Assembly: GCA_016868455.1 (NCBI GenBank)
Contig: VGGV01000003.1
Span: 62,001-126,000 of the forward strand
Direction: 5' to 3'
Source of the DNA: Bacteroidota bacterium
Lineage (GTDB): Bacteria > Bacteroidota > Bacteroidia > Chitinophagales > Chitinophagaceae
DNA length: 64,000 bases
Part shown: piece after piece, positions 1-64,000 of the stretch
Layout: each line of letters begins with the position of its first letter
Numbering within the stretch: position 1 is the first letter of the stretch
The notes under the pieces: model-generated
The model's input: only the letters and a program-made list of their open reading frames with translations
The model's database searches: none
What the model was told of the DNA's origin: nothing
Made by a program: the position numbers and the translations under genes

Positions 1-1070
1 TCCGCAAAAAGATACTTCTGCCAACCGTTTTGTCCGCCATAATTGCCTCGCTGGTACTGGCATTTGGCGATATCAATTATATTAAAAAGGGGCCTGTTTT
101 CCAGGCTTCCATCTGGCTGGCCGTAGCCTGCAGTATTTATGCTGTTATTGCCAACGTCGGTTATATCTGGCTTGGATTAAAAGGCAGGTTGAAACTTTCC
201 GGCGGCTCCATTGCCCATGCAGGCTTTGGCATGGTGCTGCTGGGGATACTTATTTCTTCTTCAAAAAAAGAAGTGTTGTCCAATAATGTCAACGGTATTC
301 CGGCCCCGCTGGGTGAAAATGAGGACCCGGGGGAAAATCTTACGCTGGTAAAAGGGCTTACCGTGGATATGGGCAAATACCTGCTGACTTATGAAGGCGA
401 CTCGGCCCATCCTAAAAAACAACTCTGGTTTTATAAAGTACGTTTTAAAAGTAAGGACGGTAAGGAAGAATTTGTGCTGAAGCCGAATGCCTTTGTAAAC
501 TACAAAGGCAATGAAGGGCTGATGGCCAATCCGGCATCCAAACACTACTGGGATCATGATGTGTTTACTTATATCACTTCCCTGCCGAACCCCGACAGGC
601 AAAAAGATACGGCTGCCTTTCAGCCAAGGCCAATGAAACCCGGCGATTCTGTTTTTTACTCGGGCGGATACATAGTGCTGCAGAATGTGAAGACCAGGGA
701 CAGTCTGCCTGAAGAACTGTTTGGAAAAGACGGTATATTGTTTGAAACACCTTTGAAAGTTTATGCAAAAACCGGCTCGGTTTATTCCGTTACCCCAAGG
801 CTGGCTATTGTCAAAGGCGAGCCGCTGGCCTTACCGGATACCATTACAGCCGAAAACCTCATCCTTCAATTACAGCGGGTGAATGCCGACAAAAGCATTG
901 AACTGGGAATTAAAGAATCAAACTCCCTGTTGAATTATGTAACCCTGAAAGCCTATAAGTTTCCCTTCATTTACCTTCTCTGGCTGGGTGTTGGTATTAC
1001 CGCCATTGGAATATTCATCAGTATGGTGCACCGCATCCGGTTAAACCGCGACAGCGCCTCAGCATCATAA
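1..1070 (+). CDS. Cytochrome c assembly protein, CcmF/CcsA-like, C-terminal part (5' truncated by window)
   Basis: The reading frame is open from the first bases of the window, so the true start lies upstream and about 356 residues of the C-terminal part are visible. The visible part begins in a membrane segment, has further hydrophobic helices around residues 40-65, then a soluble domain of about 230 residues, and ends with one more membrane helix and a basic tail. This is the layout of the C-terminal half of CcmF/NrfE-type haem lyases, which attach haem to apocytochrome c on the outer face of the inner membrane. The WWD haem-binding motif would lie upstream and is not visible. The family call rests on overall resemblance rather than a catalytic motif. 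Confidence 0.75.
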   Translation, partial: RKKILLPTVLSAIIASLVLAFGDINYIKKGPVFQASIWLAVACSIYAVIANVGYIWLGLKGRLKLSGGSIAHAGFGMVLLGILISSSKKEVLSNNVNGIPAPLGENEDPGENLTLVKGLTVDMGKYLLTYEGDSAHPKKQLWFYKVRFKSKDGKEEFVLKPNAFVNYKGNEGLMANPASKHYWDHDVFTYITSLPNPDRQKDTAAFQPRPMKPGDSVFYSGGYIVLQNVKTRDSLPEELFGKDGILFETPLKVYAKTGSVYSVTPRLAIVKGEPLALPDTITAENLILQLQRVNADKSIELGIKESNSLLNYVTLKAYKFPFIYLLWLGVGITAIGIFISMVHRIRLNRDSASAS

Positions 1071-1120
1071 TTTTAGCATTTTATTCCGAAGAAGCGCTAT
1101 GGGGCAAACAGCGGCCTGGT

Positions 1121-1128
1121 TAGTTTTG
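1121..1128 (+). promoter_or_regulatory. Candidate -7 promoter box for the DUF4294 gene
   Basis: TAGTTTTG fits the Bacteroidetes -7 consensus TAnnTTTG exactly and lies 47 bases before the ATG of the DUF4294 gene. No clear -33 TTTG element is visible at the right spacing, so this is only a candidate. Confidence 0.35.
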
Positions 1129-1175
1129 TTGTCTGGCTGGCTAATCCCGCAACTGTTTTTTAGCTTTGGGTTGGA

Positions 1176-1886
1176 ATGTTTTACCGGATTTTCAATAGCA
1201 AATTGTTTTGGCTGGCGTTTATTGCGACCTTTTTGTCAGCCGCTCCATTATCTGCCCAAATTGACACATTGCAATATGCCCCGGACTCATCAGCCTATGC
1301 CCTTCAATTCATGAAAGAACAGCGAAAAAAATGGGGGCCAAACGATACCATTGTTATCCCTGCCGTTTGGTATCATGGCGAAATAGTGGGGTATAAAGAA
1401 ATGGAAATGGCCTGGGTGGGAAACATGTCGCCGGATAAACTAAAAAAATATATTGAGGAGTGGACAAGGCTCCGCAATGCCGTATATGTAACGTATCCTT
1501 ATGCCAGGGTGGCCGGCAGCACCATCAATGACATTAATGCAAAACTTGCCGCGGTTTCAGCGAAAAAAGAAAGAAAAGAATACATCAAGACCCGTGAGAA
1601 AGAACTACGGAAACAATTTGAAGAGCCGCTGAGAAACCTGTCGGTATACCAGGGAAAAATACTGATGAAACTCATTAACCGGCAGACAGGCAATAATTGC
1701 TACGAGATCATCAAGGAATACAAAGGCGGGTTTAATGCCCGGTTTTACCAAACAGTTGCCTGGTTTGTGGGCGGCAACCTGAAACAGGACTGGAACCTGA
1801 AGGAAAACAAACTGGACCGCCAGATTGAAAATATTGTGAAAGAAATTGACGGAAGCTGGTATAATAATACGTACAGGGTAAACTGA
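1176..1886 (+). CDS. DUF4294 family secreted protein
   Basis: A 236-residue protein with an N-terminal signal peptide (hydrophobic stretch about residues 10-27, ending in a SAQ-type cleavage site). The mature part is charged and helical, with many Lys/Glu/Arg. It resembles DUF4294, a Bacteroidetes-specific family of unknown role, whose conserved features include a Tyr-rich early segment and a Trp near the middle. It follows the cytochrome c assembly gene by 105 bases on the same strand and has its own candidate promoter. The ATG start is chosen because the signal peptide begins directly after it. No catalytic motif is recognisable. Confidence 0.75.
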   Translation: MFYRIFNSKLFWLAFIATFLSAAPLSAQIDTLQYAPDSSAYALQFMKEQRKKWGPNDTIVIPAVWYHGEIVGYKEMEMAWVGNMSPDKLKKYIEEWTRLRNAVYVTYPYARVAGSTINDINAKLAAVSAKKERKEYIKTREKELRKQFEEPLRNLSVYQGKILMKLINRQTGNNCYEIIKEYKGGFNARFYQTVAWFVGGNLKQDWNLKENKLDRQIENIVKEIDGSWYNNTYRVN

Positions 1887-2019
1887 TGATGGAGGCAGGA
1901 GGCGGTAACTTTGATAATTATAGGGGCTTATCTCAGCCCTTGTCTTCAGATTTCTGACCTCCGGCTTCAGACTTCCGTCTTTTTTGCTGCTGTATATCTT
2001 GCATATATTTACTGCTGTT

Positions 2020-2757
2020 ATGAAGTTAGACATCCTTGCCATCGGCGTTCATCCTGACGATGTGGAGCTCAGTTGCTCCGGTACCCTCATCAACGAAATT
2101 AAACGGGGAAAAAAAGCGGGTATCGTTGACCTTACCCAGGGTGAACTGGGTACCCGTGGCACCGTGGAAACCCGCTACCGGGAAGCGGCCAACGCCGCCA
2201 TGATTATGGGAGTTCAGGTACGGGAAAATCTGAAAATGCGGGACGGTTTTTTAAAAAATGATGAAGAAAATCAATTAAAACTCATTCAGGCCATCCGGAA
2301 ATACCGGCCTGAAATTGTTATAGGTAATATATTACATGACCGCCATCCCGACCATGGCAGGGCGGGGAAACTGATTGCAGATGCCTGTTTCCTTGCCGGC
2401 CTGCCAAAAATTGAAACCCGGGACGATAACGGGAACAAACAGCAGAGATGGAAGCCAGCCTATGTGCTGCAATACATACAGGACTGGTACCGGGAACCGG
2501 ACTTCCTGATTGATATTTCCGATGTATTTGAGCAACGGATGAATGCCATAAAAGCATATACCACCCAGTTCCATGCGGATGAAAATGACAAAACTGAGCC
2601 ACAAACCTATATTTCCACCCCCGATTTCCTTGAGGGTATTGTGGCAAGGGCCAGGATGTTCGGCAAACGCATCGGAGTGAAATATGCTGAAGGCTTTATC
2701 AGCGAAAAGACTATTGGCATTCACAACCTCGATGCCCTGATTGCGGCTGAAACCTGA
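2020..2757 (+). CDS. bshB1: Bacillithiol biosynthesis deacetylase BshB1
   Basis: LmbE/PIG-L type zinc deacetylase of 245 residues. It removes the acetyl group from GlcNAc-malate, the second step of bacillithiol synthesis. The zinc-binding HPDDVE motif is at residues 11-16 and the second metal/active-site motif HPDHG is near residues 109-113. The longer frame begins with TTG at 1984, but the ATG at 2020 places the conserved MKLDILAIGVHPDD start correctly. BshC, the last enzyme of the same pathway, is encoded at 33648-35306, and a broken YfiT-type bacillithiol transferase at 12104-12646. The cysteine-adding and deacetylase steps are therefore both in this window; bshA is not. Confidence 0.93.
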   Translation: MKLDILAIGVHPDDVELSCSGTLINEIKRGKKAGIVDLTQGELGTRGTVETRYREAANAAMIMGVQVRENLKMRDGFLKNDEENQLKLIQAIRKYRPEIVIGNILHDRHPDHGRAGKLIADACFLAGLPKIETRDDNGNKQQRWKPAYVLQYIQDWYREPDFLIDISDVFEQRMNAIKAYTTQFHADENDKTEPQTYISTPDFLEGIVARARMFGKRIGVKYAEGFISEKTIGIHNLDALIAAET

Positions 2758-2805
2758 CAACTGTTTGCATGGAAAAACTTATTCTGCAATATAGCAAAGG
2801 GCGGT

Positions 2806-2813
2806 TACCTTTG
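2806..2813 (+). promoter_or_regulatory. Candidate -7 promoter box for the desaturase gene
   Basis: TACCTTTG matches TAnnTTTG and ends 16 bases before the desaturase ATG, giving a very short untranslated leader as is common in Bacteroidetes. Confidence 0.4.
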
Positions 2814-2829
2814 GTCTTCAATTTTTTTA

Positions 2830-3897
2830 ATGAGCATCCCAAAATTTCCTTCTGTCAGATTATCATTTCATTCAGAACTGAAGAAAAGGATATATGATTA
2901 TTTCAAAAAAACCGGGGGAAAATCAACCGGGAATTACAAACTCTACATCAAAGCATTGGTGCTTTTGATAAGTTTTCCGGCTATTTACTTTCATCTTGTT
3001 TTCTTTACACCCGTTTGGTGGCTGGCTTTTACCGAATGTGTTGTACTCGCAGGTCTAACCGCCGCTATCGGCTTTAATGTAATGCATGATGGCATGCATG
3101 GCAGCTTCAGCCGGCGCAAATGGGTAAATAATATGGCCGGTCTTTCGATTAATTTTCTAGGTGCCAATAATTATTTGTGGAAGACAAAACATAATATCAT
3201 CCATCACACTTATACCAACATTGACGGAGTGGATGATGATATTGAAGCAAGACCGGTGCTGCGCCTCTGCAGAACACAGAAATATTACCGGATACACCGT
3301 TTTCAGCACTGGTATTTCTGGGCAGCCTACAGCCTGCTTTACCTGTGGTGGGTGTTTTTTACAGACTACAAAAAATATTTTACCAGAAGGATCGGACCCA
3401 CTCCTATTAAGAAAATTCCGCTTATCCAGCATTTTTCATTCTGGGGATTTAAGGTATTACACCTGGGTGTTTTTGTTGCCCTTCCCGTGATTTTTGCCGG
3501 TGCTATCCCCTGGTTGATCGGCTTTCTTATTTATGGCCTTCTCTCCGGTTTTATACTCAGCATTGTATTTCAACTGGCGCATACCGTAGAGCACACCGAA
3601 TTTCCACAGGCAGTTGCCGACACCAATATGATGGAAGATGAATGGGTCCTTCACCAGTTAAAAACAACAGCCAATTTTGCTACCTGCAACAGGTTTATCA
3701 CCTGGTGGGTGGGCGGATTGAATTTTCAGATTGAGCACCACCTGTTTCCCCGTATTTCACATGTGCATTATCCGGCCATCAGCCGGATTATTAAGCAAAC
3801 CTGCAGGGACTTTGGCCTTCCCTACCATGAATTTCCCAAAATGAGGGTGGCCGTAGCCTCGCATATTTCACACCTCAGGAACCTGAGCCGGAGATGA
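2830..3897 (+). CDS. Membrane fatty acid (acyl-CoA/acyl-lipid) desaturase
   Basis: A 355-residue integral membrane di-iron desaturase. The three histidine boxes are all present: HDGMH at 86-90, HNIIHH at 121-126 and QIEHH at 300-304. The Q in the third box is typical of the front-end/linoleoyl-CoA desaturase-like group. Hydrophobic segments flank the boxes at about 40-82 and 200-250. It inserts a cis double bond into acyl chains using O2 and an electron donor, and acts at the inner membrane. No desaturase partner reductase is adjacent. Regiospecificity cannot be read from the sequence. Confidence 0.9.
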   Translation: MSIPKFPSVRLSFHSELKKRIYDYFKKTGGKSTGNYKLYIKALVLLISFPAIYFHLVFFTPVWWLAFTECVVLAGLTAAIGFNVMHDGMHGSFSRRKWVNNMAGLSINFLGANNYLWKTKHNIIHHTYTNIDGVDDDIEARPVLRLCRTQKYYRIHRFQHWYFWAAYSLLYLWWVFFTDYKKYFTRRIGPTPIKKIPLIQHFSFWGFKVLHLGVFVALPVIFAGAIPWLIGFLIYGLLSGFILSIVFQLAHTVEHTEFPQAVADTNMMEDEWVLHQLKTTANFATCNRFITWWVGGLNFQIEHHLFPRISHVHYPAISRIIKQTCRDFGLPYHEFPKMRVAVASHISHLRNLSRR

Positions 3898-3985
3898 GGC
3901 GGCACAGTTTTATTAACATACTTATCGCCGATTTTGCGGCTATCCCGAACCCATTTAACTTGCACGGCTTTTCAATCAAAAAGTA

Positions 3986-5068
3986 ATGACCGACCTCACG
4001 AACTACGACCCCAATAGTGTGGGCAATCCGGAGAATAATATTTTCGGCCTCCCTACCCATGAAGAAGACTCCCGGCTGGTAATTGTTCCGGTTCCCTGGG
4101 AAGTAACGGTAAGCTACGGCGCCGGAACCGCCCGTGCACCCGATGCCATCCTAAAAGCCAGTTACCAGGTTGACTTATATGATCCTGAAATGCCCGACGC
4201 CTGGAAACAGGGTTTCTACATGCGGCCCCCCGATAAAAAAGTACTGATGAAAAGTGACTACCTGCGCAAAGAGGCTGAACTCTACATAGATTATATCTCC
4301 CGTGGCGAAGATGTAAAGGCCAACCAGTTTATGAGTAAAACGCTGAAAGAAGTAAACGAAGGCAGCGCTTATCTTAACAACTGGATTTACGAACAGACCA
4401 AAGTACTGCTGGACAAAGGCAAACTGGTAGGGCTGCTCGGCGGCGATCACAGTACACCGCTCGGTTTCTTTAAGGCAATTGGTGAACAGCATGGTGATTT
4501 CGGCATATTACAAATAGACGCCCATTTTGATTTACGTAAAGCATACGAAGGATTTAATTATTCCCATGCAAGTATCATGTACAATGCACTTGCAGAAATA
4601 CCGGCTATAACTATATTGGTCCAGGCAGGCATCCGCGACTACGGAAGCGACGAATGGGACTATGTACAAAACAGCAATGGCCGTGTGGTTACCTATTTAG
4701 ATAAAGACATCAGGCGGCGCACTTACGACGGCGATACCTGGAAAAAAATTGCGGAAGAAATTGTCGGTCACCTGCCACAAAAAGTATTTATCAGTTTTGA
4801 TATTGACGGTCTTGACAGAAAATTATGCCCTTTTACCGGCACACCAGTACCTGGCGGTTTTGAACTGGAGCAGGTCTTCTATCTTTTTAGCAAAGTTTTG
4901 CAAAGTAGAAAGACCATTGTTGGCTTTGACCTGAATGAAGTGGGTATTGGCGGCGATACTGACTGGGATGCCAATGTAGGCGCAAGGGCGCTGTATAAAC
5001 TTTGTAATTTGCTGGTGACAAGTAATACCCCCCAGCCCCTAAAGGGGAGTTATCATGCAGACATTTGA
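3986..5068 (+). CDS. Arginase/agmatinase/formiminoglutamase (ureohydrolase) family protein
   Basis: Ureohydrolase fold of 360 residues. The metal ligands are visible: GGDHS at about 152-156, DAHFDLR at about 178-184 and SFDIDGLD at about 270-277, followed by the substrate-loop motif GTPVPGG. It should hydrolyse a guanidino or amidino compound with two metal ions. The family includes arginase, agmatinase, formimidoylglutamase and the nickel-dependent guanidine hydrolase of cyanobacteria; the long N-terminal part and lack of linked arginine or histidine genes leave the substrate open. The last residues (TPQPLKGS and onward) are encoded by a dispersed palindromic repeat at 5027-5052, and the stop lies 14 bases inside the next gene. 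Confidence 0.85.
   Translation: MTDLTNYDPNSVGNPENNIFGLPTHEEDSRLVIVPVPWEVTVSYGAGTARAPDAILKASYQVDLYDPEMPDAWKQGFYMRPPDKKVLMKSDYLRKEAELYIDYISRGEDVKANQFMSKTLKEVNEGSAYLNNWIYEQTKVLLDKGKLVGLLGGDHSTPLGFFKAIGEQHGDFGILQIDAHFDLRKAYEGFNYSHASIMYNALAEIPAITILVQAGIRDYGSDEWDYVQNSNGRVVTYLDKDIRRRTYDGDTWKKIAEEIVGHLPQKVFISFDIDGLDRKLCPFTGTPVPGGFELEQVFYLFSKVLQSRKTIVGFDLNEVGIGGDTDWDANVGARALYKLCNLLVTSNTPQPLKGSYHADI
5027..5052 (+). repeat. Small palindromic repeat at the 3' end of the ureohydrolase gene
   Basis: C-rich/G-rich palindrome with core CCCCTAAAGGGG (5036-5047). It is translated as part of the ureohydrolase C-terminus and also forms the upstream region of the next start codon at 5055. A comparable C/G-rich palindrome is at 37854-37874. 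Confidence 0.5.
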
Positions 5069-5621
5069 GTTCACTTTAAAAAATGAAAAGAAGAAGGTTT
5101 ATGACTGGTTTGCAATCTTTCTTGTTATAATCAACGGCATCGCTATATGTATAGAGCTAAGTCGGGTAAATTACCAAAGACTTAGTGGAGGCTATCCCGG
5201 ACTTATTGCTTTAACAATCGCCCTGCTTTCGTTGATCTATTTGTTCATCATTAAAAACAATAGAAACAGAAATAATCTTATTCTTTTTGCTTCATTGGGA
5301 TTAATAGGTTTTTGGATTGCTACGAGACAATGGTGGTTTGCTGCTTTTGTTGCAGCACTGGCTTTTCTATATTACATTTCAAAAAGGAAATTGCTTGTTA
5401 TTGTTTCAAACGAATATGTTAGTTATCCTTCTTTTCCTGTAAAAACGATAAAATGGAAGGAGCTAAACAACCTTTTGTTAAAAGACGGTTTTTTGACCCT
5501 CGACTTTAAAAACAATAAAGTGATCCAACAACTCATTGATGAAAAAACAGGCCCGGTCAATGAAAAGGAATTTAACGACTTTTGCAAAGAGCAATTAAGA
5601 ATCGCAGACTCTTCGATTTGA
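5055..5621 (+). CDS. Membrane protein of unknown function with C-terminal soluble domain
   Basis: A 188-residue protein. Hydrophobic helices lie at about 17-35, 47-65, 74-88 and 91-106, followed by a soluble segment of about 80 residues that starts after a Lys-rich turn and contains a strand-rich pattern (LLVIVSNEYVSYPS, then IKWKELNNLLLKDGFLTLDF). This arrangement resembles small bacterial PH-like membrane proteins, but I do not recognise a named family. The start overlaps the upstream ureohydrolase gene by 14 bases, which suggests co-translation. Confidence 0.7.
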   Translation: MQTFEFTLKNEKKKVYDWFAIFLVIINGIAICIELSRVNYQRLSGGYPGLIALTIALLSLIYLFIIKNNRNRNNLILFASLGLIGFWIATRQWWFAAFVAALAFLYYISKRKLLVIVSNEYVSYPSFPVKTIKWKELNNLLLKDGFLTLDFKNNKVIQQLIDEKTGPVNEKEFNDFCKEQLRIADSSI

Positions 5622-5660
5622 CCTATTTGATCCATTTGACTTATTTGATCAATATGACCC
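5616..5660 (+). repeat. Five-unit degenerate 9-bp tandem repeat
   Basis: Five consecutive 9-base units of the form ATTTGAcct / ATTTGAtcc / ATTTGActt / ATTTGAtca / ATaTGAccc. They begin in the last codons of the membrane protein gene and end just before the GTG start of the radical SAM gene. A related 9-bp array in the opposite orientation lies at 12633-12677. Confidence 0.75.
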
Positions 5661-5661
5661 A

Positions 5662-6960
5662 GTGACTTTATCTCAATCACCATACATTCTCTATTCTGAC
5701 GGCAAAGGCAACATCTATGAAGACACTTCGCTGTATGCTACCGGCCGAAGCGGATGGGATGCACTTCCTGTTCCGGAAGATGAATGGATCGAATTGCCCG
5801 ATGGCGGCTCGCTATATGAACTGCCGGGAAGAAAAGGTATCGGCATTGATGTAAAGACTGCTGAGATGAGGTTGTGTGAAAAAGGCTGGGCAGTTGCAGC
5901 TTTTATTCCACCTGCACACACAGGATTTTATTTAGCTGCCTATGAAACAGCAAAAGATGCTCCCACCCTTCCATTGTTTTGCTATACAGCTGCAGGCTGG
6001 CTGAATAATAAATTTTATGTGCCGGCTGTAAGAATAGAGCCGGACATAAGGCAAGACTGCTCGGGCTACGATCAGCAAAAGGTAAATGAAGGCACCAATT
6101 ATTTATTGAAACATTATCCTCACAACAGATTAGTGAATCATTTGATGAACAACTGTACCCTCACCTATCATTGCCCGGCTGCGAGAAATTTTTCTTTAGG
6201 CAGATGGGAATGTCCTGTTCCCGTTTCAAATGGATGCAATGCAAATTGTGTGGGATGTATTTCATTGCAACCGGATGAAGAACCGATTGTTTCTACCCAG
6301 GATAGATTAACTTTTAAACCAACAGTAGAAGAAATTGTTGAATTCACTGTTCCACATTTAGAAACCTCCTCATACCCCATTATCAGTTTCGGACAAGGTT
6401 GTGAAGGAGAGCCATTACTGATGTGGGATACCATCCGTGATGCGATTATTGAAATAAGAAAGCATACCCAAAAAGGCAGTATCAACATTAATACAAATGG
6501 TTCAAGACCTGATGCGGTGGAAGAATTATGCAAGGCAGGATTAGATTCCATTCGTGTCAGCACAAATTCGACAAGAAGAGAAATTTATATGCCTTATTAT
6601 CGGCCGAATAATTATGATTTTGACGATATTATTGAAAGTTTGAAAGTCGTTAAACGCTTTGGCGGCTGGACGTCTATAAATTATTTTGTCTTCCCCGGAA
6701 TGACGGATGCTGTTGCTGAATACGAGGCATTGAGAAAACTGATTAAAGAAACCGGTTTAAAAATGATACAATGGCGAAATTTTAATATTGACCCAGACTG
6801 GTATCTTGGAAAGGTTGGTGTGACCGAAACAGGTGAATGTCTTGGCGTAAAACAATTGCAGGAACTTATCCGGGAAGAGTTCCCTCAATTGAAGTTCGGT
6901 TATTTTAATCCGCCGATTGAAAGGATAAGAGGAAAGTTTAATTTAGATTTTGCACATTAA
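5662..6960 (+). CDS. Radical SAM domain protein
   Basis: A 432-residue protein with a Cx3Cx2C cluster motif (CNANCVGC, about 191-198) that binds the 4Fe-4S cluster used to cleave S-adenosylmethionine. The N-terminal 170 residues form an extra domain with no motif I recognise, containing additional Cys residues (NNCTLTYHCP region). After the cluster the usual TIM-barrel pattern follows (SFGQGCEGEP, then ININTNG, then SIRVSTNS). The annotated start is GTG at 5662 directly after the 9-bp repeat array; no ATG in frame is better. The reaction is unknown. Neighbours give no pathway. Confidence 0.82.
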   Translation: MTLSQSPYILYSDGKGNIYEDTSLYATGRSGWDALPVPEDEWIELPDGGSLYELPGRKGIGIDVKTAEMRLCEKGWAVAAFIPPAHTGFYLAAYETAKDAPTLPLFCYTAAGWLNNKFYVPAVRIEPDIRQDCSGYDQQKVNEGTNYLLKHYPHNRLVNHLMNNCTLTYHCPAARNFSLGRWECPVPVSNGCNANCVGCISLQPDEEPIVSTQDRLTFKPTVEEIVEFTVPHLETSSYPIISFGQGCEGEPLLMWDTIRDAIIEIRKHTQKGSININTNGSRPDAVEELCKAGLDSIRVSTNSTRREIYMPYYRPNNYDFDDIIESLKVVKRFGGWTSINYFVFPGMTDAVAEYEALRKLIKETGLKMIQWRNFNIDPDWYLGKVGVTETGECLGVKQLQELIREEFPQLKFGYFNPPIERIRGKFNLDFAH

Positions 6961-6966
6961 GATTAA

Positions 6967-7016
6967 TCAGTGTTTCTGTGCCTCAGTGGCAAAACAAAAT
7001 GCCACAGAAACACTGA
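6967..7016 (+). repeat. Long inverted repeat between radical SAM and DMT genes
   Basis: The left arm TCAGTGTTTCTGTG (6967-6980) pairs with CACAGAAACACTGA (7003-7016), with an extra GGC/GCC pairing nearer the loop. There is no U-run after the stem, so it is not a standard terminator. It may be a dispersed intergenic element or a processed 3' end. Confidence 0.55.
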
Positions 7017-7028
7017 AGCACTGAAAAA

Positions 7029-7934
7029 ATGCAGAAAGATCAACACAAACCACAAATCATAACAGGCATAAGCCTTGCAATTCTTGCCACTCTTATCTGG
7101 TCAGGAAATTTCGTTATTGCGAGGGGCGTAATTAATGATATACCTCCTGTTACACTTGCTTTTTACCGATGGTTATCTGCCGCCATACTGATTTTTCCTT
7201 TTGTCTGGAAATATTTTTTACCTGAATTGAAACATGTTAAGGAAAGACCCTGGTATTTCCTGTTGACGGCAGTTACCGGTGTAAGCATGTTCAATACGTT
7301 TGTTTACATCGCAGGAAATTTTTCCACTGCTATCAATATGGCATTGCTGGGTACCTGCTCCTCTCCCATCATGTCTGTAATATTTGCCAGAATATTTTTG
7401 AAAGAAAGATTGACCCTGATGCGGATTGCAGGGATGCTGGTTTGCATCGCCGGTGTTTTATTACTGCTGAGTAAAGGACAGTTTGAAACATTGCTCAATT
7501 TCCAATTTACCAATGGCGACTGGTGGATATTGGCCGCAGCTTTTACATTTGCGATTTATAATACAGCCGTAAAAAGGAAACCCCGGGAAATGCATCCGGC
7601 TAATTTTCTTTTTACCATTTTTCTAATCGGTGCAGTAATTCTGCTTCCGTTTTATGTTTATGAATTGAACAGCAAAGGAGGCATTACGTTCAATCTATCC
7701 AATTTTGGTTCAATACTCTACCTCGGCCTCGGCGCTTCTGTTATTTGTTTTTTGATATGGAACAAAACAATTGCCATTCTCGGCACTGGCAGAACAGCAT
7801 TGTTCGGCAACCTCATTCCCGTCTTCAGCAGTATAGAAGCGGTACTATTGCTGAATGAAAAAATCACTTATGTTCATATCATTAGTTTTATTTTAGTGGT
7901 TGCCGGACTTATTATTGCTAATTTCAAAAAGTAA
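7029..7934 (+). CDS. EamA/DMT family transporter
   Basis: A 301-residue inner-membrane protein with about ten hydrophobic helices arranged as two EamA repeats (roughly 12-145 and 155-300). The SGNFVIARG segment after the first helix is typical of the drug/metabolite transporter superfamily. It likely exports a small metabolite or amino acid; the substrate cannot be inferred. It starts five bases after a long inverted repeat. Downstream lies a decayed MFS transporter fragment. Confidence 0.85.
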   Translation: MQKDQHKPQIITGISLAILATLIWSGNFVIARGVINDIPPVTLAFYRWLSAAILIFPFVWKYFLPELKHVKERPWYFLLTAVTGVSMFNTFVYIAGNFSTAINMALLGTCSSPIMSVIFARIFLKERLTLMRIAGMLVCIAGVLLLLSKGQFETLLNFQFTNGDWWILAAAFTFAIYNTAVKRKPREMHPANFLFTIFLIGAVILLPFYVYELNSKGGITFNLSNFGSILYLGLGASVICFLIWNKTIAILGTGRTALFGNLIPVFSSIEAVLLLNEKITYVHIISFILVVAGLIIANFKK

Positions 7935-7939
7935 AATAT

Positions 7940-8121
7940 TTGTCACCAAAAAAATCGAAAAAGAATGTACTTCCCGTTATTGTGATATCACAATTTGCAG
8001 GTACATCTCTATGGTTTGTGGGCAATGCAATACTGCCTGAATTAAAATCCGCATTGCATTTATCTCAATAGGCTCTCAGCCATGTTACTTCTGCAGTGAT
8101 GATTGGTTTCGTAGCAGGCCG
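7940..8121 (+). pseudogene. Remnant of an MFS transporter N-terminus
   Basis: The frame from TTG 7940 reads LSPKKSKKNVLPVIVISQFA and continues GTSLWFVGNAILPEL, a typical first helix of a major facilitator protein. It is interrupted by TAG at 8069-8071, resumes in the same frame as SHVTSAVMIGFVAG, and is cut off around 8120. Only about 60 residues of a protein normally near 400 remain, so this is a truncated relic. Confidence 0.65.
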
Positions 8122-8150
8122 AGGCTGTCTGGAGCGGCACTCACATTGCA

Positions 8151-8235
8151 GACCGGCAGGACGAGGAGCATTGTCTCGTCCTGAAATAGGTTGACTCCGA
8201 AAATATGGATAAGTCAACTAAAATCAGGACGAGAC
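8151..8235 (+). repeat. Nested inverted repeats, possible IS remnant
   Basis: The motif CAGGACGAG occurs twice in direct orientation and once inverted (CTCGTCCTG), forming a short hairpin and a longer imperfect one with arms 8173-8196 and 8212-8235. An ATG at 8205 begins MDKSTKIRTRQ, which looks like the first residues of an IS3-type OrfA, then hits a stop. I infer a relic of an insertion sequence end that truncated the MFS gene. The family assignment is weak. Confidence 0.35.
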
Positions 8236-8299
8236 AGATTCAATAATTCAAAAGAAATTTCCCCGCCCGCATTTTGTGGCCTACACCAGTTGGTGTAAG

Positions 8300-9019
8300 A
8301 TGAACCGGAAAATAATTATTGTCGGGGCCACTTCGGGCATAGGCAGAAGAATGGCAGAACTTTCTGCAGAACAAGGTTACAACATCGGAGTTACCGGAAG
8401 GAGAAAAGAATTACTGGAGGAAATAAGGAAGAAGTTCCCCGAACAGACAGAATATGAGTGTTTTGATGTAACCGGCCCCAATAATATTCAGCACCTTGAA
8501 ACATTGACACAAAGGCTCGGCGGACTCGACACACTTATCATCAGCGCAGGCATTGGCGAACCCTCCAAAATACTGGATCCGGCGATTGATAAAGTAACGG
8601 TGGATACCAATGTGAGGGGCTTTACAGAAATTGCTAACTGGTGTTTTAATCATTTCGCCAGCCAGGGCTATGGCCGGCTGGCAGTTATTTCATCCGTAGC
8701 AGCCAACCGGGGCGGACTGCATGCGCCAGCCTATAATGCCTCCAAAGCCTTTCAAAGCAACTATGCCTACGGGCTCTCTCTTAAAGCAGGGCGTATTAAT
8801 AAAAATATCACTGTCACTTGCATTGAGCCTGGTTTTGTAGCCACCAAAATGGCAAAATCAGACAAACTGTTCTGGGTGGTGCCTGTTGAAAAAGCATCCA
8901 GGCAAATCATGAAAGCGATTGAAAACCGAAGAAGAAAAGTTTATATCAGCCGCCGATGGTGGCTTATCGCCAAAATATTGAAATGGGCTCCTCATTGGCT
9001 TTATAAAAGGTTTGGATAA
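8300..9019 (+). CDS. Short-chain dehydrogenase/reductase (SDR) family oxidoreductase
   Basis: A 239-residue classical SDR. The nucleotide-binding GATSGIG is at residues 9-15, the NAG-type motif appears as SAGIGEP, the catalytic Ser is in ISSVAA and the catalytic YNASK is near 145-149. The ATG at 8300 is preferred over a GTG at 8276, because the Rossmann strand then starts directly at the N-terminus. The C-terminus ends with a basic, aromatic segment (RRWWLIAKILKWAPHWLYKR) that may touch the membrane. Substrate unknown; it follows a decayed transporter region. Confidence 0.88.
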   Translation: MNRKIIIVGATSGIGRRMAELSAEQGYNIGVTGRRKELLEEIRKKFPEQTEYECFDVTGPNNIQHLETLTQRLGGLDTLIISAGIGEPSKILDPAIDKVTVDTNVRGFTEIANWCFNHFASQGYGRLAVISSVAANRGGLHAPAYNASKAFQSNYAYGLSLKAGRINKNITVTCIEPGFVATKMAKSDKLFWVVPVEKASRQIMKAIENRRRKVYISRRWWLIAKILKWAPHWLYKRFG

Positions 9020-9145
9020 CAAAACATGGATAAATAAAGTCAATATTAACATTTTCTAAAAGCCCCATCATACAAGTTGCACGGTGTTTGAATCGTTACT
9101 AACAACTGTGAAAAACAAGGGTTTTCGCAGCCCAGCACCGAAAAC

Positions 9146-9153
9146 TACATTTG
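9146..9153 (+). promoter_or_regulatory. Candidate -7 box that decides the start of the TonB-like gene
   Basis: TACATTTG is an exact TAnnTTTG box. It ends one base before the first ATG (9155), so transcription would begin after that ATG. This favours translation from the second in-frame ATG at 9173. A TTTT element lies about 20 bases upstream. Confidence 0.5.
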
Positions 9154-9172
9154 TATGAACAACTACTACGTT

Positions 9173-10036
9173 ATGTCAGCACCATTGGAGGCAAAACATC
9201 GCCAGCAGGCAGCTATGATAACAGCTGGTTTTGCTGCATTTATGCTCTTACTGATGTTCCTGCTGAAATGGGATTTTCCTTCATTTGAAAAAATAATCCA
9301 GGAGCCCGGTATTGAGGTTGAACTAAACCTGCCTGATGAACCCATACCCCAAACGTTGGCTGATGGCGGGGGTGGCGGCGGCAACCCGGTACAGGCGGCC
9401 GGACCTGCCGGCATAGCCCCTGAAACTCCACCTGCACCCGGCGAACCAGATGATTCCAAAGACATTGAAGAAGATGCCAGAAGCGAAAGCCCGGCTATTA
9501 CTAAACCTCCGGTGGTAAAACCTGAAGCAACAAAAATCACCAATAAGTCAATTGCCAAAGCTGAACCTAAACCGGTGGAAACTCCTGCTCCCCCGCGGCC
9601 CAAAGCTGTGCTTGGCAAAACCACAACTGGCGCTGGACGTGGCGGCGGCACAGCTGATGATTATGACAGGGCGGGCGGTTCAGGCAATGGTTATGGCGTG
9701 GGAAATGGTAACGGAACCGGTAGTGGTACGGGCAACGGCACGGGTGGCGGCAACGGAACCGGCAGCGGCCGGGGCAACGGACCCAAAGTAACAAGGGGCG
9801 ACCGAAAAATAGTTCGTTACTACTCTTTTGAAGGCGATCTGGATAAGGCTGTAATCTATGCCAATGTGCTGGTGTCTCCTGAGGGTGTTGGCAAGTTCAT
9901 CAGCATCGCAAAAGGATCATCCAACAGCAGCAATGCCTATAAAGAAGCCATCATTCAATACCTGCAGAACATTAAATTCGACAAGGCCGACCATGAGTCA
10001 ATGCTGACGGTGCAGTTTAACTTCAGGGTAAATTAA
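9173..10036 (+). CDS. TonB-like energy transducer with Gly/Asn-rich linker
   Basis: About 287 residues from the ATG at 9173. One N-terminal membrane helix (about residues 15-32) follows a short cytoplasmic tail. A Pro/Glu/Lys-rich periplasmic region then leads to a low-complexity linker of Gly-Asn-Gly-Thr repeats (about residues 165-200) and a C-terminal TonB-fold domain of about 80 residues. This matches the Bacteroidetes protein usually found after exbB/exbD and before folC, which couples proton motive force to outer-membrane receptors. No exbB/exbD is visible upstream here; an SDR gene sits there instead. Confidence 0.75.
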   Translation: MSAPLEAKHRQQAAMITAGFAAFMLLLMFLLKWDFPSFEKIIQEPGIEVELNLPDEPIPQTLADGGGGGGNPVQAAGPAGIAPETPPAPGEPDDSKDIEEDARSESPAITKPPVVKPEATKITNKSIAKAEPKPVETPAPPRPKAVLGKTTTGAGRGGGTADDYDRAGGSGNGYGVGNGNGTGSGTGNGTGGGNGTGSGRGNGPKVTRGDRKIVRYYSFEGDLDKAVIYANVLVSPEGVGKFISIAKGSSNSSNAYKEAIIQYLQNIKFDKADHESMLTVQFNFRVN

Positions 10037-10094
10037 TAATATCAATAAATTGATCAGATGCCATCCTGTAACATCAGGGTGGCATCTCTTTTTA

Positions 10095-10102
10095 TACTTT
10101 TG
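10095..10102 (+). promoter_or_regulatory. Candidate -7 box for folC, implying a leaderless mRNA
   Basis: TACTTTTG is an exact -7 match ending five bases before the folC ATG. If used, the transcript would start at or within a base or two of the start codon. Confidence 0.4.
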
Positions 10103-10107
10103 CCTGA

Positions 10108-11484
10108 ATGAATTACCAGGAAACCATCGACTACCTTTTTACCCGACTGCCTATGTTCAGCCGGATTGGCCCTGCTGCATATAAGAAGGACCTTACTAAC
10201 ACACTCACACTTTGTGAATTTCTCGGAAAACCTCATCAGCAATTCAAAAGCATTCATATTGCCGGCACCAACGGTAAAGGCTCCGTGAGCCACATGCTGG
10301 CGGCTATACTGCAAACCGCCGGTTATAAAACAGGACTCTACACCTCACCACACCTGAAAGATTTCAGGGAAAGGATAAAGGTGAATGGTGTGATGGTGGA
10401 AGAACAATTTGTAACTGACTTTACAGAACGCCTAAAACCCCTTACTGAACAAATTGATCCGAGCTTTTTTGAGATCACTGTCGCCATGGCCTTTGAATAT
10501 TTTGCAGCACAGCGGGTGGATATTGCTGGCATCGAAACAGGTCTTGGCGGCCGGCTCGACAGTACCAATATTATTACCCCAGAATTATCAGTTATCACCA
10601 ACATTGGCCTGGACCATACAAATTTGCTGGGTGATACGCTGCAAAAGATTGCAGGAGAAAAAGCGGGCATCATCAAACAAAGTATACCGGTTATTGTTGG
10701 CGAAGTATTACCTGAAACATTGTCAGTGTTTGAAAAAGCTGCCAATGAAAAGAATGCCCCGCTGTTCATTGCCTCCCGTCAGCGGCAGGTAACAGACTGG
10801 CGGTGGGAAAAAAATTCATTGATTGTTTCGGTAGCTGAAGAACATCATACAGATCATAAAAAATATCTACTTGACCTGCCGGGTATTTACCAGGCAAAGA
10901 ACCTGCTTACTGTACTGGAAGCCTGCAGCCGGTTGAGGGAAAAGGGTTGGAACATTACAGATGATCATATACACAGCGCCCTGAAACAAGTAAAAAAACT
11001 GACAGGCCTGCATGGCCGCTGGGAAATACTCCGCCATTCACCGCTGGTAGTAGTGGATGTGGCCCACAACGAAGACGGAATCCGGGAACTGGTGCAGCAA
11101 ATTGAACTGACAGAACATAAAAATCTTCATATCATACTGGGAATGGTAAAAGATAAGGATACAGGGGCCATTCTTAGCCTGTTACCGGCGCATGCCGCTT
11201 ATTATTTTACCAAAGCCCAGATACCGAGGGCCCTTCCCGAAGAAGAACTGCAGCAGCAGGCAGCCCGGTATGGGTTGAAGGGGAAAATTTTTTCCACTGT
11301 TAACACGGCTCTGTATGCTGCTTCGCTGAAAGCGGATAAAAAAGATATGATCGTAATCTGCGGCAGCATCTTTGTTGCCGGAGAACTAAGCATGGATGCA
11401 GTAAAATCCATCTGGGGCAAAGAGGAATATGCGACCGGAATATTTGAAGCCATAGAAACGGCGGCCTGGTCTTTCTTTCGCTAA
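10108..11484 (+). CDS. folC: Bifunctional folylpolyglutamate synthase / dihydrofolate synthase
   Basis: Mur-ligase-type enzyme of 458 residues, slightly longer than the usual 420-440. The ATP-binding P-loop GTNGKGS is at about 53-59, followed by HMLAAIL and the TSPHL substrate-binding motif. The ETGLGGRLDSTN motif and the NIGLDH motif with the magnesium-binding His are clear. It adds glutamate to dihydropteroate and to folates in the cytoplasm. Its last four bases overlap the convergent NUDIX gene. The start is fixed by the conserved MNYQETIDYLFTRLPMF sequence. Confidence 0.93.
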   Translation: MNYQETIDYLFTRLPMFSRIGPAAYKKDLTNTLTLCEFLGKPHQQFKSIHIAGTNGKGSVSHMLAAILQTAGYKTGLYTSPHLKDFRERIKVNGVMVEEQFVTDFTERLKPLTEQIDPSFFEITVAMAFEYFAAQRVDIAGIETGLGGRLDSTNIITPELSVITNIGLDHTNLLGDTLQKIAGEKAGIIKQSIPVIVGEVLPETLSVFEKAANEKNAPLFIASRQRQVTDWRWEKNSLIVSVAEEHHTDHKKYLLDLPGIYQAKNLLTVLEACSRLREKGWNITDDHIHSALKQVKKLTGLHGRWEILRHSPLVVVDVAHNEDGIRELVQQIELTEHKNLHIILGMVKDKDTGAILSLLPAHAAYYFTKAQIPRALPEEELQQQAARYGLKGKIFSTVNTALYAASLKADKKDMIVICGSIFVAGELSMDAVKSIWGKEEYATGIFEAIETAAWSFFR

Positions 11485-12029
11485 TAGTTTAATTCGCCTA
11501 ATCTTTCCAGCGCATACATAATGCAGGTTACATGCATGGGCTGTACAATCCTGTTCCCCCGTATCAGTTGCTTCAGCTCAGGAATGGTCAGCAACATAAC
11601 TTCAATTCCTTCATTACCATCCAGCTGCTGCTCCCTGACATGCCTTCCCCCTCTTGCCAGGAACATGTGCAACAGGTTGCTGTTGGTGGAAGGATTAGGC
11701 GAAATCCTTCCAAGGTAATCATAAGAAGTGAAGGAGTAACCGGTTTCTTCCATTACTTCTCTGGCTACAGCTTCTTCCGGGTTTTTATCAGTATCATCCA
11801 TGCACCCGCCGGGAATTTCAATGCATATCTCTCCCAGTGCATGACGGTACTGCTTTACCATAACAATCCTGCCATCTTCGGTAACCGGTACGGCGCCCAC
11901 CCAGACGGGAAAATCGTAGATATAATAGGGATCAACAATTTTACCGTCAGGAGTTTCACAAATCTCTTTCCGCACTTTGAACCAGCGGTCATTGAAAAGA
12001 TATTCAGAAGAAAGTGTTTCCCATTTCAT
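11481..12029 (-). CDS. NUDIX hydrolase (ADP-sugar pyrophosphatase-like)
   Basis: A 182-residue protein with the Nudix box ending AREVMEETGY (around residue 95-104), preceded by GGCMDD. The two acidic residues of REVMEE bind the metal. The N-terminal domain (SSEYLFNDRWFKVRKE) and the VKQYRHALGE motif resemble ADP-ribose/ADP-sugar pyrophosphatases. It is the last gene of the minus-strand series beginning at fbp, and converges on folC with a 4-base overlap. The loop within the Nudix box is longer than the canonical spacing, so the exact substrate is uncertain. Confidence 0.85.
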   Translation of the reverse strand: MKWETLSSEYLFNDRWFKVRKEICETPDGKIVDPYYIYDFPVWVGAVPVTEDGRIVMVKQYRHALGEICIEIPGGCMDDTDKNPEEAVAREVMEETGYSFTSYDYLGRISPNPSTNSNLLHMFLARGGRHVREQQLDGNEGIEVMLLTIPELKQLIRGNRIVQPMHVTCIMYALERLGELNY

Positions 12030-12103
12030 AGGAAGAAGTTCATAATTAATAGTTCATGTTTCGTTACAGCCCGAAACTATACGCCATGAACTATAAGCCC
12101 TGG

Positions 12104-12646
12104 TTACCAGCCTTTTCTTTCTCTAAGACTGGTAATATGCGCCACATGATGCCGCCCATGCCATGCGTACATACCCAGCAGGTACCACAGCCTCACTGTT
12201 TTCTTTAAACCCGGATGATAGGCGGTACGGTTGTTCCATTCATCATCATTCACATACTTCAACGCTTCATGCCAGCGGGCATGAAGTGCATGCAGCAGGG
12301 TAATGAAAATATTAACAGGCAGTTTTTTTACATCATTCATTTCGGCCCAGCGCTGCTCCTCGTATGTTTTAATAGTCGGGTTATCCTCCGTCAATGTTAC
12401 TTTGAAACGGCAGTAAGCATTGATATGGCTGTCGGCAATATGGTGCACCAGTTGGTGAACGGTCCAGCCGCCCTCCCGGTAAGCTGTTTACAGTTGGTTT
12501 TCATCCAGGTTCAGAATGGCATTTTCCACCTGCAGCGGCAGGAACTTGATATCAGCCAGCCACTCTATTTTCTGCGGAATGGAAAATGGTTTGGGTTCGT
12601 ATTCCCCAATGAGATAGCGGGGGTCAATGGCAGTCGAATTGGTCAT
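12104..12646 (-). pseudogene. YfiT/DinB-type bacillithiol transferase interrupted by one TAA codon
   Basis: Reading the minus strand from the ATG at 12646 gives MTNSTAIDPRYLIGEYEPKP and so on to DENQL, then an in-frame TAA (12487-12489), then TAYREGGWTVHQLVHHIADSH in the same frame to the end. The full product would be 180 residues, the normal length of YfiT-like metal-dependent S-transferases, and the histidine ligands (HHIADSH and HGRHHVAH) are intact. The family is known to use bacillithiol, and this genome encodes BshB1 and BshC. Either the gene is inactivated by one base change or the base call is wrong. The second part alone begins at an ATG at 12448 but lacks the N-terminal helix. Confidence 0.8.
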
Positions 12647-12677
12647 ATAAGTCAGTTTAGTCAAATTAGTCGCCGGG
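12633..12677 (-). repeat. Five-unit 9-bp tandem repeat upstream of the YfiT-type gene
   Basis: Units on the plus strand are GTCgaattg, GTCatataa, GTCagttta, GTCaaatta, GTCgccggg. On the minus strand this reads as a GAC-phased array between the ABC ATPase stop and the YfiT-type start. It matches the spacing and A/T-rich character of the array at 5616-5660 in opposite orientation. Confidence 0.65.
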
Positions 12678-12683
12678 ACCGGG

Positions 12684-13445
12684 TTATTCCTCTCTGAGTG
12701 AATGCCCGGTAAGATGAATAAATACGTCTTCGAGGTTGGCCATTTTCATTTCTTTGGGCCTTTCAAACCCGGATGCCACCAGATCATCTATCAACTGATC
12801 AGGTGCATCCATCGCAATTATTTTTCCTGCATCAATAATAGCCACCCGGTCACACAGGTATTCCGCTTCGTCCATATAATGTGTGGTGATGATAACGGTT
12901 GTTCCTTTATCCCTTATTTGTTTAATCAGCTCCCACAAACTCCTTCTTGCCTGCGGGTCAAGACCGGTAGTAGGCTCATCCAAAAAAATAATCCTGGGCT
13001 GGTTGATTAAGGTAGTGGCTACTGAAAACCGCTGCTTTTGCCCGCCACTCAGTTGTTTTACCTGAGCCTTTGCTTTGTCTTTCAGGTTTACCATTTCAAG
13101 CAATTCCATCGGGTCAACCTTCCGGTTGTACAATCCGCAAAAGAGTTGTATTAATTGTAATAAATTAAGTCCCGGATAATAGCCGCTGGTTTGCAGTTGC
13201 ACCCCGATGATCTTTTTTATGTGATTGGGCTGCTTGTCAAGGTTGAAACCGTCCACAATCACTTCTCCGCCGGTTTTGGGGCGAAGTGTTTCTATTATTT
13301 CCAGTGTGGTGGATTTGCCGGCGCCATTGGGCCCTAGTAGTCCGAATATTTCACCCTCCTGCACTTCAAATGAAATACCTTTTACGGCCTGGAAATTTCC
13401 ATAGTTCTTAACAAGATGCCTGACTGATATAATTGTGCTGTTCAT
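12684..13445 (-). CDS. ABC transporter ATP-binding protein (orphan)
   Basis: A 253-residue single ABC ATPase: Walker A GPNGAGKST (about 37-45), signature LSGGQKQR, Walker B IIFLDEP and the switch His in ITTHYMDEAEYLCDR. The overall form is that of DrrA/CcmA-type multidrug or ABC-2 exporters. No permease gene is adjacent, so the membrane partner must be elsewhere. It starts 10 bases after the GNAT gene, and the genes fbp-GNAT-ABC look co-transcribed. Confidence 0.88.
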   Translation of the reverse strand: MNSTIISVRHLVKNYGNFQAVKGISFEVQEGEIFGLLGPNGAGKSTTLEIIETLRPKTGGEVIVDGFNLDKQPNHIKKIIGVQLQTSGYYPGLNLLQLIQLFCGLYNRKVDPMELLEMVNLKDKAKAQVKQLSGGQKQRFSVATTLINQPRIIFLDEPTTGLDPQARRSLWELIKQIRDKGTTVIITTHYMDEAEYLCDRVAIIDAGKIIAMDAPDQLIDDLVASGFERPKEMKMANLEDVFIHLTGHSLREE

Positions 13446-13455
13446 TACTGATTGG

Positions 13456-13911
13456 CTATAAAGTTAACTCCATTTTTATATCTGCTGTCACCATGGGCGA
13501 ATCCGTCAGTGCCACATTCCTGAAACCGTATTTCTCATACATTTTCAGGGCAGTGGTCAGTTGGCTGTTGGAGAATAAGAAAATTTTCCCGGCATGCATT
13601 TTTTTGGCTTCTTCAAGACAACGCTCCAGTAATATCCGGCCGATTCCCCGGCCATAGTAGTCTGCATCAACGGCCATCTTCACCAGTTCATCTACTCCCT
13701 CATGCCCCTTGACCAGCCCTGCCGTACCAATCACCTTCTCATCATCCATTGCAAGAAATATGCATCCGCCCGGGTTAATAACTTTTTCTTCAGGATTGTC
13801 AAGAATATCAAGGTCATGCTGCTCGGTAAGATGATATTTCTCCAGCCAGTACAGGTTCAATCTTTTAAAATCGGGCTGGTATTTTCTTTCGTAAGGAATA
13901 ATCGTTACCAT
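13456..13911 (-). CDS. GNAT family N-acetyltransferase
   Basis: A 151-residue GNAT fold with the acetyl-CoA pyrophosphate-binding motif A as VDADYYGRGIGRILL (about 80-95). The C-terminal motif B Tyr is in ALKMYEKYGFRNV. It acetylates an amine; the substrate is unknown. Its ATG overlaps the fbp stop in TGATG, so it is probably translated by coupling to fbp. Confidence 0.85.
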   Translation of the reverse strand: MVTIIPYERKYQPDFKRLNLYWLEKYHLTEQHDLDILDNPEEKVINPGGCIFLAMDDEKVIGTAGLVKGHEGVDELVKMAVDADYYGRGIGRILLERCLEEAKKMHAGKIFLFSNSQLTTALKMYEKYGFRNVALTDSPMVTADIKMELTL

Positions 13912-14918
13912 CAGTTTAGATAAGTTTCCAGTTCTTCCATCATCAGTTTGCTGCCGATGAATAAAGGTGTCCGCTGATGGAGTTCTGTGGGCTGAATATC
14001 AAGTATTCTTTCTTTGCCGTTTGTGGCTTTGCCCCCCGCCACGCCCATAATAAATGCAAAAGGATTACACTCATACAACAATCTTAATTTCCCTTTAGGT
14101 TTATCGGTAGTACCGGGATACATGAATATGCCTCCTTTGATCAGGTTTCGGTGCACATCACTTACCATGCTGCCGATATAGCGCTGGGTATAGGGGCCCC
14201 CGTCAGCCTTTGTTTTGTTCTGGCAAACATTGATGTACTTCTTCACTTTTTCATCATACTGGAAAAAGTTACCATGATTCACTGAATATATCTTTCCCTT
14301 CTCCGGGCATTTGATATCGGGATGGCTGAGCGTCCATTCGCCGATGGATGGGTCAAGTGTAAAACCGTTCACTCCCCTCCTGGTGGCATATACCAGCATA
14401 GTGGATGAACCGTAAACGATATAACCGGCGGCCATCTGCTGATTGCCCGGTTGCAGAAAATCTTCCAGTTTCACAACAGTGCCAATCGGTGTAACACGGC
14501 GGTAAACAGAAAAAATAGTGCCGATGGAAACATTCACATCAATATTGCTGCTGCCATCCAGCGGGTCGAATAGGCAAACATATTTTGAATGCACACTTTT
14601 GGCATCATCAAAGGCAACAAAATCATCCAGTTCCTCACTTGCAATGCCGGCGCAGGCAATGCCATGACGCAGCACACCGGTAAACTGATCGTTGGCATAC
14701 ACATCTAACTTTTTTACTTCCTCGCCCTGTACATTCACCGTACCGGCATCGCCCAGAATATCCACCAGCCCGGCCTTGTTTACTTCCGTATTCACCCTTT
14801 TGGCTGCGAGGCCGATATTTCTTAATAAATGCGACAGTTCGCCGGTGGCATGGGGTATATCCCTCCAGTGCTGGATGGTAAATTCGTCGAGGGTCTGAAC
14901 TTTCCGGTTGACGTTCAT
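13911..14918 (-). CDS. fbp: Class 1 fructose-1,6-bisphosphatase
   Basis: A 335-residue class I FBPase. The metal-binding [12 protein letters not shown] motif is clear (about residue 117-128), and [19 protein letters not shown] is the substrate-loop region. It dephosphorylates fructose-1,6-bisphosphate in gluconeogenesis. First gene of a minus-strand operon; divergent from the aspartate kinase gene with 110 bases between. An exact -7 box lies about 20 bases upstream of its ATG. Confidence 0.95.
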
Positions 14919-14938
14919 ATTAGCTGATTTGAGAGCAA

Positions 14939-14946
14939 CAAAAGTA
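14939..14946 (-). promoter_or_regulatory. Candidate -7 promoter box for fbp
   Basis: On the minus strand this reads TACTTTTG, an exact match to TAnnTTTG, 20 bases upstream of the fbp ATG. Confidence 0.45.
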
Positions 14947-15028
14947 AGGGATTGGTGTTAGTAAGCAGAAGGATAAGTTGGCATATTATTCCGACATTTG
15001 CCTCCAATTTTAATTACGAAACCCGACA

Positions 15029-16306
15029 ATGAAAGTCTTCAAATTCGGCGGCGCCTCCGTTAACAGCGTGGAAAGAATAAAGAATGTGGCTGAGATTCTA
15101 CGGAAGTTTCCTGATGAAAAAATACTGGTTGTGATATCCGCCATGGGCAAAACCACCAATGCCCTTGAAAAAGCGGTGAATGCCTTTTATGAAGGGGGAA
15201 AAAATGAGGCCCTGCTTTTTTTTGAAAAGGTAAAACAGGAACACCTTACCGCAGCAAAATACCTGCTGGTAAGCCAAAACCTGCCCTGCGAAGAACAACT
15301 TAAAAATTTCTTTACCGAAGCCGAATGGCTGCTGCATGATAAACCCGTAAGGGATTACGACTATTACTATGACCAGGTTGTTTCCGTGGGTGAGCTGCTT
15401 TCCACAGCCATCGTCAGCGCTTACCTGAATGAAGCAGGTATTGCTAATAAATGGGTGGATGTGCGGGATATTTTCCGAACCGATGATGATTTCAGGGATG
15501 CCAATATTGACTGGGAATATACAAGTTCGAAGGTTCACGGTTCAATAGTTCCTTTGTTCAATGACACAAATATTGTTTTAACACAAGGCTTTATCGGTGC
15601 CACAGATGAAAATGAAAGTACAACATTGGGCAGGGAAGGCAGCGATTATTCCGCCGCTGTATTTGCCAGTATGCTGGATGCGGAAAGCCAGACCATCTGG
15701 AAAGACGTGGAGAGTGTGATGAATGCCGACCCCAAACAATTTCCGGACGCCGTTCCCATTCCGGAATTGAATTATAATGAAGTGATCGAGATGGCTTATT
15801 ATGGCGCTCAGGTCATTCACCCCAAAACCATCAAGCCGCTGCAGAATAAAAATATCCCGCTGTATGTAAAATGTTTCCTGAACCCTTCACTGCCCGGAAC
15901 AGTTATACATAATAAACCGGTTCATCATTTACCTCCCATTATTGTTTTAAAAGAAAAACAGGTAATGCTGGAAATGAGCTCTACCGATTTTTCTTTTATT
16001 GGCGAGCACCATGTGGGCCATTTGTTTCATTGGTTTGAAAAACTGCACCTAAAACCCAATATGACACAAAACGGCGCCATCAGTTTTTTATGTGTGCTGA
16101 ACGACTGGCCGGAAAAAATTGATAAACTTACCGCTGAGGCTTCTTCCTTCCTTGATGTGCAGGTCACGAAAAACCTGACATTACTTACCATACGGCATTT
16201 TACGAGAGAAATTTTTGAGAAAATGACCACCGGAAAAAAAATATTGCTCCGACAGCAAACACCCGAAACCATTCAATTGCTGATGAAGGAGCAGGATAAT
16301 AACTGA
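15029..16306 (+). CDS. lysC: Aspartate kinase
   Basis: A 425-residue amino-acid kinase that phosphorylates aspartate, the first step to Lys, Thr, Met and Ile. The KFGGASV phosphate-binding motif is at residues 5-11, GFIGATDENESTTLGREGSDYSA is the substrate region, and the last 130 residues carry a degenerate ACT-type regulatory region. It is slightly shorter than most monofunctional aspartokinases. Divergent from fbp. Its TGA stop overlaps the ATG of a short remnant ORF in TGATG. Confidence 0.92.
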   Translation: MKVFKFGGASVNSVERIKNVAEILRKFPDEKILVVISAMGKTTNALEKAVNAFYEGGKNEALLFFEKVKQEHLTAAKYLLVSQNLPCEEQLKNFFTEAEWLLHDKPVRDYDYYYDQVVSVGELLSTAIVSAYLNEAGIANKWVDVRDIFRTDDDFRDANIDWEYTSSKVHGSIVPLFNDTNIVLTQGFIGATDENESTTLGREGSDYSAAVFASMLDAESQTIWKDVESVMNADPKQFPDAVPIPELNYNEVIEMAYYGAQVIHPKTIKPLQNKNIPLYVKCFLNPSLPGTVIHNKPVHHLPPIIVLKEKQVMLEMSSTDFSFIGEHHVGHLFHWFEKLHLKPNMTQNGAISFLCVLNDWPEKIDKLTAEASSFLDVQVTKNLTLLTIRHFTREIFEKMTTGKKILLRQQTPETIQLLMKEQDNN

Positions 16307-16548
16307 TGCCAAATAAAAAAAGCAACCCCATAGCTCCGGGGCTGTGGGTGGAACTGAATAAAAAGATAAACGCCTTCAAACTCCGTACAGAAGCCATCAA
16401 ACATCATATCTCCATCGTGCCGGGGAAAATATTTTCCGCCGGCAGCCATTACAGCAATTTTATCCGCATCAGTTTCGGCCACCCCTGGAATGATGATATG
16501 GACTATGGGATGATGATGCTGGGGAGGATCATCAGGAAGATGCTATAA
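16306..16548 (+). pseudogene. C-terminal remnant of a MocR/PdxR-type PLP aminotransferase regulator
   Basis: An 80-residue ORF in which residues from about 9 on (APGLWVELNKKINAFKLRTE, then HHISIVPGKIFSAGSHYSNF and IRISFG) match the end of the aminotransferase-like domain of MocR regulators. The winged-helix DNA-binding domain and the PLP lysine are missing, so it cannot act as the parent protein. Its ATG overlaps the aspartate kinase stop. It ends in a 6-base overlap with the convergent APC permease gene. Most likely a deletion relic that became fused behind lysC; a small expressed protein is not excluded. Confidence 0.65.
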
Positions 16549-17973
16549 TAAATTTTTGTATTTCTTCCTGAAATAAAAGAAAACCGGTACCCCCAACCCC
16601 GTAATCAACAAACCCAGCGCTGAATTTATCACCGGCTGTTTACCCGCCATGTAGTTGGTTATATCATTGTATAAAGTGGATACAAGATAAAAAGCTGTAA
16701 AGGCGATGAATAAAACAGTAATGATGGGATGGCCCCAGATTTTATAAGGTCTGGGCATATCCGGCATTTTGTAGCGCAGCATAAATATACCTGCTGCGCC
16801 GAGGCCATAGGCAATCCAGGTAACAAAAACAAACATATCAGCCAGCATATCAAATGAACCGGTGAGTATGAAAATGCAGGTCCAGATGCCATGCAGCCAT
16901 AATGCATTCCCCGGGGTTTGGTAGCGGGTATGCTCCCTGCCTGCCCATGAAGCAAACAGTTTATCCCTGCCCATGGCATAAGTAATTCGGCAGGTGGCCA
17001 TAATATTTCCGTTGATGGCCCCAAGGGTGCAGATGACGATCATTGCTGCAATGATGGCTTCACCCGTATGGCCCAGTGCAATGCCAATGGCATCGGCCGC
17101 CACCAGCGGCGAAGCAGCTATTCTTTCAACCGGCAAGGCATAGAGGTATGCCTGGTTGACCAGCACATACACTGCCACACATACAAACACGCCGATGAAC
17201 AGGCTTTTGGGAATATTTCGTTGCGGTTGTTTTACCTCACCAGCCATAGAGGCAATATTGGTCCAGCCGTCGTAAGCAAAAAAAGCCCCCGTCATGGCTG
17301 CAATGATGCCGCTGAGGAGGGCAACCCCCTGTTTTGGGTTTTCGGCTGCAACAAAGTGATGGTATGATCCGTTACCGGAAAAAAAGATTCCTGTCACCAG
17401 CAGTGCAATAACAGCCAATTTAACGGCGGTGGATATTACCTGGAAAATACTGCCGGCCTTTGTGCTGAAATAATTCAATAACGTAAAAAAAAGTACGAGT
17501 AAAATGGCCAGCGCTTTAACGCCGAAATCTTTTAAAGGATAAAGGTCCCCGATTAAAGGTATATGCCACACATTGGCCTGCACTGTTGCATCTCTGAATG
17601 ACGGCAGTTGTAAAAAATAATCAGCATAGGCCGCACACACAAATGCTATGGCTGCAATAGCTGCCGTATTAATAACCGAAAAGGCTGCCCATCCGTATAA
17701 AAAAGCGGTAAACCCGCCGAATATTTTTTTGAAGTAAACATAAATACCGCCTGTCTCGGGCATCATGGCCCCGAGTTCAGCATAGATAAGTGCCCCAAAA
17801 AGGGAAAATACCCCGGCGATGATCCAAACCAGGGTGAGCCATACCGGCGAACCCAATTGCTCCGCCATGCTGGCCGGTTTCATAAATACTCCCGATCCGA
17901 TGATGCTTCCAATGACAATAGCGGTGGCAGGCCATAAACTTATTTGACGTACTGAGTTTGGGGAAGAAGGCAT
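16543..17973 (-). CDS. APC family amino acid permease
   Basis: About 476 residues with twelve predicted membrane helices. The first helix carries the APC substrate-binding signature GSIIGSGVF, and the second region has GALIYAELGAMMPETGG, both typical of the LAT/amino acid-polyamine-organocation family. It probably exchanges or imports amino acids. The ATG at 17973 is preferred over a TTG nine bases upstream. The gene is preceded by a leader containing an intrinsic terminator (18005-18034), so expression is probably controlled by attenuation. Confidence 0.88.
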   Translation of the reverse strand: MPSSPNSVRQISLWPATAIVIGSIIGSGVFMKPASMAEQLGSPVWLTLVWIIAGVFSLFGALIYAELGAMMPETGGIYVYFKKIFGGFTAFLYGWAAFSVINTAAIAAIAFVCAAYADYFLQLPSFRDATVQANVWHIPLIGDLYPLKDFGVKALAILLVLFFTLLNYFSTKAGSIFQVISTAVKLAVIALLVTGIFFSGNGSYHHFVAAENPKQGVALLSGIIAAMTGAFFAYDGWTNIASMAGEVKQPQRNIPKSLFIGVFVCVAVYVLVNQAYLYALPVERIAASPLVAADAIGIALGHTGEAIIAAMIVICTLGAINGNIMATCRITYAMGRDKLFASWAGREHTRYQTPGNALWLHGIWTCIFILTGSFDMLADMFVFVTWIAYGLGAAGIFMLRYKMPDMPRPYKIWGHPIITVLFIAFTAFYLVSTLYNDITNYMAGKQPVINSALGLLITGLGVPVFFYFRKKYKNLL

Positions 17974-18004
17974 AACCGGCAAGGAAGATAGGCATAGTTT
18001 ATAA

Positions 18005-18034
18005 GAAAAAAGTCCCGGCTTTTACGCCGGGACT
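18005..18034 (-). terminator. Intrinsic terminator in the leader of the APC permease gene (attenuator)
   Basis: Perfect 9-bp stem AGTCCCGGC / GCCGGGACT with a 6-base loop, followed on the minus strand by TTTTTT. It lies 30-60 bases before the permease start and well after the candidate promoter at 18181-18211. There is no plus-strand gene for it to end. A GCCGGG stretch earlier in the leader (near 18090) can pair with the first arm as an antiterminator. Confidence 0.7.
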
Positions 18035-18180
18035 TAAAACATTTTTTTCTGGTTTCAGCCCGAATGGTGACAGTTATCGTCAGCATACCCCCGGCCGGAT
18101 ACTAATTTTTCCCGGAAGGATTAACGGGTACGGTAGGAATGGATTCCAGAAATGATGGTAAGAGCAGTTGCTTACGGCGG

Positions 18181-18211
18181 CTAAGGTATAAAGAAGGTTT
18201 TTGATTGTCAA
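18181..18211 (-). promoter_or_regulatory. Candidate promoter of the APC permease leader transcript
   Basis: The minus strand reads TTGAC (18211-18207), 18 bases, then TACCTTAG (18188-18181), one mismatch from TAnnTTTG. A start here would give a leader of about 140 bases before the terminator hairpin. The rest of the 350-base gap (17983-18320) holds only this leader and the upstream region of the next gene. Confidence 0.4.
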
Positions 18212-18320
18212 GCGCCTGAAAAATTATTCTCCGGTAAAACCGTAAAACTACGGGCAACTTGTATAATTAATCGGCCGTTTCTTGAAGTAATCAAGTAACT
18301 TTAAAAAGTTAACCGGGACT

Positions 18321-20016
18321 GTGCAGCTACCCAATAATATTAAACAATTCCGTCACCTGCGGACACTAATCTTACTGCTTGCATTGGCCATAACGGGCGA
18401 CGGCAGGCTGCAGGCACAGACCTGCCCGCCGAATATTGATTTCGAAACAGGCACTTACAATAACTGGACCTGCTACACAGGTCGTGTGGCCGCCGTTAAT
18501 AATACCAACAGCATCAGCCTTGTTCCATCCGGACCGCAGGCCAATCAGCATACACTTTACTGACCGGGAGATGCAGGCGTAAGAGATCAGTTTGGAAATT
18601 TCCCGGTGCTCTGCCCTCAACGGAAGCGGCTACTCCGTCAAACTGGGCAATACCACAGGAGGGGCACAGGCAGAAGGTGTTTCATACCGTTTTTCAATCC
18701 CGCCCGGCAGAAATACCTATTCCCTGATATATCATTATGCCGTGGTGTTTCAGGATCCCAATCACCTGGAATTTCAGCAACCCCGGCTTGTGCTTGAAGT
18801 TTGGAATGAAACCGATGACGAACTTATTGATTGCTCTTCTTTTACCTTCTTTCCTGTGGGTTCTCCCCTGCCGGGTTTTTTTAACGCCGGGATGTATGAT
18901 TCTGCTGCAGTGTGGTGCAAAGACTGGTCGGCCGTTACCATTAACCTGAACGACATGGCGGGAAAAGATATCCAGCTGTTTTTTAAAACAGCCGACTGCA
19001 CCTTCCCCCGGCTGGTGGATACATTAACCCTAACTGCCAATGCAGGCGCTGATGTTACATCCTGCAATAATCAACCGGTATGGATTGGCGAAAACCGGAA
19101 ACCGGGGGTTTCATACAGTTGGAACCCCGCTTCAGGGTTATCGGATCCTCTTATATCCAATCCAAGGGCCAGCCCCTCAGTGACTACAAACTACGAAGTA
19201 ACAGTAAGAAGCCAGGGAGGTGGTTGTGTAAACAGGGATACGGTGGTTGTTACAGCCTCCGTTATTGACAGTTCTCTGCAGGTGCAGGGTAAACCGCTTG
19301 TTTGCATCACCAGTAGCGACAGTGCAGTACTGTTTGTTCAGCCTACAGACAGTATACAATGGCACCTGAACAACTCGGCAATTGCCGGGGCCAACCAGAC
19401 CAGGTACAGGGTTCAGCAGTCAGGTACATATTATGCACAAATGTTTACCAATGTCGGGTGCAGCCTCTCCACCCGGCAGGAACGGGTAGTGATTGAGGTG
19501 CCAAGACCGGGTATTATATATCCCACACAATATGCTGTTATGAATTTCCCTGCGCCCCTGCAAGCAAGATCATTCGGCACAATTTATCAGTGGAGGCCTT
19601 CCTTGTATCTTGACAACCCTGCGCTTTCAAACCCGGTGTTCAACTCACCTGTGATAGGCGACCAGGTTTATACTATTAACATCACTACGGCTGCGGGCTG
19701 CCTTACCGTAGATACGCAACTGGTGAACACCATTCAAGAAGTAAAAGTGTATGTGCCCACTGCATTTACCCCCAACAACGATGGACGGAATGATTACCTC
19801 CGGCCCATTATGCTGGGAGTAAAAGAGCTGAGATATTTCAGAGTGTACAATCGCTGGGGGCAGATAGTGTATAATATGCAGTCCAGCGAACTGGGCTGGG
19901 ACGGAACCGTAAAAGGTCAAGTGCAAAATACTGCTGTATATGTATGGATGATAGAAGCCATCGGCCTCGATAACCGGCGGTATTTCCAGAAAGGAACGGT
20001 GGCACTGGTGAAATAG
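18321..20016 (+). pseudogene. Secreted protein with T9SS type-B (CHU_C) sorting domain, disrupted
   Basis: Starts with a signal peptide (GTG 18321; hydrophobic region then LQAQ). The first frame ends at TGA 18561-18563 after HTLY. The same frame would continue as PGDAGVRDQFGNFPVLCP, and at about 18613 (TGCCCTCAACGG) one extra base moves the protein into the next frame, which runs from NGSGYSVKLGN to 20016. The downstream part (about 470 residues) has Ig/PKD-like domains and ends with a gliding-motility-associated C-terminal domain (TAFTPNNDGRNDYL, then RWGQIVYN). The family is exported by the type IX system. Two lesions make a functional product unlikely unless the base calls are wrong. Confidence 0.8.
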
Positions 20017-20047
20017 CCCGAAAAAAATGCACCAAATGGATTAGATC

Positions 20048-21730
<1,683 letters not shown>

Positions 21731-21741
21731 TCACTCATAAA

Positions 21742-21770
21742 AAACCCACCTGCTTTGGACAGATGGGTTT
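21742..21770 (-). terminator. Terminator after the T9SS metalloprotease gene
   Basis: The minus strand forms AAACCCAtCTG / CAGgTGGGTTT with an 8-base loop, followed by TTTTTTAT. It is about 50 bases beyond the metalloprotease stop. Confidence 0.7.
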
Positions 21771-21821
21771 CTGAGTTATAATTACTTACTTCTTCTTCTT
21801 GCTCTTTAGTTCTTTGTTCCC

Positions 21822-24800
21822 TTACCTCACATGCACCTTTCCTTCCGCCAGTCTGTTACCGGCTGCATCGCCTACCAGCACTATGTAAATACCGCGGCTG
21901 GCATTGCGCAAATCAATATTCAGCAGGGTATATGGTCCGGTGATATTGAACTGCTGGTTGTACACCGTAGCGCCTTTGGCATCCACGATAATTATCTTTC
22001 GCTGCGTGCTGCTGCCTCCGGCATTGTAATACGATACCGTGAACCTTCCGTTATTCGGGCTGGGGAAAATAAACAGTTTATCACTTGCCTGTGCGTCAAT
22101 TACCACATCTGCCGACTGGGCCGAACAGGTAAGGCCGCCTGCATAGGCATCCTGAATAGTAACCCGGTAGGTACCCACCTGCTCCACATTTACCACCCTT
22201 GTATTACCGGTGTTGGGCACAGGGTTATTGTTATAAAACCAGGTAATGGTTTGTGTTACTCCAGCAGCCGGTGCCGAAGGATTGGCTGTAAGTGTGATAG
22301 TTTTCCCGGGCAGCAAACTGGTAAGAGGCGGCGCTGCCGTTAAAGTAACCGAAGGCAACTGGCGTACAGTTAATGTGGCTGCATTGGAATTAACCGGAGC
22401 AGTGCAGGTAGTATTGGAAAGCCGGCAACGGTAAAGGTTGCCGTTAGATGAAACAGCTAAATTGGTCAGATTGAGTGTAGCTGAAGCAGCCCCGGCGATA
22501 TCCGTCCATACTCCGCCACCATTGGTGCTTACCTGCCATTGATAGGAAATAGGCTGGGTGCTGCTTCCTGTTACACTGAAGCTAACATTGCTGCCCGAAC
22601 AAATTTGCTGATTAGCAGGTTGTGAAGTGATGCTGACCGGGTTGATTACCGTTAAAGTGGCTGCATTGGATGTAACCGAAGATGTACATGCCGAAGTAAC
22701 AACTACACGGTATTGATTGCCATTCAAACCCGCTGTTACGCCGGTAATATTATAGGAAGATGTTGTGGCGCCCGGTATATTGGTAAACGGCCCGCCACCA
22801 GTACTAACCTGCCACTGGTAGCCTGCAGCGTCAGTAGCTGTTACACTAAAGCTGGCATTGCCCCCGGCACAAAGGGTTTGTGAAGCGGGCTGATTAGTTA
22901 TAGATGGAGGATTGGAAATGCTGATAACAAAAGTCAGGTCTCTTACTTTCACAGGTGCTGAACCAGCGATACCGCTGATAGTAACAGTATGGTTACCCGG
23001 CGCCAGTGTATTTGTGTTATTAAGTGTTACCGTTGTGTTGTTACCAGGGGTAACCGGATTTGTGGAGAATGTTACGGTAGTACCCGGCGGGTTTCCTGAG
23101 GCAGAAAGATTAATCGGAGTTGTGAAACTGCAGGCAGTAAGTGTTCCCAGCGACGTTGAAAGGCTGGTTGGTACAGGACAACCTGATATAACCGGTGCAG
23201 GTGAATTAAAATCAAATCCGGGCTGAATGCTGAAGTTGGAGTTGGAAATATCAAAAAAGATATTTCCCGCTGCTTCCACTTTTATTCTCGCTGTGGAAGT
23301 GGTAATACAAGGCATGGTAACCGTTTCAGAACCATCATTGGGGGTACCGCTTGCCAGTACAGTGGGAAAAGTATTACCTCCGTCGGTGGACAATAAAATT
23401 CTCACATTGGCACAGTTTACCGGAGGCTGATCGGTACCGTTTACCGTCCAGGTAACTACTTGAGGTAAACCTGCGGTCCAGGTCACGGCTGTGTTGGGAA
23501 CTGTAACACTGAAAGGACCTGAGGTCCCTACCGTGGTAACCACCATATTGTCTGAATTGGTAGCTCCGCCTCCCACATGATTATCTTTAACAATAAAACG
23601 GAAATTCAAATTTCTGGAAACAGATGGAAGAACCTCCCACATAAAACCGTTAGCGCCGGAAAGTATATGCGTTAAAGCAGGGAAAGTTCTTTCCGGAGTG
23701 CTGTAATCCAGGTAGGTTCTGAACATAGGGCCTGAAGTAGAAGTGGGACTTGGAATTGAAGGAACTGCAGTTGAAATACGGCTGTCAATCTGCTCCCAGT
23801 TATACTTTAATACATCCCCGCCATCAGGATCTGAAGCGGTACCGGTTAGTTTAAACGGTGTTGAATGAGGAATGGTATAATCGGGGCCGGCATTGGCAGT
23901 GGGAGCCGTGTTACCGGTAATGGTTTCCTGGTCACAACCTGAACCGCCACCGGTAAGAATATAGTTAGATATTTGCTCAATACTTTTTACAGAAAAAATA
24001 TCTATGCTGTGAAGTTCAACGTTTTGCCCGGGTACAATTCCGGCATAACCCATAATGGTAACTCCGCTGCCGGGCTCCACATTTACGCCGGTACCTTCAA
24101 TATTGAAAGAGAAGGTGTGATTAGCTCCATACTGGTGACCCATTTCATGGGTGAGGTAATCAATAACAAACCATTCAAGCAAGGAAGGATTGGAATAAAC
24201 CGTCCATGCCCTGCCCTTAAACCCTGCTGTACATACACAACCGATGCAACCGGCATTTCCGTTATCATTGCCTTTGCTTTCCGTGTGGCCAATATCATAG
24301 TTGGCGCTGCCGATGATGGCATCCAGTGTAGCCTGCATTGCTGTACCCGAAGGTGCATTAGGATTAACGATGGGATCGGTGGCAGGGTTAAAATAGATAA
24401 CCAGGTTGTTGTTGGGTACCAGTACCATTCTTACAGCAACATCTCTTTCATAAACGGCATTGGCCCTTGTTACATGTGAGTTCTGCGCTGCCAGTACCAC
24501 TGCAATGCTGTCCGCCAGTGTTGGCAACCCGGCGGGGGGAATAAAATGCAGGGAAAACTCTGCGCCGGAAATCATGGCAAGACGATAGGTACGCAACCTG
24601 CCATCGGTAACATTTTCGACACCCTCGCCCCTGCCCGGCGAAGGTGTTTGTGCTTCGGTCAGGCACTCGAATCCATGTGGCCTGTCCGTTACATCGCTTC
24701 TTCTTACCACACGGTATATATCCTGGTACATCTGGTCAATATACACAGTGGATTCGGAGCCGTACATGATAGTGGCATGTAATCCGTGGTACACCGACAT

Positions 24801-25193
24801 GTCAAACCGGATTATTGCCGAAGGGTTTTCAATTCCTTTGCCGAGATAAGAATGTATCCCGGGATATTTGGCCGAAAGTTCCGGCGCCATTACCGGCGCT
24901 TCCACCACCCTGAAGGAAATCAGTTTGCCGTCTGCATCCGGGAACCGAACGGTAAAAGCGGATCGTTCAGCCGGCACTATCTTTTCTGAGGGAGCCTGTG
25001 ACAAGGCTGACCGCATAGCTCCTTCGTTTAAACGAAACAGATGGTACTTGACGGGTTTCTGTGTGTTTGCTGCAGCAAAAACATCATAGTCGAGGGCTGT
25101 CTCATCAATTTTTGTCCACCAGCCGGTCTGCTGCGCAAAAACAGCTGAAGAGAAGAGAGAAACCAATAAAATGAAAAGGGTATATTTTTTCAT
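21822..25193 (-). CDS. Secreted reprolysin-like metalloprotease with Ig-like repeats and T9SS type-A sorting domain
   Basis: An 1123-residue protein. Signal peptide at residues 1-20 (ending FAQ), a propeptide of about 180 residues, then a metzincin catalytic domain with HEMGHQYGANH at about 345-355 and the Met-turn as IMGYAG. A Cys-rich patch (CIGCVC) is near 320. After the peptidase come a PKD-like region, a proprotein/fibronectin-like region and two or three Ig-like repeats (QPASQTLCAGGNASFSVTA type). The last 90 residues are a Por-secretion sorting domain (KLFIFPSPNNGRF). It is cleaved and released or anchored at the cell surface by the type IX system. A palindromic repeat is translated inside the propeptide near residue 185 (24619-24647). 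Confidence 0.88.
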   Translation of the reverse strand: MKKYTLFILLVSLFSSAVFAQQTGWWTKIDETALDYDVFAAANTQKPVKYHLFRLNEGAMRSALSQAPSEKIVPAERSAFTVRFPDADGKLISFRVVEAPVMAPELSAKYPGIHSYLGKGIENPSAIIRFDMSVYHGLHATIMYGSESTVYIDQMYQDIYRVVRRSDVTDRPHGFECLTEAQTPSPGRGEGVENVTDGRLRTYRLAMISGAEFSLHFIPPAGLPTLADSIAVVLAAQNSHVTRANAVYERDVAVRMVLVPNNNLVIYFNPATDPIVNPNAPSGTAMQATLDAIIGSANYDIGHTESKGNDNGNAGCIGCVCTAGFKGRAWTVYSNPSLLEWFVIDYLTHEMGHQYGANHTFSFNIEGTGVNVEPGSGVTIMGYAGIVPGQNVELHSIDIFSVKSIEQISNYILTGGGSGCDQETITGNTAPTANAGPDYTIPHSTPFKLTGTASDPDGGDVLKYNWEQIDSRISTAVPSIPSPTSTSGPMFRTYLDYSTPERTFPALTHILSGANGFMWEVLPSVSRNLNFRFIVKDNHVGGGATNSDNMVVTTVGTSGPFSVTVPNTAVTWTAGLPQVVTWTVNGTDQPPVNCANVRILLSTDGGNTFPTVLASGTPNDGSETVTMPCITTSTARIKVEAAGNIFFDISNSNFSIQPGFDFNSPAPVISGCPVPTSLSTSLGTLTACSFTTPINLSASGNPPGTTVTFSTNPVTPGNNTTVTLNNTNTLAPGNHTVTISGIAGSAPVKVRDLTFVISISNPPSITNQPASQTLCAGGNASFSVTATDAAGYQWQVSTGGGPFTNIPGATTSSYNITGVTAGLNGNQYRVVVTSACTSSVTSNAATLTVINPVSITSQPANQQICSGSNVSFSVTGSSTQPISYQWQVSTNGGGVWTDIAGAASATLNLTNLAVSSNGNLYRCRLSNTTCTAPVNSNAATLTVRQLPSVTLTAAPPLTSLLPGKTITLTANPSAPAAGVTQTITWFYNNNPVPNTGNTRVVNVEQVGTYRVTIQDAYAGGLTCSAQSADVVIDAQASDKLFIFPSPNNGRFTVSYYNAGGSSTQRKIIIVDAKGATVYNQQFNITGPYTLLNIDLRNASRGIYIVLVGDAAGNRLAEGKVHVR
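24619..24647 (-). repeat. Palindromic repeat inside the metalloprotease propeptide coding region
   Basis: Arms ACACCCTCGCC and GGCGAAGGTGT pair with one mismatch around a 7-base loop. In the reading frame it encodes TPSPGRGEG, an unusual Gly/Pro-rich insert between the conserved ECLTEA and VTDGRLRTYRLA segments. Confidence 0.6.
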
Positions 25194-25249
25194 GAGTGAT
25201 TCTTTTCGGTGATTACATAATGGAAACCTCCGTCATATTTCGGGGTTGC

Positions 25250-25257
25250 CAAAATTA
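25250..25257 (-). promoter_or_regulatory. Candidate -7 box for the metalloprotease gene
   Basis: The minus strand reads TAATTTTG, an exact TAnnTTTG match 56 bases upstream of the ATG. Confidence 0.35.
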
Positions 25258-25311
25258 CAACTACTTATCAACGTATGAACGTAAAATAACAGGTAACTAT
25301 TCACAAAAAAA

Positions 25312-25336
25312 CCCCATCCGCTTTTAGCGAATGGGG
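25312..25336 (-). terminator. Terminator after groEL
   Basis: The minus strand forms CCCCATtCGC / GCGgATGGGG with a 5-base loop, followed by a T-run. It is about 50 bases past the groEL stop. Confidence 0.75.
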
Positions 25337-25386
25337 CCTGATAAATAACAGGTTTCCCTTCCAAACTGTATGAGGCTCAATTATTC

Positions 25387-27018
25387 TTAGTAATCCATGC
25401 CGCCCATACCCGGTGCGCCGTGTGTATGCGGCTCTTCTTTTTTGGGCTTGTCGGCCACCACACATTCAGTGGTGAGCAGCATTCCGGCGATTGAGGCCGC
25501 ATTTTCCAGGGCTATACGGGTAACCTTGGTGGGGTCAATTACACCGGCTTTCAGCAGGTTTTCATACTCATCCGTCCTCGCATTGAAACCGTAATCGGCC
25601 TTACCTTCTTTCACTTTCTGCACCACGATGGACCCTTCCATGCCTGCATTCTCCACAATCAGGCGCAGCGGCTCTTCCAGCGCCCTTTTTACAATAGCTG
25701 AACCGGTAGTTTCATCTTCATTTGCGCCCTTAAATTTTTCAAGCGATTCAATGGCACGGATAAAAGCCACGCCACCGCCGGGAACTATGCCTTCTTCCAC
25801 TGCAGCCCTTGTTGCATGCAATGCGTCATCTACCCGGTCTTTCTTTTCCTTCATCTCCATTTCGGTAGCTGCACCTACATTTAATACAGCCACACCGCCG
25901 CTCAGTTTGGCAAGGCGCTCCTGCAGTTTTTCCTTATCATAATCAGATGTGGTTACTTCAATCTGTGCTTTTATCTGGTTGATGCGGGCAGTAATGTCAT
26001 CTTTCTTGCCCTTACCGCCAACAATGGTAGTGTTATCTTTATCAATGGTAACTGAAGCAGCAGTGCCGAGGTAGCTCAGGTCAGCATTCTCCAGTTTATA
26101 ACCCTGCTCTTCGCTGATAACGATACCCTTAGTCAATACGGCAATGTCCTGAAGCATTTCTTTTCTGCGGTCGCCGAAGCCGGGGGCTTTTACAGCAGCT
26201 ACTTTCAGGGTGCCGCGGAGTTTATTCACCACCAGGGTAGCCAGCGCTTCTCCTTCCAGGTCTTCAGCAATGATCAGCAGCGGACGGCCGCCCTGTGCCA
26301 CTTTTTCCAGTATATGAAGGATGTCCTTCATATTGCTGACCTTCTTGTCATAGATAAGGATGTAGGGATTCTCTAGCTCAGCCTCCATTTTTTCGCTGTT
26401 GGTAACGAAGTAGGGAGAGATGTAACCCCGGTCGAACTGCATACCTTCCACCACTTCCATGCTGGTCTCCGTACCTCTTGCTTCTTCTACGGTAATAACG
26501 CCCTCTTTGCCTACTTTTTTCATGGCCTCGGCAATAAGTTTACCAATTTCTGCATCATTGTTGGCTGAAATAGCAGCCACCTGCTGAATTTTATTGGTGT
26601 CGTTGCCTACAGTCTGGCTCTGGCTTTTTAAATGTTCCACCACTTTGGCCACAGCTTTATCAATTCCACGTTTCAGGTCCATGGGGTTGCTGCCGGCAGC
26701 CACCATTTTCAATCCTTCACTAATGATGGATTGCGCCAGTACAGTGGCAGTGGTAGTACCATCGCCTGCAATATCGGCTGTTTTGGAAGCCACTTCCTTC
26801 ACCATCTGGGCGCCCATGTTTTCAATGGGGTCTTCCAGTTCAATTTCCTTAGCGACAGTAACGCCATCTTTGGTTACTGATGGTGCACCAAATTTTTTCT
26901 CGAGCACCACATTGCGGCCTTTGGGGCCGAGGGTTACTTTCACTGCGTTGGATAAAATATCCACGCCTTTCTTCATTTTATTTCTTGCTTCAATGTCGAA
27001 GAAGAGTTGCTTTGCCAT
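25387..27018 (-). CDS. groL: Chaperonin GroEL (60 kDa)
   Basis: A 543-residue group I chaperonin, typical length. Conserved segments include [14 protein letters not shown]-type N-terminus (here [14 protein letters not shown]), the ATP-site [19 protein letters not shown] and the C-terminal Gly/Met-rich tail [10 protein letters not shown]. It folds proteins in the cytoplasm as a 14-mer with GroES. A longer frame starts at 27159, but the ATG at 27018 gives the universal MAKQLFFD start. It follows groES by 55 bases in the normal groESL operon. Confidence 0.97.
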
Positions 27019-27073
27019 AATTATTATAAATTTTAAATTGTTAACTGAATTATTGAAAGTTGAAAATTGACAT

Positions 27074-27355
27074 TTAAACAATTGCCAATATGTCGCTTTC
27101 CCGCATAATGAGGTAATCTTCACCGTCAATCTGGATTTCCGTTCCTGCGTATTTTCCATATAAAACGGTATCGCCTGTTTTTACGGTTACCGGCTCGTCT
27201 TTTTTACCCGGACCGGCTGCGATAACCACGCCCCGCTGGGGTTTTTCTTTAGCGGTGTCGGGGATAATAATGCCACCGGCTGTTTTTTCTTCGGCAGCAG
27301 CTGCTTTTACAATTACCCTGTCGTGAAGCGGGGTAATATTTACTTTCTTGGCCAT
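27074..27355 (-). CDS. groS: Co-chaperonin GroES (10 kDa)
   Basis: A 93-residue protein with the mobile-loop region [15 protein letters not shown] and the conserved PLHDRVIVK start and [19 protein letters not shown] core. It caps the GroEL ring. The ATG at 27355 is chosen over an upstream start at 27448, because the -7 promoter box lies between them. Confidence 0.96.
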
Positions 27356-27389
27356 AGATGTATTGATTTTGAGTTTTTGAAATTTGTGA

Positions 27390-27423
27390 CCCGCCTTCGC
27401 CCAGATTTCGGCGGACGGGCGGC
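27390..27423 (-). repeat. Imperfect palindrome in the groES 5' untranslated region
   Basis: C/G-rich palindrome with CGCCTTCGCCC and GGCGGACGGGC arms, lying just downstream of the groES -7 box, so it is part of the transcribed leader. A related short element (CCTTCGCTAAAGCTTC) is at 60823-60847. Confidence 0.45.
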
Positions 27424-27430
27424 AAAAGTA
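27423..27430 (-). promoter_or_regulatory. Candidate -7 box for groESL
   Basis: The minus strand reads TACTTTTG, an exact TAnnTTTG match about 68 bases before the groES start. No CIRCE element (TTAGCACTC-N9-GAGTGCTAA) is visible. Confidence 0.5.
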
Positions 27431-27557
27431 CAGGAAATAGTATGCCATTGAGAAGTAAAGTGAAAAATTTTCAGTTTATACCCCGGTAGCTGAAGTAAGA
27501 CTGACAGAATTCAAGGCTTTTTTTCAGTTTTAGTGTCAGAATTTCATCTGAAAAAAT

Positions 27558-27585
27558 AAAACCCGCCGGCAACTGCGGGCGGGTT
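27558..27585 (-). terminator. Terminator after the broken BNR/T9SS gene
   Basis: Arms AAACCCGCC and GGCGGGTTT with a 10-base loop. On the minus strand it is followed by a T-rich stretch (TATTTTTTC). It lies about 20 bases beyond the stop at 27608. Confidence 0.7.
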
Positions 27586-27607
27586 TGTGTTCAGATAGGC
27601 TCAAAGA

Positions 27608-29942
27608 TTATTGCCTGATCAGTTTAAAGGCAAATTTGGTACCATCCACTGTAACCTCCAGGTAATAAATTCCTGTGCTCAGGCCATATGGACGCATATC
27701 CCAGTTAATTGCCTGTATGTCTTTGCCAAATTGTTTTTGGGCTACCAGTTTACCAGTCAAATCAAGCAGCCTTAACTGAGTACTGCTGACCGGCGCTCTA
27801 AAAAGTTTCAAATCAATAACTTGGTTGAACGGATTACCCAGTATATAAACCTTTTGCGAAATACCCTGCATCTTAACCAGCACAACATTACTGAGGTCTT
27901 CCCTCCCCTTAAGGTCAACTGACCGCAGACGGTAATAATTCCGTTCTGCTTTTATTGCTTTATCCGGGTAGGAGTAATAACGTAAATCGTTACTTATGCC
28001 TGCTGCAGGAATCGAGGCTATCCTGCTGTAATCAACTCCGTTCTCCGACTTTTCAAGTTCAAAATGGCTGCTGTTAAACTCTGAAGCTGTTGTCCATTTA
28101 AGCAATATCTCGGATGTACGTTGCAGGCCTGTAAATTCCACCAGTTCAACCGGTACCGGAGTGAGCAATGTTGCGGTAAAAATACCTCTTCCGTGGGTAG
28201 CAGCCCCCACCACATTGTCAGAAGTGCGCAGCACCAACTGATCAATACGTACGTTGGCAAGACCGGTATTATTGGCAATCCAAACAGTGGATCCGCCATT
28301 GAGTGTTAAAGTGGTCCAAACGCCTATTTCTGTGGCAAGCATCACTCCACCAATTGCCTGCCCTCTTGCAGAATAACCATTCGGGATAAATTTGGCCCAG
28401 CGAATTGGCATATCGGGCAAATTGCCCTCTACTGATGTCCAGCTGGTGCCTCCGTTTGTACTTTCCCAAACACTGGTTACCCCATAATTAGATACTGTGA
28501 GAATCAGGTGATTGGAATTTCCGGACTCAATATCAATATTGGAGATGTACGCCCCTGCCGGTAGAGCAGGACCTGCAAAAGCAGTTGCTGAAGGCTGGTT
28601 TCCGGGAGGGCCAGAAGTGGGTCCGTTTGCACGGATGACCCTCAGCAGGATGGGTGTAACTGCAGCTCCGGAATTGTTTTCTGAATCTGAACAACCTAAC
28701 CAGATTACCGTTTCGTCTGCGGGGTCTACAGTTACGCAACTTACCTGCCTGTTGGCTCCCATTTCAGTTGAAACATTTACTGTCCCGAAAGATGCAGAAC
28801 CTGATTCAACATTAAATATTCTTCCATAAAGTCCATCATTATCTCCATAGTAAAGTACATTCAGGGTATTTGCGTAATCGGCTGTTCCGATAAAACGGCC
28901 GTTGCCGCTTCCGCCGGTACTAAGATATACCCCGCTGTTTCCATAAATATTATAAAAACCTCCGGGGTTGGCAGTAATCCAAACTGTGCCATTGGTTTGA
29001 TCAATAAAGCTTAAATCCCCATCGCCTCCGGTAACTGTTGATACAGTATTTATTCCGGCCGAGCCAAATAAATGTGAACCATTATCCTGGGTACCCCCAG
29101 CATGGTATTGCTACCGGTTGTGGGATGCAGGGCCATACCATAATATTGTGTTACGTTATAACCTCCATTTTTACTTGAAAATGATGTACCCCCGTTAGTA
29201 CTGTAATAAATACCGCCGTCAGTGCTTATGATAAGCTCCGTACTGCTTAGGTATTGGATATCGTGGAGATCAGCATGAATAACCGGAGCCGTGGTACAGG
29301 TTGCCGCGGTTGTCCACCGGGTGGCCTGGGTCCAGGATGTACCGCCATTGCCACTTCTCCAGATACCGGCGCCCTGTATAGCGTCTATATTTCCCCAGCC
29401 CTCACCGGTACCAAAAAATATTTCCTGGTTATTCGTAGGGTTCTGTTTGATGCAGGTGATGACCAGATTTGCAAAAAAATCATTTACAACAGTCCAGGTT
29501 GGATTTGCGGATTTGAAGTTTGTTGTTTTCCACAAACCGCCTCCTACCCCTCCGGCATACACCGTATTGCCTGTGCCATCTGCCGCATCCACTAAAAGCC
29601 CCTCGTTCTTCCCCCTATATTATTCGGGCCCCTTTCAGACCAACTGAATGCACTAACCTGCTCGCCTCTTCCAGCCTGATTAGTCATCAATAATTCAACA
29701 TCCCTTAAGCGCTCAACAGGAACTGTACCGAGAGCCGGGTCAACCATTTTTTTGAACTCATATTTCAACAACCTTAATGGGGCATCTGTTTCTTCCAACT
29801 CATTTTCAGATTGGTGGTATTTGCTCAGAGGGTTTTCGGGAAAATTACTTCTGTGTAAGTCGTTTATTGAAAATAAGCTTATAGCCAATAAAATCATGAC
29901 TAATCATCCCGCCGCCGGAACAAATTTGCTGACCCGTTTCAT
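27608..29942 (-). pseudogene. Secreted BNR/sortilin-like repeat protein with C-terminal T9SS domain, disrupted
   Basis: Three consecutive frames on the minus strand form one protein of about 775 residues. The first (29897-29592) ends after NNIGGRTRG; dropping one base from the TTTT run near 29593-29597 has shifted it, and the next frame resumes DAADGTGNTVYAGG. The second ends after NTMLG at a run of five G (29095-29099); with a sixth G it would read GGTQDNGSHLFGSAG and continue to 27608. The N-terminus may start at ATG 29942 (MKRVSKFVPAAG), where a TGA in place of a Trp-like codon interrupts the signal peptide. BNR-type motifs (GGTSWTQ, NGGTSFSS, NGGTSWTSV) and a C-terminal LSTGIYYLEV segment place it with secreted beta-propeller proteins. 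Confidence 0.78.
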
Positions 29943-29992
29943 AGACATTTTGATTTTATGTGTTTGCAATTTACAGATTGGATTTTAGGTGT

Positions 29993-30229
29993 TTATGGGT
30001 AGTTTCCTAAGAAAAAGCACTTATCAACAGTCTTTGAGTGGATGTTGGAAAAATACCTGAATACCGTGTCATAACAAGAGTAATAATAGCCTCCATTAAC
30101 TGCAGGGGATTCCCAGGCCCGATTCATTTTTTTTACGTCGCAAATAAAATCCTTGCTTTCGGGATCAACATAGTCAGCTGCTGAAATCAAAGTACTCTTA
30201 TACCGGTAAAATGATTCTGATTTCCCGGA
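29993..30229 (-). other. Short open frame without a start codon, possible gene remnant
   Basis: About 78 codons open from a TAA at about 30230 to a stop at 29993, rich in Tyr, Asp and Cys (for example AADYVDPESKDF and NGGYYYSCYD). The composition looks protein-like, but no ATG is available and only a TTG at 30190. I do not recognise it. The rest of the gap 29943-30417 shows no other gene. Confidence 0.3.
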
Positions 30230-30417
30230 AGTTTAAGCCCGGCTTACTGCTGATTGGTGTGCTGAGAGTTTTATTATCAAAAGAAATTCTGAAGAATAGC
30301 AGCTATAAAACATGGAAGTAATGAAAGGTGATCTATTTCAAAAATCCCGTAACCTGATGCTGTAAAAGCATATAAATACCATTTCCTATCTTCGCCTTCC
30401 CTAATAGTTCTTGTCCA

Positions 30418-31377
30418 ATGATCAGCAGAAGAAATATCCGGGTGAAAGTGATGCAGACACTGTATACGGTAAGCAGCCTGGAAAATGGCGCAGGCGGGGC
30501 CGCCCTTTCATCAAACGAATCCCGTAAAATACTGGAACAGCATTTTGATCAAACCCGTTCTCTCCTTGTTTATCTGATCTGGTTTCTTACTGAAGTAACC
30601 CGCTACGCCGAAACTGATGCCCATCACCGGGCATCCAAGCACCTGCCCACTGCAGAAGACCTCCATGTCAACACCAAAATAGCCGGCAATGAAGTACTGT
30701 GGAAATTGCTGAACGATCCTGCCCTGAAAGAGCAGTTTGCAACTGAAAATCCCGAACAGGTTTACCGCCGGTCAAAGGATGAAAGCAACGAACTTATCCG
30801 TAAAATTTATCACCAGCTGACAGCAACACCCGAATACAGCGCTTATATCAGCAACCCGGCAAGAGACAAGGCGGAAGAAAAAAGCATCCTTGAATTTATT
30901 TTTAATGACCTGCTGCTGGCCAACGAGATTTTTGTGGCCCATGTGGAAGAAAATTTCTCCAACTGGGACGATGACGGTGAGATGTTGGTTCAGTTAATGG
31001 CCGCCTGCCTGCAAAAACCCGGCAGTTATGATTTCAAAAAAATGCTGAGCCCCGATAAAAAAGAATTTGCCTTTACCCTGCTGCAAACCGTGCAGGATAA
31101 AAATGAGTACCTGCAATCCCTTATTATTCCCAAACTGAAAAACTGGGATCCCGAACGCATTGCCCTGCTGGATATGATTATTATGAAGATGGGAGTGGCG
31201 GAATTTTTGTACTTCGAAACCATTCCCCCCAAAGTCACCATTAACGAATACATTGACCTGGCCAAAGAATACAGCACTGCCCAAAGCGGCCAGTTTGTAA
31301 ACGGCATACTCGACAACATTCATAAAGAACTGGTACAGTCCGGTAAAATGAAAAAAACAGAGTATAAAAAAAGCTGA
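30418..31377 (+). CDS. nusB: Transcription antitermination protein NusB
   Basis: A 319-residue protein; the C-terminal half (about 170-305) has the NusB fold with LLQTVQDKNEYL and the conserved LDMIIMKMGVAEFL and VTINEYIDLAKEYS segments. The N-terminal extension of about 160 residues is normal for Bacteroidetes NusB. With NusE it binds boxA RNA during rRNA transcription. First gene of the nusB-DUF1573-yajC-coaE cluster. Confidence 0.9.
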   Translation: MISRRNIRVKVMQTLYTVSSLENGAGGAALSSNESRKILEQHFDQTRSLLVYLIWFLTEVTRYAETDAHHRASKHLPTAEDLHVNTKIAGNEVLWKLLNDPALKEQFATENPEQVYRRSKDESNELIRKIYHQLTATPEYSAYISNPARDKAEEKSILEFIFNDLLLANEIFVAHVEENFSNWDDDGEMLVQLMAACLQKPGSYDFKKMLSPDKKEFAFTLLQTVQDKNEYLQSLIIPKLKNWDPERIALLDMIIMKMGVAEFLYFETIPPKVTINEYIDLAKEYSTAQSGQFVNGILDNIHKELVQSGKMKKTEYKKS

Positions 31378-31491
31378 CCGGTCTTTTCAAATTACAGGGC
31401 GGAAGGCAGAAAATAAAAAAACACACATCCAGGTCAAAATCATCCTGCATAAATTGGTTTTAAAAGGCCTTGCCGGCCTGTCAACTTACCT

Positions 31492-31499
31492 TACCTTTG
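31492..31499 (+). promoter_or_regulatory. Candidate promoter of the DUF1573 lipoprotein gene
   Basis: TACCTTTG is an exact -7 box with TTG (31470-31472) 19 bases upstream. It lies inside the extended ORF that starts at 31470, so translation must start at the ATG at 31518. Confidence 0.55.
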
Positions 31500-31517
31500 C
31501 AATTCTCAAAATTCGGT

Positions 31518-31976
31518 ATGAAAAAAGTCTTCCTTTCCGGTATTGTTGCCGCTGTCCTGGTTTCCTGCGCAAACAACAATAATGATGCAGATAAAAAAAG
31601 CAGCGGCCCGCCGCTCACGGATGAACAAAAACAGCAGGCTGTGCAGGATTCGGCCAATTTCACTTCTGTTCAATGGCTCGACTCCACCACCAGGAATCTG
31701 GGCAAACTGGTAAAAGACCAGTCTATTGAAGTTACATTCCGTTTTAAAAATACCGGGAGCAAAAACCTGGTTATAGAAAATGTATCGGCGCCCTGCGGAT
31801 GCACCATACCTGAAAAACCTGAAAAGCCTTTTGCCCCGGGCGAAGAAGGTGTTATTAAAGCCAAGTTTAACGGCAGCGGGCAGGGAACTATTTCCAAACA
31901 AATACATGTAAAGGCCAATACCACACCGGCAACAGACCATACCCTTACCTTTACCGGTGAAATTCAGGAGCAATAA
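31518..31976 (+). CDS. DUF1573 domain lipoprotein
   Basis: A 152-residue protein with a lipoprotein signal (VAAVLVSC; Cys at residue 17), a charged Asn/Asp/Lys linker, and a DUF1573 domain of about 100 residues with the conserved VSAPCGCTIPE motif and GEEGVIKAKFN. DUF1573 has an Ig/immunoglobulin-like fold similar to ASPM-SPD-2-Hydin. Its function is unknown. It lies between nusB and yajC, a common order in Bacteroidetes. Confidence 0.88.
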   Translation: MKKVFLSGIVAAVLVSCANNNNDADKKSSGPPLTDEQKQQAVQDSANFTSVQWLDSTTRNLGKLVKDQSIEVTFRFKNTGSKNLVIENVSAPCGCTIPEKPEKPFAPGEEGVIKAKFNGSGQGTISKQIHVKANTTPATDHTLTFTGEIQEQ

Positions 31977-32000
31977 ACCAATCAAATCAAACAACACACA

Positions 32001-32411
32001 ATGAAATTACGTTCAGCACCAGTTATAACCGGCATTGCATTTCTGTTAATATCACTGACTGCCTGCGTTCCTCCCGGGGCCGACCAGGGCAAAGGCGGCT
32101 CAGGACAGGGCGGCGGTATGGGCGGATTCCAGTTTATTTTTCTCGGTTTAATGATTTTGGTATTCTGGCTCTTCTTCATCCGGCCCCAGGCCAAAAGGGC
32201 CAAGAACCAGAAAAAATTTATTGAAGACCTGCAGCGGGGCGATAAAATTGTAACGATCGCCGGCATCCACGGCACCATCAATAAAATAAATGAGGACGGC
32301 ACTTTGAATATTGAAATAAGCCCCGGCAGCTATATTAAAATTGAAAAAAGCGCCATCAGCATGGACTGGACGGCAGCGCTGAATAAACCAGCCGCTGCAG
32401 CTAAAAAATAA
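32001..32411 (+). CDS. yajC: Preprotein translocase subunit YajC
   Basis: A 136-residue protein. A short N-terminal region rich in Gly (about 30-40) precedes one membrane helix (QFIFLGLMILVFWLFF), then the FIRPQAKRAKNQKKFIEDLQ motif and the beta-rich YajC domain (GDKIVTIAGIHGTINKI). It associates with SecDF in the inner membrane. It is longer than usual because of an apparent N-terminal signal and linker (ACVPPGADQGKGGSGQ); the Cys may be lipidated. Confidence 0.9.
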   Translation: MKLRSAPVITGIAFLLISLTACVPPGADQGKGGSGQGGGMGGFQFIFLGLMILVFWLFFIRPQAKRAKNQKKFIEDLQRGDKIVTIAGIHGTINKINEDGTLNIEISPGSYIKIEKSAISMDWTAALNKPAAAAKK

Positions 32412-32474
32412 CCGGTAACATTCCAAACAGTAAATTACAGGCCTAAACCTGATGCTCATTTATTAGTGATCTGG

Positions 32475-32491
32475 CCCCGAAAACTTTCGGG
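32475..32491 (+). repeat. Short perfect palindrome upstream of coaE
   Basis: CCCGAAA / TTTCGGG with a 2-base loop, between yajC and coaE. No U-run, so probably a dispersed repeat rather than a terminator. Confidence 0.35.
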
Positions 32492-32516
32492 ATTGTTGTT
32501 TTGAATGTAAATTACT

Positions 32517-33101
32517 ATGCTACGGATTGGTCTTACAGGCGGCATTGGCAGCGGCAAAAGCATTGTGGCCAAAATATTTGAAACATTTGGCATCCCTGTT
32601 TATTATGCCGATGATGCAGCAAAAAAACTGATGAACACCGATGCGGGGCTGAAGGCCTCCATTATGGAGCATTTCGGGGAAGCAGCGTATGAAAATGGTG
32701 AACTCAACAGGAAATACCTGGCTTCGGTTGTATTCAGCAATAAGGAAAAACTGGAACTGCTGAACTCCCTCACCCACCCGGTTACCATCCGGGATGCCGG
32801 AGAATGGATGCAAAAGCAAAACGCTCCTTATATTATCAAAGAAGCGGCGTTGCTGTTTGAAAGCGGCGCTGAAGCACATCTTGACAAAGTGATTGGTGTG
32901 TATGCCCCGCAGGAATTACGGGTGAAAAGGGTGATGAAAAGAGACGGGATTTCTGCCGAAGAAGTTATGAAACGCATCAGCCGCCAGATGGACGAAGAGA
33001 AAAAGATGAAAAAGTGTGCCCATGTAATCATCAACAATGAACAGGAACTGGTAATACCCCAGGTACTTAATCTGCACCGGTTGTTCACAGCAGGTCAATA
33101 A
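32517..33101 (+). CDS. coaE: Dephospho-CoA kinase
   Basis: A 194-residue P-loop kinase: GGIGSGKS at residues 8-15, the substrate-binding DDAAKKL and the lid region RQMDEEKKMK. It phosphorylates dephospho-CoA at the 3' hydroxyl to make CoA. The start (MLRIGLTGGIG) is typical for the family. Fourth gene of the nusB cluster. Confidence 0.94.
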   Translation: MLRIGLTGGIGSGKSIVAKIFETFGIPVYYADDAAKKLMNTDAGLKASIMEHFGEAAYENGELNRKYLASVVFSNKEKLELLNSLTHPVTIRDAGEWMQKQNAPYIIKEAALLFESGAEAHLDKVIGVYAPQELRVKRVMKRDGISAEEVMKRISRQMDEEKKMKKCAHVIINNEQELVIPQVLNLHRLFTAGQ

Positions 33102-33151
33102 TTATTTCCGGCCTCCCCGGATAAGATTACATTTACAGTAAACCAACCATC

Positions 33152-33579
33152 ATGAAATCAATTTTCTTTTCCCTGCTGGCATTCATTATTATGATTGCCT
33201 GTAAAAACAAGAATGATAAGCCTGCCGCTACCGGCGACAGTACGGTCATAACACAGAAGGAAGATGAAAAGCCGCCTGCTGCAAAATCAGTGACGGGAAA
33301 GTGGAAACCCGTTGAGGTAAATATCAAGGATATGTCAGAAGAAGAAAAAAAAGAAATGATTGCCAATATCCTCATTGAATTTACAGATGACGGCAAATTC
33401 ATTGGCTTTAATAAGGAAAATAAACAGGAGGGGCCCTATACCTGAATGAAAAAGAAAGCCTGCTGACAGTTCACAACACTTCCCGTGACGACAAGCCTGA
33501 AAAGTTTACCATCAGCTGGGAAGGCGATCTGCTGCTGATGACCAATGAAGAAGGAACGGTGAAACTGAAAAAAGAATAA
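33152..33579 (+). pseudogene. Small lipoprotein (lipocalin-like), frameshifted
   Basis: Reads from a lipoprotein signal (MIACKNKN) through a Lys/Glu/Pro-rich linker and GKWKPVEVNIKDMSE to EGPYT, then a TGA at 33443-33445. If one C is added to ATACCTG the frame continues LNEKESLLTVHNTSRDDKPE to a TAA at 33577-33579, giving about 142 residues. The GKWKPVE start and strand pattern resemble the lipocalin-like domain found in many Bacteroidetes lipoproteins. The lesion is at a homopolymer and may be a base-call error. Confidence 0.7.
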
Positions 33580-33647
33580 CGGGCCGGTTATATCGCTATG
33601 CATCATTCATTTTAAAAGTGAAATTCAGCCGGAACCGCGGAAAATTT

Positions 33648-35306
33648 CTATTTTTCCTGCAATACAACAAATTCCTGCTCCAGGCTGAGTGAGGCACTAT
33701 ACAATTGCTGTATAAAGTCACCGCCCCATTTTGCATAGTAATAAGAAAGGTTCTCCCTGCGCTCCTGCAGGCCCCCGCCGGGGAATAACTGTTCTTTTAT
33801 GGCATGTATCTGCCGCTGCTGGTCGGCAAATTTTCTTTTTTCGGCACGCAGCATTTTCTTTTCCAGTTCCTTCAAACGGAAAACGGTTTTTAATTTCAGG
33901 GCATCCACATGCTTCTCAAGAGTGCTGTCAACTGCAACTGCCTGTTTTTTGAATGATTCATAAAGTTGCTCCACTTCAGTGAGCGGGCCACCTGCCTGCC
34001 GGTCAGGCAGGTTCAGCTTTGTTTCATTTTTACTTTCCCTTTGCACCAGTTTATTCATCAGCTCCTGTTCCGGCAAAAAGAAATCTTCAGCCGTAAACCC
34101 AAGCCGGGCAATCTTCTCTTGCCATTTCTTTTCAAGAATCAAAAAAGAATTGCGCAGCACCAGAACAGGGAACGGGATCTTGTTATGATCAAACAGTTCC
34201 TTCAGTTGCAGCCAGTAGGCGGTTTCACCTGCCCCGCCGATGAATGCGATGTTAGGCAAAATGCTTTCCTGGTAAAGTCCGCGGAGTATTACATTCGGGC
34301 TGAATCTTTCAGGAAATTCCTTAAGTTCATCAAAAATCTCCTTTTCACTAAAAGTGAGTGGTGACCCGATAGCTATCGGGTTGTGAATAGTGAGTTGATT
34401 CTTTAATCTTACAATCCGTTCTCTCAAGTCATCTTTCAGATAAAACAAATTGATCTCTCTTGCATTCACCTGCGCCTTGTAGCCTGCCCTCTGCAGCCTT
34501 TCAGCAGTTTTTTCTACAATACCTGATGCAGTTTGATTCAACAGATCATCCCTGAAAACATCCATCATCTGTTTTTTCAGCGCCGCATTGTCCGGTAGCA
34601 GCACCACCAATCCGTATTCAGCAAACAGATGATTGACGAAGCGGAATGTGGCATCCTGAACTGTTGTGCCTTCTGTATAAAATTTTCTGAGCAATGAAAT
34701 GATCTCATCTCCCTGTGGCAGCACAGTTAACTGCCCTTCCATCCTGTCAATCAGTTTCAGCAGGGCCTTGTCAATTTTCATCCGGCCAACAGTGCCGGTC
34801 TGTTTGGTTTCCCAAACCAGCTTTTCGCCGCCGAGGTAAATATGGTTCAGCTCTTCAAGATCGGCATCTTCAGTGCCCAGGTAAAATACAGGAACGAAAT
34901 CTTGTTTGGAAAAAGATGTCTTTAAATGTTCAGCCAGTTTGATGGCATGAACGATTTTATAAATAAAATACAACGGCCCGGTAAAGATATTATTCTGATG
35001 AGCGGCGGTAATGGTGAAGGTATCAGGTGAAAGCAGGGATTCAATGTTATTTTTCACTGCACCAGTTGTTTCAACAGCTTCGTACTGCTTCTTTAGTTCA
35101 TTCACCAGTGTCTTCCTGCCTGCCTGTCCGGTAGTCAGATCTGTCTTAAATTGTTTTCTTGCCTCAATCGCTTTTTGAATGCCCTGTAATGTCGGAGGAT
35201 AAGCAATGAAAGGTTTCAGCGCTGCGGCCTGGTCAATATAATCCAGTGCAATTTTGGAAAATGCATGGGTTTGGCGATAAGGGAGCCGGGTAGTAATACA
35301 ATTCAT
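33648..35306 (-). CDS. bshC: Bacillithiol biosynthesis cysteine-adding enzyme BshC, with repeat-derived inserts
   Basis: A 552-residue BshC, which joins cysteine to glucosaminyl-malate in the last bacillithiol step. Conserved segments are the early QQAALKP-like region, FTITAAHQNNIFTGPLYFIYK, PVFYLGTEDADLEELNHI and the late IAFIGGAGETAYWLQLKELF. Typical members are about 530 residues. Extra length comes from three stretches encoded by palindromes: TTGQAG (about 35114-35137), NPIAIGS (34364-34381) and LPDRQAGG (33990-34012). The frame stays open across all of them, so the enzyme may still function if the inserts lie in loops. Confidence 0.9.
   Translation of the reverse strand: MNCITTRLPYRQTHAFSKIALDYIDQAAALKPFIAYPPTLQGIQKAIEARKQFKTDLTTGQAGRKTLVNELKKQYEAVETTGAVKNNIESLLSPDTFTITAAHQNNIFTGPLYFIYKIVHAIKLAEHLKTSFSKQDFVPVFYLGTEDADLEELNHIYLGGEKLVWETKQTGTVGRMKIDKALLKLIDRMEGQLTVLPQGDEIISLLRKFYTEGTTVQDATFRFVNHLFAEYGLVVLLPDNAALKKQMMDVFRDDLLNQTASGIVEKTAERLQRAGYKAQVNAREINLFYLKDDLRERIVRLKNQLTIHNPIAIGSPLTFSEKEIFDELKEFPERFSPNVILRGLYQESILPNIAFIGGAGETAYWLQLKELFDHNKIPFPVLVLRNSFLILEKKWQEKIARLGFTAEDFFLPEQELMNKLVQRESKNETKLNLPDRQAGGPLTEVEQLYESFKKQAVAVDSTLEKHVDALKLKTVFRLKELEKKMLRAEKRKFADQQRQIHAIKEQLFPGGGLQERRENLSYYYAKWGGDFIQQLYSASLSLEQEFVVLQEK
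33990..34012 (-). repeat. Palindromic repeat inside bshC (CTGCCTG...CAGGCAG family)
   Basis: Arms ACCTGCCTG and CAGGCAGGT with a 5-base loop; encodes LPDRQAGG in BshC. Copies of the same family are at 35411-35432, 56090-56105 and 60952-60975. Confidence 0.8.
34364..34381 (-). repeat. Perfect 18-bp palindrome inside bshC
   Basis: ACCCGATAGCTATCGGGT, a perfect palindrome, encoding NPIAIGS within the BshC frame between LTIH and PLTFSEKEI. A self-complementary sequence of this kind within a codon run is unlikely by chance. Confidence 0.8.
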
Positions 35307-35410
35307 ACTGAGTGTAAATGTAATAAGTGATTCTTTTGTTTTCTCACACCTGCCCTACTGCATTAACAAAATATTTTGGGGTCAGGCGGGGATTACACAG
35401 ATGTGCACAG

Positions 35411-35432
35411 ACCTGCCTACCGGCAGGCAGGT
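35411..35432. repeat. Palindromic repeat between bshC and the FAD dehydrogenase gene
   Basis: ACCTGCCTaCCGGCAGGCAGGT, the same family as the element inside bshC. It sits directly at the end of the FAD dehydrogenase gene (stop at 35433). Confidence 0.75.
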
Positions 35433-36701
35433 TTAAGAAAATCTTTCGACGGTAAATGGCTTTATATCCATGCTTGCAGATTTGCCATTCACAATTTCAT
35501 CCACCAGTTTACCTGTTCCCGCACCTAAACTCAGCCCCAGCATCGAATGCCCGGTAGCCACTGTTACGTTGTGATATTTTTTTATTCTTCCGATGTAGGG
35601 TAATCCATCCGCCGAACAGGGTCGGTAACCATACCATATTTTTTCTTTGGGCGGCAGCGGCACATCAAAGTCGGGATAAAAACGTTTTACTGCATCCAGT
35701 ATCCCCTGTACCCGGTTCATCCGGGGCGGGGTTTTGTGCGAAGTGATTTCCATCGTTCCGCCAAAACGGATCTTGTTTCCATTCATCGGTGTGATGGCAG
35801 CCCGTCCTTCCAGCAGCACAGCAGGGTAATTCACTTTGTACGGAGAATCTTCCAGTGTTACCGAATACCCCCTTCCGGGCATCATCGGGATTCTTGTGCC
35901 CAGCAGCTTGGCCGTCTCCCTGCCCCAGGAACCGGTGGCAATCACTATTTCATCGCTCTCAAATTCATTCTTCATACCAGTGACACTATTTACTGTAAAT
36001 ACTTTATTTACTTTCTTACTTTCTTTCTCAAAACCCACCACTTCTTCGTTCGGAATAAATTTCACTCCCTGTTTTTTCAGGTATGCAATCAGTTGCTGCA
36101 TCAGTTTATTCGGCCAGCAATGTGCATCGCAGTTAAACAGGATAGCGCCGAGTCCGTTTATCCTTGTCTGCGGTTCGAGTGATTGGAGTTCTTCCCTGTT
36201 CAGCAGTTTGGTATCGCTTAACCCCAGTTCATGTGCTTTCTCCACCGTATGTTTTGCATGTTCGCTGCCTGCTTCTGTCTGATAAATTTCCAGCAAGCCT
36301 TTTTGTTCGTAAGCAAAATCAAAATCAGGAAGCCGCAGCCAATCTTCATATTCTTTTTTGCTGATCAGGGCAATATCCCGTAGCGGGACAGCCGCAGACT
36401 CCAAATGGTTTTTTGTAGCGCTGCGGATGAATTTCAGTCCCCAGCTCATCAGGTTCCAGTCGAGCCGGGGCTGCACATAAAAAGGGCTTTTTGAATTCCA
36501 CATCCATTTCAATCCCTGCTTGACAATACCCGGTGTGGCCAACGGAATAAAATGGCTGGGGCAGATATAGCCGCAATTGCCGTAAGAACAGTTGTCGCTG
36601 AAATCGCCTTTATCCAGCACTATCACCTCCCAACCCGATTTTTTCAGATAAAATGCCGAGCTTAACCCGATGATGCCCCCGCCGATGATGGTTACTTTCA
36701 T
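35433..36701 (-). CDS. FAD-dependent D-amino acid dehydrogenase, likely cis-4-hydroxy-D-proline dehydrogenase
   Basis: A 422-residue DadA-type flavoprotein with the FAD-binding GGGIIG at residues 7-12 and C-terminal YRPCSADGLPYIGR and GHSMLGLSLGAGTG. It oxidises a D-amino acid at the membrane surface. The neighbouring 4-hydroxyproline epimerase, DHDPS-family protein and semialdehyde dehydrogenase suggest that the substrate is cis-4-hydroxy-D-proline, giving 1-pyrroline-4-hydroxy-2-carboxylate. It is also close to D-proline/D-alanine dehydrogenases, so the substrate is inferred from context. Confidence 0.85.
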   Translation of the reverse strand: MKVTIIGGGIIGLSSAFYLKKSGWEVIVLDKGDFSDNCSYGNCGYICPSHFIPLATPGIVKQGLKWMWNSKSPFYVQPRLDWNLMSWGLKFIRSATKNHLESAAVPLRDIALISKKEYEDWLRLPDFDFAYEQKGLLEIYQTEAGSEHAKHTVEKAHELGLSDTKLLNREELQSLEPQTRINGLGAILFNCDAHCWPNKLMQQLIAYLKKQGVKFIPNEEVVGFEKESKKVNKVFTVNSVTGMKNEFESDEIVIATGSWGRETAKLLGTRIPMMPGRGYSVTLEDSPYKVNYPAVLLEGRAAITPMNGNKIRFGGTMEITSHKTPPRMNRVQGILDAVKRFYPDFDVPLPPKEKIWYGYRPCSADGLPYIGRIKKYHNVTVATGHSMLGLSLGAGTGKLVDEIVNGKSASMDIKPFTVERFS

Positions 36702-36774
36702 GGTTGTGAATTGTCAATAGGAACTTTGGAAGATGAACAGCCCTATTGACCATTGACTATTCACCATTCACAAA

Positions 36775-37740
36775 CTACAGTTCAATCACCATCCCTTCTT
36801 CCGCCACACCAATCCCTTCTGCTTTCAGTTTTTCCTTTTCTGCTGAACTTTTTTTCAGCAAAGGATTGGTATGATTGAAATGAATAAATACGATTTTCTT
36901 TTTTTCAGCCGAAGGTAAGGCTGAAAATTTTTGCAAGCTTTCTTCCACAAAAGGATGCGGCACTTCGCTCATGTCACGGCCCGGCAGTTCGCCATTCTTA
37001 TAAAATGTACCGTCCAGCAGGGCCACATCAACATTCCTGATTTGCTCAGCAATTTCCCGTTCCCATTTTTCCCATTTGTCAATATCCGGGATGAAGAGGA
37101 CTTTCTTTTTCTCACTTTGAATAAAATAACCAACAGTTTCCGAAAATTCATCCCGATGCGGAACTTTTACGGGTGTCACTTTAAAAGAAGAACCGATTTG
37201 AACAGCGCTGTCTGCCTGCAGCCGGTTCAGCTGAATATTTTTCAATGAAACCAGCTGGCTCCAGGGTCCGTTGTTACGAAAAAAAGAATCCATCCGCGGC
37301 ATGGCCCACACCGGAATATCTTTTGCACCCATCACTTCTCTTCCCAGCTGCATCAGCCCTGTATAATGGCCGATATGAGCATGAGTAAGAAAGATTCCAT
37401 CCGGTGAATAATCCGGCGCTGCAATATATTCCTGCAGTTTCTTTAATTGTGCCGTAAAATCCGGTGTGGCTTCAAACAGCCAGTATTTGTTTGCAGCCCG
37501 GTCAACCAGTGCAAGACAGGTGACCAGTTTCTTTTCCTCTTTTCCTTCATAATAAGCCTTGCAGCATTCCTTCTCACAACCCGCCTGCGGGTAACCCGCA
37601 TCCTGCGCTATGCCCAGCATTACGATAAACTGCTTTGGGAGTTTGTCTTTATTGATCCGGTCAGCAGGCTTTTCTCCCGGTTTGCAGACGACAATTACAA
37701 GAAGAAGCGTAAATGAAATATGTGCTGTAGAAATTCTCAA
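36775..37740 (-). CDS. MBL-fold metallo-hydrolase, PqqB-like, probably a lipoprotein
   Basis: A 321-residue metallo-beta-lactamase-fold protein: the metal motif THAHIGH (about 120-126), VPHRDEF and HFNHTNPLL, the latter a marker of the PqqB branch. The N-terminus has a short hydrophobic signal ending VIVVC, so it may be a lipoprotein in the periplasm. The frame starts with TTG; no ATG is available. PqqB itself acts in pyrroloquinoline quinone synthesis, but no other pqq genes are present, so that role is unlikely. It lies within the hydroxyproline gene cluster, without an obvious step for it. Confidence 0.8.
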   Translation of the reverse strand: MRISTAHISFTLLLVIVVCKPGEKPADRINKDKLPKQFIVMLGIAQDAGYPQAGCEKECCKAYYEGKEEKKLVTCLALVDRAANKYWLFEATPDFTAQLKKLQEYIAAPDYSPDGIFLTHAHIGHYTGLMQLGREVMGAKDIPVWAMPRMDSFFRNNGPWSQLVSLKNIQLNRLQADSAVQIGSSFKVTPVKVPHRDEFSETVGYFIQSEKKKVLFIPDIDKWEKWEREIAEQIRNVDVALLDGTFYKNGELPGRDMSEVPHPFVEESLQKFSALPSAEKKKIVFIHFNHTNPLLKKSSAEKEKLKAEGIGVAEEGMVIEL

Positions 37741-37808
37741 ACCATTAATGAAGTTTTCTTTACAAAGACTCTCCTATTCACTACTCACTACTCACCACTC
37801 ACTATATC

Positions 37809-37837
37809 ACCTGGAATCCATAAGCATACGGATCATC
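37809..37837 (-). repeat. Duplicate of the 3' end of the hydroxyproline epimerase gene
   Basis: A 29-base segment identical but for one base to 37892-37920, the last codons of the epimerase gene. In this copy the frame reads DPYAYGFQV then I and a TAG (37802-37804). The two copies are separated by 54 bases that contain a C/G palindrome. Confidence 0.8.
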
Positions 37838-37853
37838 GGCCTCACCCCTTTGT

Positions 37854-37874
37854 CCCCTCTCCAAAGGAGAGGGG
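37854..37874. repeat. Palindrome between the two epimerase-end copies
   Basis: CCCCTCTCC AAA GGAGAGGGG, a perfect 9-bp stem. It is located between the duplicated 29-base segments and just after the epimerase stop at 37885. Confidence 0.75.
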
Positions 37875-37884
37875 AAACGAATTT

Positions 37885-38907
37885 TCATAGTACCTGGAAT
37901 CCGTAAGCATACGGATCATCTTCTTTATCAATCCAGATGGTATTATATCCATAGATCCTTGCCCATCCTTCCACACTCGGGCGGATGGCCGCCTTGCCAT
38001 GCAGCGTCAGTTCTTCTTCTATCCTGCCGGTGAATTTACTCCCAATAATACTTTCATGGATGAACTCCTCTCCTTTCTTCAGTTTACCTTTGGCATACCA
38101 CTGCGCCATTCTTGCTGATGTGCCCGTGCCGCAGGGGCTGCGGTCAATTGCTTTCTCTCCATATACCACTGCATTTCTTGCTGTGGAAGTTTTATCAACC
38201 ACTGTTCCTGTCCATAATATATGTGAGCAACCTCTAATTGTGGCATCATCCGGGTGTACAAACTCATATTTTGTATTGATATTTTTCCGAAGCTCTCTTG
38301 CCCAGGCAATAAGTTTATCTGCGCTGTAATGTTCCAGTCCTTTAAAGTTTTTCTGCACATCCACAATGGCATAAAAGTTTCCGCCATAGGCCACATCAAT
38401 CACCAGTTCTCCCAGTTCAGGACAATCCGCCTTTAACTCCGAACTATGAAGATATGCTGGAACATTTGTGAGCTTAACACTTTCAACCGTAAAAGAGTCT
38501 CTTAGCTTAACTTCTTTTGGTGGATCATAATTAACAACAATCAAACCCGCCGGCGTTTCCATTCTCACAATACCTGGTGAATATGGTACTATCAGTTTTT
38601 CCTGAACTGCTATAGTAACTGTTCCAATCGCTCCATGCCCGCACATCGGCAGGCAGCCGCTTGTTTCTATAAACAATACAGCCACATCATTGGCCGGGTC
38701 ATGCGGGGGATAAAGAATACTTCCGCTCATCATGTCATGCCCGCGGGGTTCAAACATCAGCCCGGTTCTTATCCAGTCATATTCCCTGATAAAGTGCTGC
38801 CGCTTTTCACTCATGTTTTTGCCAATAAGGGCTGGCCCGCCTTCTTTTACCAGGCGAACGGGGTTACCGCAAGTGTGAGCATCAATACATCTAAAAATGT
38901 GTCCCAT
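37885..38907 (-). CDS. 4-hydroxyproline 2-epimerase (proline racemase family)
   Basis: A 340-residue proline-racemase fold. Both catalytic cysteines are present: LPMCGHGAIG (Cys about 90) and SPCGTGTSARMA (Cys about 258), so it is a racemase/epimerase rather than a dehydratase. With the linked FAD dehydrogenase, DHDPS-family protein and semialdehyde dehydrogenase it most likely converts trans-4-hydroxy-L-proline to cis-4-hydroxy-D-proline. The last four codons and stop have probably been replaced by a local duplication (see 37809-37837). Confidence 0.9.
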   Translation of the reverse strand: MGHIFRCIDAHTCGNPVRLVKEGGPALIGKNMSEKRQHFIREYDWIRTGLMFEPRGHDMMSGSILYPPHDPANDVAVLFIETSGCLPMCGHGAIGTVTIAVQEKLIVPYSPGIVRMETPAGLIVVNYDPPKEVKLRDSFTVESVKLTNVPAYLHSSELKADCPELGELVIDVAYGGNFYAIVDVQKNFKGLEHYSADKLIAWARELRKNINTKYEFVHPDDATIRGCSHILWTGTVVDKTSTARNAVVYGEKAIDRSPCGTGTSARMAQWYAKGKLKKGEEFIHESIIGSKFTGRIEEELTLHGKAAIRPSVEGWARIYGYNTIWIDKEDDPYAYGFQVL

Positions 38908-38935
38908 ATTTATATTTGCCCAATTCTTTGAGGTT

Positions 38936-38968
38936 AACTCTTGGAGGGTTTAAAACCCTCCAAGAGTT
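38936..38968. repeat. Palindrome on the 3' side of the REP-associated transposase gene
   Basis: A perfect 16-bp inverted repeat AACTCTTGGAGGGTTT / AAACCCTCCAAGAGTT with a 1-base spacer. A close copy flanks the other side of the transposase gene. Confidence 0.85.
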
Positions 38969-38976
38969 TTCCGAAA

Positions 38977-39720
38977 CTACAAATCAAACCATTTATTCTT
39001 CGGCTCAATGGCCTGTTCATGATATTTTATAAAATTATCCAATCCTCCAAATACTTTAAGTACATAATTTCTTTCCAGTTTTGTCGGGCTCTTACTTAAA
39101 AATGTTTTGTAGGAACTGTGAGGCCACCTGTCAATCCCTTTCACAAACTGGTGGTGTGCTGGATTGGCGTGGATGTAATGAACTACTTTACAAAAAGATT
39201 CATCTCCGAAAACCTCTTCCGTTTTCATATTTGGCATAAACAAACTCCCCTTCCGTCCATACATTTTATTAATTGCCTGGGTATAACTGTTGAACAGGTT
39301 TGAAAAAGGCTGACTTATTTTTCTTATCAATTCTGTTTCGTTTAATTCTTCAGCAGGAAGTTTTACAGGTATGTTTCCCGCTTTTACCGACGATTGCTTT
39401 TCTTTTAGTAGCCGGAAATATACTGTCAACGTCTTACTGTCTGTTATCTTCAGCAATAAATGAAAGTGGTTTGGCATAAGGCAGTAGGCATAGATCTGTG
39501 CGACCGGCAGTACATGTTGGGAAAGACGGCCAAGAAAAAAATCATTGTTTTGATTTTCCTTAAAAATATTCTCCCACCCGTTGGCGTGGTTAAAAAGATG
39601 GTATGTTGAACCGGGCAGTATTTTTTTATCGTTTATTCTTAATTTTATGCGCCGGCGCTTATCTAAAACTCTTGGAGGGTTCAGAACCCTCCAGGAGTTA
39701 AAAACCGGATCCGGCATCAA
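38977..39720 (-). CDS. REP-associated tyrosine transposase (RAYT/Y1_Tnp, IS200-like fold)
   Basis: A single-strand transposase of the Y1 family. The HUH motif is present as YCLMPNHFHLLLKI, and the catalytic Tyr as VVHYIHANPAHH. RAYT proteins cut and move small palindromes in the host genome. It is flanked by two near-identical 33-base palindromes (38936-38968 and 39667-39699), the second within the extended ORF, so true translation probably starts downstream of it; the exact start is unclear. No other transposase gene is here. It separates the hydroxyproline epimerase from the sterol desaturase. Confidence 0.85.
   Translation of the reverse strand: MMPDPVFNSWRVLNPPRVLDKRRRIKLRINDKKILPGSTYHLFNHANGWENIFKENQNNDFFLGRLSQHVLPVAQIYAYCLMPNHFHLLLKITDSKTLTVYFRLLKEKQSSVKAGNIPVKLPAEELNETELIRKISQPFSNLFNSYTQAINKMYGRKGSLFMPNMKTEEVFGDESFCKVVHYIHANPAHHQFVKGIDRWPHSSYKTFLSKSPTKLERNYVLKVFGGLDNFIKYHEQAIEPKNKWFDL
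39667..39699. repeat. Palindrome on the 5' side of the REP-associated transposase gene
   Basis: AACTCTTGGAGGGTT / AACCCTCCAGGAGTT with one mismatch, the same element as at 38936-38968. It lies inside the extended transposase ORF and about 30 bases before the divergent sterol desaturase gene. Confidence 0.85.
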
Positions 39721-39728
39721 TCTAAAAC

Positions 39729-41006
39729 ATGGAAACCTACGGCAAGATACTGCTCATCGCCATGCCCGCCTTCCTCTTTCTGGTTCTTTTTGAAAAATGG
39801 TGGGGCTGGTACAGGGGCAAAGATACCGTCCGCAATATGGACATGATATCCAGCCTCAGCAGCGGAGTAACCAATGTAACCAAGGATGTGCTCGGCCTCG
39901 CCATCGCCGTCAGCATTTATCCGTTTATGCTGAAACATCTTGCTGTTACTACCATAGAGAACAAACTCATCGTTTATATCCTCACTTTTATCATCATTGA
40001 CTTCAACGGCTACTGGGTACACCGCTGGAGCCATAAGATAAATTTATTCTGGAACCTGCATGTCATCCATCACAGCAGCGAGGAGTTTAACCTTGCCTGT
40101 GCGCTGAGGCAGAGCATTTCTTCCTTCTTCAACCTGTTTACCGTTTTATTATTACCGGCCGCTGTACTCGGCATACCGGAGCAGGTAATACAAATCGTTG
40201 GCCCTATCCAGCTATTTGCCCAGTTCTGGTACCATACGCAGCATATCAATAAAATGGGTTTCCTGGAAAAAATAATTGTTACACCCAGCCACCACCGGGT
40301 GCATCATGCCATCAACCCGGAGTACATGGACAAAAACCTTTCCCAGATTTTTATCATTTGGGACAAACTCTTTGGAACCTTTGTACAAGAAAACCCGGAT
40401 CTGCGGCCTGTATATGGCATTACCCGCCCGGCCCGCACCTGGAACCCCATTAAAATAAATTTCCAGCATATCTGGCTATTGATAAAAGATGCCTGGCGCA
40501 CCAATAGCTGGAAAGAAAAATTTACGCTTTGGTTTAAGCCCACCGGCTACCGCCCGGCTGATGTGGCTGCCAAATACCCTGTGTGTAAAATTGAGGATGT
40601 ATATCATTTTGAAAAATATGATACCAGGACCTCTCCCGCCCTCAGTGCATGGGCATGGTTCCAGTTGCTGTTTATCCTGCTTTCTGTAAGCTATCTCTTT
40701 GGCAATATTGCCTATATCAACAGCATTGACGGCAGTTATATTTACTGGTACGGCGCTTTTACCTTTTTAAGTGTATATGCTTTAACAGAACTAATGGACA
40801 GGAACCGTTACGCTATTGTATGGGAGGCGCTGCGCTGCGGGCTGGGGCTTTGGTTTTTGTGGGAGCAGGGGGATTGGTTTGGGGCGGGTCAGTGGTTGGC
40901 TACTATCAAATATATTTTAGCCGGGTATTTTATTTTGTCTTTGATGGTTAGCGGATGGTTCGCTTTGAGACATACGAGGGAAGACAGATTGGTTGCCCAA
41001 CTTTAG
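39729..41006 (+). CDS. Sterol desaturase/fatty acid hydroxylase family membrane protein
   Basis: A 425-residue protein with the histidine boxes of membrane di-iron hydroxylases: HRWSHKINLFWNLHVIHH (about 98-115), then HHRVHHAIN (about 188-196) and a His-containing loop. The first third holds several membrane helices; the last third (about 310-420) holds four more, as in alkylglycerol monooxygenase-like proteins. It likely hydroxylates or desaturates a membrane lipid. Divergent from the transposase gene, with no clear promoter. Confidence 0.88.
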   Translation: METYGKILLIAMPAFLFLVLFEKWWGWYRGKDTVRNMDMISSLSSGVTNVTKDVLGLAIAVSIYPFMLKHLAVTTIENKLIVYILTFIIIDFNGYWVHRWSHKINLFWNLHVIHHSSEEFNLACALRQSISSFFNLFTVLLLPAAVLGIPEQVIQIVGPIQLFAQFWYHTQHINKMGFLEKIIVTPSHHRVHHAINPEYMDKNLSQIFIIWDKLFGTFVQENPDLRPVYGITRPARTWNPIKINFQHIWLLIKDAWRTNSWKEKFTLWFKPTGYRPADVAAKYPVCKIEDVYHFEKYDTRTSPALSAWAWFQLLFILLSVSYLFGNIAYINSIDGSYIYWYGAFTFLSVYALTELMDRNRYAIVWEALRCGLGLWFLWEQGDWFGAGQWLATIKYILAGYFILSLMVSGWFALRHTREDRLVAQL

Positions 41007-41009
41007 TGC

Positions 41010-41074
41010 TATGCCGACGCTTGCGGTCGGCATCCCGACAAGCTTCTGAAGACTTCCAAAGGGGGAAGTCTTCA
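41010..41074 (+). repeat. Two hairpins after the sterol desaturase gene
   Basis: ATGCCGAC / GTCGGCAT (41010-41032 region) and a perfect 11-bp stem TGAAGACTTCC / GGAAGTCTTCA with a 6-base loop (41047-41074). There is no T-run, so they may act as mRNA 3'-end structures or are dispersed repeats. The remaining bases to 41143 show nothing else. Confidence 0.5.
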
Positions 41075-41143
41075 CAGGGACTAAAATACTAAGGGATATA
41101 AAGTACCCGGAAACTGCCGGAAAAATTCATTCAACTTTAACCG

Positions 41144-42847
41144 CTACTTTCTTTTCTCCGCCTTAATCCGCTTCAGCATTTCCCTTGCATTTTTGCCGGT
41201 ATCGCCGTTGGGGTCAATCTCAATGGCTTTGTTATAATACTCAATGGCCTTATCAATTTGCCCGGCTTTCCAGTAAGCTTCGGCATAACTGTCCCACGCA
41301 TTGGCTGACTGGGGAAATAACCGGGTGTTCAGCCCGAATACATAGAGAGCTCCTTCGGTTTGCGCATCATTCAGCAGCCTGTAACCGGCATCATTCAGCT
41401 TTGCTTCAAAATTTATATAACGGTAGCGGGGATCGGCCACCATCTTCTTTGCTTCGACTTCCAGCTCGTTAAACTTGCGGGCCATAAATAAATCCTGCAG
41501 GTAACGGAAGGGGTCAGTCACAACAGCGCTGTCTTTAAAATTCAGGCAGGCATCCAGCACCGGATCTTTATTGGTTTTGTATTCGTCAAAGCTCATGTCC
41601 ACTGCCAGTTGCGGCGCCAGCCAGTCGGCATTTTCCCATTGCGGCTTATCCTGCCACCACGCAAATGAAAGAAATACCGGTATCCCTGTTTTGGGCAGGT
41701 CAAACCGGCGGGTATCGCCATAGAAATTTATATTCTCAGCAGTGGGTTCGCCCACAAATATGGCATTGGTGTAATTACTGAATTCATTCACCAGGTTCTG
41801 GCAGGCAGAAAAAGTGCGCCGGCCGGTGATGACAAATAGTTTCCCCGGTTGGTTTATCTTTTTGCTTTCGATAATTCCTGTTACTACCGGTTTGTTTTTA
41901 TAATTGTTGCCGCCGCCGTTCAGTCTTACATCAATCACCAGTTTGTCCACATCATTTTTATCAATGAACTCAAAAACTCTTTTGTAAAAGGCTTCAATTG
42001 TTTCTGTTTTGTCATCCTGCACCTGGCTTTGCCGCACATAGACTGTTTTGCTTTCGGGTAAAAACTCATAATAATAAATCTTATCCAGGTTTTTCAGGTC
42101 ATAAGGTGTGTTGTCCTGGTTGCGGGCACTTATCCAGTCGCCTTCATTTTTGGCTAAACCATAATTTCTCGGCAAATGAAAACCTCCCACCCCTTCAATG
42201 GCCTGCTCAAATGTTTTACCGTCTTTTTCAAATGTGTAGCGGATGGCCTGTTTCAGTTCTTTGGTAACACCCTGTGCATGCAGGGCTTCGGGTATAGCCA
42301 GCATATCCAGCCCGTATCCTTTAAAGTATTGATCATTCTCCGAAGGTACCAGCGGTTTTATTTTTTCAAGCGCCTGCTGCACCGGCATGCCTTCTATCTT
42401 CAGCAATTTTGCTCCCACTACGCCTGCATATTTTTTATCAGCGCCTTCGGCATAAATGCCATCGCTGAACCAGTAAAAGTTTATTGGCGCCACATGGTAT
42501 TTAAAGGGGCTTTGCCTCCAACTCATAGCTGTATGGCCGTATTTAAACATGGCTACGATGCGGCCAAGGCCTGCCTGCCGCTCATGCACCTGCATGGAGG
42601 GTATTTCTTTGTACAACTTCTCTACCGCCATATCAAAATCTTCAGCTGTTACTTTTTAAAACAGAAAGGAATACTCCTTATGCACAGTCTGTTGCAAAAA
42701 ACGAAGGTCTGACTGCCAGTCGGCAGCGGTCAGTTTATCCTGCGCAATAGACGTAGCGGACTGCAACCCAACATGCCCTTCCTGGGCATTGGCAGCGGTA
42801 ATAAGAACGAGACTGTAAGCAAGCAGCAGGCTTTTTTTCATGGTCAT
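41144..42847 (-). pseudogene. S41 family peptidase with C-terminal TPR, interrupted by one TAA
   Basis: Reads MTMKKSLLLAYSLVL (signal peptide) to VHKEYSFLF, then an in-frame TAA (42656-42658), then KVTAEDFDMAVEKL and on to the end in the same frame; total about 567 residues. The peptidase part has PDZ-like GVVGAKLLKIEG and the serine nucleophile region TGRRTFSACQNL, and the last part a TPR pair (AWDSYAEAYWKAGQIDKA). It would act in the periplasm. The nonsense codon removes all catalytic parts unless read through. The internal ATG at 42631 gives a product without a signal peptide. Confidence 0.8.
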
Positions 42848-43050
42848 GTTTTTAGAAAGTTAGGTAATACCAAAGCCCATTGCAGCAAGTCTTTGAAAAA
42901 AGGATTAAAACAATGGCAGGTATCATAACCTGACGCCAGGAATATGCAGGATGTTACAGAAATTATTACCGCTGGTGTAAATAAATACAACGCAAAGAGA
43001 ATGGTACAGCGCCTGTACCAGTGGGGGCTTAAAAGTCTGTTTATATAATA

Positions 43051-43410
43051 TTAACCACAGGTGAAAGTGATCCTGAACCCGTTCAGGTCTTCAAAAACCA
43101 CTTCCTTTTTGCTGCTGAAAGGTTCTTCGGTAAGCTCAATGATCCTTGCTTTTGTTTCCAGCCGTTCCACCAGGTCGTTCAATGAACCGACCCGGAAAAA
43201 AAGACCAGCGTCTTTTACTGCATTGTTTTTTTCTGCAGGAAAAGAAAAAAGCATAAATGCCGCACCTTCCCATTCCAGCTGCGCCCAGGTAAGCTCTGCT
43301 TCCGGGTCCCAGAAACGGTTACTGCCGGTGCAGCGAAAACCAAGACTTTCATACCAAACCACAGTTTGTTCAACATTGGTGACACCCAAAAAAGGAATGC
43401 AAACGGCCAT
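43051..43410 (-). CDS. VOC (glyoxalase/bleomycin resistance) family protein
   Basis: A 119-residue single-domain vicinal oxygen chelate fold, with two beta-alpha-beta-beta-beta halves (IPFLGVTNVEQTVVWYESLGFR and LFFRVGSLNDLVERLE, ending DLNGFRITFTCG). The final Glu expected as a metal ligand is unclear, so it may bind rather than catalyse. No partner is evident. Two inverted repeats lie upstream of it, in the gap to 43589. Confidence 0.8.
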   Translation of the reverse strand: MAVCIPFLGVTNVEQTVVWYESLGFRCTGSNRFWDPEAELTWAQLEWEGAAFMLFSFPAEKNNAVKDAGLFFRVGSLNDLVERLETKARIIELTEEPFSSKKEVVFEDLNGFRITFTCG

Positions 43411-43462
43411 GCAGGGCGGGATTTCCTGATAAAACGAATTGAGATGCGATATATTTCATGTG

Positions 43463-43499
43463 TATACCATTTATACTATTAAATAGATCAAATGGTATA
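43463..43499. promoter_or_regulatory. Inverted repeat upstream of the VOC gene, possible operator
   Basis: TATACCATTT and AAATGGTATA form a perfect 10-bp inverted repeat with a 17-base spacer, 53 bases before the VOC start. A second, weaker one (TAATGGTTATT/AATAACCGTTA) is at 43538-43583. Neither is followed by a T-run. Confidence 0.4.
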
Positions 43500-43589
43500 A
43501 CCATTATTGATTGGCGGTTGGTGTAGCGGCCTTAGCTTAATGGTTATTTCATGACATCATCCTCAAAAAAGGAATAACCGTTATTATTA

Positions 43590-45077
43590 CTACAAAGGGG
43601 CTTTCACCAGTTCATTATTTACCGTGCGCCAGAGACGCAGCGGGTTTTCATTCTTCAGTTCATCCGGCAGTAAACTGTCAGGCCAGTTTTGAAAAGCCAC
43701 AGGTCTTGCAAACCGTTTAATAGCGTCAGCGCCAACGGAACCAAATCTTGAATCAGTTGTGGACGGAAATGGGCCACCGTGCTGCATGCTTAAACAAACT
43801 TCCACACCGGTTGGCACACCATTAAGTATTATACGTCCACAAATATTTTTAACAGCTTCCACCAGTTCCTCATTATTTTTTATGTCATCATCGGCGGCCA
43901 TCAGTGTAGCTGTAAGTTGTCCTTCCATATGCTTTGCCACTTCCAGCATTTCATTCTTGTCTTTGCACCGGATGATCAAAGAAAACGGGCCGAACACTTC
44001 CTGGTGCAGTACCGGGTTATTGATAAAGGCGGCGCCTGTTGCAGTCGCAATAGTAGCAATGCCCTTTCCCTCTGCGGCTACGGCTTCTGCCACCGCTACT
44101 GTGTCAACTTCAGGATGTGCCAATGATGTTTTTCTTTTTTCCGTGTAATTTTTATAAACGCCTGTATGCAGCATCGGGGCAGGTAACGTTTTTTTGATTT
44201 CTTCTCCAAGTGTTTCAATAAATTTTTTCAGGTCAGCATTATCAATCCCAATCAGCAGGCCCGGGTTGGTGCAGAATTGACCAACGCCCAATGTAATGGA
44301 TCCGGCATATAGCTTCGCCATATCAGCAGCTGCTGTTTTCATTTTCTCAGGCAATAAAAAAACAGGATTGATGCTGCTCATTTCTGCAAAAACCGGAATG
44401 GGTTCTTTGCGCTGATTGGCCCAGTCGAATAATTGCTTGCCGCCAATATACGAACCAGTAAAACCTACGGCCCTTGTGTATGGATGTTCCAACAACGCTT
44501 TGCCTACTTCAAATGATACGCCGTGAAGGTGGGTGAAAATTCCATCCGGCATATTACATTCAGCAACCGCTTTTAAAATAGCGCCGGCCATCAGTTCACT
44601 GGTTCCCGGATGCGCAGGATGCGCTTTTACAATCACCGGGCATCCGGCAGCAAAAGCACTTGCAGTATCACCACCGGCAGTAGAATATGCAAAGGGAAAA
44701 TTAGCAGCGCCAAAAACAACTACAGGCCCCAGCGGCACCAGCATCTTACGGATATCAGGTTTTGGAGGATTTTTATCCGGTATAGCTGTATCAATCCTTG
44801 CTTCCAGCCAGTCGCCTTTTTCACAGGCTTCTGCATAAGATGTTAACTGAAACATGGTACGGGCCCTTTCATTCCGTAGCCTTGCTTCCGGAAGATTTGT
44901 TTCCCTTCCTGCTGTAATGAGCAGTTCATCTCCCAGCGCTTCAATTTCATTTGCGATGGCCCGCATCAATTCAGCCCGCTGTTTCAATGAACAGTTTCTG
45001 TAAACATGAAAAGCTTTCCATGCCTGCTGCAGGGCATTGTCAATTTCCTGTATCGTTGCCTCTTTGTACATACGCAT
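43590..45077 (-). CDS. Aldehyde dehydrogenase, likely alpha-ketoglutarate semialdehyde dehydrogenase
   Basis: A 495-residue ALDH: catalytic Cys in GQFCTNPG (about residue 266), general base Glu in FAEMSSINP, and NAD(P) motifs GFTGSYIGGKQL. The form with GQFCTNPGL is typical of the NADP-type alpha-ketoglutaric semialdehyde (2,5-dioxovalerate) dehydrogenases used in hydroxyproline and sugar-acid breakdown. Its first ATG overlaps the stop of the DHDPS-family gene in TAATG, so the two are co-translated. This fits the last step of the hydroxyproline pathway. Confidence 0.9.
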   Translation of the reverse strand: MRMYKEATIQEIDNALQQAWKAFHVYRNCSLKQRAELMRAIANEIEALGDELLITAGRETNLPEARLRNERARTMFQLTSYAEACEKGDWLEARIDTAIPDKNPPKPDIRKMLVPLGPVVVFGAANFPFAYSTAGGDTASAFAAGCPVIVKAHPAHPGTSELMAGAILKAVAECNMPDGIFTHLHGVSFEVGKALLEHPYTRAVGFTGSYIGGKQLFDWANQRKEPIPVFAEMSSINPVFLLPEKMKTAAADMAKLYAGSITLGVGQFCTNPGLLIGIDNADLKKFIETLGEEIKKTLPAPMLHTGVYKNYTEKRKTSLAHPEVDTVAVAEAVAAEGKGIATIATATGAAFINNPVLHQEVFGPFSLIIRCKDKNEMLEVAKHMEGQLTATLMAADDDIKNNEELVEAVKNICGRIILNGVPTGVEVCLSMQHGGPFPSTTDSRFGSVGADAIKRFARPVAFQNWPDSLLPDELKNENPLRLWRTVNNELVKAPL

Positions 45078-45973
45078 TAAACAACCGGTCTTTTTGTAAT
45101 CCCATCATTGATTACTTTCAGTATTCTTTCTCTCTCTTCGCCTTCAAGTGTCAGCCTCGGCGCCCTTACATATTCACTGCCGATACCGGTCTGCGCCGCA
45201 GCCAGTTTGATGTACTGCACCAGTTTGGGATGTAAATCCAGTTCCAGCAATGGCATGAACCATCGGTAAATTCTTGTTGCTTCCTCAATCTTCCCGGCCT
45301 TTACCAGGTTATAAATGGCTACTGTTTCTTTTGGGAAAGCACACACCAGGCCGGCCACCCAGCCATCAGCGCCCAGGCAAAGTTCCTCCATGGCCAGTGT
45401 ATCCACCCCGCAAAGGATTTTGATCCGTTCGCCAAACCTGTTTTTCATCCGTGTGAGGTTGGTCACATCCCTTGAACTTTCTTTTAACGCCTGTATATTC
45501 TGATGTTTAACCAGTTCGTCAAACATATCAGGCCGGGTGTCAATTTTATAATCCACCGGGTTGTTGTAGATCATAATGGGAAGGTCAGTTGAGTTGGCCA
45601 CGGATTTGAAATAAGTGATCGTTTCCCTGTCATCGGTTTTGTAACGCATCGGCGGCAACAGCATCAGTCCGTCAGCGCCCCATTTTCTTGCATTGGCTGC
45701 CTGTTCAATGGCATCTTTTGTTGTGCTTTCTGCTATATTTAATATTACCGGGATTCTCCCGTTGATGTATTCAACAGAAAACTCCACCAGTTCTTCTTTT
45801 TCCTGAACCGTTATTGCGCTGGCCTCACCCAAAGAGCCGCCGATGATAATGCCGTGCACTCCTGCATCCAGTTGCGCCTGCAGGTTTTTTTCATACACAA
45901 CCAGATCAAGTTTGTCATCGGCTGTAAACGGGGTGAGCAGGGCAGGAAAAACGCCTTTCCATTCAAATGCCAT
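45077..45973 (-). CDS. DHDPS/NAL family lyase, likely 1-pyrroline-4-hydroxy-2-carboxylate deaminase
   Basis: A 298-residue class I aldolase barrel. The Schiff-base lysine is in ALKESSRDV (about residue 163), the catalytic Tyr in IMIYNNPVDY, and GGSLGEASA matches the conserved GTTGE-like loop but with an altered form, as in non-DapA members. Its coupling to the semialdehyde dehydrogenase and linkage to the epimerase and FAD dehydrogenase point to the deaminase of the trans-4-hydroxyproline pathway rather than lysine synthesis. Confidence 0.86.
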   Translation of the reverse strand: MAFEWKGVFPALLTPFTADDKLDLVVYEKNLQAQLDAGVHGIIIGGSLGEASAITVQEKEELVEFSVEYINGRIPVILNIAESTTKDAIEQAANARKWGADGLMLLPPMRYKTDDRETITYFKSVANSTDLPIMIYNNPVDYKIDTRPDMFDELVKHQNIQALKESSRDVTNLTRMKNRFGERIKILCGVDTLAMEELCLGADGWVAGLVCAFPKETVAIYNLVKAGKIEEATRIYRWFMPLLELDLHPKLVQYIKLAAAQTGIGSEYVRAPRLTLEGEERERILKVINDGITKRPVV

Positions 45974-46100
45974 ATCGGTTCTTTTTATTTTTTTAAAGGT
46001 AAGTCATTCAGTAATTTATCAGTCTGAAATGCTTTTTTTTATATCTGCTAAGCGTAAAAAAAACCCAATTAAATACTCCCGCATATTTTTAATGGTAATA

Positions 46101-46108
46101 TATCTTTG
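46101..46108 (+). promoter_or_regulatory. Candidate -7 box for the T9SS subtilase gene
   Basis: TATCTTTG is an exact TAnnTTTG match ending 22 bases before the ATG at 46131. It lies inside the overlong ORF from 45843, so the later start is correct. Confidence 0.5.
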
Positions 46109-46130
46109 TGGCCGAACTAAAACCCAAAAA

Positions 46131-49100
46131 ATGAAAGTGCATTTTACCCGCATTCTGCAAGCTGTTATTTTCTTAATGCTTCCGGTCTGGATGAAGGCCC
46201 AGCCCGCCACCGATTATACTATCCTGCTTAATTCAGGAAAATTTGTTCCGGAAGCCAATATCAGCACCGTTAAAAAAAGTGATGATGTGTTTCAGCAAAG
46301 CCTGTTTGGGAATAACCACTATGTTACCATTCAGTTATATAAACTGCCCGACCAGGCTACCCGGAACCGCCTTGACGAAGCAGGAATACGCCTGGCAGAT
46401 TATATTCCAAACCTGGCCTATACCGCTGTTGTGCCTGCAGGACTCAGCACTGAACAACTGAAGGCATTACCTTTAAGAAGCATTTTCAGGTTTTCTGCTT
46501 TTCAAAAAACATCCACACCGGTTTTTAGAGGTGAAGTGCCTGCACATGCTGTAAAAACAGCAGGCTATGCCGATGTTGTTGTTATTGCTTACGAAAAATT
46601 AACTGCTGACCGCATTACAGTAAACCTGGCTGGCCTGGATGCGCAGATTATCGAAGAGATGCCTGATTACAGAAGTTTTACAATAAGAATTAACCGTGAT
46701 AACCTCCTGAAGCTGGCAGATCTTGCGTTTGTACAATGGGTTGAATTTATTGAAGAGCCGGTTGAGAAAGAGAATTTGTTGGGCCGGACATTGCACCGGG
46801 TAAATGTGCTGAACGACGGAGTCCGCAACCTAAAGGGTGACGGAATTAATGTAGGCATCTGGGATGAAGGCGAAATAAGCCCCCACCTGGATTTTTCCCC
46901 TGCAGGGCGACTGAACCAGATTGAGACCAGTTCACCTTCCAGCCACTCCACACATTGCGCCGGTACCATACTGGGCAGGGGGCTGATTGATCACCGTGCA
47001 AGGGGAATGGCTCCCAATGCCACACTCTACTCTTATAATTTTGCCGGCAATGTTCAAACGGAAATGGCCACTGCCATTCCGACTTACAATCTTTTGGTAA
47101 GCAGCCATTCCTATGGCGGCTCCGTTTCTGCCTGCAATATTAACGGAGCACAAATTCAGTACACTGCAACCAGCCGGGCTACAGATATTAATTTGAATAA
47201 TTTTCCCACGCACCTGCATGTACATTCCGCCGGAAATTCACAGGGATCCTGCCCGGGCGGGTGGTATACCATTACCGGAAGCGGCAAGACTGCAAAAAAC
47301 AATTTGCTCTGTGCCAATATTACCACGGCTGAAGCTCTATCAGGAAGCAGCAGCTGCGGCCCCACACAGGATGGAAGGATTAAACCGGAGATCAGTTCAT
47401 TCGGTACAAGTGTGTTTTCAACATACCTGCCTCTGAATACTTACGGAACAATTTCCGGTACTTCGATGGCCACACCGGGTGTTGCAGGGTCAGCCGTGCT
47501 TTTGTATCAGCGTTACAAGCAACTGAACAGTAACAATAACCCGCCTTCATCTTTAATTAAAAATACAATTTGCAATACTGCGCAGGATTTGGGAAATCCC
47601 GGCCCTGATTACCGGTTTGGATTTGGACGGATCAATGCTCTCGGTGCGGTGCGGATACTGGAGGAAACCCGTTTTGTGGTAAACAGCATAGCTAACGGCG
47701 CAACCAATAATGTTACGATTACTGTACCGGCAGGTGCCGCCCGTCTTAAAGTGATGCTTAACTGGAACGATCCGGCTGGTGCTGCCAATGCAAACCCTGC
47801 ACTGATTAATAACCTTGATTTATCCGTAATCAATGGCGCTACTACCACATTGCCCTGGGTACTGGATCCCAACAATCCCGCCAATAATGCTGTAAGGGCG
47901 GTGGATAATTTCAGCAATATGGAGCAGGTAACCATTGATAATCCGCCTGCCGGCAGCTATACACTTCAGGTAACAGGTACTGCCATCCCCAGCGGCCCCA
48001 ACCAGCAATATGCACTGACCTGGGATATTCAAATGCCGCATATTGAAGTCATTTATCCCAACGGCAATGAATCTTTCAGCCCCGGCAACCAGGAAACCAT
48101 TACCTGGAACAACGCAGGCTTCAGCTCCACACAAACCATTGAGTATTCCGTCAATAATGGAGCCAGCTGGACCACAATTGTTTCCAGTATCGCTGCCACT
48201 ACCACCCGTTTTGTATGGACAGTTCCGGCTGACAATACTTCAACAGCGCTGATCAGGATAACAAGCGGTTCAATTACTGATGTAAGTGATGCGACATTCA
48301 GAATACTGGGTACGGTAACCGGCTTCAGCGGCAGCGGAAGCACCTGTACTGCCGGTGAAGTCATTTTTACTTGGAACGCCGTACCCAATGCCACGCATTA
48401 CGACATTTATAATCTTGATGCTTCCGGCAATTTTGCCTTACTGGCGCCGAACATTACTGCCACTTCCTATTCAGCAACCGGACTTACTCCCGGGGCCAGC
48501 ATGTGGTTTACGATCCGGGCAAAAAATAACAGCACCAATGCAGAAGGTGAAAGGGCTAATGCCATTAATGTCACCGTATCAACCGGCGGGGGCGGTATGG
48601 GACCGATGGGACCCATTACGGGACAAAACAATATTTGTGGTAACCCTTCCGGAATAATATATTCTGTAGCACCGGTAAGCGGCGCAACATCCTATACATG
48701 GTCTGTTCCTTCCGGGGCCAGCATTGCCTCCGGACAAGGTACTACAACAATAACCGTTAATTATCCTCCGGGAAGCGCAAGCGGAAATATCAGTGTTTTT
48801 GCAAGCAATGGCACCTGTCAGAATGCACCTGCCAACCTTGCCATCACCATCAACCCGCTGCCTTCAGCGCCAACCAGCGGTGGTAATCAAAGCCAGACAG
48901 TTTGTTTACCTGCCCCGATACCAACATTAACTGCAACAGCCAGTGTTCCTTCCGGACACACAGTGGTTTGGTATAATGCAGCAACCGGAGGAAGCACAGT
49001 AACCAATCCCACACTAAGCACAGCCGGAACGGTAACGTATTATGCTGCCAGCAGGCATACAGCTTCCGGATGTGAAAGCAGCACCAGAACGGCAGTTACC

Positions 49101-50066
49101 TTAACGATCACTACAGTTGCTCAAGCTTCCGTTTCAGCCGGCGGAGCCACCACCTTCTGCCAGGGCGGAAGCGTAACATTAACGGCCAACAACGGAACAT
49201 CCTACAACTGGAGCAATGGCGCCACTACCCAATCCATTACAGTAAGCACATCCGGCAGCTATTCCGTAACTGTTACTACCGGCGGATGCACCAGTACTTC
49301 TCCCGCAGTAAATGTTACGGTGGTTGCGCTGCCTGAGGCAAACATCACCGCCAGCGGACCACTTGCCTTCTGCCAGGGAGGCAATGTATTGCTTACAGCC
49401 TCAGCCGGCACATCATGGCAGTGGAGCAACGGCGCTACAACACAATCCATCACCGTCACTAATACGGGTAATCATTCCGTAACGGTAACCAATGCGAACG
49501 GATGCTCAGCTACCTCCGCAGCCACTGCGGTTAGTGTAAGCCCGAATCCAGTCGTTACGTTGACAGCAGCTCCTTATACAAGGCTGTTCCCCGGCCTCAC
49601 CACCACTCTTACAGCCAATGTAACACCGGCAGGTTCCTATAATTACACCTGGTTTAAAGACAATGTACGGGTACCCGGAATCAATGGCCCGGTACTGAGT
49701 GGTATTGACCCGTACAAACTCGGAAGTTATACCGCGACTGTCACCAACACTGCCGGTCTGCCATGTTCTGACACTTCGCCCGCAGTGCTCATCGCTGATT
49801 CGGCAACCACAAAGCTTTTCATTCTTCCCAATCCCAACCGTGGCAAGTTTGATGTGGTGTATCACAGCCCCGGCAATAATACCTATACGCTGAACATTTA
49901 TGATAGTAAAGGTTCGCTGGTGTTTGAAAAATCATACAACATCAGTTCGCCTTATCAGCGTATGGAAGTGAACCTTGCCCTGCCTGGCAGGAAAGGATTG
50001 TACTTTGTAGTGCTCTCTGGCAGAGGCAATCCAAGGCTCGCCACCGGTAAAGTAGTGATTCAATAG
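46131..50066 (+). CDS. Secreted S8 subtilisin-like protease with T9SS type-A sorting domain
   Basis: A 1312-residue protein. Signal peptide (residues 1-23, ending KAQ), a propeptide of about 200 residues, then a subtilase domain with Asp in GIWDEGE (about 244), His in HSTHCAGT (about 272) and Ser in GTSMATPG (about 442). The domain is followed by a P-domain-like jelly roll, an FN3 domain ([13 protein letters not shown]), PKD/Ig-like repeats with the repeated [11 protein letters not shown] and [11 protein letters not shown] modules, and a Por-sorting C-terminus ([14 protein letters not shown]). The last about 180 residues are clearly related to those of the metalloprotease at 21822-25193. It is exported by the type IX system. 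Confidence 0.9.
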
Positions 50067-50094
50067 CCGGTAAATTTAAATGACTGGGAAATCA

Positions 50095-50126
50095 AAAGCC
50101 AGTTGCTGCAGCAACTGGCTTTTTTG
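50095..50126 (+). terminator. Terminator after the subtilase gene
   Basis: A perfect 12-bp stem AGCCAGTTGCTG / CAGCAACTGGCT with no or a minimal loop, followed by TTTTTT. It also has AAAA on its left side, so it could act for both strands. Confidence 0.8.
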
Positions 50127-50155
50127 TACACAAATGAAATGAAGGTTAAGATATT

Positions 50156-50248
50156 TTTTTTACTCCACCGCAGGTTATTCGCCTCATCAAACCGGGCTTT
50201 CAATTCTACAAACACGGTTACCTTCTTACCGTTTTTGGCGTATAACAA
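50156..50248 (-). pseudogene. Short relic of polyphosphate kinase (ppk1)
   Basis: The minus strand encodes [20 protein letters not shown] then ANNLRWSKK, matching a conserved internal stretch of PPK1 ([17 protein letters not shown] type). Only about 30 codons remain, flanked by unrelated sequence, with no catalytic His. It is a decayed fragment in the gap between the subtilase and der genes. Confidence 0.65.
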
Positions 50249-50346
50249 AAAGGTTCCAGGGGATTTTTGGATAACGAAAGTTAAGACTTCTGGAAAAAAT
50301 AAAAGTTAAGCCCGACCGGTTTCTTTATTTTATTGTGGGGAAAAAG

Positions 50347-51660
50347 CTATTTCTTCCGGAAATAGAGCCGCAGCGGCACCCCGGTAAAATCAAAATTCTC
50401 CCGGAGCTTGTTCTCGAGGTAGTTCTTGTAGGGCTGCTTGATGTCGTCGGGAAAATTGCAGAAAAAGGCAAAGGAGGGTACAGCCGTGGGCAACTGGGTT
50501 ACATATTTTATTTTTACGGGATGGCCCCGCACCACCGGCGGGTGATAGCCTTCAATGGCTTTCAGAATAGTATCGTTGAGCTGTGAGGTGGGCACTTTGC
50601 GCTGCCGGTTGGCATACACTTCCAGCGCCGTTTCAATAGCCTTAAAGATGCGGGTCTTTTCTCTGGCCGAGATGAACAGGATGGGCACATCGGTAAAGGG
50701 CGCCAGTTTTTGCCGCAGCTCTTTTTCCATTTCTCGGGCGGTATTGGTTTCCTTGCTTACCAGGTCCCATTTATTTACCAGCAGCACAATGCCTTTTCCC
50801 TTGCGGGCGGCAAGGGAAAAGATGTTGATGTCCTGCGCCGTAATGCCTTTAACGGCATCAATCAGCAGCAGGCACACATCCGCTTCGTCCATCGCCTTTA
50901 TAGCCCGGATAACGGAGTAAAACTCCAGGTCTTCGTTCACTTTATTCTTCCGGCGTATGCCGGCGGTGTCAATCAGCACAAACTCTTTCTGAAAAAGATT
51001 GTAATGGGTGTGGATGGTATCTCTTGTGGTGCCGGCAATTTCGCTGACGATGGTCCGCTCCTGCCCGATTAATGCATTAAGCAATGATGATTTGCCGGTA
51101 TTGGGCTGGCCGATGATGGCAAATTTAGGCAGCTCAGCCATTTCTCTGGTTTCTTCGGATGCATCATCCGTTATCAGTTTGGTGATGGCATCCAGCAGTT
51201 CGCCGGTGCCGCTGCCGCTGGCAGAAGCGATAAAAAAAATATTATCAAACCCCATGCTGTAAAATTCGGCAGCCTCAAGCAGGCGTTCGTTATTGTCCAC
51301 TTTGTTTACTGTAAGAAAAACCGGTTTGGTGCTTTTGCGCAGCAGGGCAGCCATGCTGTCGTCGAGGTCCGTCATGCCGGTGGCAGCATCTACCATAAAA
51401 ATAATGGCATCGGCCTCATCCACGGCTATCAGCACCTGTTTGGCGATTTCTTTTTCAAACACATCCTCGCTGCCGGCCACAAAACCACCCGTGTCAATTA
51501 CGTTGAATAGCTTGCCGTTCCAGTCGGCTACGCCATACTGCCGGTCACGGGTTACGCCGCTTACATCATCCACGATGGCCTTGCGCTGTTCCAGCAGCCG
51601 GTTGAACAGGGTGCTTTTTCCCACATTGGGACGTCCGGTTATGGCAAGGGTAAATGACAT
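50347..51660 (-). CDS. der: Ribosome-assembly GTPase Der (EngA)
   Basis: A 437-residue protein with two tandem G domains: GRPNVGKST at 8-16 and GQPNTGKSS at about 183, each with a DTAG/DTGG switch (VIDTGGF, LIDTAGIRRK) and NKVD/NKWD base-recognition motifs, and a C-terminal KH-like domain. It is needed for 50S subunit maturation. The start matches the conserved MSFTLAITGRPN form. Confidence 0.96.
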   Translation of the reverse strand: MSFTLAITGRPNVGKSTLFNRLLEQRKAIVDDVSGVTRDRQYGVADWNGKLFNVIDTGGFVAGSEDVFEKEIAKQVLIAVDEADAIIFMVDAATGMTDLDDSMAALLRKSTKPVFLTVNKVDNNERLLEAAEFYSMGFDNIFFIASASGSGTGELLDAITKLITDDASEETREMAELPKFAIIGQPNTGKSSLLNALIGQERTIVSEIAGTTRDTIHTHYNLFQKEFVLIDTAGIRRKNKVNEDLEFYSVIRAIKAMDEADVCLLLIDAVKGITAQDINIFSLAARKGKGIVLLVNKWDLVSKETNTAREMEKELRQKLAPFTDVPILFISAREKTRIFKAIETALEVYANRQRKVPTSQLNDTILKAIEGYHPPVVRGHPVKIKYVTQLPTAVPSFAFFCNFPDDIKQPYKNYLENKLRENFDFTGVPLRLYFRKK

Positions 51661-51685
51661 GGCCGTGGTTGCAGGCAGGCGGCGG

Positions 51686-52480
51686 TTACAGAGCCCCGTC
51701 CTTTTTATATATGCCGTTGTAATATTTGAGGAAGATCAGGTAGTCTTCTTCTTTTTTAAATCCCAGTTTTTGTTTTTTTATCCAGTCGCTGTAAAGTGAT
51801 GCGCCGGGAACATGGCTGAAAAAATCTTCCCGTGACAGTTTCTGGAGCCGGTTGAACTGGTTTTCGGCCTCCACAAAATATTCGTTGTTGTCATAATAAT
51901 AATAGCGTTTCAGGGTGCCGAAGAGAGAGTCGCCTTCTTTTACTATCCGCCGGGTAATTTTAAGCAGGGTGGTATGGCCTTTGTTCAGTTCCTGGTAAAG
52001 ACATTGCTTGCAGTCGGTTTGCCGGGCCATATCGCTGTTGGCAGAGAGGAAGAGATCGGTTATCCGGCCGGAAACTGAATCAAGAAATTCGATTTTACCT
52101 ATCAGTTCAGCAGGCACGGCCATTTCATTTTCAAGGGAATCGAGATAATGCACCTCCTGCGAAACAAGATTGAAACGGACCGGCCACTGCCCGTATTTTC
52201 GGCCCTGCCTGTCATAAAGCCTTCCCTGCTGCCACTGGTGCCTGTAAAAAGGCGAGCCCCCTATCTGGTTATAGGAAATTTTTTTTTCTATTTCGCCAGA
52301 ACCATACACATTGATGCTGGAAATGGAGTTTAGCTTGTCCACCTTTCTGCCCAGTTCAATCATTACCTGGGCCTGTAAAAACAAGGTGGTGGCAGGTAGT
52401 TGCAGCAATAAAAAGCCCAAAATCGCTGTACCCCGGGTAAGCTTTTTCCCTGCTGATATAAAATGATAGTTGCCCCGCAT
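51686..52480 (-). CDS. Secreted/exported protein of unknown function
   Basis: A 264-residue protein. It has a basic N-terminus and a hydrophobic segment at about 18-36, ending LQAQ, so it is probably exported. The mature part is charged and Tyr-rich, with a Cys pair (DCKQC, about residue 160) and a repeated YYYYDNNEYF segment. I do not recognise a family. It lies between der and era on the same strand, 25 bases after... upstream of der, and may share their transcription. Confidence 0.65.
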   Translation of the reverse strand: MRGNYHFISAGKKLTRGTAILGFLLLQLPATTLFLQAQVMIELGRKVDKLNSISSINVYGSGEIEKKISYNQIGGSPFYRHQWQQGRLYDRQGRKYGQWPVRFNLVSQEVHYLDSLENEMAVPAELIGKIEFLDSVSGRITDLFLSANSDMARQTDCKQCLYQELNKGHTTLLKITRRIVKEGDSLFGTLKRYYYYDNNEYFVEAENQFNRLQKLSREDFFSHVPGASLYSDWIKKQKLGFKKEEDYLIFLKYYNGIYKKDGAL

Positions 52481-52621
52481 GTTTATTATTTCATTATTGC
52501 TGACCGGAATTCGGCCCCAAAAGCTGCAACTGCAAAAATAAACATATGTTCAGCACCGCAACAAGGAAATATCCAGTGCAGCAGATTTTATGGCCATCCG
52601 GGGCAGAAGCTGTGTTTTGCA

Positions 52622-53491
52622 TCAGCCATAACCCAACTGCTTCAGAAACATTTCTTTTTCCCGCCAGCCGGGTTTTACTTTTACAAACAGTTCCAGGAAT
52701 ACTTTCTGCCCGATAAAGGCCTCAATATCTTTCCGGGCTGCTGTGCCGATCTTTTTTATCATGGTCCCTTTTTCCCCGATCAGTATGGCTTTTTGCGTTT
52801 CCCGGTGAACGATGATATCGGCAGCTATTTTAACCAGGTTTTCTTTTTCCCTGTATTCGTTTACCAGCACGGTGGTATGATAGGGTATTTCATCTGCCGC
52901 AAACTGGTATATTTTTTCCCGGATGAGTTCGCTCACAAAAAACCGGGTGTTCAGATCGCTGATGTCATCACCCTCAAAAAAAGGTTCGCCTTCGGGCAGG
53001 TACTGCAGCACAGCATTCATGAATTCTTTTTTGTTGAACCCGGTCAGCGCTGAAATGGCGATAACTTTTTTACAATAAGGCCGGCTGCTGAAGAAAGCTT
53101 TTGCTTCATCCGTTGCGGTTTTAGTTGTTGTATCCACTTTATTGATGACTACCAAAGCAGGCGCTTTTATGTTCAGCGCTGTGAAGATGTCATCCGCTTC
53201 TTTCAGGGTTTCTTTAATATCCACCAGCAGCAATGCCAGGTCGGCATCTTCCAGGGCGTTTTTTACGGCCTGCATCATTTTCTCCTGCAGTTTGTATTTG
53301 GGTTCAATGATGCCGGGAGTATCGGAAAAAACAACCTGGTAGTCTTTTTCAGTAAGGATGCCTTTGATGCGGTGGCGGGTTGTCTGCACTTTGGGCGACA
53401 CGATGGCCAGTTTCTCACCCATCAGCGCATTCAGTAATGTGCTTTTACCCGCATTGGGTCGGCCGAATATGCTGACAAAACCGGATTTCAT
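52622..53491 (-). CDS. era: GTPase Era
   Basis: A 289-residue GTPase: GRPNAGKST at 9-17, DTPGI switch II, NKVD and SAL base-recognition motifs, and a C-terminal KH domain with IGEKGTMIKKIGTAARKDIE. It binds 16S rRNA during 30S assembly. The ATG at 53491 is chosen over the upstream frame because an exact -7 box is at 53502-53509. Transcribed in the same direction as the unknown gene and der. Confidence 0.95.
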   Translation of the reverse strand: MKSGFVSIFGRPNAGKSTLLNALMGEKLAIVSPKVQTTRHRIKGILTEKDYQVVFSDTPGIIEPKYKLQEKMMQAVKNALEDADLALLLVDIKETLKEADDIFTALNIKAPALVVINKVDTTTKTATDEAKAFFSSRPYCKKVIAISALTGFNKKEFMNAVLQYLPEGEPFFEGDDISDLNTRFFVSELIREKIYQFAADEIPYHTTVLVNEYREKENLVKIAADIIVHRETQKAILIGEKGTMIKKIGTAARKDIEAFIGQKVFLELFVKVKPGWREKEMFLKQLGYG

Positions 53492-53501
53492 AAAAGAGGT
53501 G

Positions 53502-53509
53502 CAAAGGTA
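53502..53509 (-). promoter_or_regulatory. Candidate -7 box for era
   Basis: The minus strand reads TACCTTTG, ten bases upstream of the era ATG, an exact TAnnTTTG match. Confidence 0.5.
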
Positions 53510-53554
53510 GGCTAAATGAAGGGGGCGGGTTTTGCCCTGTGGCAATAAAAAAGT

Positions 53555-53734
53555 GGCTGTCTCAAAAATAATTTCAACACAGAGTTAAAGAGTATATGAG
53601 GCACACAGAGAGAGTTGATGTTCAATAAATGCTTTTCCCTGTGTAACCCTATTGCTTTCGACTGGGCTCATGCCGAAGTCTATCAGGTCTGCCAACTCAT
53701 TATCTCTGTGTTTTTCCCTGCTTTTTAGACAGCC
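53555..53734. repeat. MITE-like element with terminal inverted repeats
   Basis: GGCTGTCTcAAAAa (53555-53568) and tTTTTaGACAGCC (53722-53734) are inverted copies bounding 180 bases with no gene. Internal CACAGAG/CTCTGTG motifs add partial symmetry. It looks like a small non-autonomous mobile element between era and the lipocalin-like gene. Confidence 0.5.
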
Positions 53735-53760
53735 TCTTGACTATTAATATTCAAGTTCGA

Positions 53761-54196
53761 TTAGTGGATAAATGTAACCATAGCATTTTGTGGCGTCCCT
53801 CCCACGGTAATCGTTTGTGATACGATAAGCTGTGTCTCCGAAAGCGTAACAATATTGAATAGATTGCTTCCGCCGGTGAAAAGAATGGTTGATACCTGCA
53901 ATTGCGTTTCGCCGTTCTGGAAACTCCAAGTTACAGGAGAAGTTTGAGGATCACTGCCATTGCATTTGGTTGGACCTTCGTCCAACGTACCTGAACCGTT
54001 AGCATTCAGCTTCAGAATATTATCCTTCTGACAGGTTTGTAACAAAGCCGACACACCAGTTCCGCCCACGGTGGCCGAACTGAATTTCCAGTTGGCCTGG
54101 GGCAGCAGTTCTGTTTTCGTTTTGGGAGGGGTTTCATTATCCTTATTGCAGGCAGCAAAGAATAAAGAAAAGAGAAAGAATGAATAGTTTTTTCAT
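53761..54196 (-). pseudogene. Lipocalin-like lipoprotein, frameshifted at the A-run after the start codon
   Basis: From the ATG at 54196 the frame reads MKKLFILSLFFILCCLQ and stops. With five instead of six A after the ATG it reads MKNYSFFLFSLFFAACNKDN, a proper lipoprotein signal, and continues into ANWKFSSATVGGTGVSALLQ to a stop at 53761. The mature part (about 125 residues) has the ANWKFSS start and KLNANGSGTLDEG core of lipocalin-like lipoproteins. The A-run (54188-54193 on the plus strand as T6) is either a base-call error or a switchable homopolymer. Confidence 0.7.
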
Positions 54197-54267
54197 ACAA
54201 AGGATGTTGGTTAATGGCTTGTAAGGTAATAAATAAAAAACTGCGGTGCAAGAGACCACAGTCTTAG

Positions 54268-54339
54268 TTGCGAAGGGGAGGATCGAACTCCCGACCTGCG
54301 GGTTATGAGCCCGCCGAGCTACCGCTGCTCTACTTCGCG
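54268..54339 (-). tRNA. Initiator tRNA-Met (CAU)
   Basis: Cloverleaf on the minus strand: acceptor CGCGAAG paired to CTTCGC with a C1-A72 mismatch, D arm GAGC/GCTC, anticodon stem with three G:C pairs (GCGGG-CTCATAA-CCCGC; anticodon CAT) and T arm GGGAG/CTCCC. The unpaired C1-A72 and the three G:C pairs are marks of initiator tRNA. No CCA is encoded. An exact -7 box lies at 54351-54358. Confidence 0.9.
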
Positions 54340-54350
54340 GTGTTGAGGCG

Positions 54351-54358
54351 CAAAGATA
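54351..54358 (-). promoter_or_regulatory. Candidate -7 box for the initiator tRNA gene
   Basis: The minus strand reads TATCTTTG, exact TAnnTTTG, 12 bases before the tRNA 5' end. Confidence 0.5.
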
Positions 54359-54448
54359 GGCTTATATGCCTTTGCCCCCAAAGAAAAGTCCCTGCAATAG
54401 CAGGAACTTTTTTCATGGTTATACCCTATTTGTATATGAAGATTTTAA

Positions 54449-55153
54449 TTATCCCTTGGATACACTGCTTGAGCCGCTGCTTTTGATTTCACGGATAACG
54501 CCGTTGCCGCGGTAGCGGATATCGCTGGCGCCACTGGCATTGGCGGATAATTCCTTATTCACCGTTATTTTTATATCACTGGCGCCGCTTACCCTTGCGT
54601 CGCATATATCCGCTGCCAGGTCAAAGCCCTTAAAATCACTGGCGCCGCTGGCTTCCACAGATAACTGGGCGGCTGTTCCGCTTACCGTCATGTCGGATGC
54701 ACCACTGAGGTCAACCGTAAGTTTATTTACTTCCAGTTTACCTTTCAGGTCGCTGGCGCCTGACTGGTGAATATCCAGGTAATCGGCTTTTACAGTCCCC
54801 GATATATAAACATCGCAGGCCCCGCTTACTTTCAGCCGGTCAATATTTTTAAAGGAGATATAGGCTTTTAGTTTTTTATTTCCGCCCCAGTTCAGCCCTT
54901 TGCTGTCGTACCCGATATGCAGGATGCTCCCCTTTACTTCTACCGTAATGCGTTCCCTGTATTTTTCTTCAGAGGCGCTTACTGCCACTGCTTCTGTATT
55001 GCCCTGCGTAAGGTATACATCAAAAGCGCTGGATAAGCTGATGCCATGAAAGTCTTTTGCTTTCCTTACCACGGCATTGGGGTCATTTACCTGCTGGGCA
55101 ATGGCTGCCGTACTAAACAGAAAACCCAGCACTATTAATTGTATCTTCTTCAT
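54449..55153 (-). CDS. DUF2807 (head GIN) beta-helix protein, SGASD type
   Basis: A 234-residue exported protein (signal ends IAQQ) with a DUF2807 right-handed beta-helix of repeated rungs. The motif SGASD recurs every 17-25 residues (SGASDL, SGASDM, SGASDF, SGASDI, SGASDI), forming a Ser/Asp ladder. Start is ATG 55153, one codon after a GTG. It is the downstream partner of a paralog at 55166-55891, with a 12-base gap. DUF2807 proteins of Bacteroidetes are of unknown function. Confidence 0.85.
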   Translation of the reverse strand: MKKIQLIVLGFLFSTAAIAQQVNDPNAVVRKAKDFHGISLSSAFDVYLTQGNTEAVAVSASEEKYRERITVEVKGSILHIGYDSKGLNWGGNKKLKAYISFKNIDRLKVSGACDVYISGTVKADYLDIHQSGASDLKGKLEVNKLTVDLSGASDMTVSGTAAQLSVEASGASDFKGFDLAADICDARVSGASDIKITVNKELSANASGASDIRYRGNGVIREIKSSGSSSVSKG

Positions 55154-55165
55154 CACACTATAATT

Positions 55166-55891
55166 TTAAAATTTAAATCCTGATACGCTGCCGCCGGTAT
55201 TGGTCTTTATTTCCCGGATGCCGGCATTGCCCTTGTATTTTACAATACCGCCGGTACTGGCTTTTACCTGCAGTTCTTTGTCTGCATGAATAGTGATTTT
55301 TGCGCCGGTGCTTACCTGCACATTGCAGGTATTGGTGTTCAATTCATCACCTGTAAACTTGCTGCCTGTACTGCCTTCCGCTTCCACTTTATCAGCCCTG
55401 CCGGTTAATGTTACTTTGGAGCCGGTATTCTGATCCAGTTTCAGAGTGCCTGCATCCACTTTTCCGTTTATTTCTGCGCCGGTATTGGCTTTCATATCCA
55501 GCGATGATGACTGCAGGGTGCCCACTATTTCCACTTCGGCCCCGGTACTTGCATACAACCTGTTCAAAGATATGTAAGATACATAAGCTTTCAGGCCCTG
55601 GGTTTCATTTCTTGCATTGATAGCCCCTGTTTTTGTCTCATACTGAATTTTGAGAATGCCGTTTTCCACTTTGGTAACAATCCTGTCGCGGAATTCGGGA
55701 GTTGAAGCGCTTACCGGCACTTCTTCGGTGCTGCCGTGGGTGAGTGTAAGTTCAATACCGGTACCCACATCTATACCTTGAAAACTGCTGATATTTCTTT
55801 TCTCAGCATTCGGGTCATTCACTGTTTTTGGGCCAAAAAGACCGGCCCCGATGGCCGCAGTCAGAAAAAGAGAAAGAAATAATTTCTTCAT
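55166..55891 (-). CDS. DUF2807 (head GIN) beta-helix protein, TGA/TGS type
   Basis: A 241-residue exported protein paralogous to the next one, with the same rung spacing but a different ladder: NTGAE, NTGSK, STGSK, STGAK, STGGI. The two share the same N-terminal NDPNAEKR / NDPNAVVRK and the same C-terminal ending (GIREIKTNTGG versus VIREIKSSGSS), so they arose by gene duplication with directional change of one ladder residue pair. Confidence 0.85.
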   Translation of the reverse strand: MKKLFLSLFLTAAIGAGLFGPKTVNDPNAEKRNISSFQGIDVGTGIELTLTHGSTEEVPVSASTPEFRDRIVTKVENGILKIQYETKTGAINARNETQGLKAYVSYISLNRLYASTGAEVEIVGTLQSSSLDMKANTGAEINGKVDAGTLKLDQNTGSKVTLTGRADKVEAEGSTGSKFTGDELNTNTCNVQVSTGAKITIHADKELQVKASTGGIVKYKGNAGIREIKTNTGGSVSGFKF

Positions 55892-56012
55892 AAAAGATGG
55901 TTTGGATATAATACGAAGAGTGGTGTAGAAAGGTTACAGTTTGCAGCAACTTATTTTGACCTATTTTTGCAGCAGCTCTTGGCCTTTGAATGTAAAGGCT
56001 TTAGTTTTTGAA

Positions 56013-56034
56013 TGTCCCGCCAGATTGCGGGACA
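56013..56034. repeat. Palindrome just upstream of the TPP riboswitch
   Basis: TGTCCCGC / GCGGGACA with a 6-base loop. It ends two bases before the first riboswitch stem. Confidence 0.6.
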
Positions 56035-56035
56035 G

Positions 56036-56169
56036 GTTTCCCGGGGTGTTTGACACTGAGCCAGACGAAGGGCGCTTCGCCAGGCTTGTCTGCCGGCAGG
56101 CAGGTTCAGTGATTCAATCTGAGATCATACCCGTAAGAACCTGGTCAGGGTAATGCCTGCGAAGGGAAG
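56036..56169 (+). promoter_or_regulatory. TPP (thiamine pyrophosphate) riboswitch with an enlarged P3 arm
   Basis: The 3' half is clear: CTGAGATCATACCC, then GAACCTGGTCAGGGTAATGC and GCGAAGGGAA, the signatures of the THI element. The 5' half is TTCCCGGGGTG, whose TTCCC pairs with GGGAA to close P1. P3 consists of TTGACACTGA paired with TCAGTG/TCAA and holds in its end a 45-base block of nested palindromes (56058-56105). It ends 65 bases before the TonB-receptor ATG. It should bind thiamine pyrophosphate and reduce expression of the receptor. Confidence 0.85.
56090..56105. repeat. CTGCC...GGCAG palindrome within the riboswitch P3 arm
   Basis: CTGCCGGCAGGCAGG, the same family as in bshC, embedded in the variable loop of the riboswitch between two halves of an outer palindrome (CACTGAGCC ... 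TTCAGTG). Confidence 0.65.
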
Positions 56170-56234
56170 GAAGATCAATGCATCCTTTCTCCGACAGCGT
56201 TTCCCTCTTCTTTTAATTTTTAAAAAATTAAACC

Positions 56235-58391
56235 ATGAAGAGGATTTGTATGTCCGGCTGTTTATTGTTCACAGCCATTTTATCGGCTGCACAGCAGCCT
56301 GAAGCAAAAGACAGTTTTTACACTTTATCGCCGGTGGAAGTGAGAGCGGTAAGGGCCTCCGAAAATGCGCCGGTCACTAAAACCAATATCGGCAAATCAG
56401 CGATTGCCAAAATGAACCTCGGGCAGGATATTCCCTTTTTGCTCAGCCAGACGCCTTCTGTCGCGGTACATTCTGATGCCGGCAACGGCGTGGGCTATAC
56501 CGGCATCCGCATCCGCGGCACAGATGCCACACGAATCAATGTAACGCTGAACGGCATACCTTATAATGATGCCGAAAGCCAGGGAACATTCTTTGTTAAC
56601 CTGCCCGACTTTTCTTCCTCTGCAGGCAGCATACAAATTCAGAGAGGCGTGGGCACATCTTCCAACGGCGCCGGGGCTTTTGGCGCCAGCATCAACTTCA
56701 GCACCAATGAGGTGAATAAAGAGGCTTACCTGGAACTGAACAACAGCTATGGTTCTTTTAATACCCGGAAGCATACCATTAAGGCAGGAACGGGACTGCA
56801 CAAAAAATTTACGGCCGACCTGCGCCTTTCCCGCATCAGCAGCAATGGCTATATTGACAGGGCCGGCAGCAACCTGAAGTCCCTATACTTCAGCACTGCA
56901 TATATCAGTGAAAAGAATTCACTTCGCCTGAATATTTTTTCCGGTAAAGAAAAAACCTACCAGGCATGGTATGGAGTGTCAGAAGCTGACCTGAAAGCCG
57001 GCAACAGAACTATTAATTATGCCGGTACCGAAAGACCCGGCGAGCCTTACGATAACGAAACGGATAACTATACACAAACACATTACCAGTTTTTCTTCAA
57101 CCGGCAGCTGAGCAAAAAGCTGAGTTTTAATACGGCTTTCTTTTTTACTACCGGCAAAGGCTACTATGAACAATACAAAGCTGATGAAGACTTCTCCGCT
57201 TACAGCCTGCCTTACCCGGTAAGCGGTAACGACACCCTATTTGAATCGGATTTTATCCGGCAGTTGTGGCTGGATAATGATTTTTACGGCAATATTTTTT
57301 CATTGCAGTTCAAAGACAATAAAACACAGGCCACACTGGGCGGTGGGTACACCCGGTACGATGGCAATCATTTTGGGAAAATAATATGGGCTTCCCGGGC
57401 CAATATCACTTCCCACAAATGGTACGGCCTGGATGCACTGAAAACCGGTTTCAATATTTACCTGAAAGAACAAACACAGGTGCACCGGAACTGGAGCCTT
57501 TATTACGATCTGCAGTTTCGCCAGGTAAAGTATGATATGGATGGATTCCGTTACAATCCTGCACTAAAGGTGAATAACCGATTCAGTTTTTTTAACCCCA
57601 AAGCCGGTATTGTTTATAAAAAGAATGCATGGAAAGCTTATGCATCATACAGCGTGGCTGCCAAAGAACCCAACCGGGATGATTTTGAGGCCGGCAGTGC
57701 CCAGCAACCCAAACCGGAAAGACTATATGACACGGAACTGGGTATTGAACAGATAAAAAACCTTTACAACTGGTCGGTAACTTTTTATTACATGAAGTAC
57801 AGGAACCAGCTGGTGCTTACGGGTAAGATAAATGATGTGGGGGCTTATACAAGAACCAATATTCCCCAAAGCTACCGAACAGGTTTGGAAATGCAGGGAG
57901 TATTCAAATTCAGTTCCCGGTTCAATGCATCGGCCAACCTTGCCATCAGCAGCAACAAGGTGAAAAATTTTACGGAGTACATAGATGATTATGACAACGG
58001 TGGTCAAAAAGCCATTACTTATTCATCCGCCGATATTGCTTTCTCGCCTGCCGTGGTGGGCGGGGCCGCACTTAATTTTCTTCCCCTGAAAAGTATTGAG
58101 TTGAGTTTACTGAACAAATTTGTAAGCAAACAATACCTGGACAATACGCAAAATGAAAATCGAAGGCTGGATGCTTTTTTTGTAAATGACCTGCGGGGCA
58201 TTTATACATTGAAAGGCAAAAAGCTAAAAGAGCTGAATATTACAGCACAGCTCAATAACATTTTTGGGATAAAGTATGAGCCGAATGGCTATACTTTCAG
58301 CTATATTTATGGCGGAGAAATGATAACCAAGAATTATTATTTCCCGATGGCCGGAAGGAATTTTATGATTGCGGTGAGTGTGAGGTTGTAA
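56235..58391 (+). CDS. TonB-dependent outer membrane receptor, probably for thiamine or a precursor
   Basis: A 718-residue outer-membrane barrel: signal peptide (ending SAAQQ), TonB-box-like YTLSPVEVRAV, plug domain with IRIRGTDATRINVTLNGIPYNDAE and the barrel ending in a Phe/aromatic-rich strand (NFMIAVSVRL). No CarboxypepD-like domain, so it is not of the SusC class. The TPP riboswitch directly upstream makes thiamine or a thiamine precursor the likely ligand, as in other TPP-controlled receptors of Bacteroidetes. No inner-membrane thiamine transporter or thi gene is downstream. Confidence 0.88.
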   Translation: MKRICMSGCLLFTAILSAAQQPEAKDSFYTLSPVEVRAVRASENAPVTKTNIGKSAIAKMNLGQDIPFLLSQTPSVAVHSDAGNGVGYTGIRIRGTDATRINVTLNGIPYNDAESQGTFFVNLPDFSSSAGSIQIQRGVGTSSNGAGAFGASINFSTNEVNKEAYLELNNSYGSFNTRKHTIKAGTGLHKKFTADLRLSRISSNGYIDRAGSNLKSLYFSTAYISEKNSLRLNIFSGKEKTYQAWYGVSEADLKAGNRTINYAGTERPGEPYDNETDNYTQTHYQFFFNRQLSKKLSFNTAFFFTTGKGYYEQYKADEDFSAYSLPYPVSGNDTLFESDFIRQLWLDNDFYGNIFSLQFKDNKTQATLGGGYTRYDGNHFGKIIWASRANITSHKWYGLDALKTGFNIYLKEQTQVHRNWSLYYDLQFRQVKYDMDGFRYNPALKVNNRFSFFNPKAGIVYKKNAWKAYASYSVAAKEPNRDDFEAGSAQQPKPERLYDTELGIEQIKNLYNWSVTFYYMKYRNQLVLTGKINDVGAYTRTNIPQSYRTGLEMQGVFKFSSRFNASANLAISSNKVKNFTEYIDDYDNGGQKAITYSSADIAFSPAVVGGAALNFLPLKSIELSLLNKFVSKQYLDNTQNENRRLDAFFVNDLRGIYTLKGKKLKELNITAQLNNIFGIKYEPNGYTFSYIYGGEMITKNYYFPMAGRNFMIAVSVRL

Positions 58392-58501
58392 GGCGGGGGT
58401 TGGTAGTTCGTAGTCAGGAGTTCATAGTTAACATCAGTGAGGCTACGAATGCTGATGCTTACGTCCAGGACAATTGACTACTGACCAGCGACTAATGACC
58501 A

Positions 58502-58816
58502 CTAACTCTTTCCTCCAAACTTCTCCTGCCAGGCCAGAATGCCGCCGGTTAGATTTTTGGTATTTCTAAAGCCCATCGTTTCCAAAAGCATGCAGGCCTG
58601 TGCACTGCGTACACCGCTGCGGCAGTGAATGATGATCTCTTCCTCTTTCAGGTCCTCCAGCTCTTCCGCCTGGAATGACTGAAATTTTCCAAGCGGTATA
58701 AGTTGGGCGCCAAGATTGAATTCTGCATATTCATGCGGCTCCCGGCAATCAATCAGGTTCAGCTTTTCACCGGTATCCATCCGGGCTTTCAGTTCTTCAA
58801 CAGAAATATTTTGCAT
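58502..58816 (-). CDS. Rhodanese-like domain protein
   Basis: A 104-residue single rhodanese domain with the active-site loop CRSGVRS (Cys about residue 67) and the starting INLIDCREPHEYAEF-like region (here LNLIDCREPHEYAEF). It transfers sulfane sulfur or acts as a sulfur carrier. It is the last of a ddl-PASTA-rhodanese series, 11 bases after the PASTA gene. Confidence 0.88.
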   Translation of the reverse strand: MQNISVEELKARMDTGEKLNLIDCREPHEYAEFNLGAQLIPLGKFQSFQAEELEDLKEEEIIIHCRSGVRSAQACMLLETMGFRNTKNLTGGILAWQEKFGGKS

Positions 58817-58827
58817 ATAACAGGCTA

Positions 58828-59685
58828 TTAATTGTAACCACTTTCATCTGTATCCGGCTTGCGGGGTTTTGCAGGCAGCTCATCAGGCAGCGTTTTTTGA
58901 GTACTGTCTCTCGCCGGCTTATCTGTTTGAAGCCATACATCCATGGTTTGCCCGCTGCGGATGCGCTGAAAACGTTTTTCATCGTCAAAACGTTCCGGAT
59001 TTTGTTTGTAGATATAAGCGCTGCAGGTATCTTCCACATTGGGGTCAGCTATCACAGCCCCGATAATGATCCCGGTTTCTTCCAGCATCTCCCTGGCTTT
59101 GCAAAAAGCCATCCCGGTAATATCAGGTACCACAAATTCCCTTTTACCCACTCCGTCACCCAGCACCAGTGAAATAGTACTTTCTTTCCTGATTTTGGTA
59201 CCCGGAAGTATCGGTTGCCCCTTGTACCATTGTTCCAGCACAGCGTTTCTTGCGAAGTCAGGTTTAAACGTAGTATCCCCGATTTTCAGGTCCATATTTT
59301 TAAGAACCATCTCTGCATTGCGGAAACTGTAACCGACAAGGTTGGGCATTTCCATTTCAGGCGGCACAGCCCGGTTGATGATAAGATAAATGGTGCGGTT
59401 TGTTTTTACCATTTCATCAGCATCGGGTATTTGTTTCAGTACCGTCATTGGTTTTGCCGTATCCACATACAATGAATCCTGTATGTCCACATCAAACCCT
59501 GCTTTCTTCAGAATTTTTCTGGCCTCTTCATACTTTTTACCGGTAACCAGCGGCACTACAGCTGCCTTACCATGACCTGTCAGGCATTTCAGCGAGGAAA
59601 GAAAAAGAAAAAAGACACCAAAGGCCAGCGCCAGGCCGGCCAGTATATTGATCCACAGGGGGCGATGTGTGATAAATTTAAACAC
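58828..59685 (-). CDS. PASTA domain membrane protein
   Basis: A 285-residue protein with one N-terminal membrane helix (about 12-33) and three PASTA domains (VVPLVTGKKYEEARKILKKAGF, MPNLVGYSFRNAEMVLKNMDL, VVPDITGMAFCKAREMLEETGI). PASTA domains bind peptidoglycan fragments; here they lack a kinase domain. The start is GTG 59685. It lies between D-alanine-D-alanine ligase and a rhodanese gene and is probably co-transcribed with them. This fits a role near the cell wall. Confidence 0.86.
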   Translation of the reverse strand: MFKFITHRPLWINILAGLALAFGVFFLFLSSLKCLTGHGKAAVVPLVTGKKYEEARKILKKAGFDVDIQDSLYVDTAKPMTVLKQIPDADEMVKTNRTIYLIINRAVPPEMEMPNLVGYSFRNAEMVLKNMDLKIGDTTFKPDFARNAVLEQWYKGQPILPGTKIRKESTISLVLGDGVGKREFVVPDITGMAFCKAREMLEETGIIIGAVIADPNVEDTCSAYIYKQNPERFDDEKRFQRIRSGQTMDVWLQTDKPARDSTQKTLPDELPAKPRKPDTDESGYN

Positions 59686-59701
59686 AGTTGTTACGTTTTT
59701 T

Positions 59702-60694
59702 CTATGAGGGCAATACCTCTTCCACCAGTTTGGTATAAAATTCTTTCAGACTCCATCCCATTGCCTTCACCTGCTGCGGCACAATGCTGGCCTCGCTCTG
59801 CCCCGGAACGGTATTTACTTCCAGCATATAGGGCTTTTTTTCTTTTTCGTTGTAAATAAAATCAATTCTTACCACACCCCGGCAGTTAAACACCTCATAC
59901 ACTTTGCGGGCGGCCTCCCTTACCCTGTCGGCAATCGCTTCATCCACCAGGGCCGGTGTGGTTTCGGTGGATTTGCCCTGGTATTTGGCCTCAAAATCAA
60001 AAAATGCTTTATCGCTGTGTGCCTTTACTTCGGTTAATGGCAGTACAATGATATTTCCTTTTGATTTAAAAACCCCCACCGTAAACTCCCTGCCTTCCAC
60101 CATTTCTTCCACCAATACCTGGTCATCTTCATTAAATGCTTTTTCAATGGCAATGCCAAATGCGTCAGTAAAGGCATCCACTTTGGACATACCAATGCTG
60201 GAGCCCCCGTTATTGGGTTTCACAAATACGGGAAACTTTAACCCGGCCGATGCCTCGCCGGGACTTGTAAAATTATTTTTTATTAGCACCACTGATTTGG
60301 CCACAGCAATACCCGACATGCCTGCCACAGCCGTTGCAAAACGTTTATTAAAAGTGATGGCCGAGCAGGCAGCATCACATCCTGTGTAAGAAATCCTGAG
60401 TGTATCAAAATAGCCCTGCAGTTTTCCGTCTTCGCCGGGTGTGCCGTGCATACCGATGAAAACGGCATCGAATATTATTTTTTTGCCACTAAGTGTAAGG
60501 GAAAAATCATTTTTGTCAACAGCTACGGGGGATCCATCTGCCTGCCTGTACCACCAGCCTTCCGGGTTGATGTCAATAAGGTACACATTGAACCGGCTAC
60601 GGTCAAGATTATTGTCAATGGTAGTGGCGCTTTTATAGGATATTACCGCTTCACCTGAAAATCCGCCGGTTACCAGCGCAATGTTCTTCTTCAT
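59702..60694 (-). CDS. ddl: D-alanine--D-alanine ligase
   Basis: A 330-residue ATP-grasp ligase: GGFSGE at the N-terminus, GMHGTPGEDGKLQGYFD as the substrate-loop region, KPNNGGSSIGM and VEEMVEGREFTVGV in the ATP-grasp core, and LEVNTVPGQSEASIVP at the end. It makes D-Ala-D-Ala for peptidoglycan. The ATG at 60694 is the conserved start; a longer frame from 60724 exists. First gene of a minus-strand operon with the PASTA and rhodanese genes. Confidence 0.93.
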   Translation of the reverse strand: MKKNIALVTGGFSGEAVISYKSATTIDNNLDRSRFNVYLIDINPEGWWYRQADGSPVAVDKNDFSLTLSGKKIIFDAVFIGMHGTPGEDGKLQGYFDTLRISYTGCDAACSAITFNKRFATAVAGMSGIAVAKSVVLIKNNFTSPGEASAGLKFPVFVKPNNGGSSIGMSKVDAFTDAFGIAIEKAFNEDDQVLVEEMVEGREFTVGVFKSKGNIIVLPLTEVKAHSDKAFFDFEAKYQGKSTETTPALVDEAIADRVREAARKVYEVFNCRGVVRIDFIYNEKEKKPYMLEVNTVPGQSEASIVPQQVKAMGWSLKEFYTKLVEEVLPS

Positions 60695-60822
60695 TATTGG
60701 TTTTGTCGTGGTTTTGCTGTGCAAATATTGCTGAAATATTTAAGATGCCCAACCCGAACAGAAGTGAACCGGGCAGCATTAACAAAAAATAAGATAAAGG
60801 GGCTGATGGATCCCGGGTACAA

Positions 60823-60847
60823 CCGGCCTTCGCTAAAGCTTCAGTGG
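60823..60847. repeat. Small palindromic repeat upstream of ddl
   Basis: CCTTCGCTAAAGCTTCAGTGGA, an imperfect palindrome of the same kind as in the groES leader. A second copy-like stretch (CTTTGCTAAAGCTAGGGAG) follows at 60856-60875. Confidence 0.4.
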
Positions 60848-60886
60848 ATCATACTCCTTTGCTAAAGCTAGGGAGTATAAAATAAG

Positions 60887-60918
60887 AAAGGTGAAGGCTG
60901 TTTCTCCTTCACCTTTTT
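60887..60918 (-). terminator. Terminator after the ferredoxin gene
   Basis: An 11-bp stem AAAGGTGAAGG / CCTTCACCTTT with an 8-base loop. On the minus strand it is followed by CTTATTTTAT. Also TTTTT on the plus strand, so it can act in both directions. The ferredoxin gene ends 150 bases before it. Confidence 0.6.
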
Positions 60919-60951
60919 ACGACGGGACATATCACCCGCCACTCCTTGAGC

Positions 60952-60975
60952 AGCCTGCCTGCCGGTAGGCAGGCT
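60952..60975. repeat. Palindromic repeat of the CTGCCTG family near the ferredoxin gene
   Basis: AGCCTGCCTGCCGGTAGGCAGGCT, nearly symmetric; fourth copy of this family in the window. Confidence 0.75.
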
Positions 60976-61070
60976 TTCGCTGCTGTATATTGAGATGATG
61001 ATACTAAGATATTACACCGGCAATTCAGTTTCCAAATAATGAAGGCTGAATTTATGCACACTGAGCAAAA

Positions 61071-61418
61071 TCAGATGTGCAGCTTATCTTTTTTGGCCAT
61101 CAGCTCTTCCACGGTTTCCCGGTACATTTCATCCGGCACACAGCAGTCAACCGGGCAAACTGCAGCACACTGGGGCTCTTCATGAAAACCCTGGCATTCG
61201 GTGCATTTGTTGGGGGTAATATAATATACGTCCGCGGAGAGAGGTGTGTTTTTTTGTTCAGCATCCACCACAGTTCCGTCCATCAGGGTGAAAGATCCTT
61301 TAACCGTGGTGCCGTCGGCAATGGCCCATTCCACGCCACCCTCATAAATAGCGTTATTCGGACATTCGGGCTCGCAGGCGCCGCAATTGATACATTCTTC
61401 AGTAATCTTAATAGCCAT
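61071..61418 (-). CDS. 4Fe-4S dicluster ferredoxin
   Basis: A 115-residue small electron carrier with two 4Fe-4S motifs: CINCGACEPECP (residues about 10-21) and CTECQGFHEEPQCAAVCP (about 70-87), of the long-loop type found in Bacteroidetes ferredoxins. It is divergent from the LuxC-like reductase gene with 54 bases between them, and their -7 boxes nearly overlap. It may feed electrons to the reductase or another pathway; that link is inferred from position only. Confidence 0.9.
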   Translation of the reverse strand: MAIKITEECINCGACEPECPNNAIYEGGVEWAIADGTTVKGSFTLMDGTVVDAEQKNTPLSADVYYITPNKCTECQGFHEEPQCAAVCPVDCCVPDEMYRETVEELMAKKDKLHI

Positions 61419-61444
61419 AAATAGTTATTTAACAGGTTGAAATT

Positions 61445-61452
61445 TACTTTTG
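61445..61452 (+). promoter_or_regulatory. -7 box for the acyl-CoA reductase gene, nearly overlapping the ferredoxin box
   Basis: TACTTTTG on the plus strand at 61445-61452; the minus-strand box TACATTTG for ferredoxin is at 61462-61455. They are separated by two bases and form the palindrome-like unit TACTTTTGCACAAATGTA. Confidence 0.6.
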
Positions 61453-61454
61453 CA

Positions 61455-61462
61455 CAAATGTA
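61455..61462 (-). promoter_or_regulatory. -7 box for the ferredoxin gene
   Basis: Read on the minus strand as TACATTTG, exact TAnnTTTG, 37 bases upstream of the ferredoxin ATG. Confidence 0.6.
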
Positions 61463-61472
61463 ATCAGCAGAA

Positions 61473-62471
61473 ATGAATTTACAACACCGCATCGACTTAT
61501 TGGTACGTCTTGGCCGGTATATTTTGGATAACCCGCAGGACTTGCAGCATGCTAAAGAAAAGTCAGGGCAGGAGAATGCATGGTTCATTCCTGAATTCAT
61601 CGACCTGGCTGCACAGAATATTGCCCGTAATTTCCTGCAGAAAGAAATTCTGGAAAAATGGGTATCCGGCTACCCGGGCATTCAGGCCGGCAGTGGCAAT
61701 AAAACCATCGGCATCATCATGGCCGGTAATATCCCGCTGGTAGGTTTTCACGACTGGCTGGCGGTCTTCATCTGCCGCCACCGGGCCATGGTAAAGCCTT
61801 CTTCAAAAGACCAGGTATTGATAAAACATCTTGTGGAAAAGCTGGAGGAATGGGATAAGGAATCTGCCGGCGCCACTGTTTTTGCAGATATGCTGAAGGG
61901 ATGTGATGCCTGCATCGCCACCGGGAGCGACAATTCTTCCCGGTACTTTGAATACTACTTCGGCAAATATCCCCACATCATCCGGCGGAATAAAACCGCT
62001 GTTGCCATATTAACAGGAAAGGAAACGGCTGAAGAACTGGAACAACTGGCGGATGATGTGCACCTCTATTTTGGTTTGGGCTGCCGTAATGTAACCAAGC
62101 TTTATGTGCCGCAGGGTTATGACTTTGTTCCGTTGCTGGAAGCTTTTAAAAAATACAATTACCTGGCCGACCATCACAAATACAAAAACAACTACGACTA
62201 TAATCTGGCCCTGCATATCCTGAACAAAAAATACTATATGACCAGTGGTTCCATCCTGCTGGTGGAGGAGCCATCGGTTTTTTCCCCTATCAGCCAGCTG
62301 AACTACGAGTATTATTCTAACATAGATTTAATTGGTGAATCGCTGAAACTGAATACCGACCTGCAGTGCATTGTCGGGCAGGGTTATGTGTCTTTCGGTA
62401 AGGCCCAGTGCCCGCACATCAGGGATTATGCCGATGGAGCGGATACCCTTGCCTTCCTGTCAAACCTTTGA
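61473..62471 (+). CDS. Acyl-CoA reductase (LuxC-like)
   Basis: A 332-residue protein of the LuxC/acyl-CoA reductase branch of the ALDH superfamily, shorter than true LuxC. The catalytic Cys is in FGLGCRNVTK (about residue 207) and the nucleotide-binding region is AGNIPLVGFHD. It reduces a fatty acyl thioester to an aldehyde or similar. Divergent from a dicluster ferredoxin, a common pair in Bacteroidetes. No LuxD/LuxE genes are present, so light production is not suggested. Confidence 0.88.
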   Translation: MNLQHRIDLLVRLGRYILDNPQDLQHAKEKSGQENAWFIPEFIDLAAQNIARNFLQKEILEKWVSGYPGIQAGSGNKTIGIIMAGNIPLVGFHDWLAVFICRHRAMVKPSSKDQVLIKHLVEKLEEWDKESAGATVFADMLKGCDACIATGSDNSSRYFEYYFGKYPHIIRRNKTAVAILTGKETAEELEQLADDVHLYFGLGCRNVTKLYVPQGYDFVPLLEAFKKYNYLADHHKYKNNYDYNLALHILNKKYYMTSGSILLVEEPSVFSPISQLNYEYYSNIDLIGESLKLNTDLQCIVGQGYVSFGKAQCPHIRDYADGADTLAFLSNL

Positions 62472-62686
62472 CAAATCAGGGATGCAGGGTATTTTCTTTC
62501 AAAGAAAATCGCATTAATTTTACAGCCTGGCAGAAGTACGAAGCTCTTAGTAAAGATTTGTTAAACTGAGCCGCCGGCAAGACGGCTGTTCAGACAGTTT
62601 GTTACTTTGCAGGGACAAGGCATATTATTTGCAAAACAGCTCTTTATCCAACCTGATTCAATTATAAAAAGAAAGAATACAGCGCT

Positions 62687-64000
62687 ATGAAACTCAAACA
62701 GATTTTACTCATTGTGGCAGTGAGTGCCGCATCAGCTATCGGCAGCGTAATAGTGTACAGCAAACTGGCTCCCGGAAAGAATACCGCCTTGATACAGGCG
62801 ACGCAGGAAGGAAAGGTGCCGGCAAACTACGCCGGATTTTATGACAATATTACCGACGGTGGCGAGCCGGTTGATTTTACAAAAGCATCCAGCGCAGCTG
62901 TTCCGGCCGTGGTACACATAAAAACAAAGATACCCGCCAAAAAAGTAAGTAATAATCTGGGACGCCGTAACAGTGTGGATGATTTTTTTGAAAGGTTTTT
63001 CGGCGACGATATTTTCAACCAGCGCATCCAGCCCGAACAAAGGGCAAGCGGCAGTGGTGTCATCATCAGCGAAGACGGTTATATTGTTACCAATAACCAT
63101 GTTATTAGTGATGGCGGCGAAGGTGTGGCCGACGAAATAACTGTAACACTTAGTAACAAAAAAACTTATAAAGCAAGAGTGATCGGCAAAGATGCCAGCA
63201 GCGACCTGGCTGTTCTTAAAATTGACGGCAGCAATCTCCCGTTCCTGCTCTACGGCAATTCGGATAATGTAAAACTGGGGCAATGGGTGCTTGCCATTGG
63301 TTATCCGCTTACACTGGAAACCACCGTTACAGCCGGTATTGTAAGCGCCAAAGGCAGAAGTATCGGCGTTAACAGCAGACAAAGCAATACTCCCATTGAA
63401 TCTTTCATACAAACCGATGCAGCAGTAAACCAGGGAAACAGCGGCGGCGCATTAATTAATACCGACGGGCAACTGGTGGGTATTAACTCCGCCATCTATG
63501 CCCCCACCGGAACCTATGCAGGCTATTCTTTCGCCATCCCGGTAAATATTGTGAAAAAGATAGTGAATGACCTTATACAGTACGGCGATGTAAAAAGAGG
63601 GTTTATCGGAATCAGTTATCCCTCCAACGAATCCGAAAACGAAAGGCTGGTGAAGCAGACCGGTGTGGCTGACGGACAGGGCGTATATGTACTGGCTGTT
63701 CCCACCGATGGGGCGGCCGGGCAGGCGGGTATCAAAAAAGGTGATGTGATTACCAAAGTAAACGGCAATCCTGTTTCTACAGGCCTTGAGATGAGCGCCC
63801 AGGTGGCCAGTTTCAAACCGGGCGATCAGCTGCCGATTACCTACGTACGCAATAACAAAGAATACACCGCCTCGGTTATACTTAAAGAATCAGCCGGCAA
63901 GGTGGATGAACTGGCGGCCACCACTATCGGCGAAACGCTGGGCGCCGATCTGGAAACACTGGATAAAAGAAAAGCGACTCAGTACGGCATTGAAGGCGGT
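62687..64000 (+). CDS. HtrA/DegP-type serine protease, 3' truncated by window
   Basis: 438 codons visible, with no stop before the window end. An N-terminal membrane/signal helix (residues 5-22), then the trypsin-like domain with catalytic His in TNNHVIS (about 137), Asp in SSDLAVLK (about 171) and Ser in GNSGGAL (about 251), then a first PDZ domain (GFIGISYPS to PVSTGLEMS) and the start of a second. Periplasmic protein quality-control protease/chaperone. The gap 62472-62686 shows no other gene. Confidence 0.93.
   Translation, partial: MKLKQILLIVAVSAASAIGSVIVYSKLAPGKNTALIQATQEGKVPANYAGFYDNITDGGEPVDFTKASSAAVPAVVHIKTKIPAKKVSNNLGRRNSVDDFFERFFGDDIFNQRIQPEQRASGSGVIISEDGYIVTNNHVISDGGEGVADEITVTLSNKKTYKARVIGKDASSDLAVLKIDGSNLPFLLYGNSDNVKLGQWVLAIGYPLTLETTVTAGIVSAKGRSIGVNSRQSNTPIESFIQTDAAVNQGNSGGALINTDGQLVGINSAIYAPTGTYAGYSFAIPVNIVKKIVNDLIQYGDVKRGFIGISYPSNESENERLVKQTGVADGQGVYVLAVPTDGAAGQAGIKKGDVITKVNGNPVSTGLEMSAQVASFKPGDQLPITYVRNNKEYTASVILKESAGKVDELAATTIGETLGADLETLDKRKATQYGIEGG

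What the first reader, a model, noticed from the sequence alone, without database searches (positions are those of the whole stretch)
56036..56169. TPP riboswitch with nested palindromic repeats inside its P3 arm
The P1 closing stem, CTGAGA and GAACCTG core are conserved, but P3 is extended by about 45 bases made of an outer palindrome (CACTGAGCC ... TTCAGTG) with a CGAAG...CTTCG stem and a third element (CTGCCGGCAGGCAGG) inside it. The inner element has copies at 33990-34012, 35411-35432 and 60952-60975. Mobile palindromes appear to have colonised the variable loop of a riboswitch without breaking the aptamer, so the riboswitch serves as a tolerated landing site.
Basis: partly seen in the sequence, partly recalled or inferred. 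Interest (0 to 1): 0.8.

Follow-up and report, generated by a model that had tools for sequence, protein, structure and literature searches.

The report
Mobile palindromes inside a vitamin riboswitch
A vitamin B1-sensing RNA switch of a Chitinophagaceae-like bacterium carries two scattered DNA palindromes, one inside the other, in one of its variable arms, and related bacteria show such palindromes in variable arms of three kinds of riboswitch.

Summary
The TPP riboswitch is real (window 56032-56185, RF00059, 50.1 bits, E 4.8e-9, though below the curated 54.3). Its P3 arm is about 50 nt longer than usual and holds two nested palindromes. The inner one, E2 (CCTGCCTGCCGGCAGGCAGG), is a dispersed repeat: 42 matches in the genome at <=3 mismatches, none for the reversed pattern. 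It is absent from the matching hairpin of seven relatives, so its insertion is well supported. The outer one, E1, is a hairpin of two copies of a REP-like core (TGAGCYTGYCGAA) dispersed in the genus. E1 units also occur in other TPP arms, in 5 of 23 SAM riboswitch arms plus one variant (nested in each other in two sister species), and in 1 of 14 cobalamin riboswitches. Two pairs of close relatives share near-identical leaders but different arms. Against it: the exact double-E1 geometry occurs almost only in P3, so that part may be an old, inherited insertion; no transposase was linked to E1 or E2; ligand binding is untested. Entry at hairpin tips is inferred.

The parts
56032..56185 (+). TPP riboswitch aptamer (RF00059)
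   Evidence: cmscan 50.1 bits, E 4.8e-9, model 1-105; the only RF00059 match at E <= 0.001 in the genome
56048..56119 (+). P3 arm, enlarged
   Evidence: P3 basal pairs GUUUG/CAAUC (one U-U mismatch) from the cmscan alignment
56054..56070 (+). E1 hairpin, 5' arm (CACTGAGCCAGACGAAG)
   Evidence: core within 2 mismatches of dispersed TGAGCYTGYCGAA; same hairpin in P3 of G010, G026, G032, G115, G397, G359
56071..56074 (+). E1 apex, 4 nt
   Evidence: 4-nt spacer in all seven clear double hairpins as found, which did not ask for it
56075..56085 (+). E1 hairpin, 3' arm, first part (CTTCGCCAGGC)
   Evidence: the 3' arm is interrupted by E2
56085..56104 (+). E2 palindrome nested in the 3' arm of E1
   Evidence: 2 mismatches to CCTGCCTGCCGGCAGGCAGG; 42 matches per strand in the genome at <=3 mismatches, 0 for the reversed pattern
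56105..56111 (+). E1 hairpin, 3' arm, last part (TTCAGTG)
56013..56034 (+). third palindrome TGTCCCGC-N6-GCGGGACA, overlapping the 5' edge of the aptamer match
   Evidence: only copy in the window at <=4 mismatches; copy number in the genome not tested
56235..58391 (+). gene under the riboswitch: TonB-dependent receptor, 718 aa
   Evidence: Pfam Plug PF07715, E 9.1e-10
33990..34013 (.). E2 copy with one extra base, inside the BshC gene
35412..35431 (.). E2 copy, 1 mismatch
60954..60973 (.). E2 copy, 1 mismatch

Best explanation
A TPP riboswitch in front of a TonB-dependent receptor gene of a Chitinophagaceae-like bacterium has had its P3 arm enlarged by dispersed REP-like palindromes: first an E1 hairpin (two inverted copies of a REP-like core), later E2, inserted into the 3' arm of E1. 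Shown: both repeats are dispersed families; E2 is missing from the matching hairpin of seven relatives; the aptamer core is kept; E1 units recur in variable arms of TPP, SAM and cobalamin riboswitches of the genus, in two sister species one nested in another. Inferred: such elements enter, or survive, at the tip of a stem, because a self-complementary insert only lengthens the stem and leaves the ligand pocket alone; they are moved in trans, perhaps by a single-strand (Y1/RAYT-type) transposase; afterwards they drift while keeping most base pairs. Arms of close relatives can thus be exchanged while the cores stay nearly identical. Ligand binding by the enlarged RNA is expected but untested.
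For: Full-length aptamer with P3 insert. E2: 42 matches at <=3 mismatches, 33 at <=2, reversed control 0. E1 core at <=1 mismatch in 25 of 42 genus genomes, 303 matches in sum (my addition) against 6 for the reversed control; 134 cores read in 110 loci have a TGTCA tag in 62 and flanks that pair (positions 2 and 3: 83 and 81%, shuffled 35 and 40%). TPP arms with E1 cores in several genera. One dispersed E1 copy proved to lie in P3 of a SAM riboswitch (G013); then E1 cores in 5 of 23 SAM arms and one variant, with a nested unit in G034 and G041 where sister G023 has one unit. Two exact E1 cores in the cobalamin arm of G041, absent in sister G034, whose riboswitch is identical over the first 95 nt and at 78 of the last 81 columns. 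10 of 63 TPP and SAM arms carry a core at <=2 mismatches; shuffled arms mean 0.07, at most 2 in 300 rounds. G003/G026: leader identical at 60 of 66 and 162 of 171 columns around P3, arms at 14 of 50.
Against: The exact double-E1 hairpin occurs outside P3 in only one (G041) of the 8 genomes that have it, of 22 searched, so as a unit it is not visibly mobile. Degenerate forms in G028 and in three species of g92, the latter in one well supported clade with carrier G359, point to inheritance for part of the set. The double form lacks the TGTCA tag (read). Of 100 E1 loci scanned with Rfam only 1 copy lay in a known RNA. None of the 5 Y1 transposase loci of the genome holds E1 or E2. The long arm does not by itself explain the low covariance score: four other double-E1 riboswitches score 54.9-66.4. 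The pattern-matched leader G205, which I had counted as a single-unit case, has no RF00059 match at E <= 1e-4. The free fold (-52.1 kcal/mol) beats the aptamer-constrained one (-44.2). No expression or ligand data.
Confidence: 0.7

Rival explanations
1. The E1 hairpin is an old P3 extension of the family, from one ancient insertion, inherited and often lost; only E2 is a later insertion.
For: Same orientation, position and 4-nt apex in all seven clear cases; the geometry is almost confined to P3; degenerate, mostly paired forms in G028 and g92, g92 in one clade with G359, and clear plus degenerate carriers together more clustered on the tree than shuffled labels (as low in 19 of 500).
Against: Six clear carriers need 6 changes on the receptor tree, at least 4 forced by well supported branches (losses would count too); one carrier beside short-armed congeners in g36 (7 of 9 short) and g87 (6 of 7 short); near sister G003 of carrier G026 has an unrelated arm; single units in other TPP, SAM and cobalamin arms cannot come from that ancestor.
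Confidence: 0.3
2. The enlarged arm is selected: the hairpin has a job (protein binding, RNA stability, tuning of the switch).
For: E1 cores are denser in TPP and SAM arms (12 matches in 1,768 nt) than in a rough non-coding part of the flanks (4 in 8,684 nt); 86.5% of hairpin cells are paired.
Against: 29 of 40 TPP arms of the genus are short and differ in sequence; arms carry different numbers and orientations of units; pairs with changes on both sides (3 of 15) are no more than shuffles give.
Confidence: 0.12
3. Chance: an ordinary variable P3 loop that happens to resemble repeats.
For: P3 of TPP riboswitches varies in length and sequence in this genus.
Against: Reversed and shuffled controls at or near 0.
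Confidence: 0.02

Closest known systems
Rickettsia palindromic elements (RPE) in tmRNA and RNase P RNA (Ogata et al. 2002, as cited in PMC2229807; passages of the latter read; the original was not held)
   Same: Dispersed palindromes inserted in structured RNAs, thought to be neutral for function; also inside protein genes
   Different: RPE are 105-146 bp, in Rickettsia, in RNA genes; here elements of about 20-40 nt in riboswitch arms of Bacteroidota, in three riboswitch classes and nested
BOX element between two T-box riboswitches of the pneumococcal trp operon (PMC3049150; passages read)
   Same: Dispersed repeat forming a composite leader with riboswitches that still seem to work
   Different: BOX lies between riboswitches, not inside an aptamer arm
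GTAG/CGTC-tagged REPs, BIMEs/REPINs (PMC3733652 and PMC6006769; passages read)
   Same: Short dispersed palindromes with a short tag at one end, often as inverted pairs, some families inserted within other palindromes
   Different: E1 has a TGTCA tag, not GTAG or CGTC, and no transposase gene flanked by it was found in this genome
Canonical TPP riboswitch RF00059
   Same: Core helices and motifs
   Different: P3 about 50 nt longer and made of repeats; P3a missing; score below the gathering score

Membership tests
TPP riboswitch (RF00059) | Covariance match with P1, P2, P4, P5 and the conserved core | tested here: met
   Model 1-105, E 4.8e-9, 50.1 bits; two non-standard pairs among those tested
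TPP riboswitch (RF00059) | Score at or above the curated gathering score | tested here: not met
   50.1 against 54.3; G010 (50.1) and G032 (48.3) also miss it, double-E1 arms G026, G115, G397, G359 pass with 54.9-66.4
TPP riboswitch (RF00059) | TPP binding and control of a thiamine-related gene | not testable with these tools
   The gene is a TonB-dependent receptor by its Plug domain; its substrate and TPP binding were not tested
REP / BIME elements | Many dispersed short palindromes in one genome | tested here: met
   E2: 42 matches in G000; E1 core: 5 in G000, up to 37 in relatives
REP / BIME elements | GTAG or CGTC tag at one end | tested here: not met
   E1 has TGTCA in 62 of 134; no constant tag seen for E2 by eye in 15 loci
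REP / BIME elements | RAYT gene flanked by the same palindrome | tested here: not met
   5 Y1_Tnp matches in G000; no E1 (<=3 mismatches) or E2 (<=5) in any of the five fetched loci; relatives' transposases were not examined
Rickettsia palindromic elements | Sequence relation to RPE families | not tested
   No RPE sequence was compared

The most novel reading that the evidence does not exclude
Variable arms of riboswitches are preferred, not merely tolerated, landing sites: REP-like elements of Chitinophagaceae enter at the tips of existing stems (riboswitch arms, terminator loops, other copies of themselves), because the moving enzyme acts on single-stranded hairpins, so that the periphery of riboswitches evolves by repeated capture and loss of mobile hairpins.
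Probability: 0.3. Interest if true: 0.78.

Novelty: new variant of a known kind. Interest (0 to 1): 0.6.

Why it matters
Peripheral arms of riboswitches vary greatly in length and sequence between relatives, and to my knowledge (recalled, not searched) the source of that variation is seldom traced. Here one concrete source, dispersed palindromes, is visible in three riboswitch classes, with nested and sister-species comparisons, so it can be tested at the bench and counted across genomes. It also shows that a riboswitch whose arm has been filled can fall under the curated search threshold, as here.

Tried and rejected
Rejected: chance (controls). Rejected as a case: the Nitrospirae match L123, which I read as a chance match in an ABC-transporter-like coding sequence (by eye), leaving 7 TPP matches of 8. 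Weakened: G205, a pattern match with a single E1 core in its arm, was not found by cmscan at E <= 1e-4 and is not counted as a confirmed riboswitch. Led nowhere: linking E1 or E2 to a RAYT-type gene of the same genome; finding the E1 letters in print (0 papers; 6 papers, none about bacterial repeats by title); a constant orientation of units in SAM arms (both occur); (301 papers, 10 listed, none relevant by title).

Hairpin-tip test on dispersed E1 copies: stems outside the unit are slightly longer than with shuffled partners (87 isolated copies: 2.59 against 2.17, highest of 300 shuffles 2.49). The effect is small and may partly be the element's own ends; kept as a hint only.

Rows dropped: G008 (arm not read by my expression) from TPP arms; the second SAM match of G041 (fragment) from SAM arms; G001 and G036 have no TPP match. 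From the trees: G397, Terrimonas and G008 (no frame or arm found) and, by choice, G029b, G102, G272, G370, G205. The count was made against other labelled rows only; the counts given here are those, against all other rows. Of the 30 loci, 20 went to Rfam; the TPP copies themselves were not among the 80 further loci.

Full report
What was checked. The window is G000:C3:62001-126000 of a 2.64 Mb genome. cmscan at the curated threshold lists only a tRNA, but over 401 bases it finds RF00059 at 56032-56185, 50.1 bits, E 4.8e-9, all 105 positions, with a 60-nt insert in P3. It is the only RF00059 match of the genome at E <= 0.001. The gene after it, 56235-58391, is a TonB-dependent receptor (Plug domain). 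The score is below 54.3. In the genus the matches score from 48.3 to 70.8; three are under the threshold, G000, G010 and G032, all with the E1 hairpin. The long arm alone is not the cause, since double-E1 riboswitches G026, G115, G359 and G397 score 59.6, 54.9, 57.7 and 66.4.

The inner element, E2. CCTGCCTGCCGGCAGGCAGG has 42 matches per strand at up to 3 mismatches and 33 at up to 2 in the genome, against 0 for the pattern read backwards; the pattern is its own reverse complement, so both strands report the same places, and two listed places overlap. It occurs in 25 of 42 genomes of the genus. In the P3 arms with a comparable E1 hairpin (G010, G026, G032, G115, G397, G359 and the degenerate one of Terrimonas pollutisoli) E2 is absent. 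E2 is therefore best read as a later insertion in this lineage, between CAGGC and TCAGTG of the E1 hairpin.

The outer element, E1. The arm TGAGCCAGACGAAG-GGCG-CTTCGCCAGGC..TCA is a double form of the core TGAGCYTGYCGAA. The 15-base core CTGAGCYTGYCGAAG at up to 1 mismatch occurs in 25 of 42 genus genomes, 1 to 37 copies each, 303 in sum by my addition, against 6 for the reversed control; genomes with 1 or 2 copies may be chance. I read 134 cores at up to 1 mismatch in 110 loci: the unit is TTGTCA-YNC-TGAGCYTGYCGAA-GNR, TGTCA exact in 62 of 134, with flanks that pair far above shuffled partners at positions 2 and 3. It is a tagged imperfect palindrome of REP type. The listing was cut, so these loci come mostly from the genomes listed first.

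TPP riboswitches of relatives. RF00059 matches 40 of 42 genus genomes, 41 matches. Of 40 arms read, 29 are 12-23 nt. E1 double hairpins are in G000, G010, G026 and G032, a degenerate one in G028, a single unit in G013. In the family a pattern with a P3 of 42-72 bases matches 16 of 394 genomes in 12 of 101 genera; with 11-41 bases it matches 236 of 394 (listing cut). By eye, of the 16, G000, G115, G397 and G359 have the double form, G013, G205 and G370 a single unit, G132, G259, G207 and G272 a degenerate relative, and 5 (G089, G100, G102, G136, G194) none that I recognise. cmscan confirmed those of them that I gave it (G359, G115, G397, G132, G370, G013) except G205. A pattern scan of the GTDB collection, which asked for GAAG-N4-CTTCG in P3, gave 8 matches; 7 are TPP riboswitches in records titled Bacteroidetes, Chitinophagaceae or Terrimonas, the eighth lies in a coding sequence.

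Other riboswitches. Scanning 100 loci with dispersed E1 copies against Rfam found one copy inside a known RNA: the SAM riboswitch of G013, in P3. I then searched SAM riboswitches in the genus: 24 matches in 21 of 42 genomes. Of 23 arms read, E1 cores at up to 2 mismatches are in G013, G023, G034, G036 and G041, and G026 has a related variant (TCATCCTGAGCGCAAGCGAGGA) in its second copy. In G034 and G041 one unit sits in the loop of another, whereas their sister G023 has the outer unit alone (read; sisters by the receptor tree). In 15 genomes chosen mostly for being rich in E1, 14 cobalamin riboswitches were found; that of G041 holds two exact E1 cores in a variable arm. That of G034 is identical over the first 95 nt and at 78 of the last 81 columns but has other sequence in between. 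In the flanks of these loci 1 core at up to 2 mismatches was found in 40.9 kb.

Numbers. 10 of 63 TPP and SAM arms (1,768 nt) carry a core at up to 2 mismatches; shuffled arms give 0.07 on average and at most 2 in 300 rounds. The 1.4-kb flanks of the riboswitch loci hold 11 cores in 164 kb; a rough non-coding subset holds 4 in 8.7 kb, which predicts about 0.8 in the arms. That rate rests on four copies and a crude gene mask; TPP was chosen because of the finding; and the ten arms are not ten events: the SAM arms of G023, G034 and G041 are one lineage and the four double TPP hairpins may be fewer than four events. The excess is clear against shuffles and only suggestive against non-coding DNA.

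Insertion or inheritance. For E2 and the single units insertion is well supported. For the double E1 hairpin the evidence is mixed. For insertion: six changes on the receptor tree for the six carriers that could be placed, at least four forced by well supported branches (48 rows, bootstrap rough, losses count too); one carrier beside short-armed congeners in g36 and g87; and G026 and G003, whose leaders agree at 60 of 66 and 162 of 171 columns around P3 while the arms agree at 14 of 50. For inheritance: the exact two-core geometry occurs in 8 of 22 genomes searched, in seven of them only in P3; orientation and the 4-nt apex are constant; degenerate but mostly paired versions exist, those of g92 in one clade with G359; and clear plus degenerate carriers together are more clustered than shuffled labels (as low in 19 of 500). 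An old insertion with repeated loss, and repeated building from single units, cannot be told apart here.

Structure. In the 12-row alignment of double hairpins (the window's row with E2 left out) 86.5% of cells form standard pairs, against 26-46% when the partners are slid; 3 of 15 pairs have changes on both sides, no more than shuffles give (311 of 500), while the covariation score exceeds all but 1 of 500 shuffles. Forcing the aptamer pairs leaves P3 as one long branched hairpin at -44.2 kcal/mol, against -52.1 unconstrained; the folding programme neither supports nor excludes function.

Literature. TPP riboswitch with repetitive extragenic palindromic gave 1 paper, whose passages treat the two apart; riboswitch with palindromic and RAYT gave 1 unrelated paper; riboswitch with REP element, insertion and variable loop (three of four terms) gave 23, 10 listed, none on this by title; riboswitch with miniature inverted-repeat transposable and aptamer gave 1, unrelated by title. 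Only open-licence papers are held. Precedents seen as passages: RPE in tmRNA and RNase P RNA (PMC2229807), BOX between two T-boxes (PMC3049150), REPs within palindromes (PMC3733652), REPINs and Y1 transposases (PMC6006769). STRR repeats in cyanobacterial RNase P RNA are recalled, from no call.

Noticed in passing
window 33990-34013: An E2 palindrome lies inside the BshC gene (552 aa, bacillithiol synthesis), in the part matched by its coiled-coil domain, so E2 may also be tolerated within proteins, as RPE are in Rickettsia; of 15 other E2 loci looked at, L050, L060 and L061 also have the copy in an open frame of over 400 aa.
   Followed up: partly
window 56013-56034: A third palindrome, TGTCCCGC-N6-GCGGGACA, abuts P1 of the aptamer; its copy number in the genome was not tested.
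   Followed up: no
L166, about base 250 of the reverse complement: An E1 unit in G010 sits in the loop of what looks by eye like an intrinsic terminator (AAAGTCCCC ... GGGGGACTTTTATTTTT).
   Followed up: no
L045 and L046 (G000:C19): Two uninterrupted Y1-type transposase frames of 171 and 174 aa with different short palindromes beside them (CTCCGCAGGAGTTGA-like and CCCCGAAGGGGTT-like, by eye).
   Followed up: partly
G001:C39:54665-54786: Four E2-like palindromes in a row, 34 bases apart.
   Followed up: no
window 38936-38968 and 39667-39699: A 33-base palindrome AACTCTTGGAGGGTT..AACCCTCCAAGAGTT present twice (91% alike), 731 bases apart.
   Followed up: no
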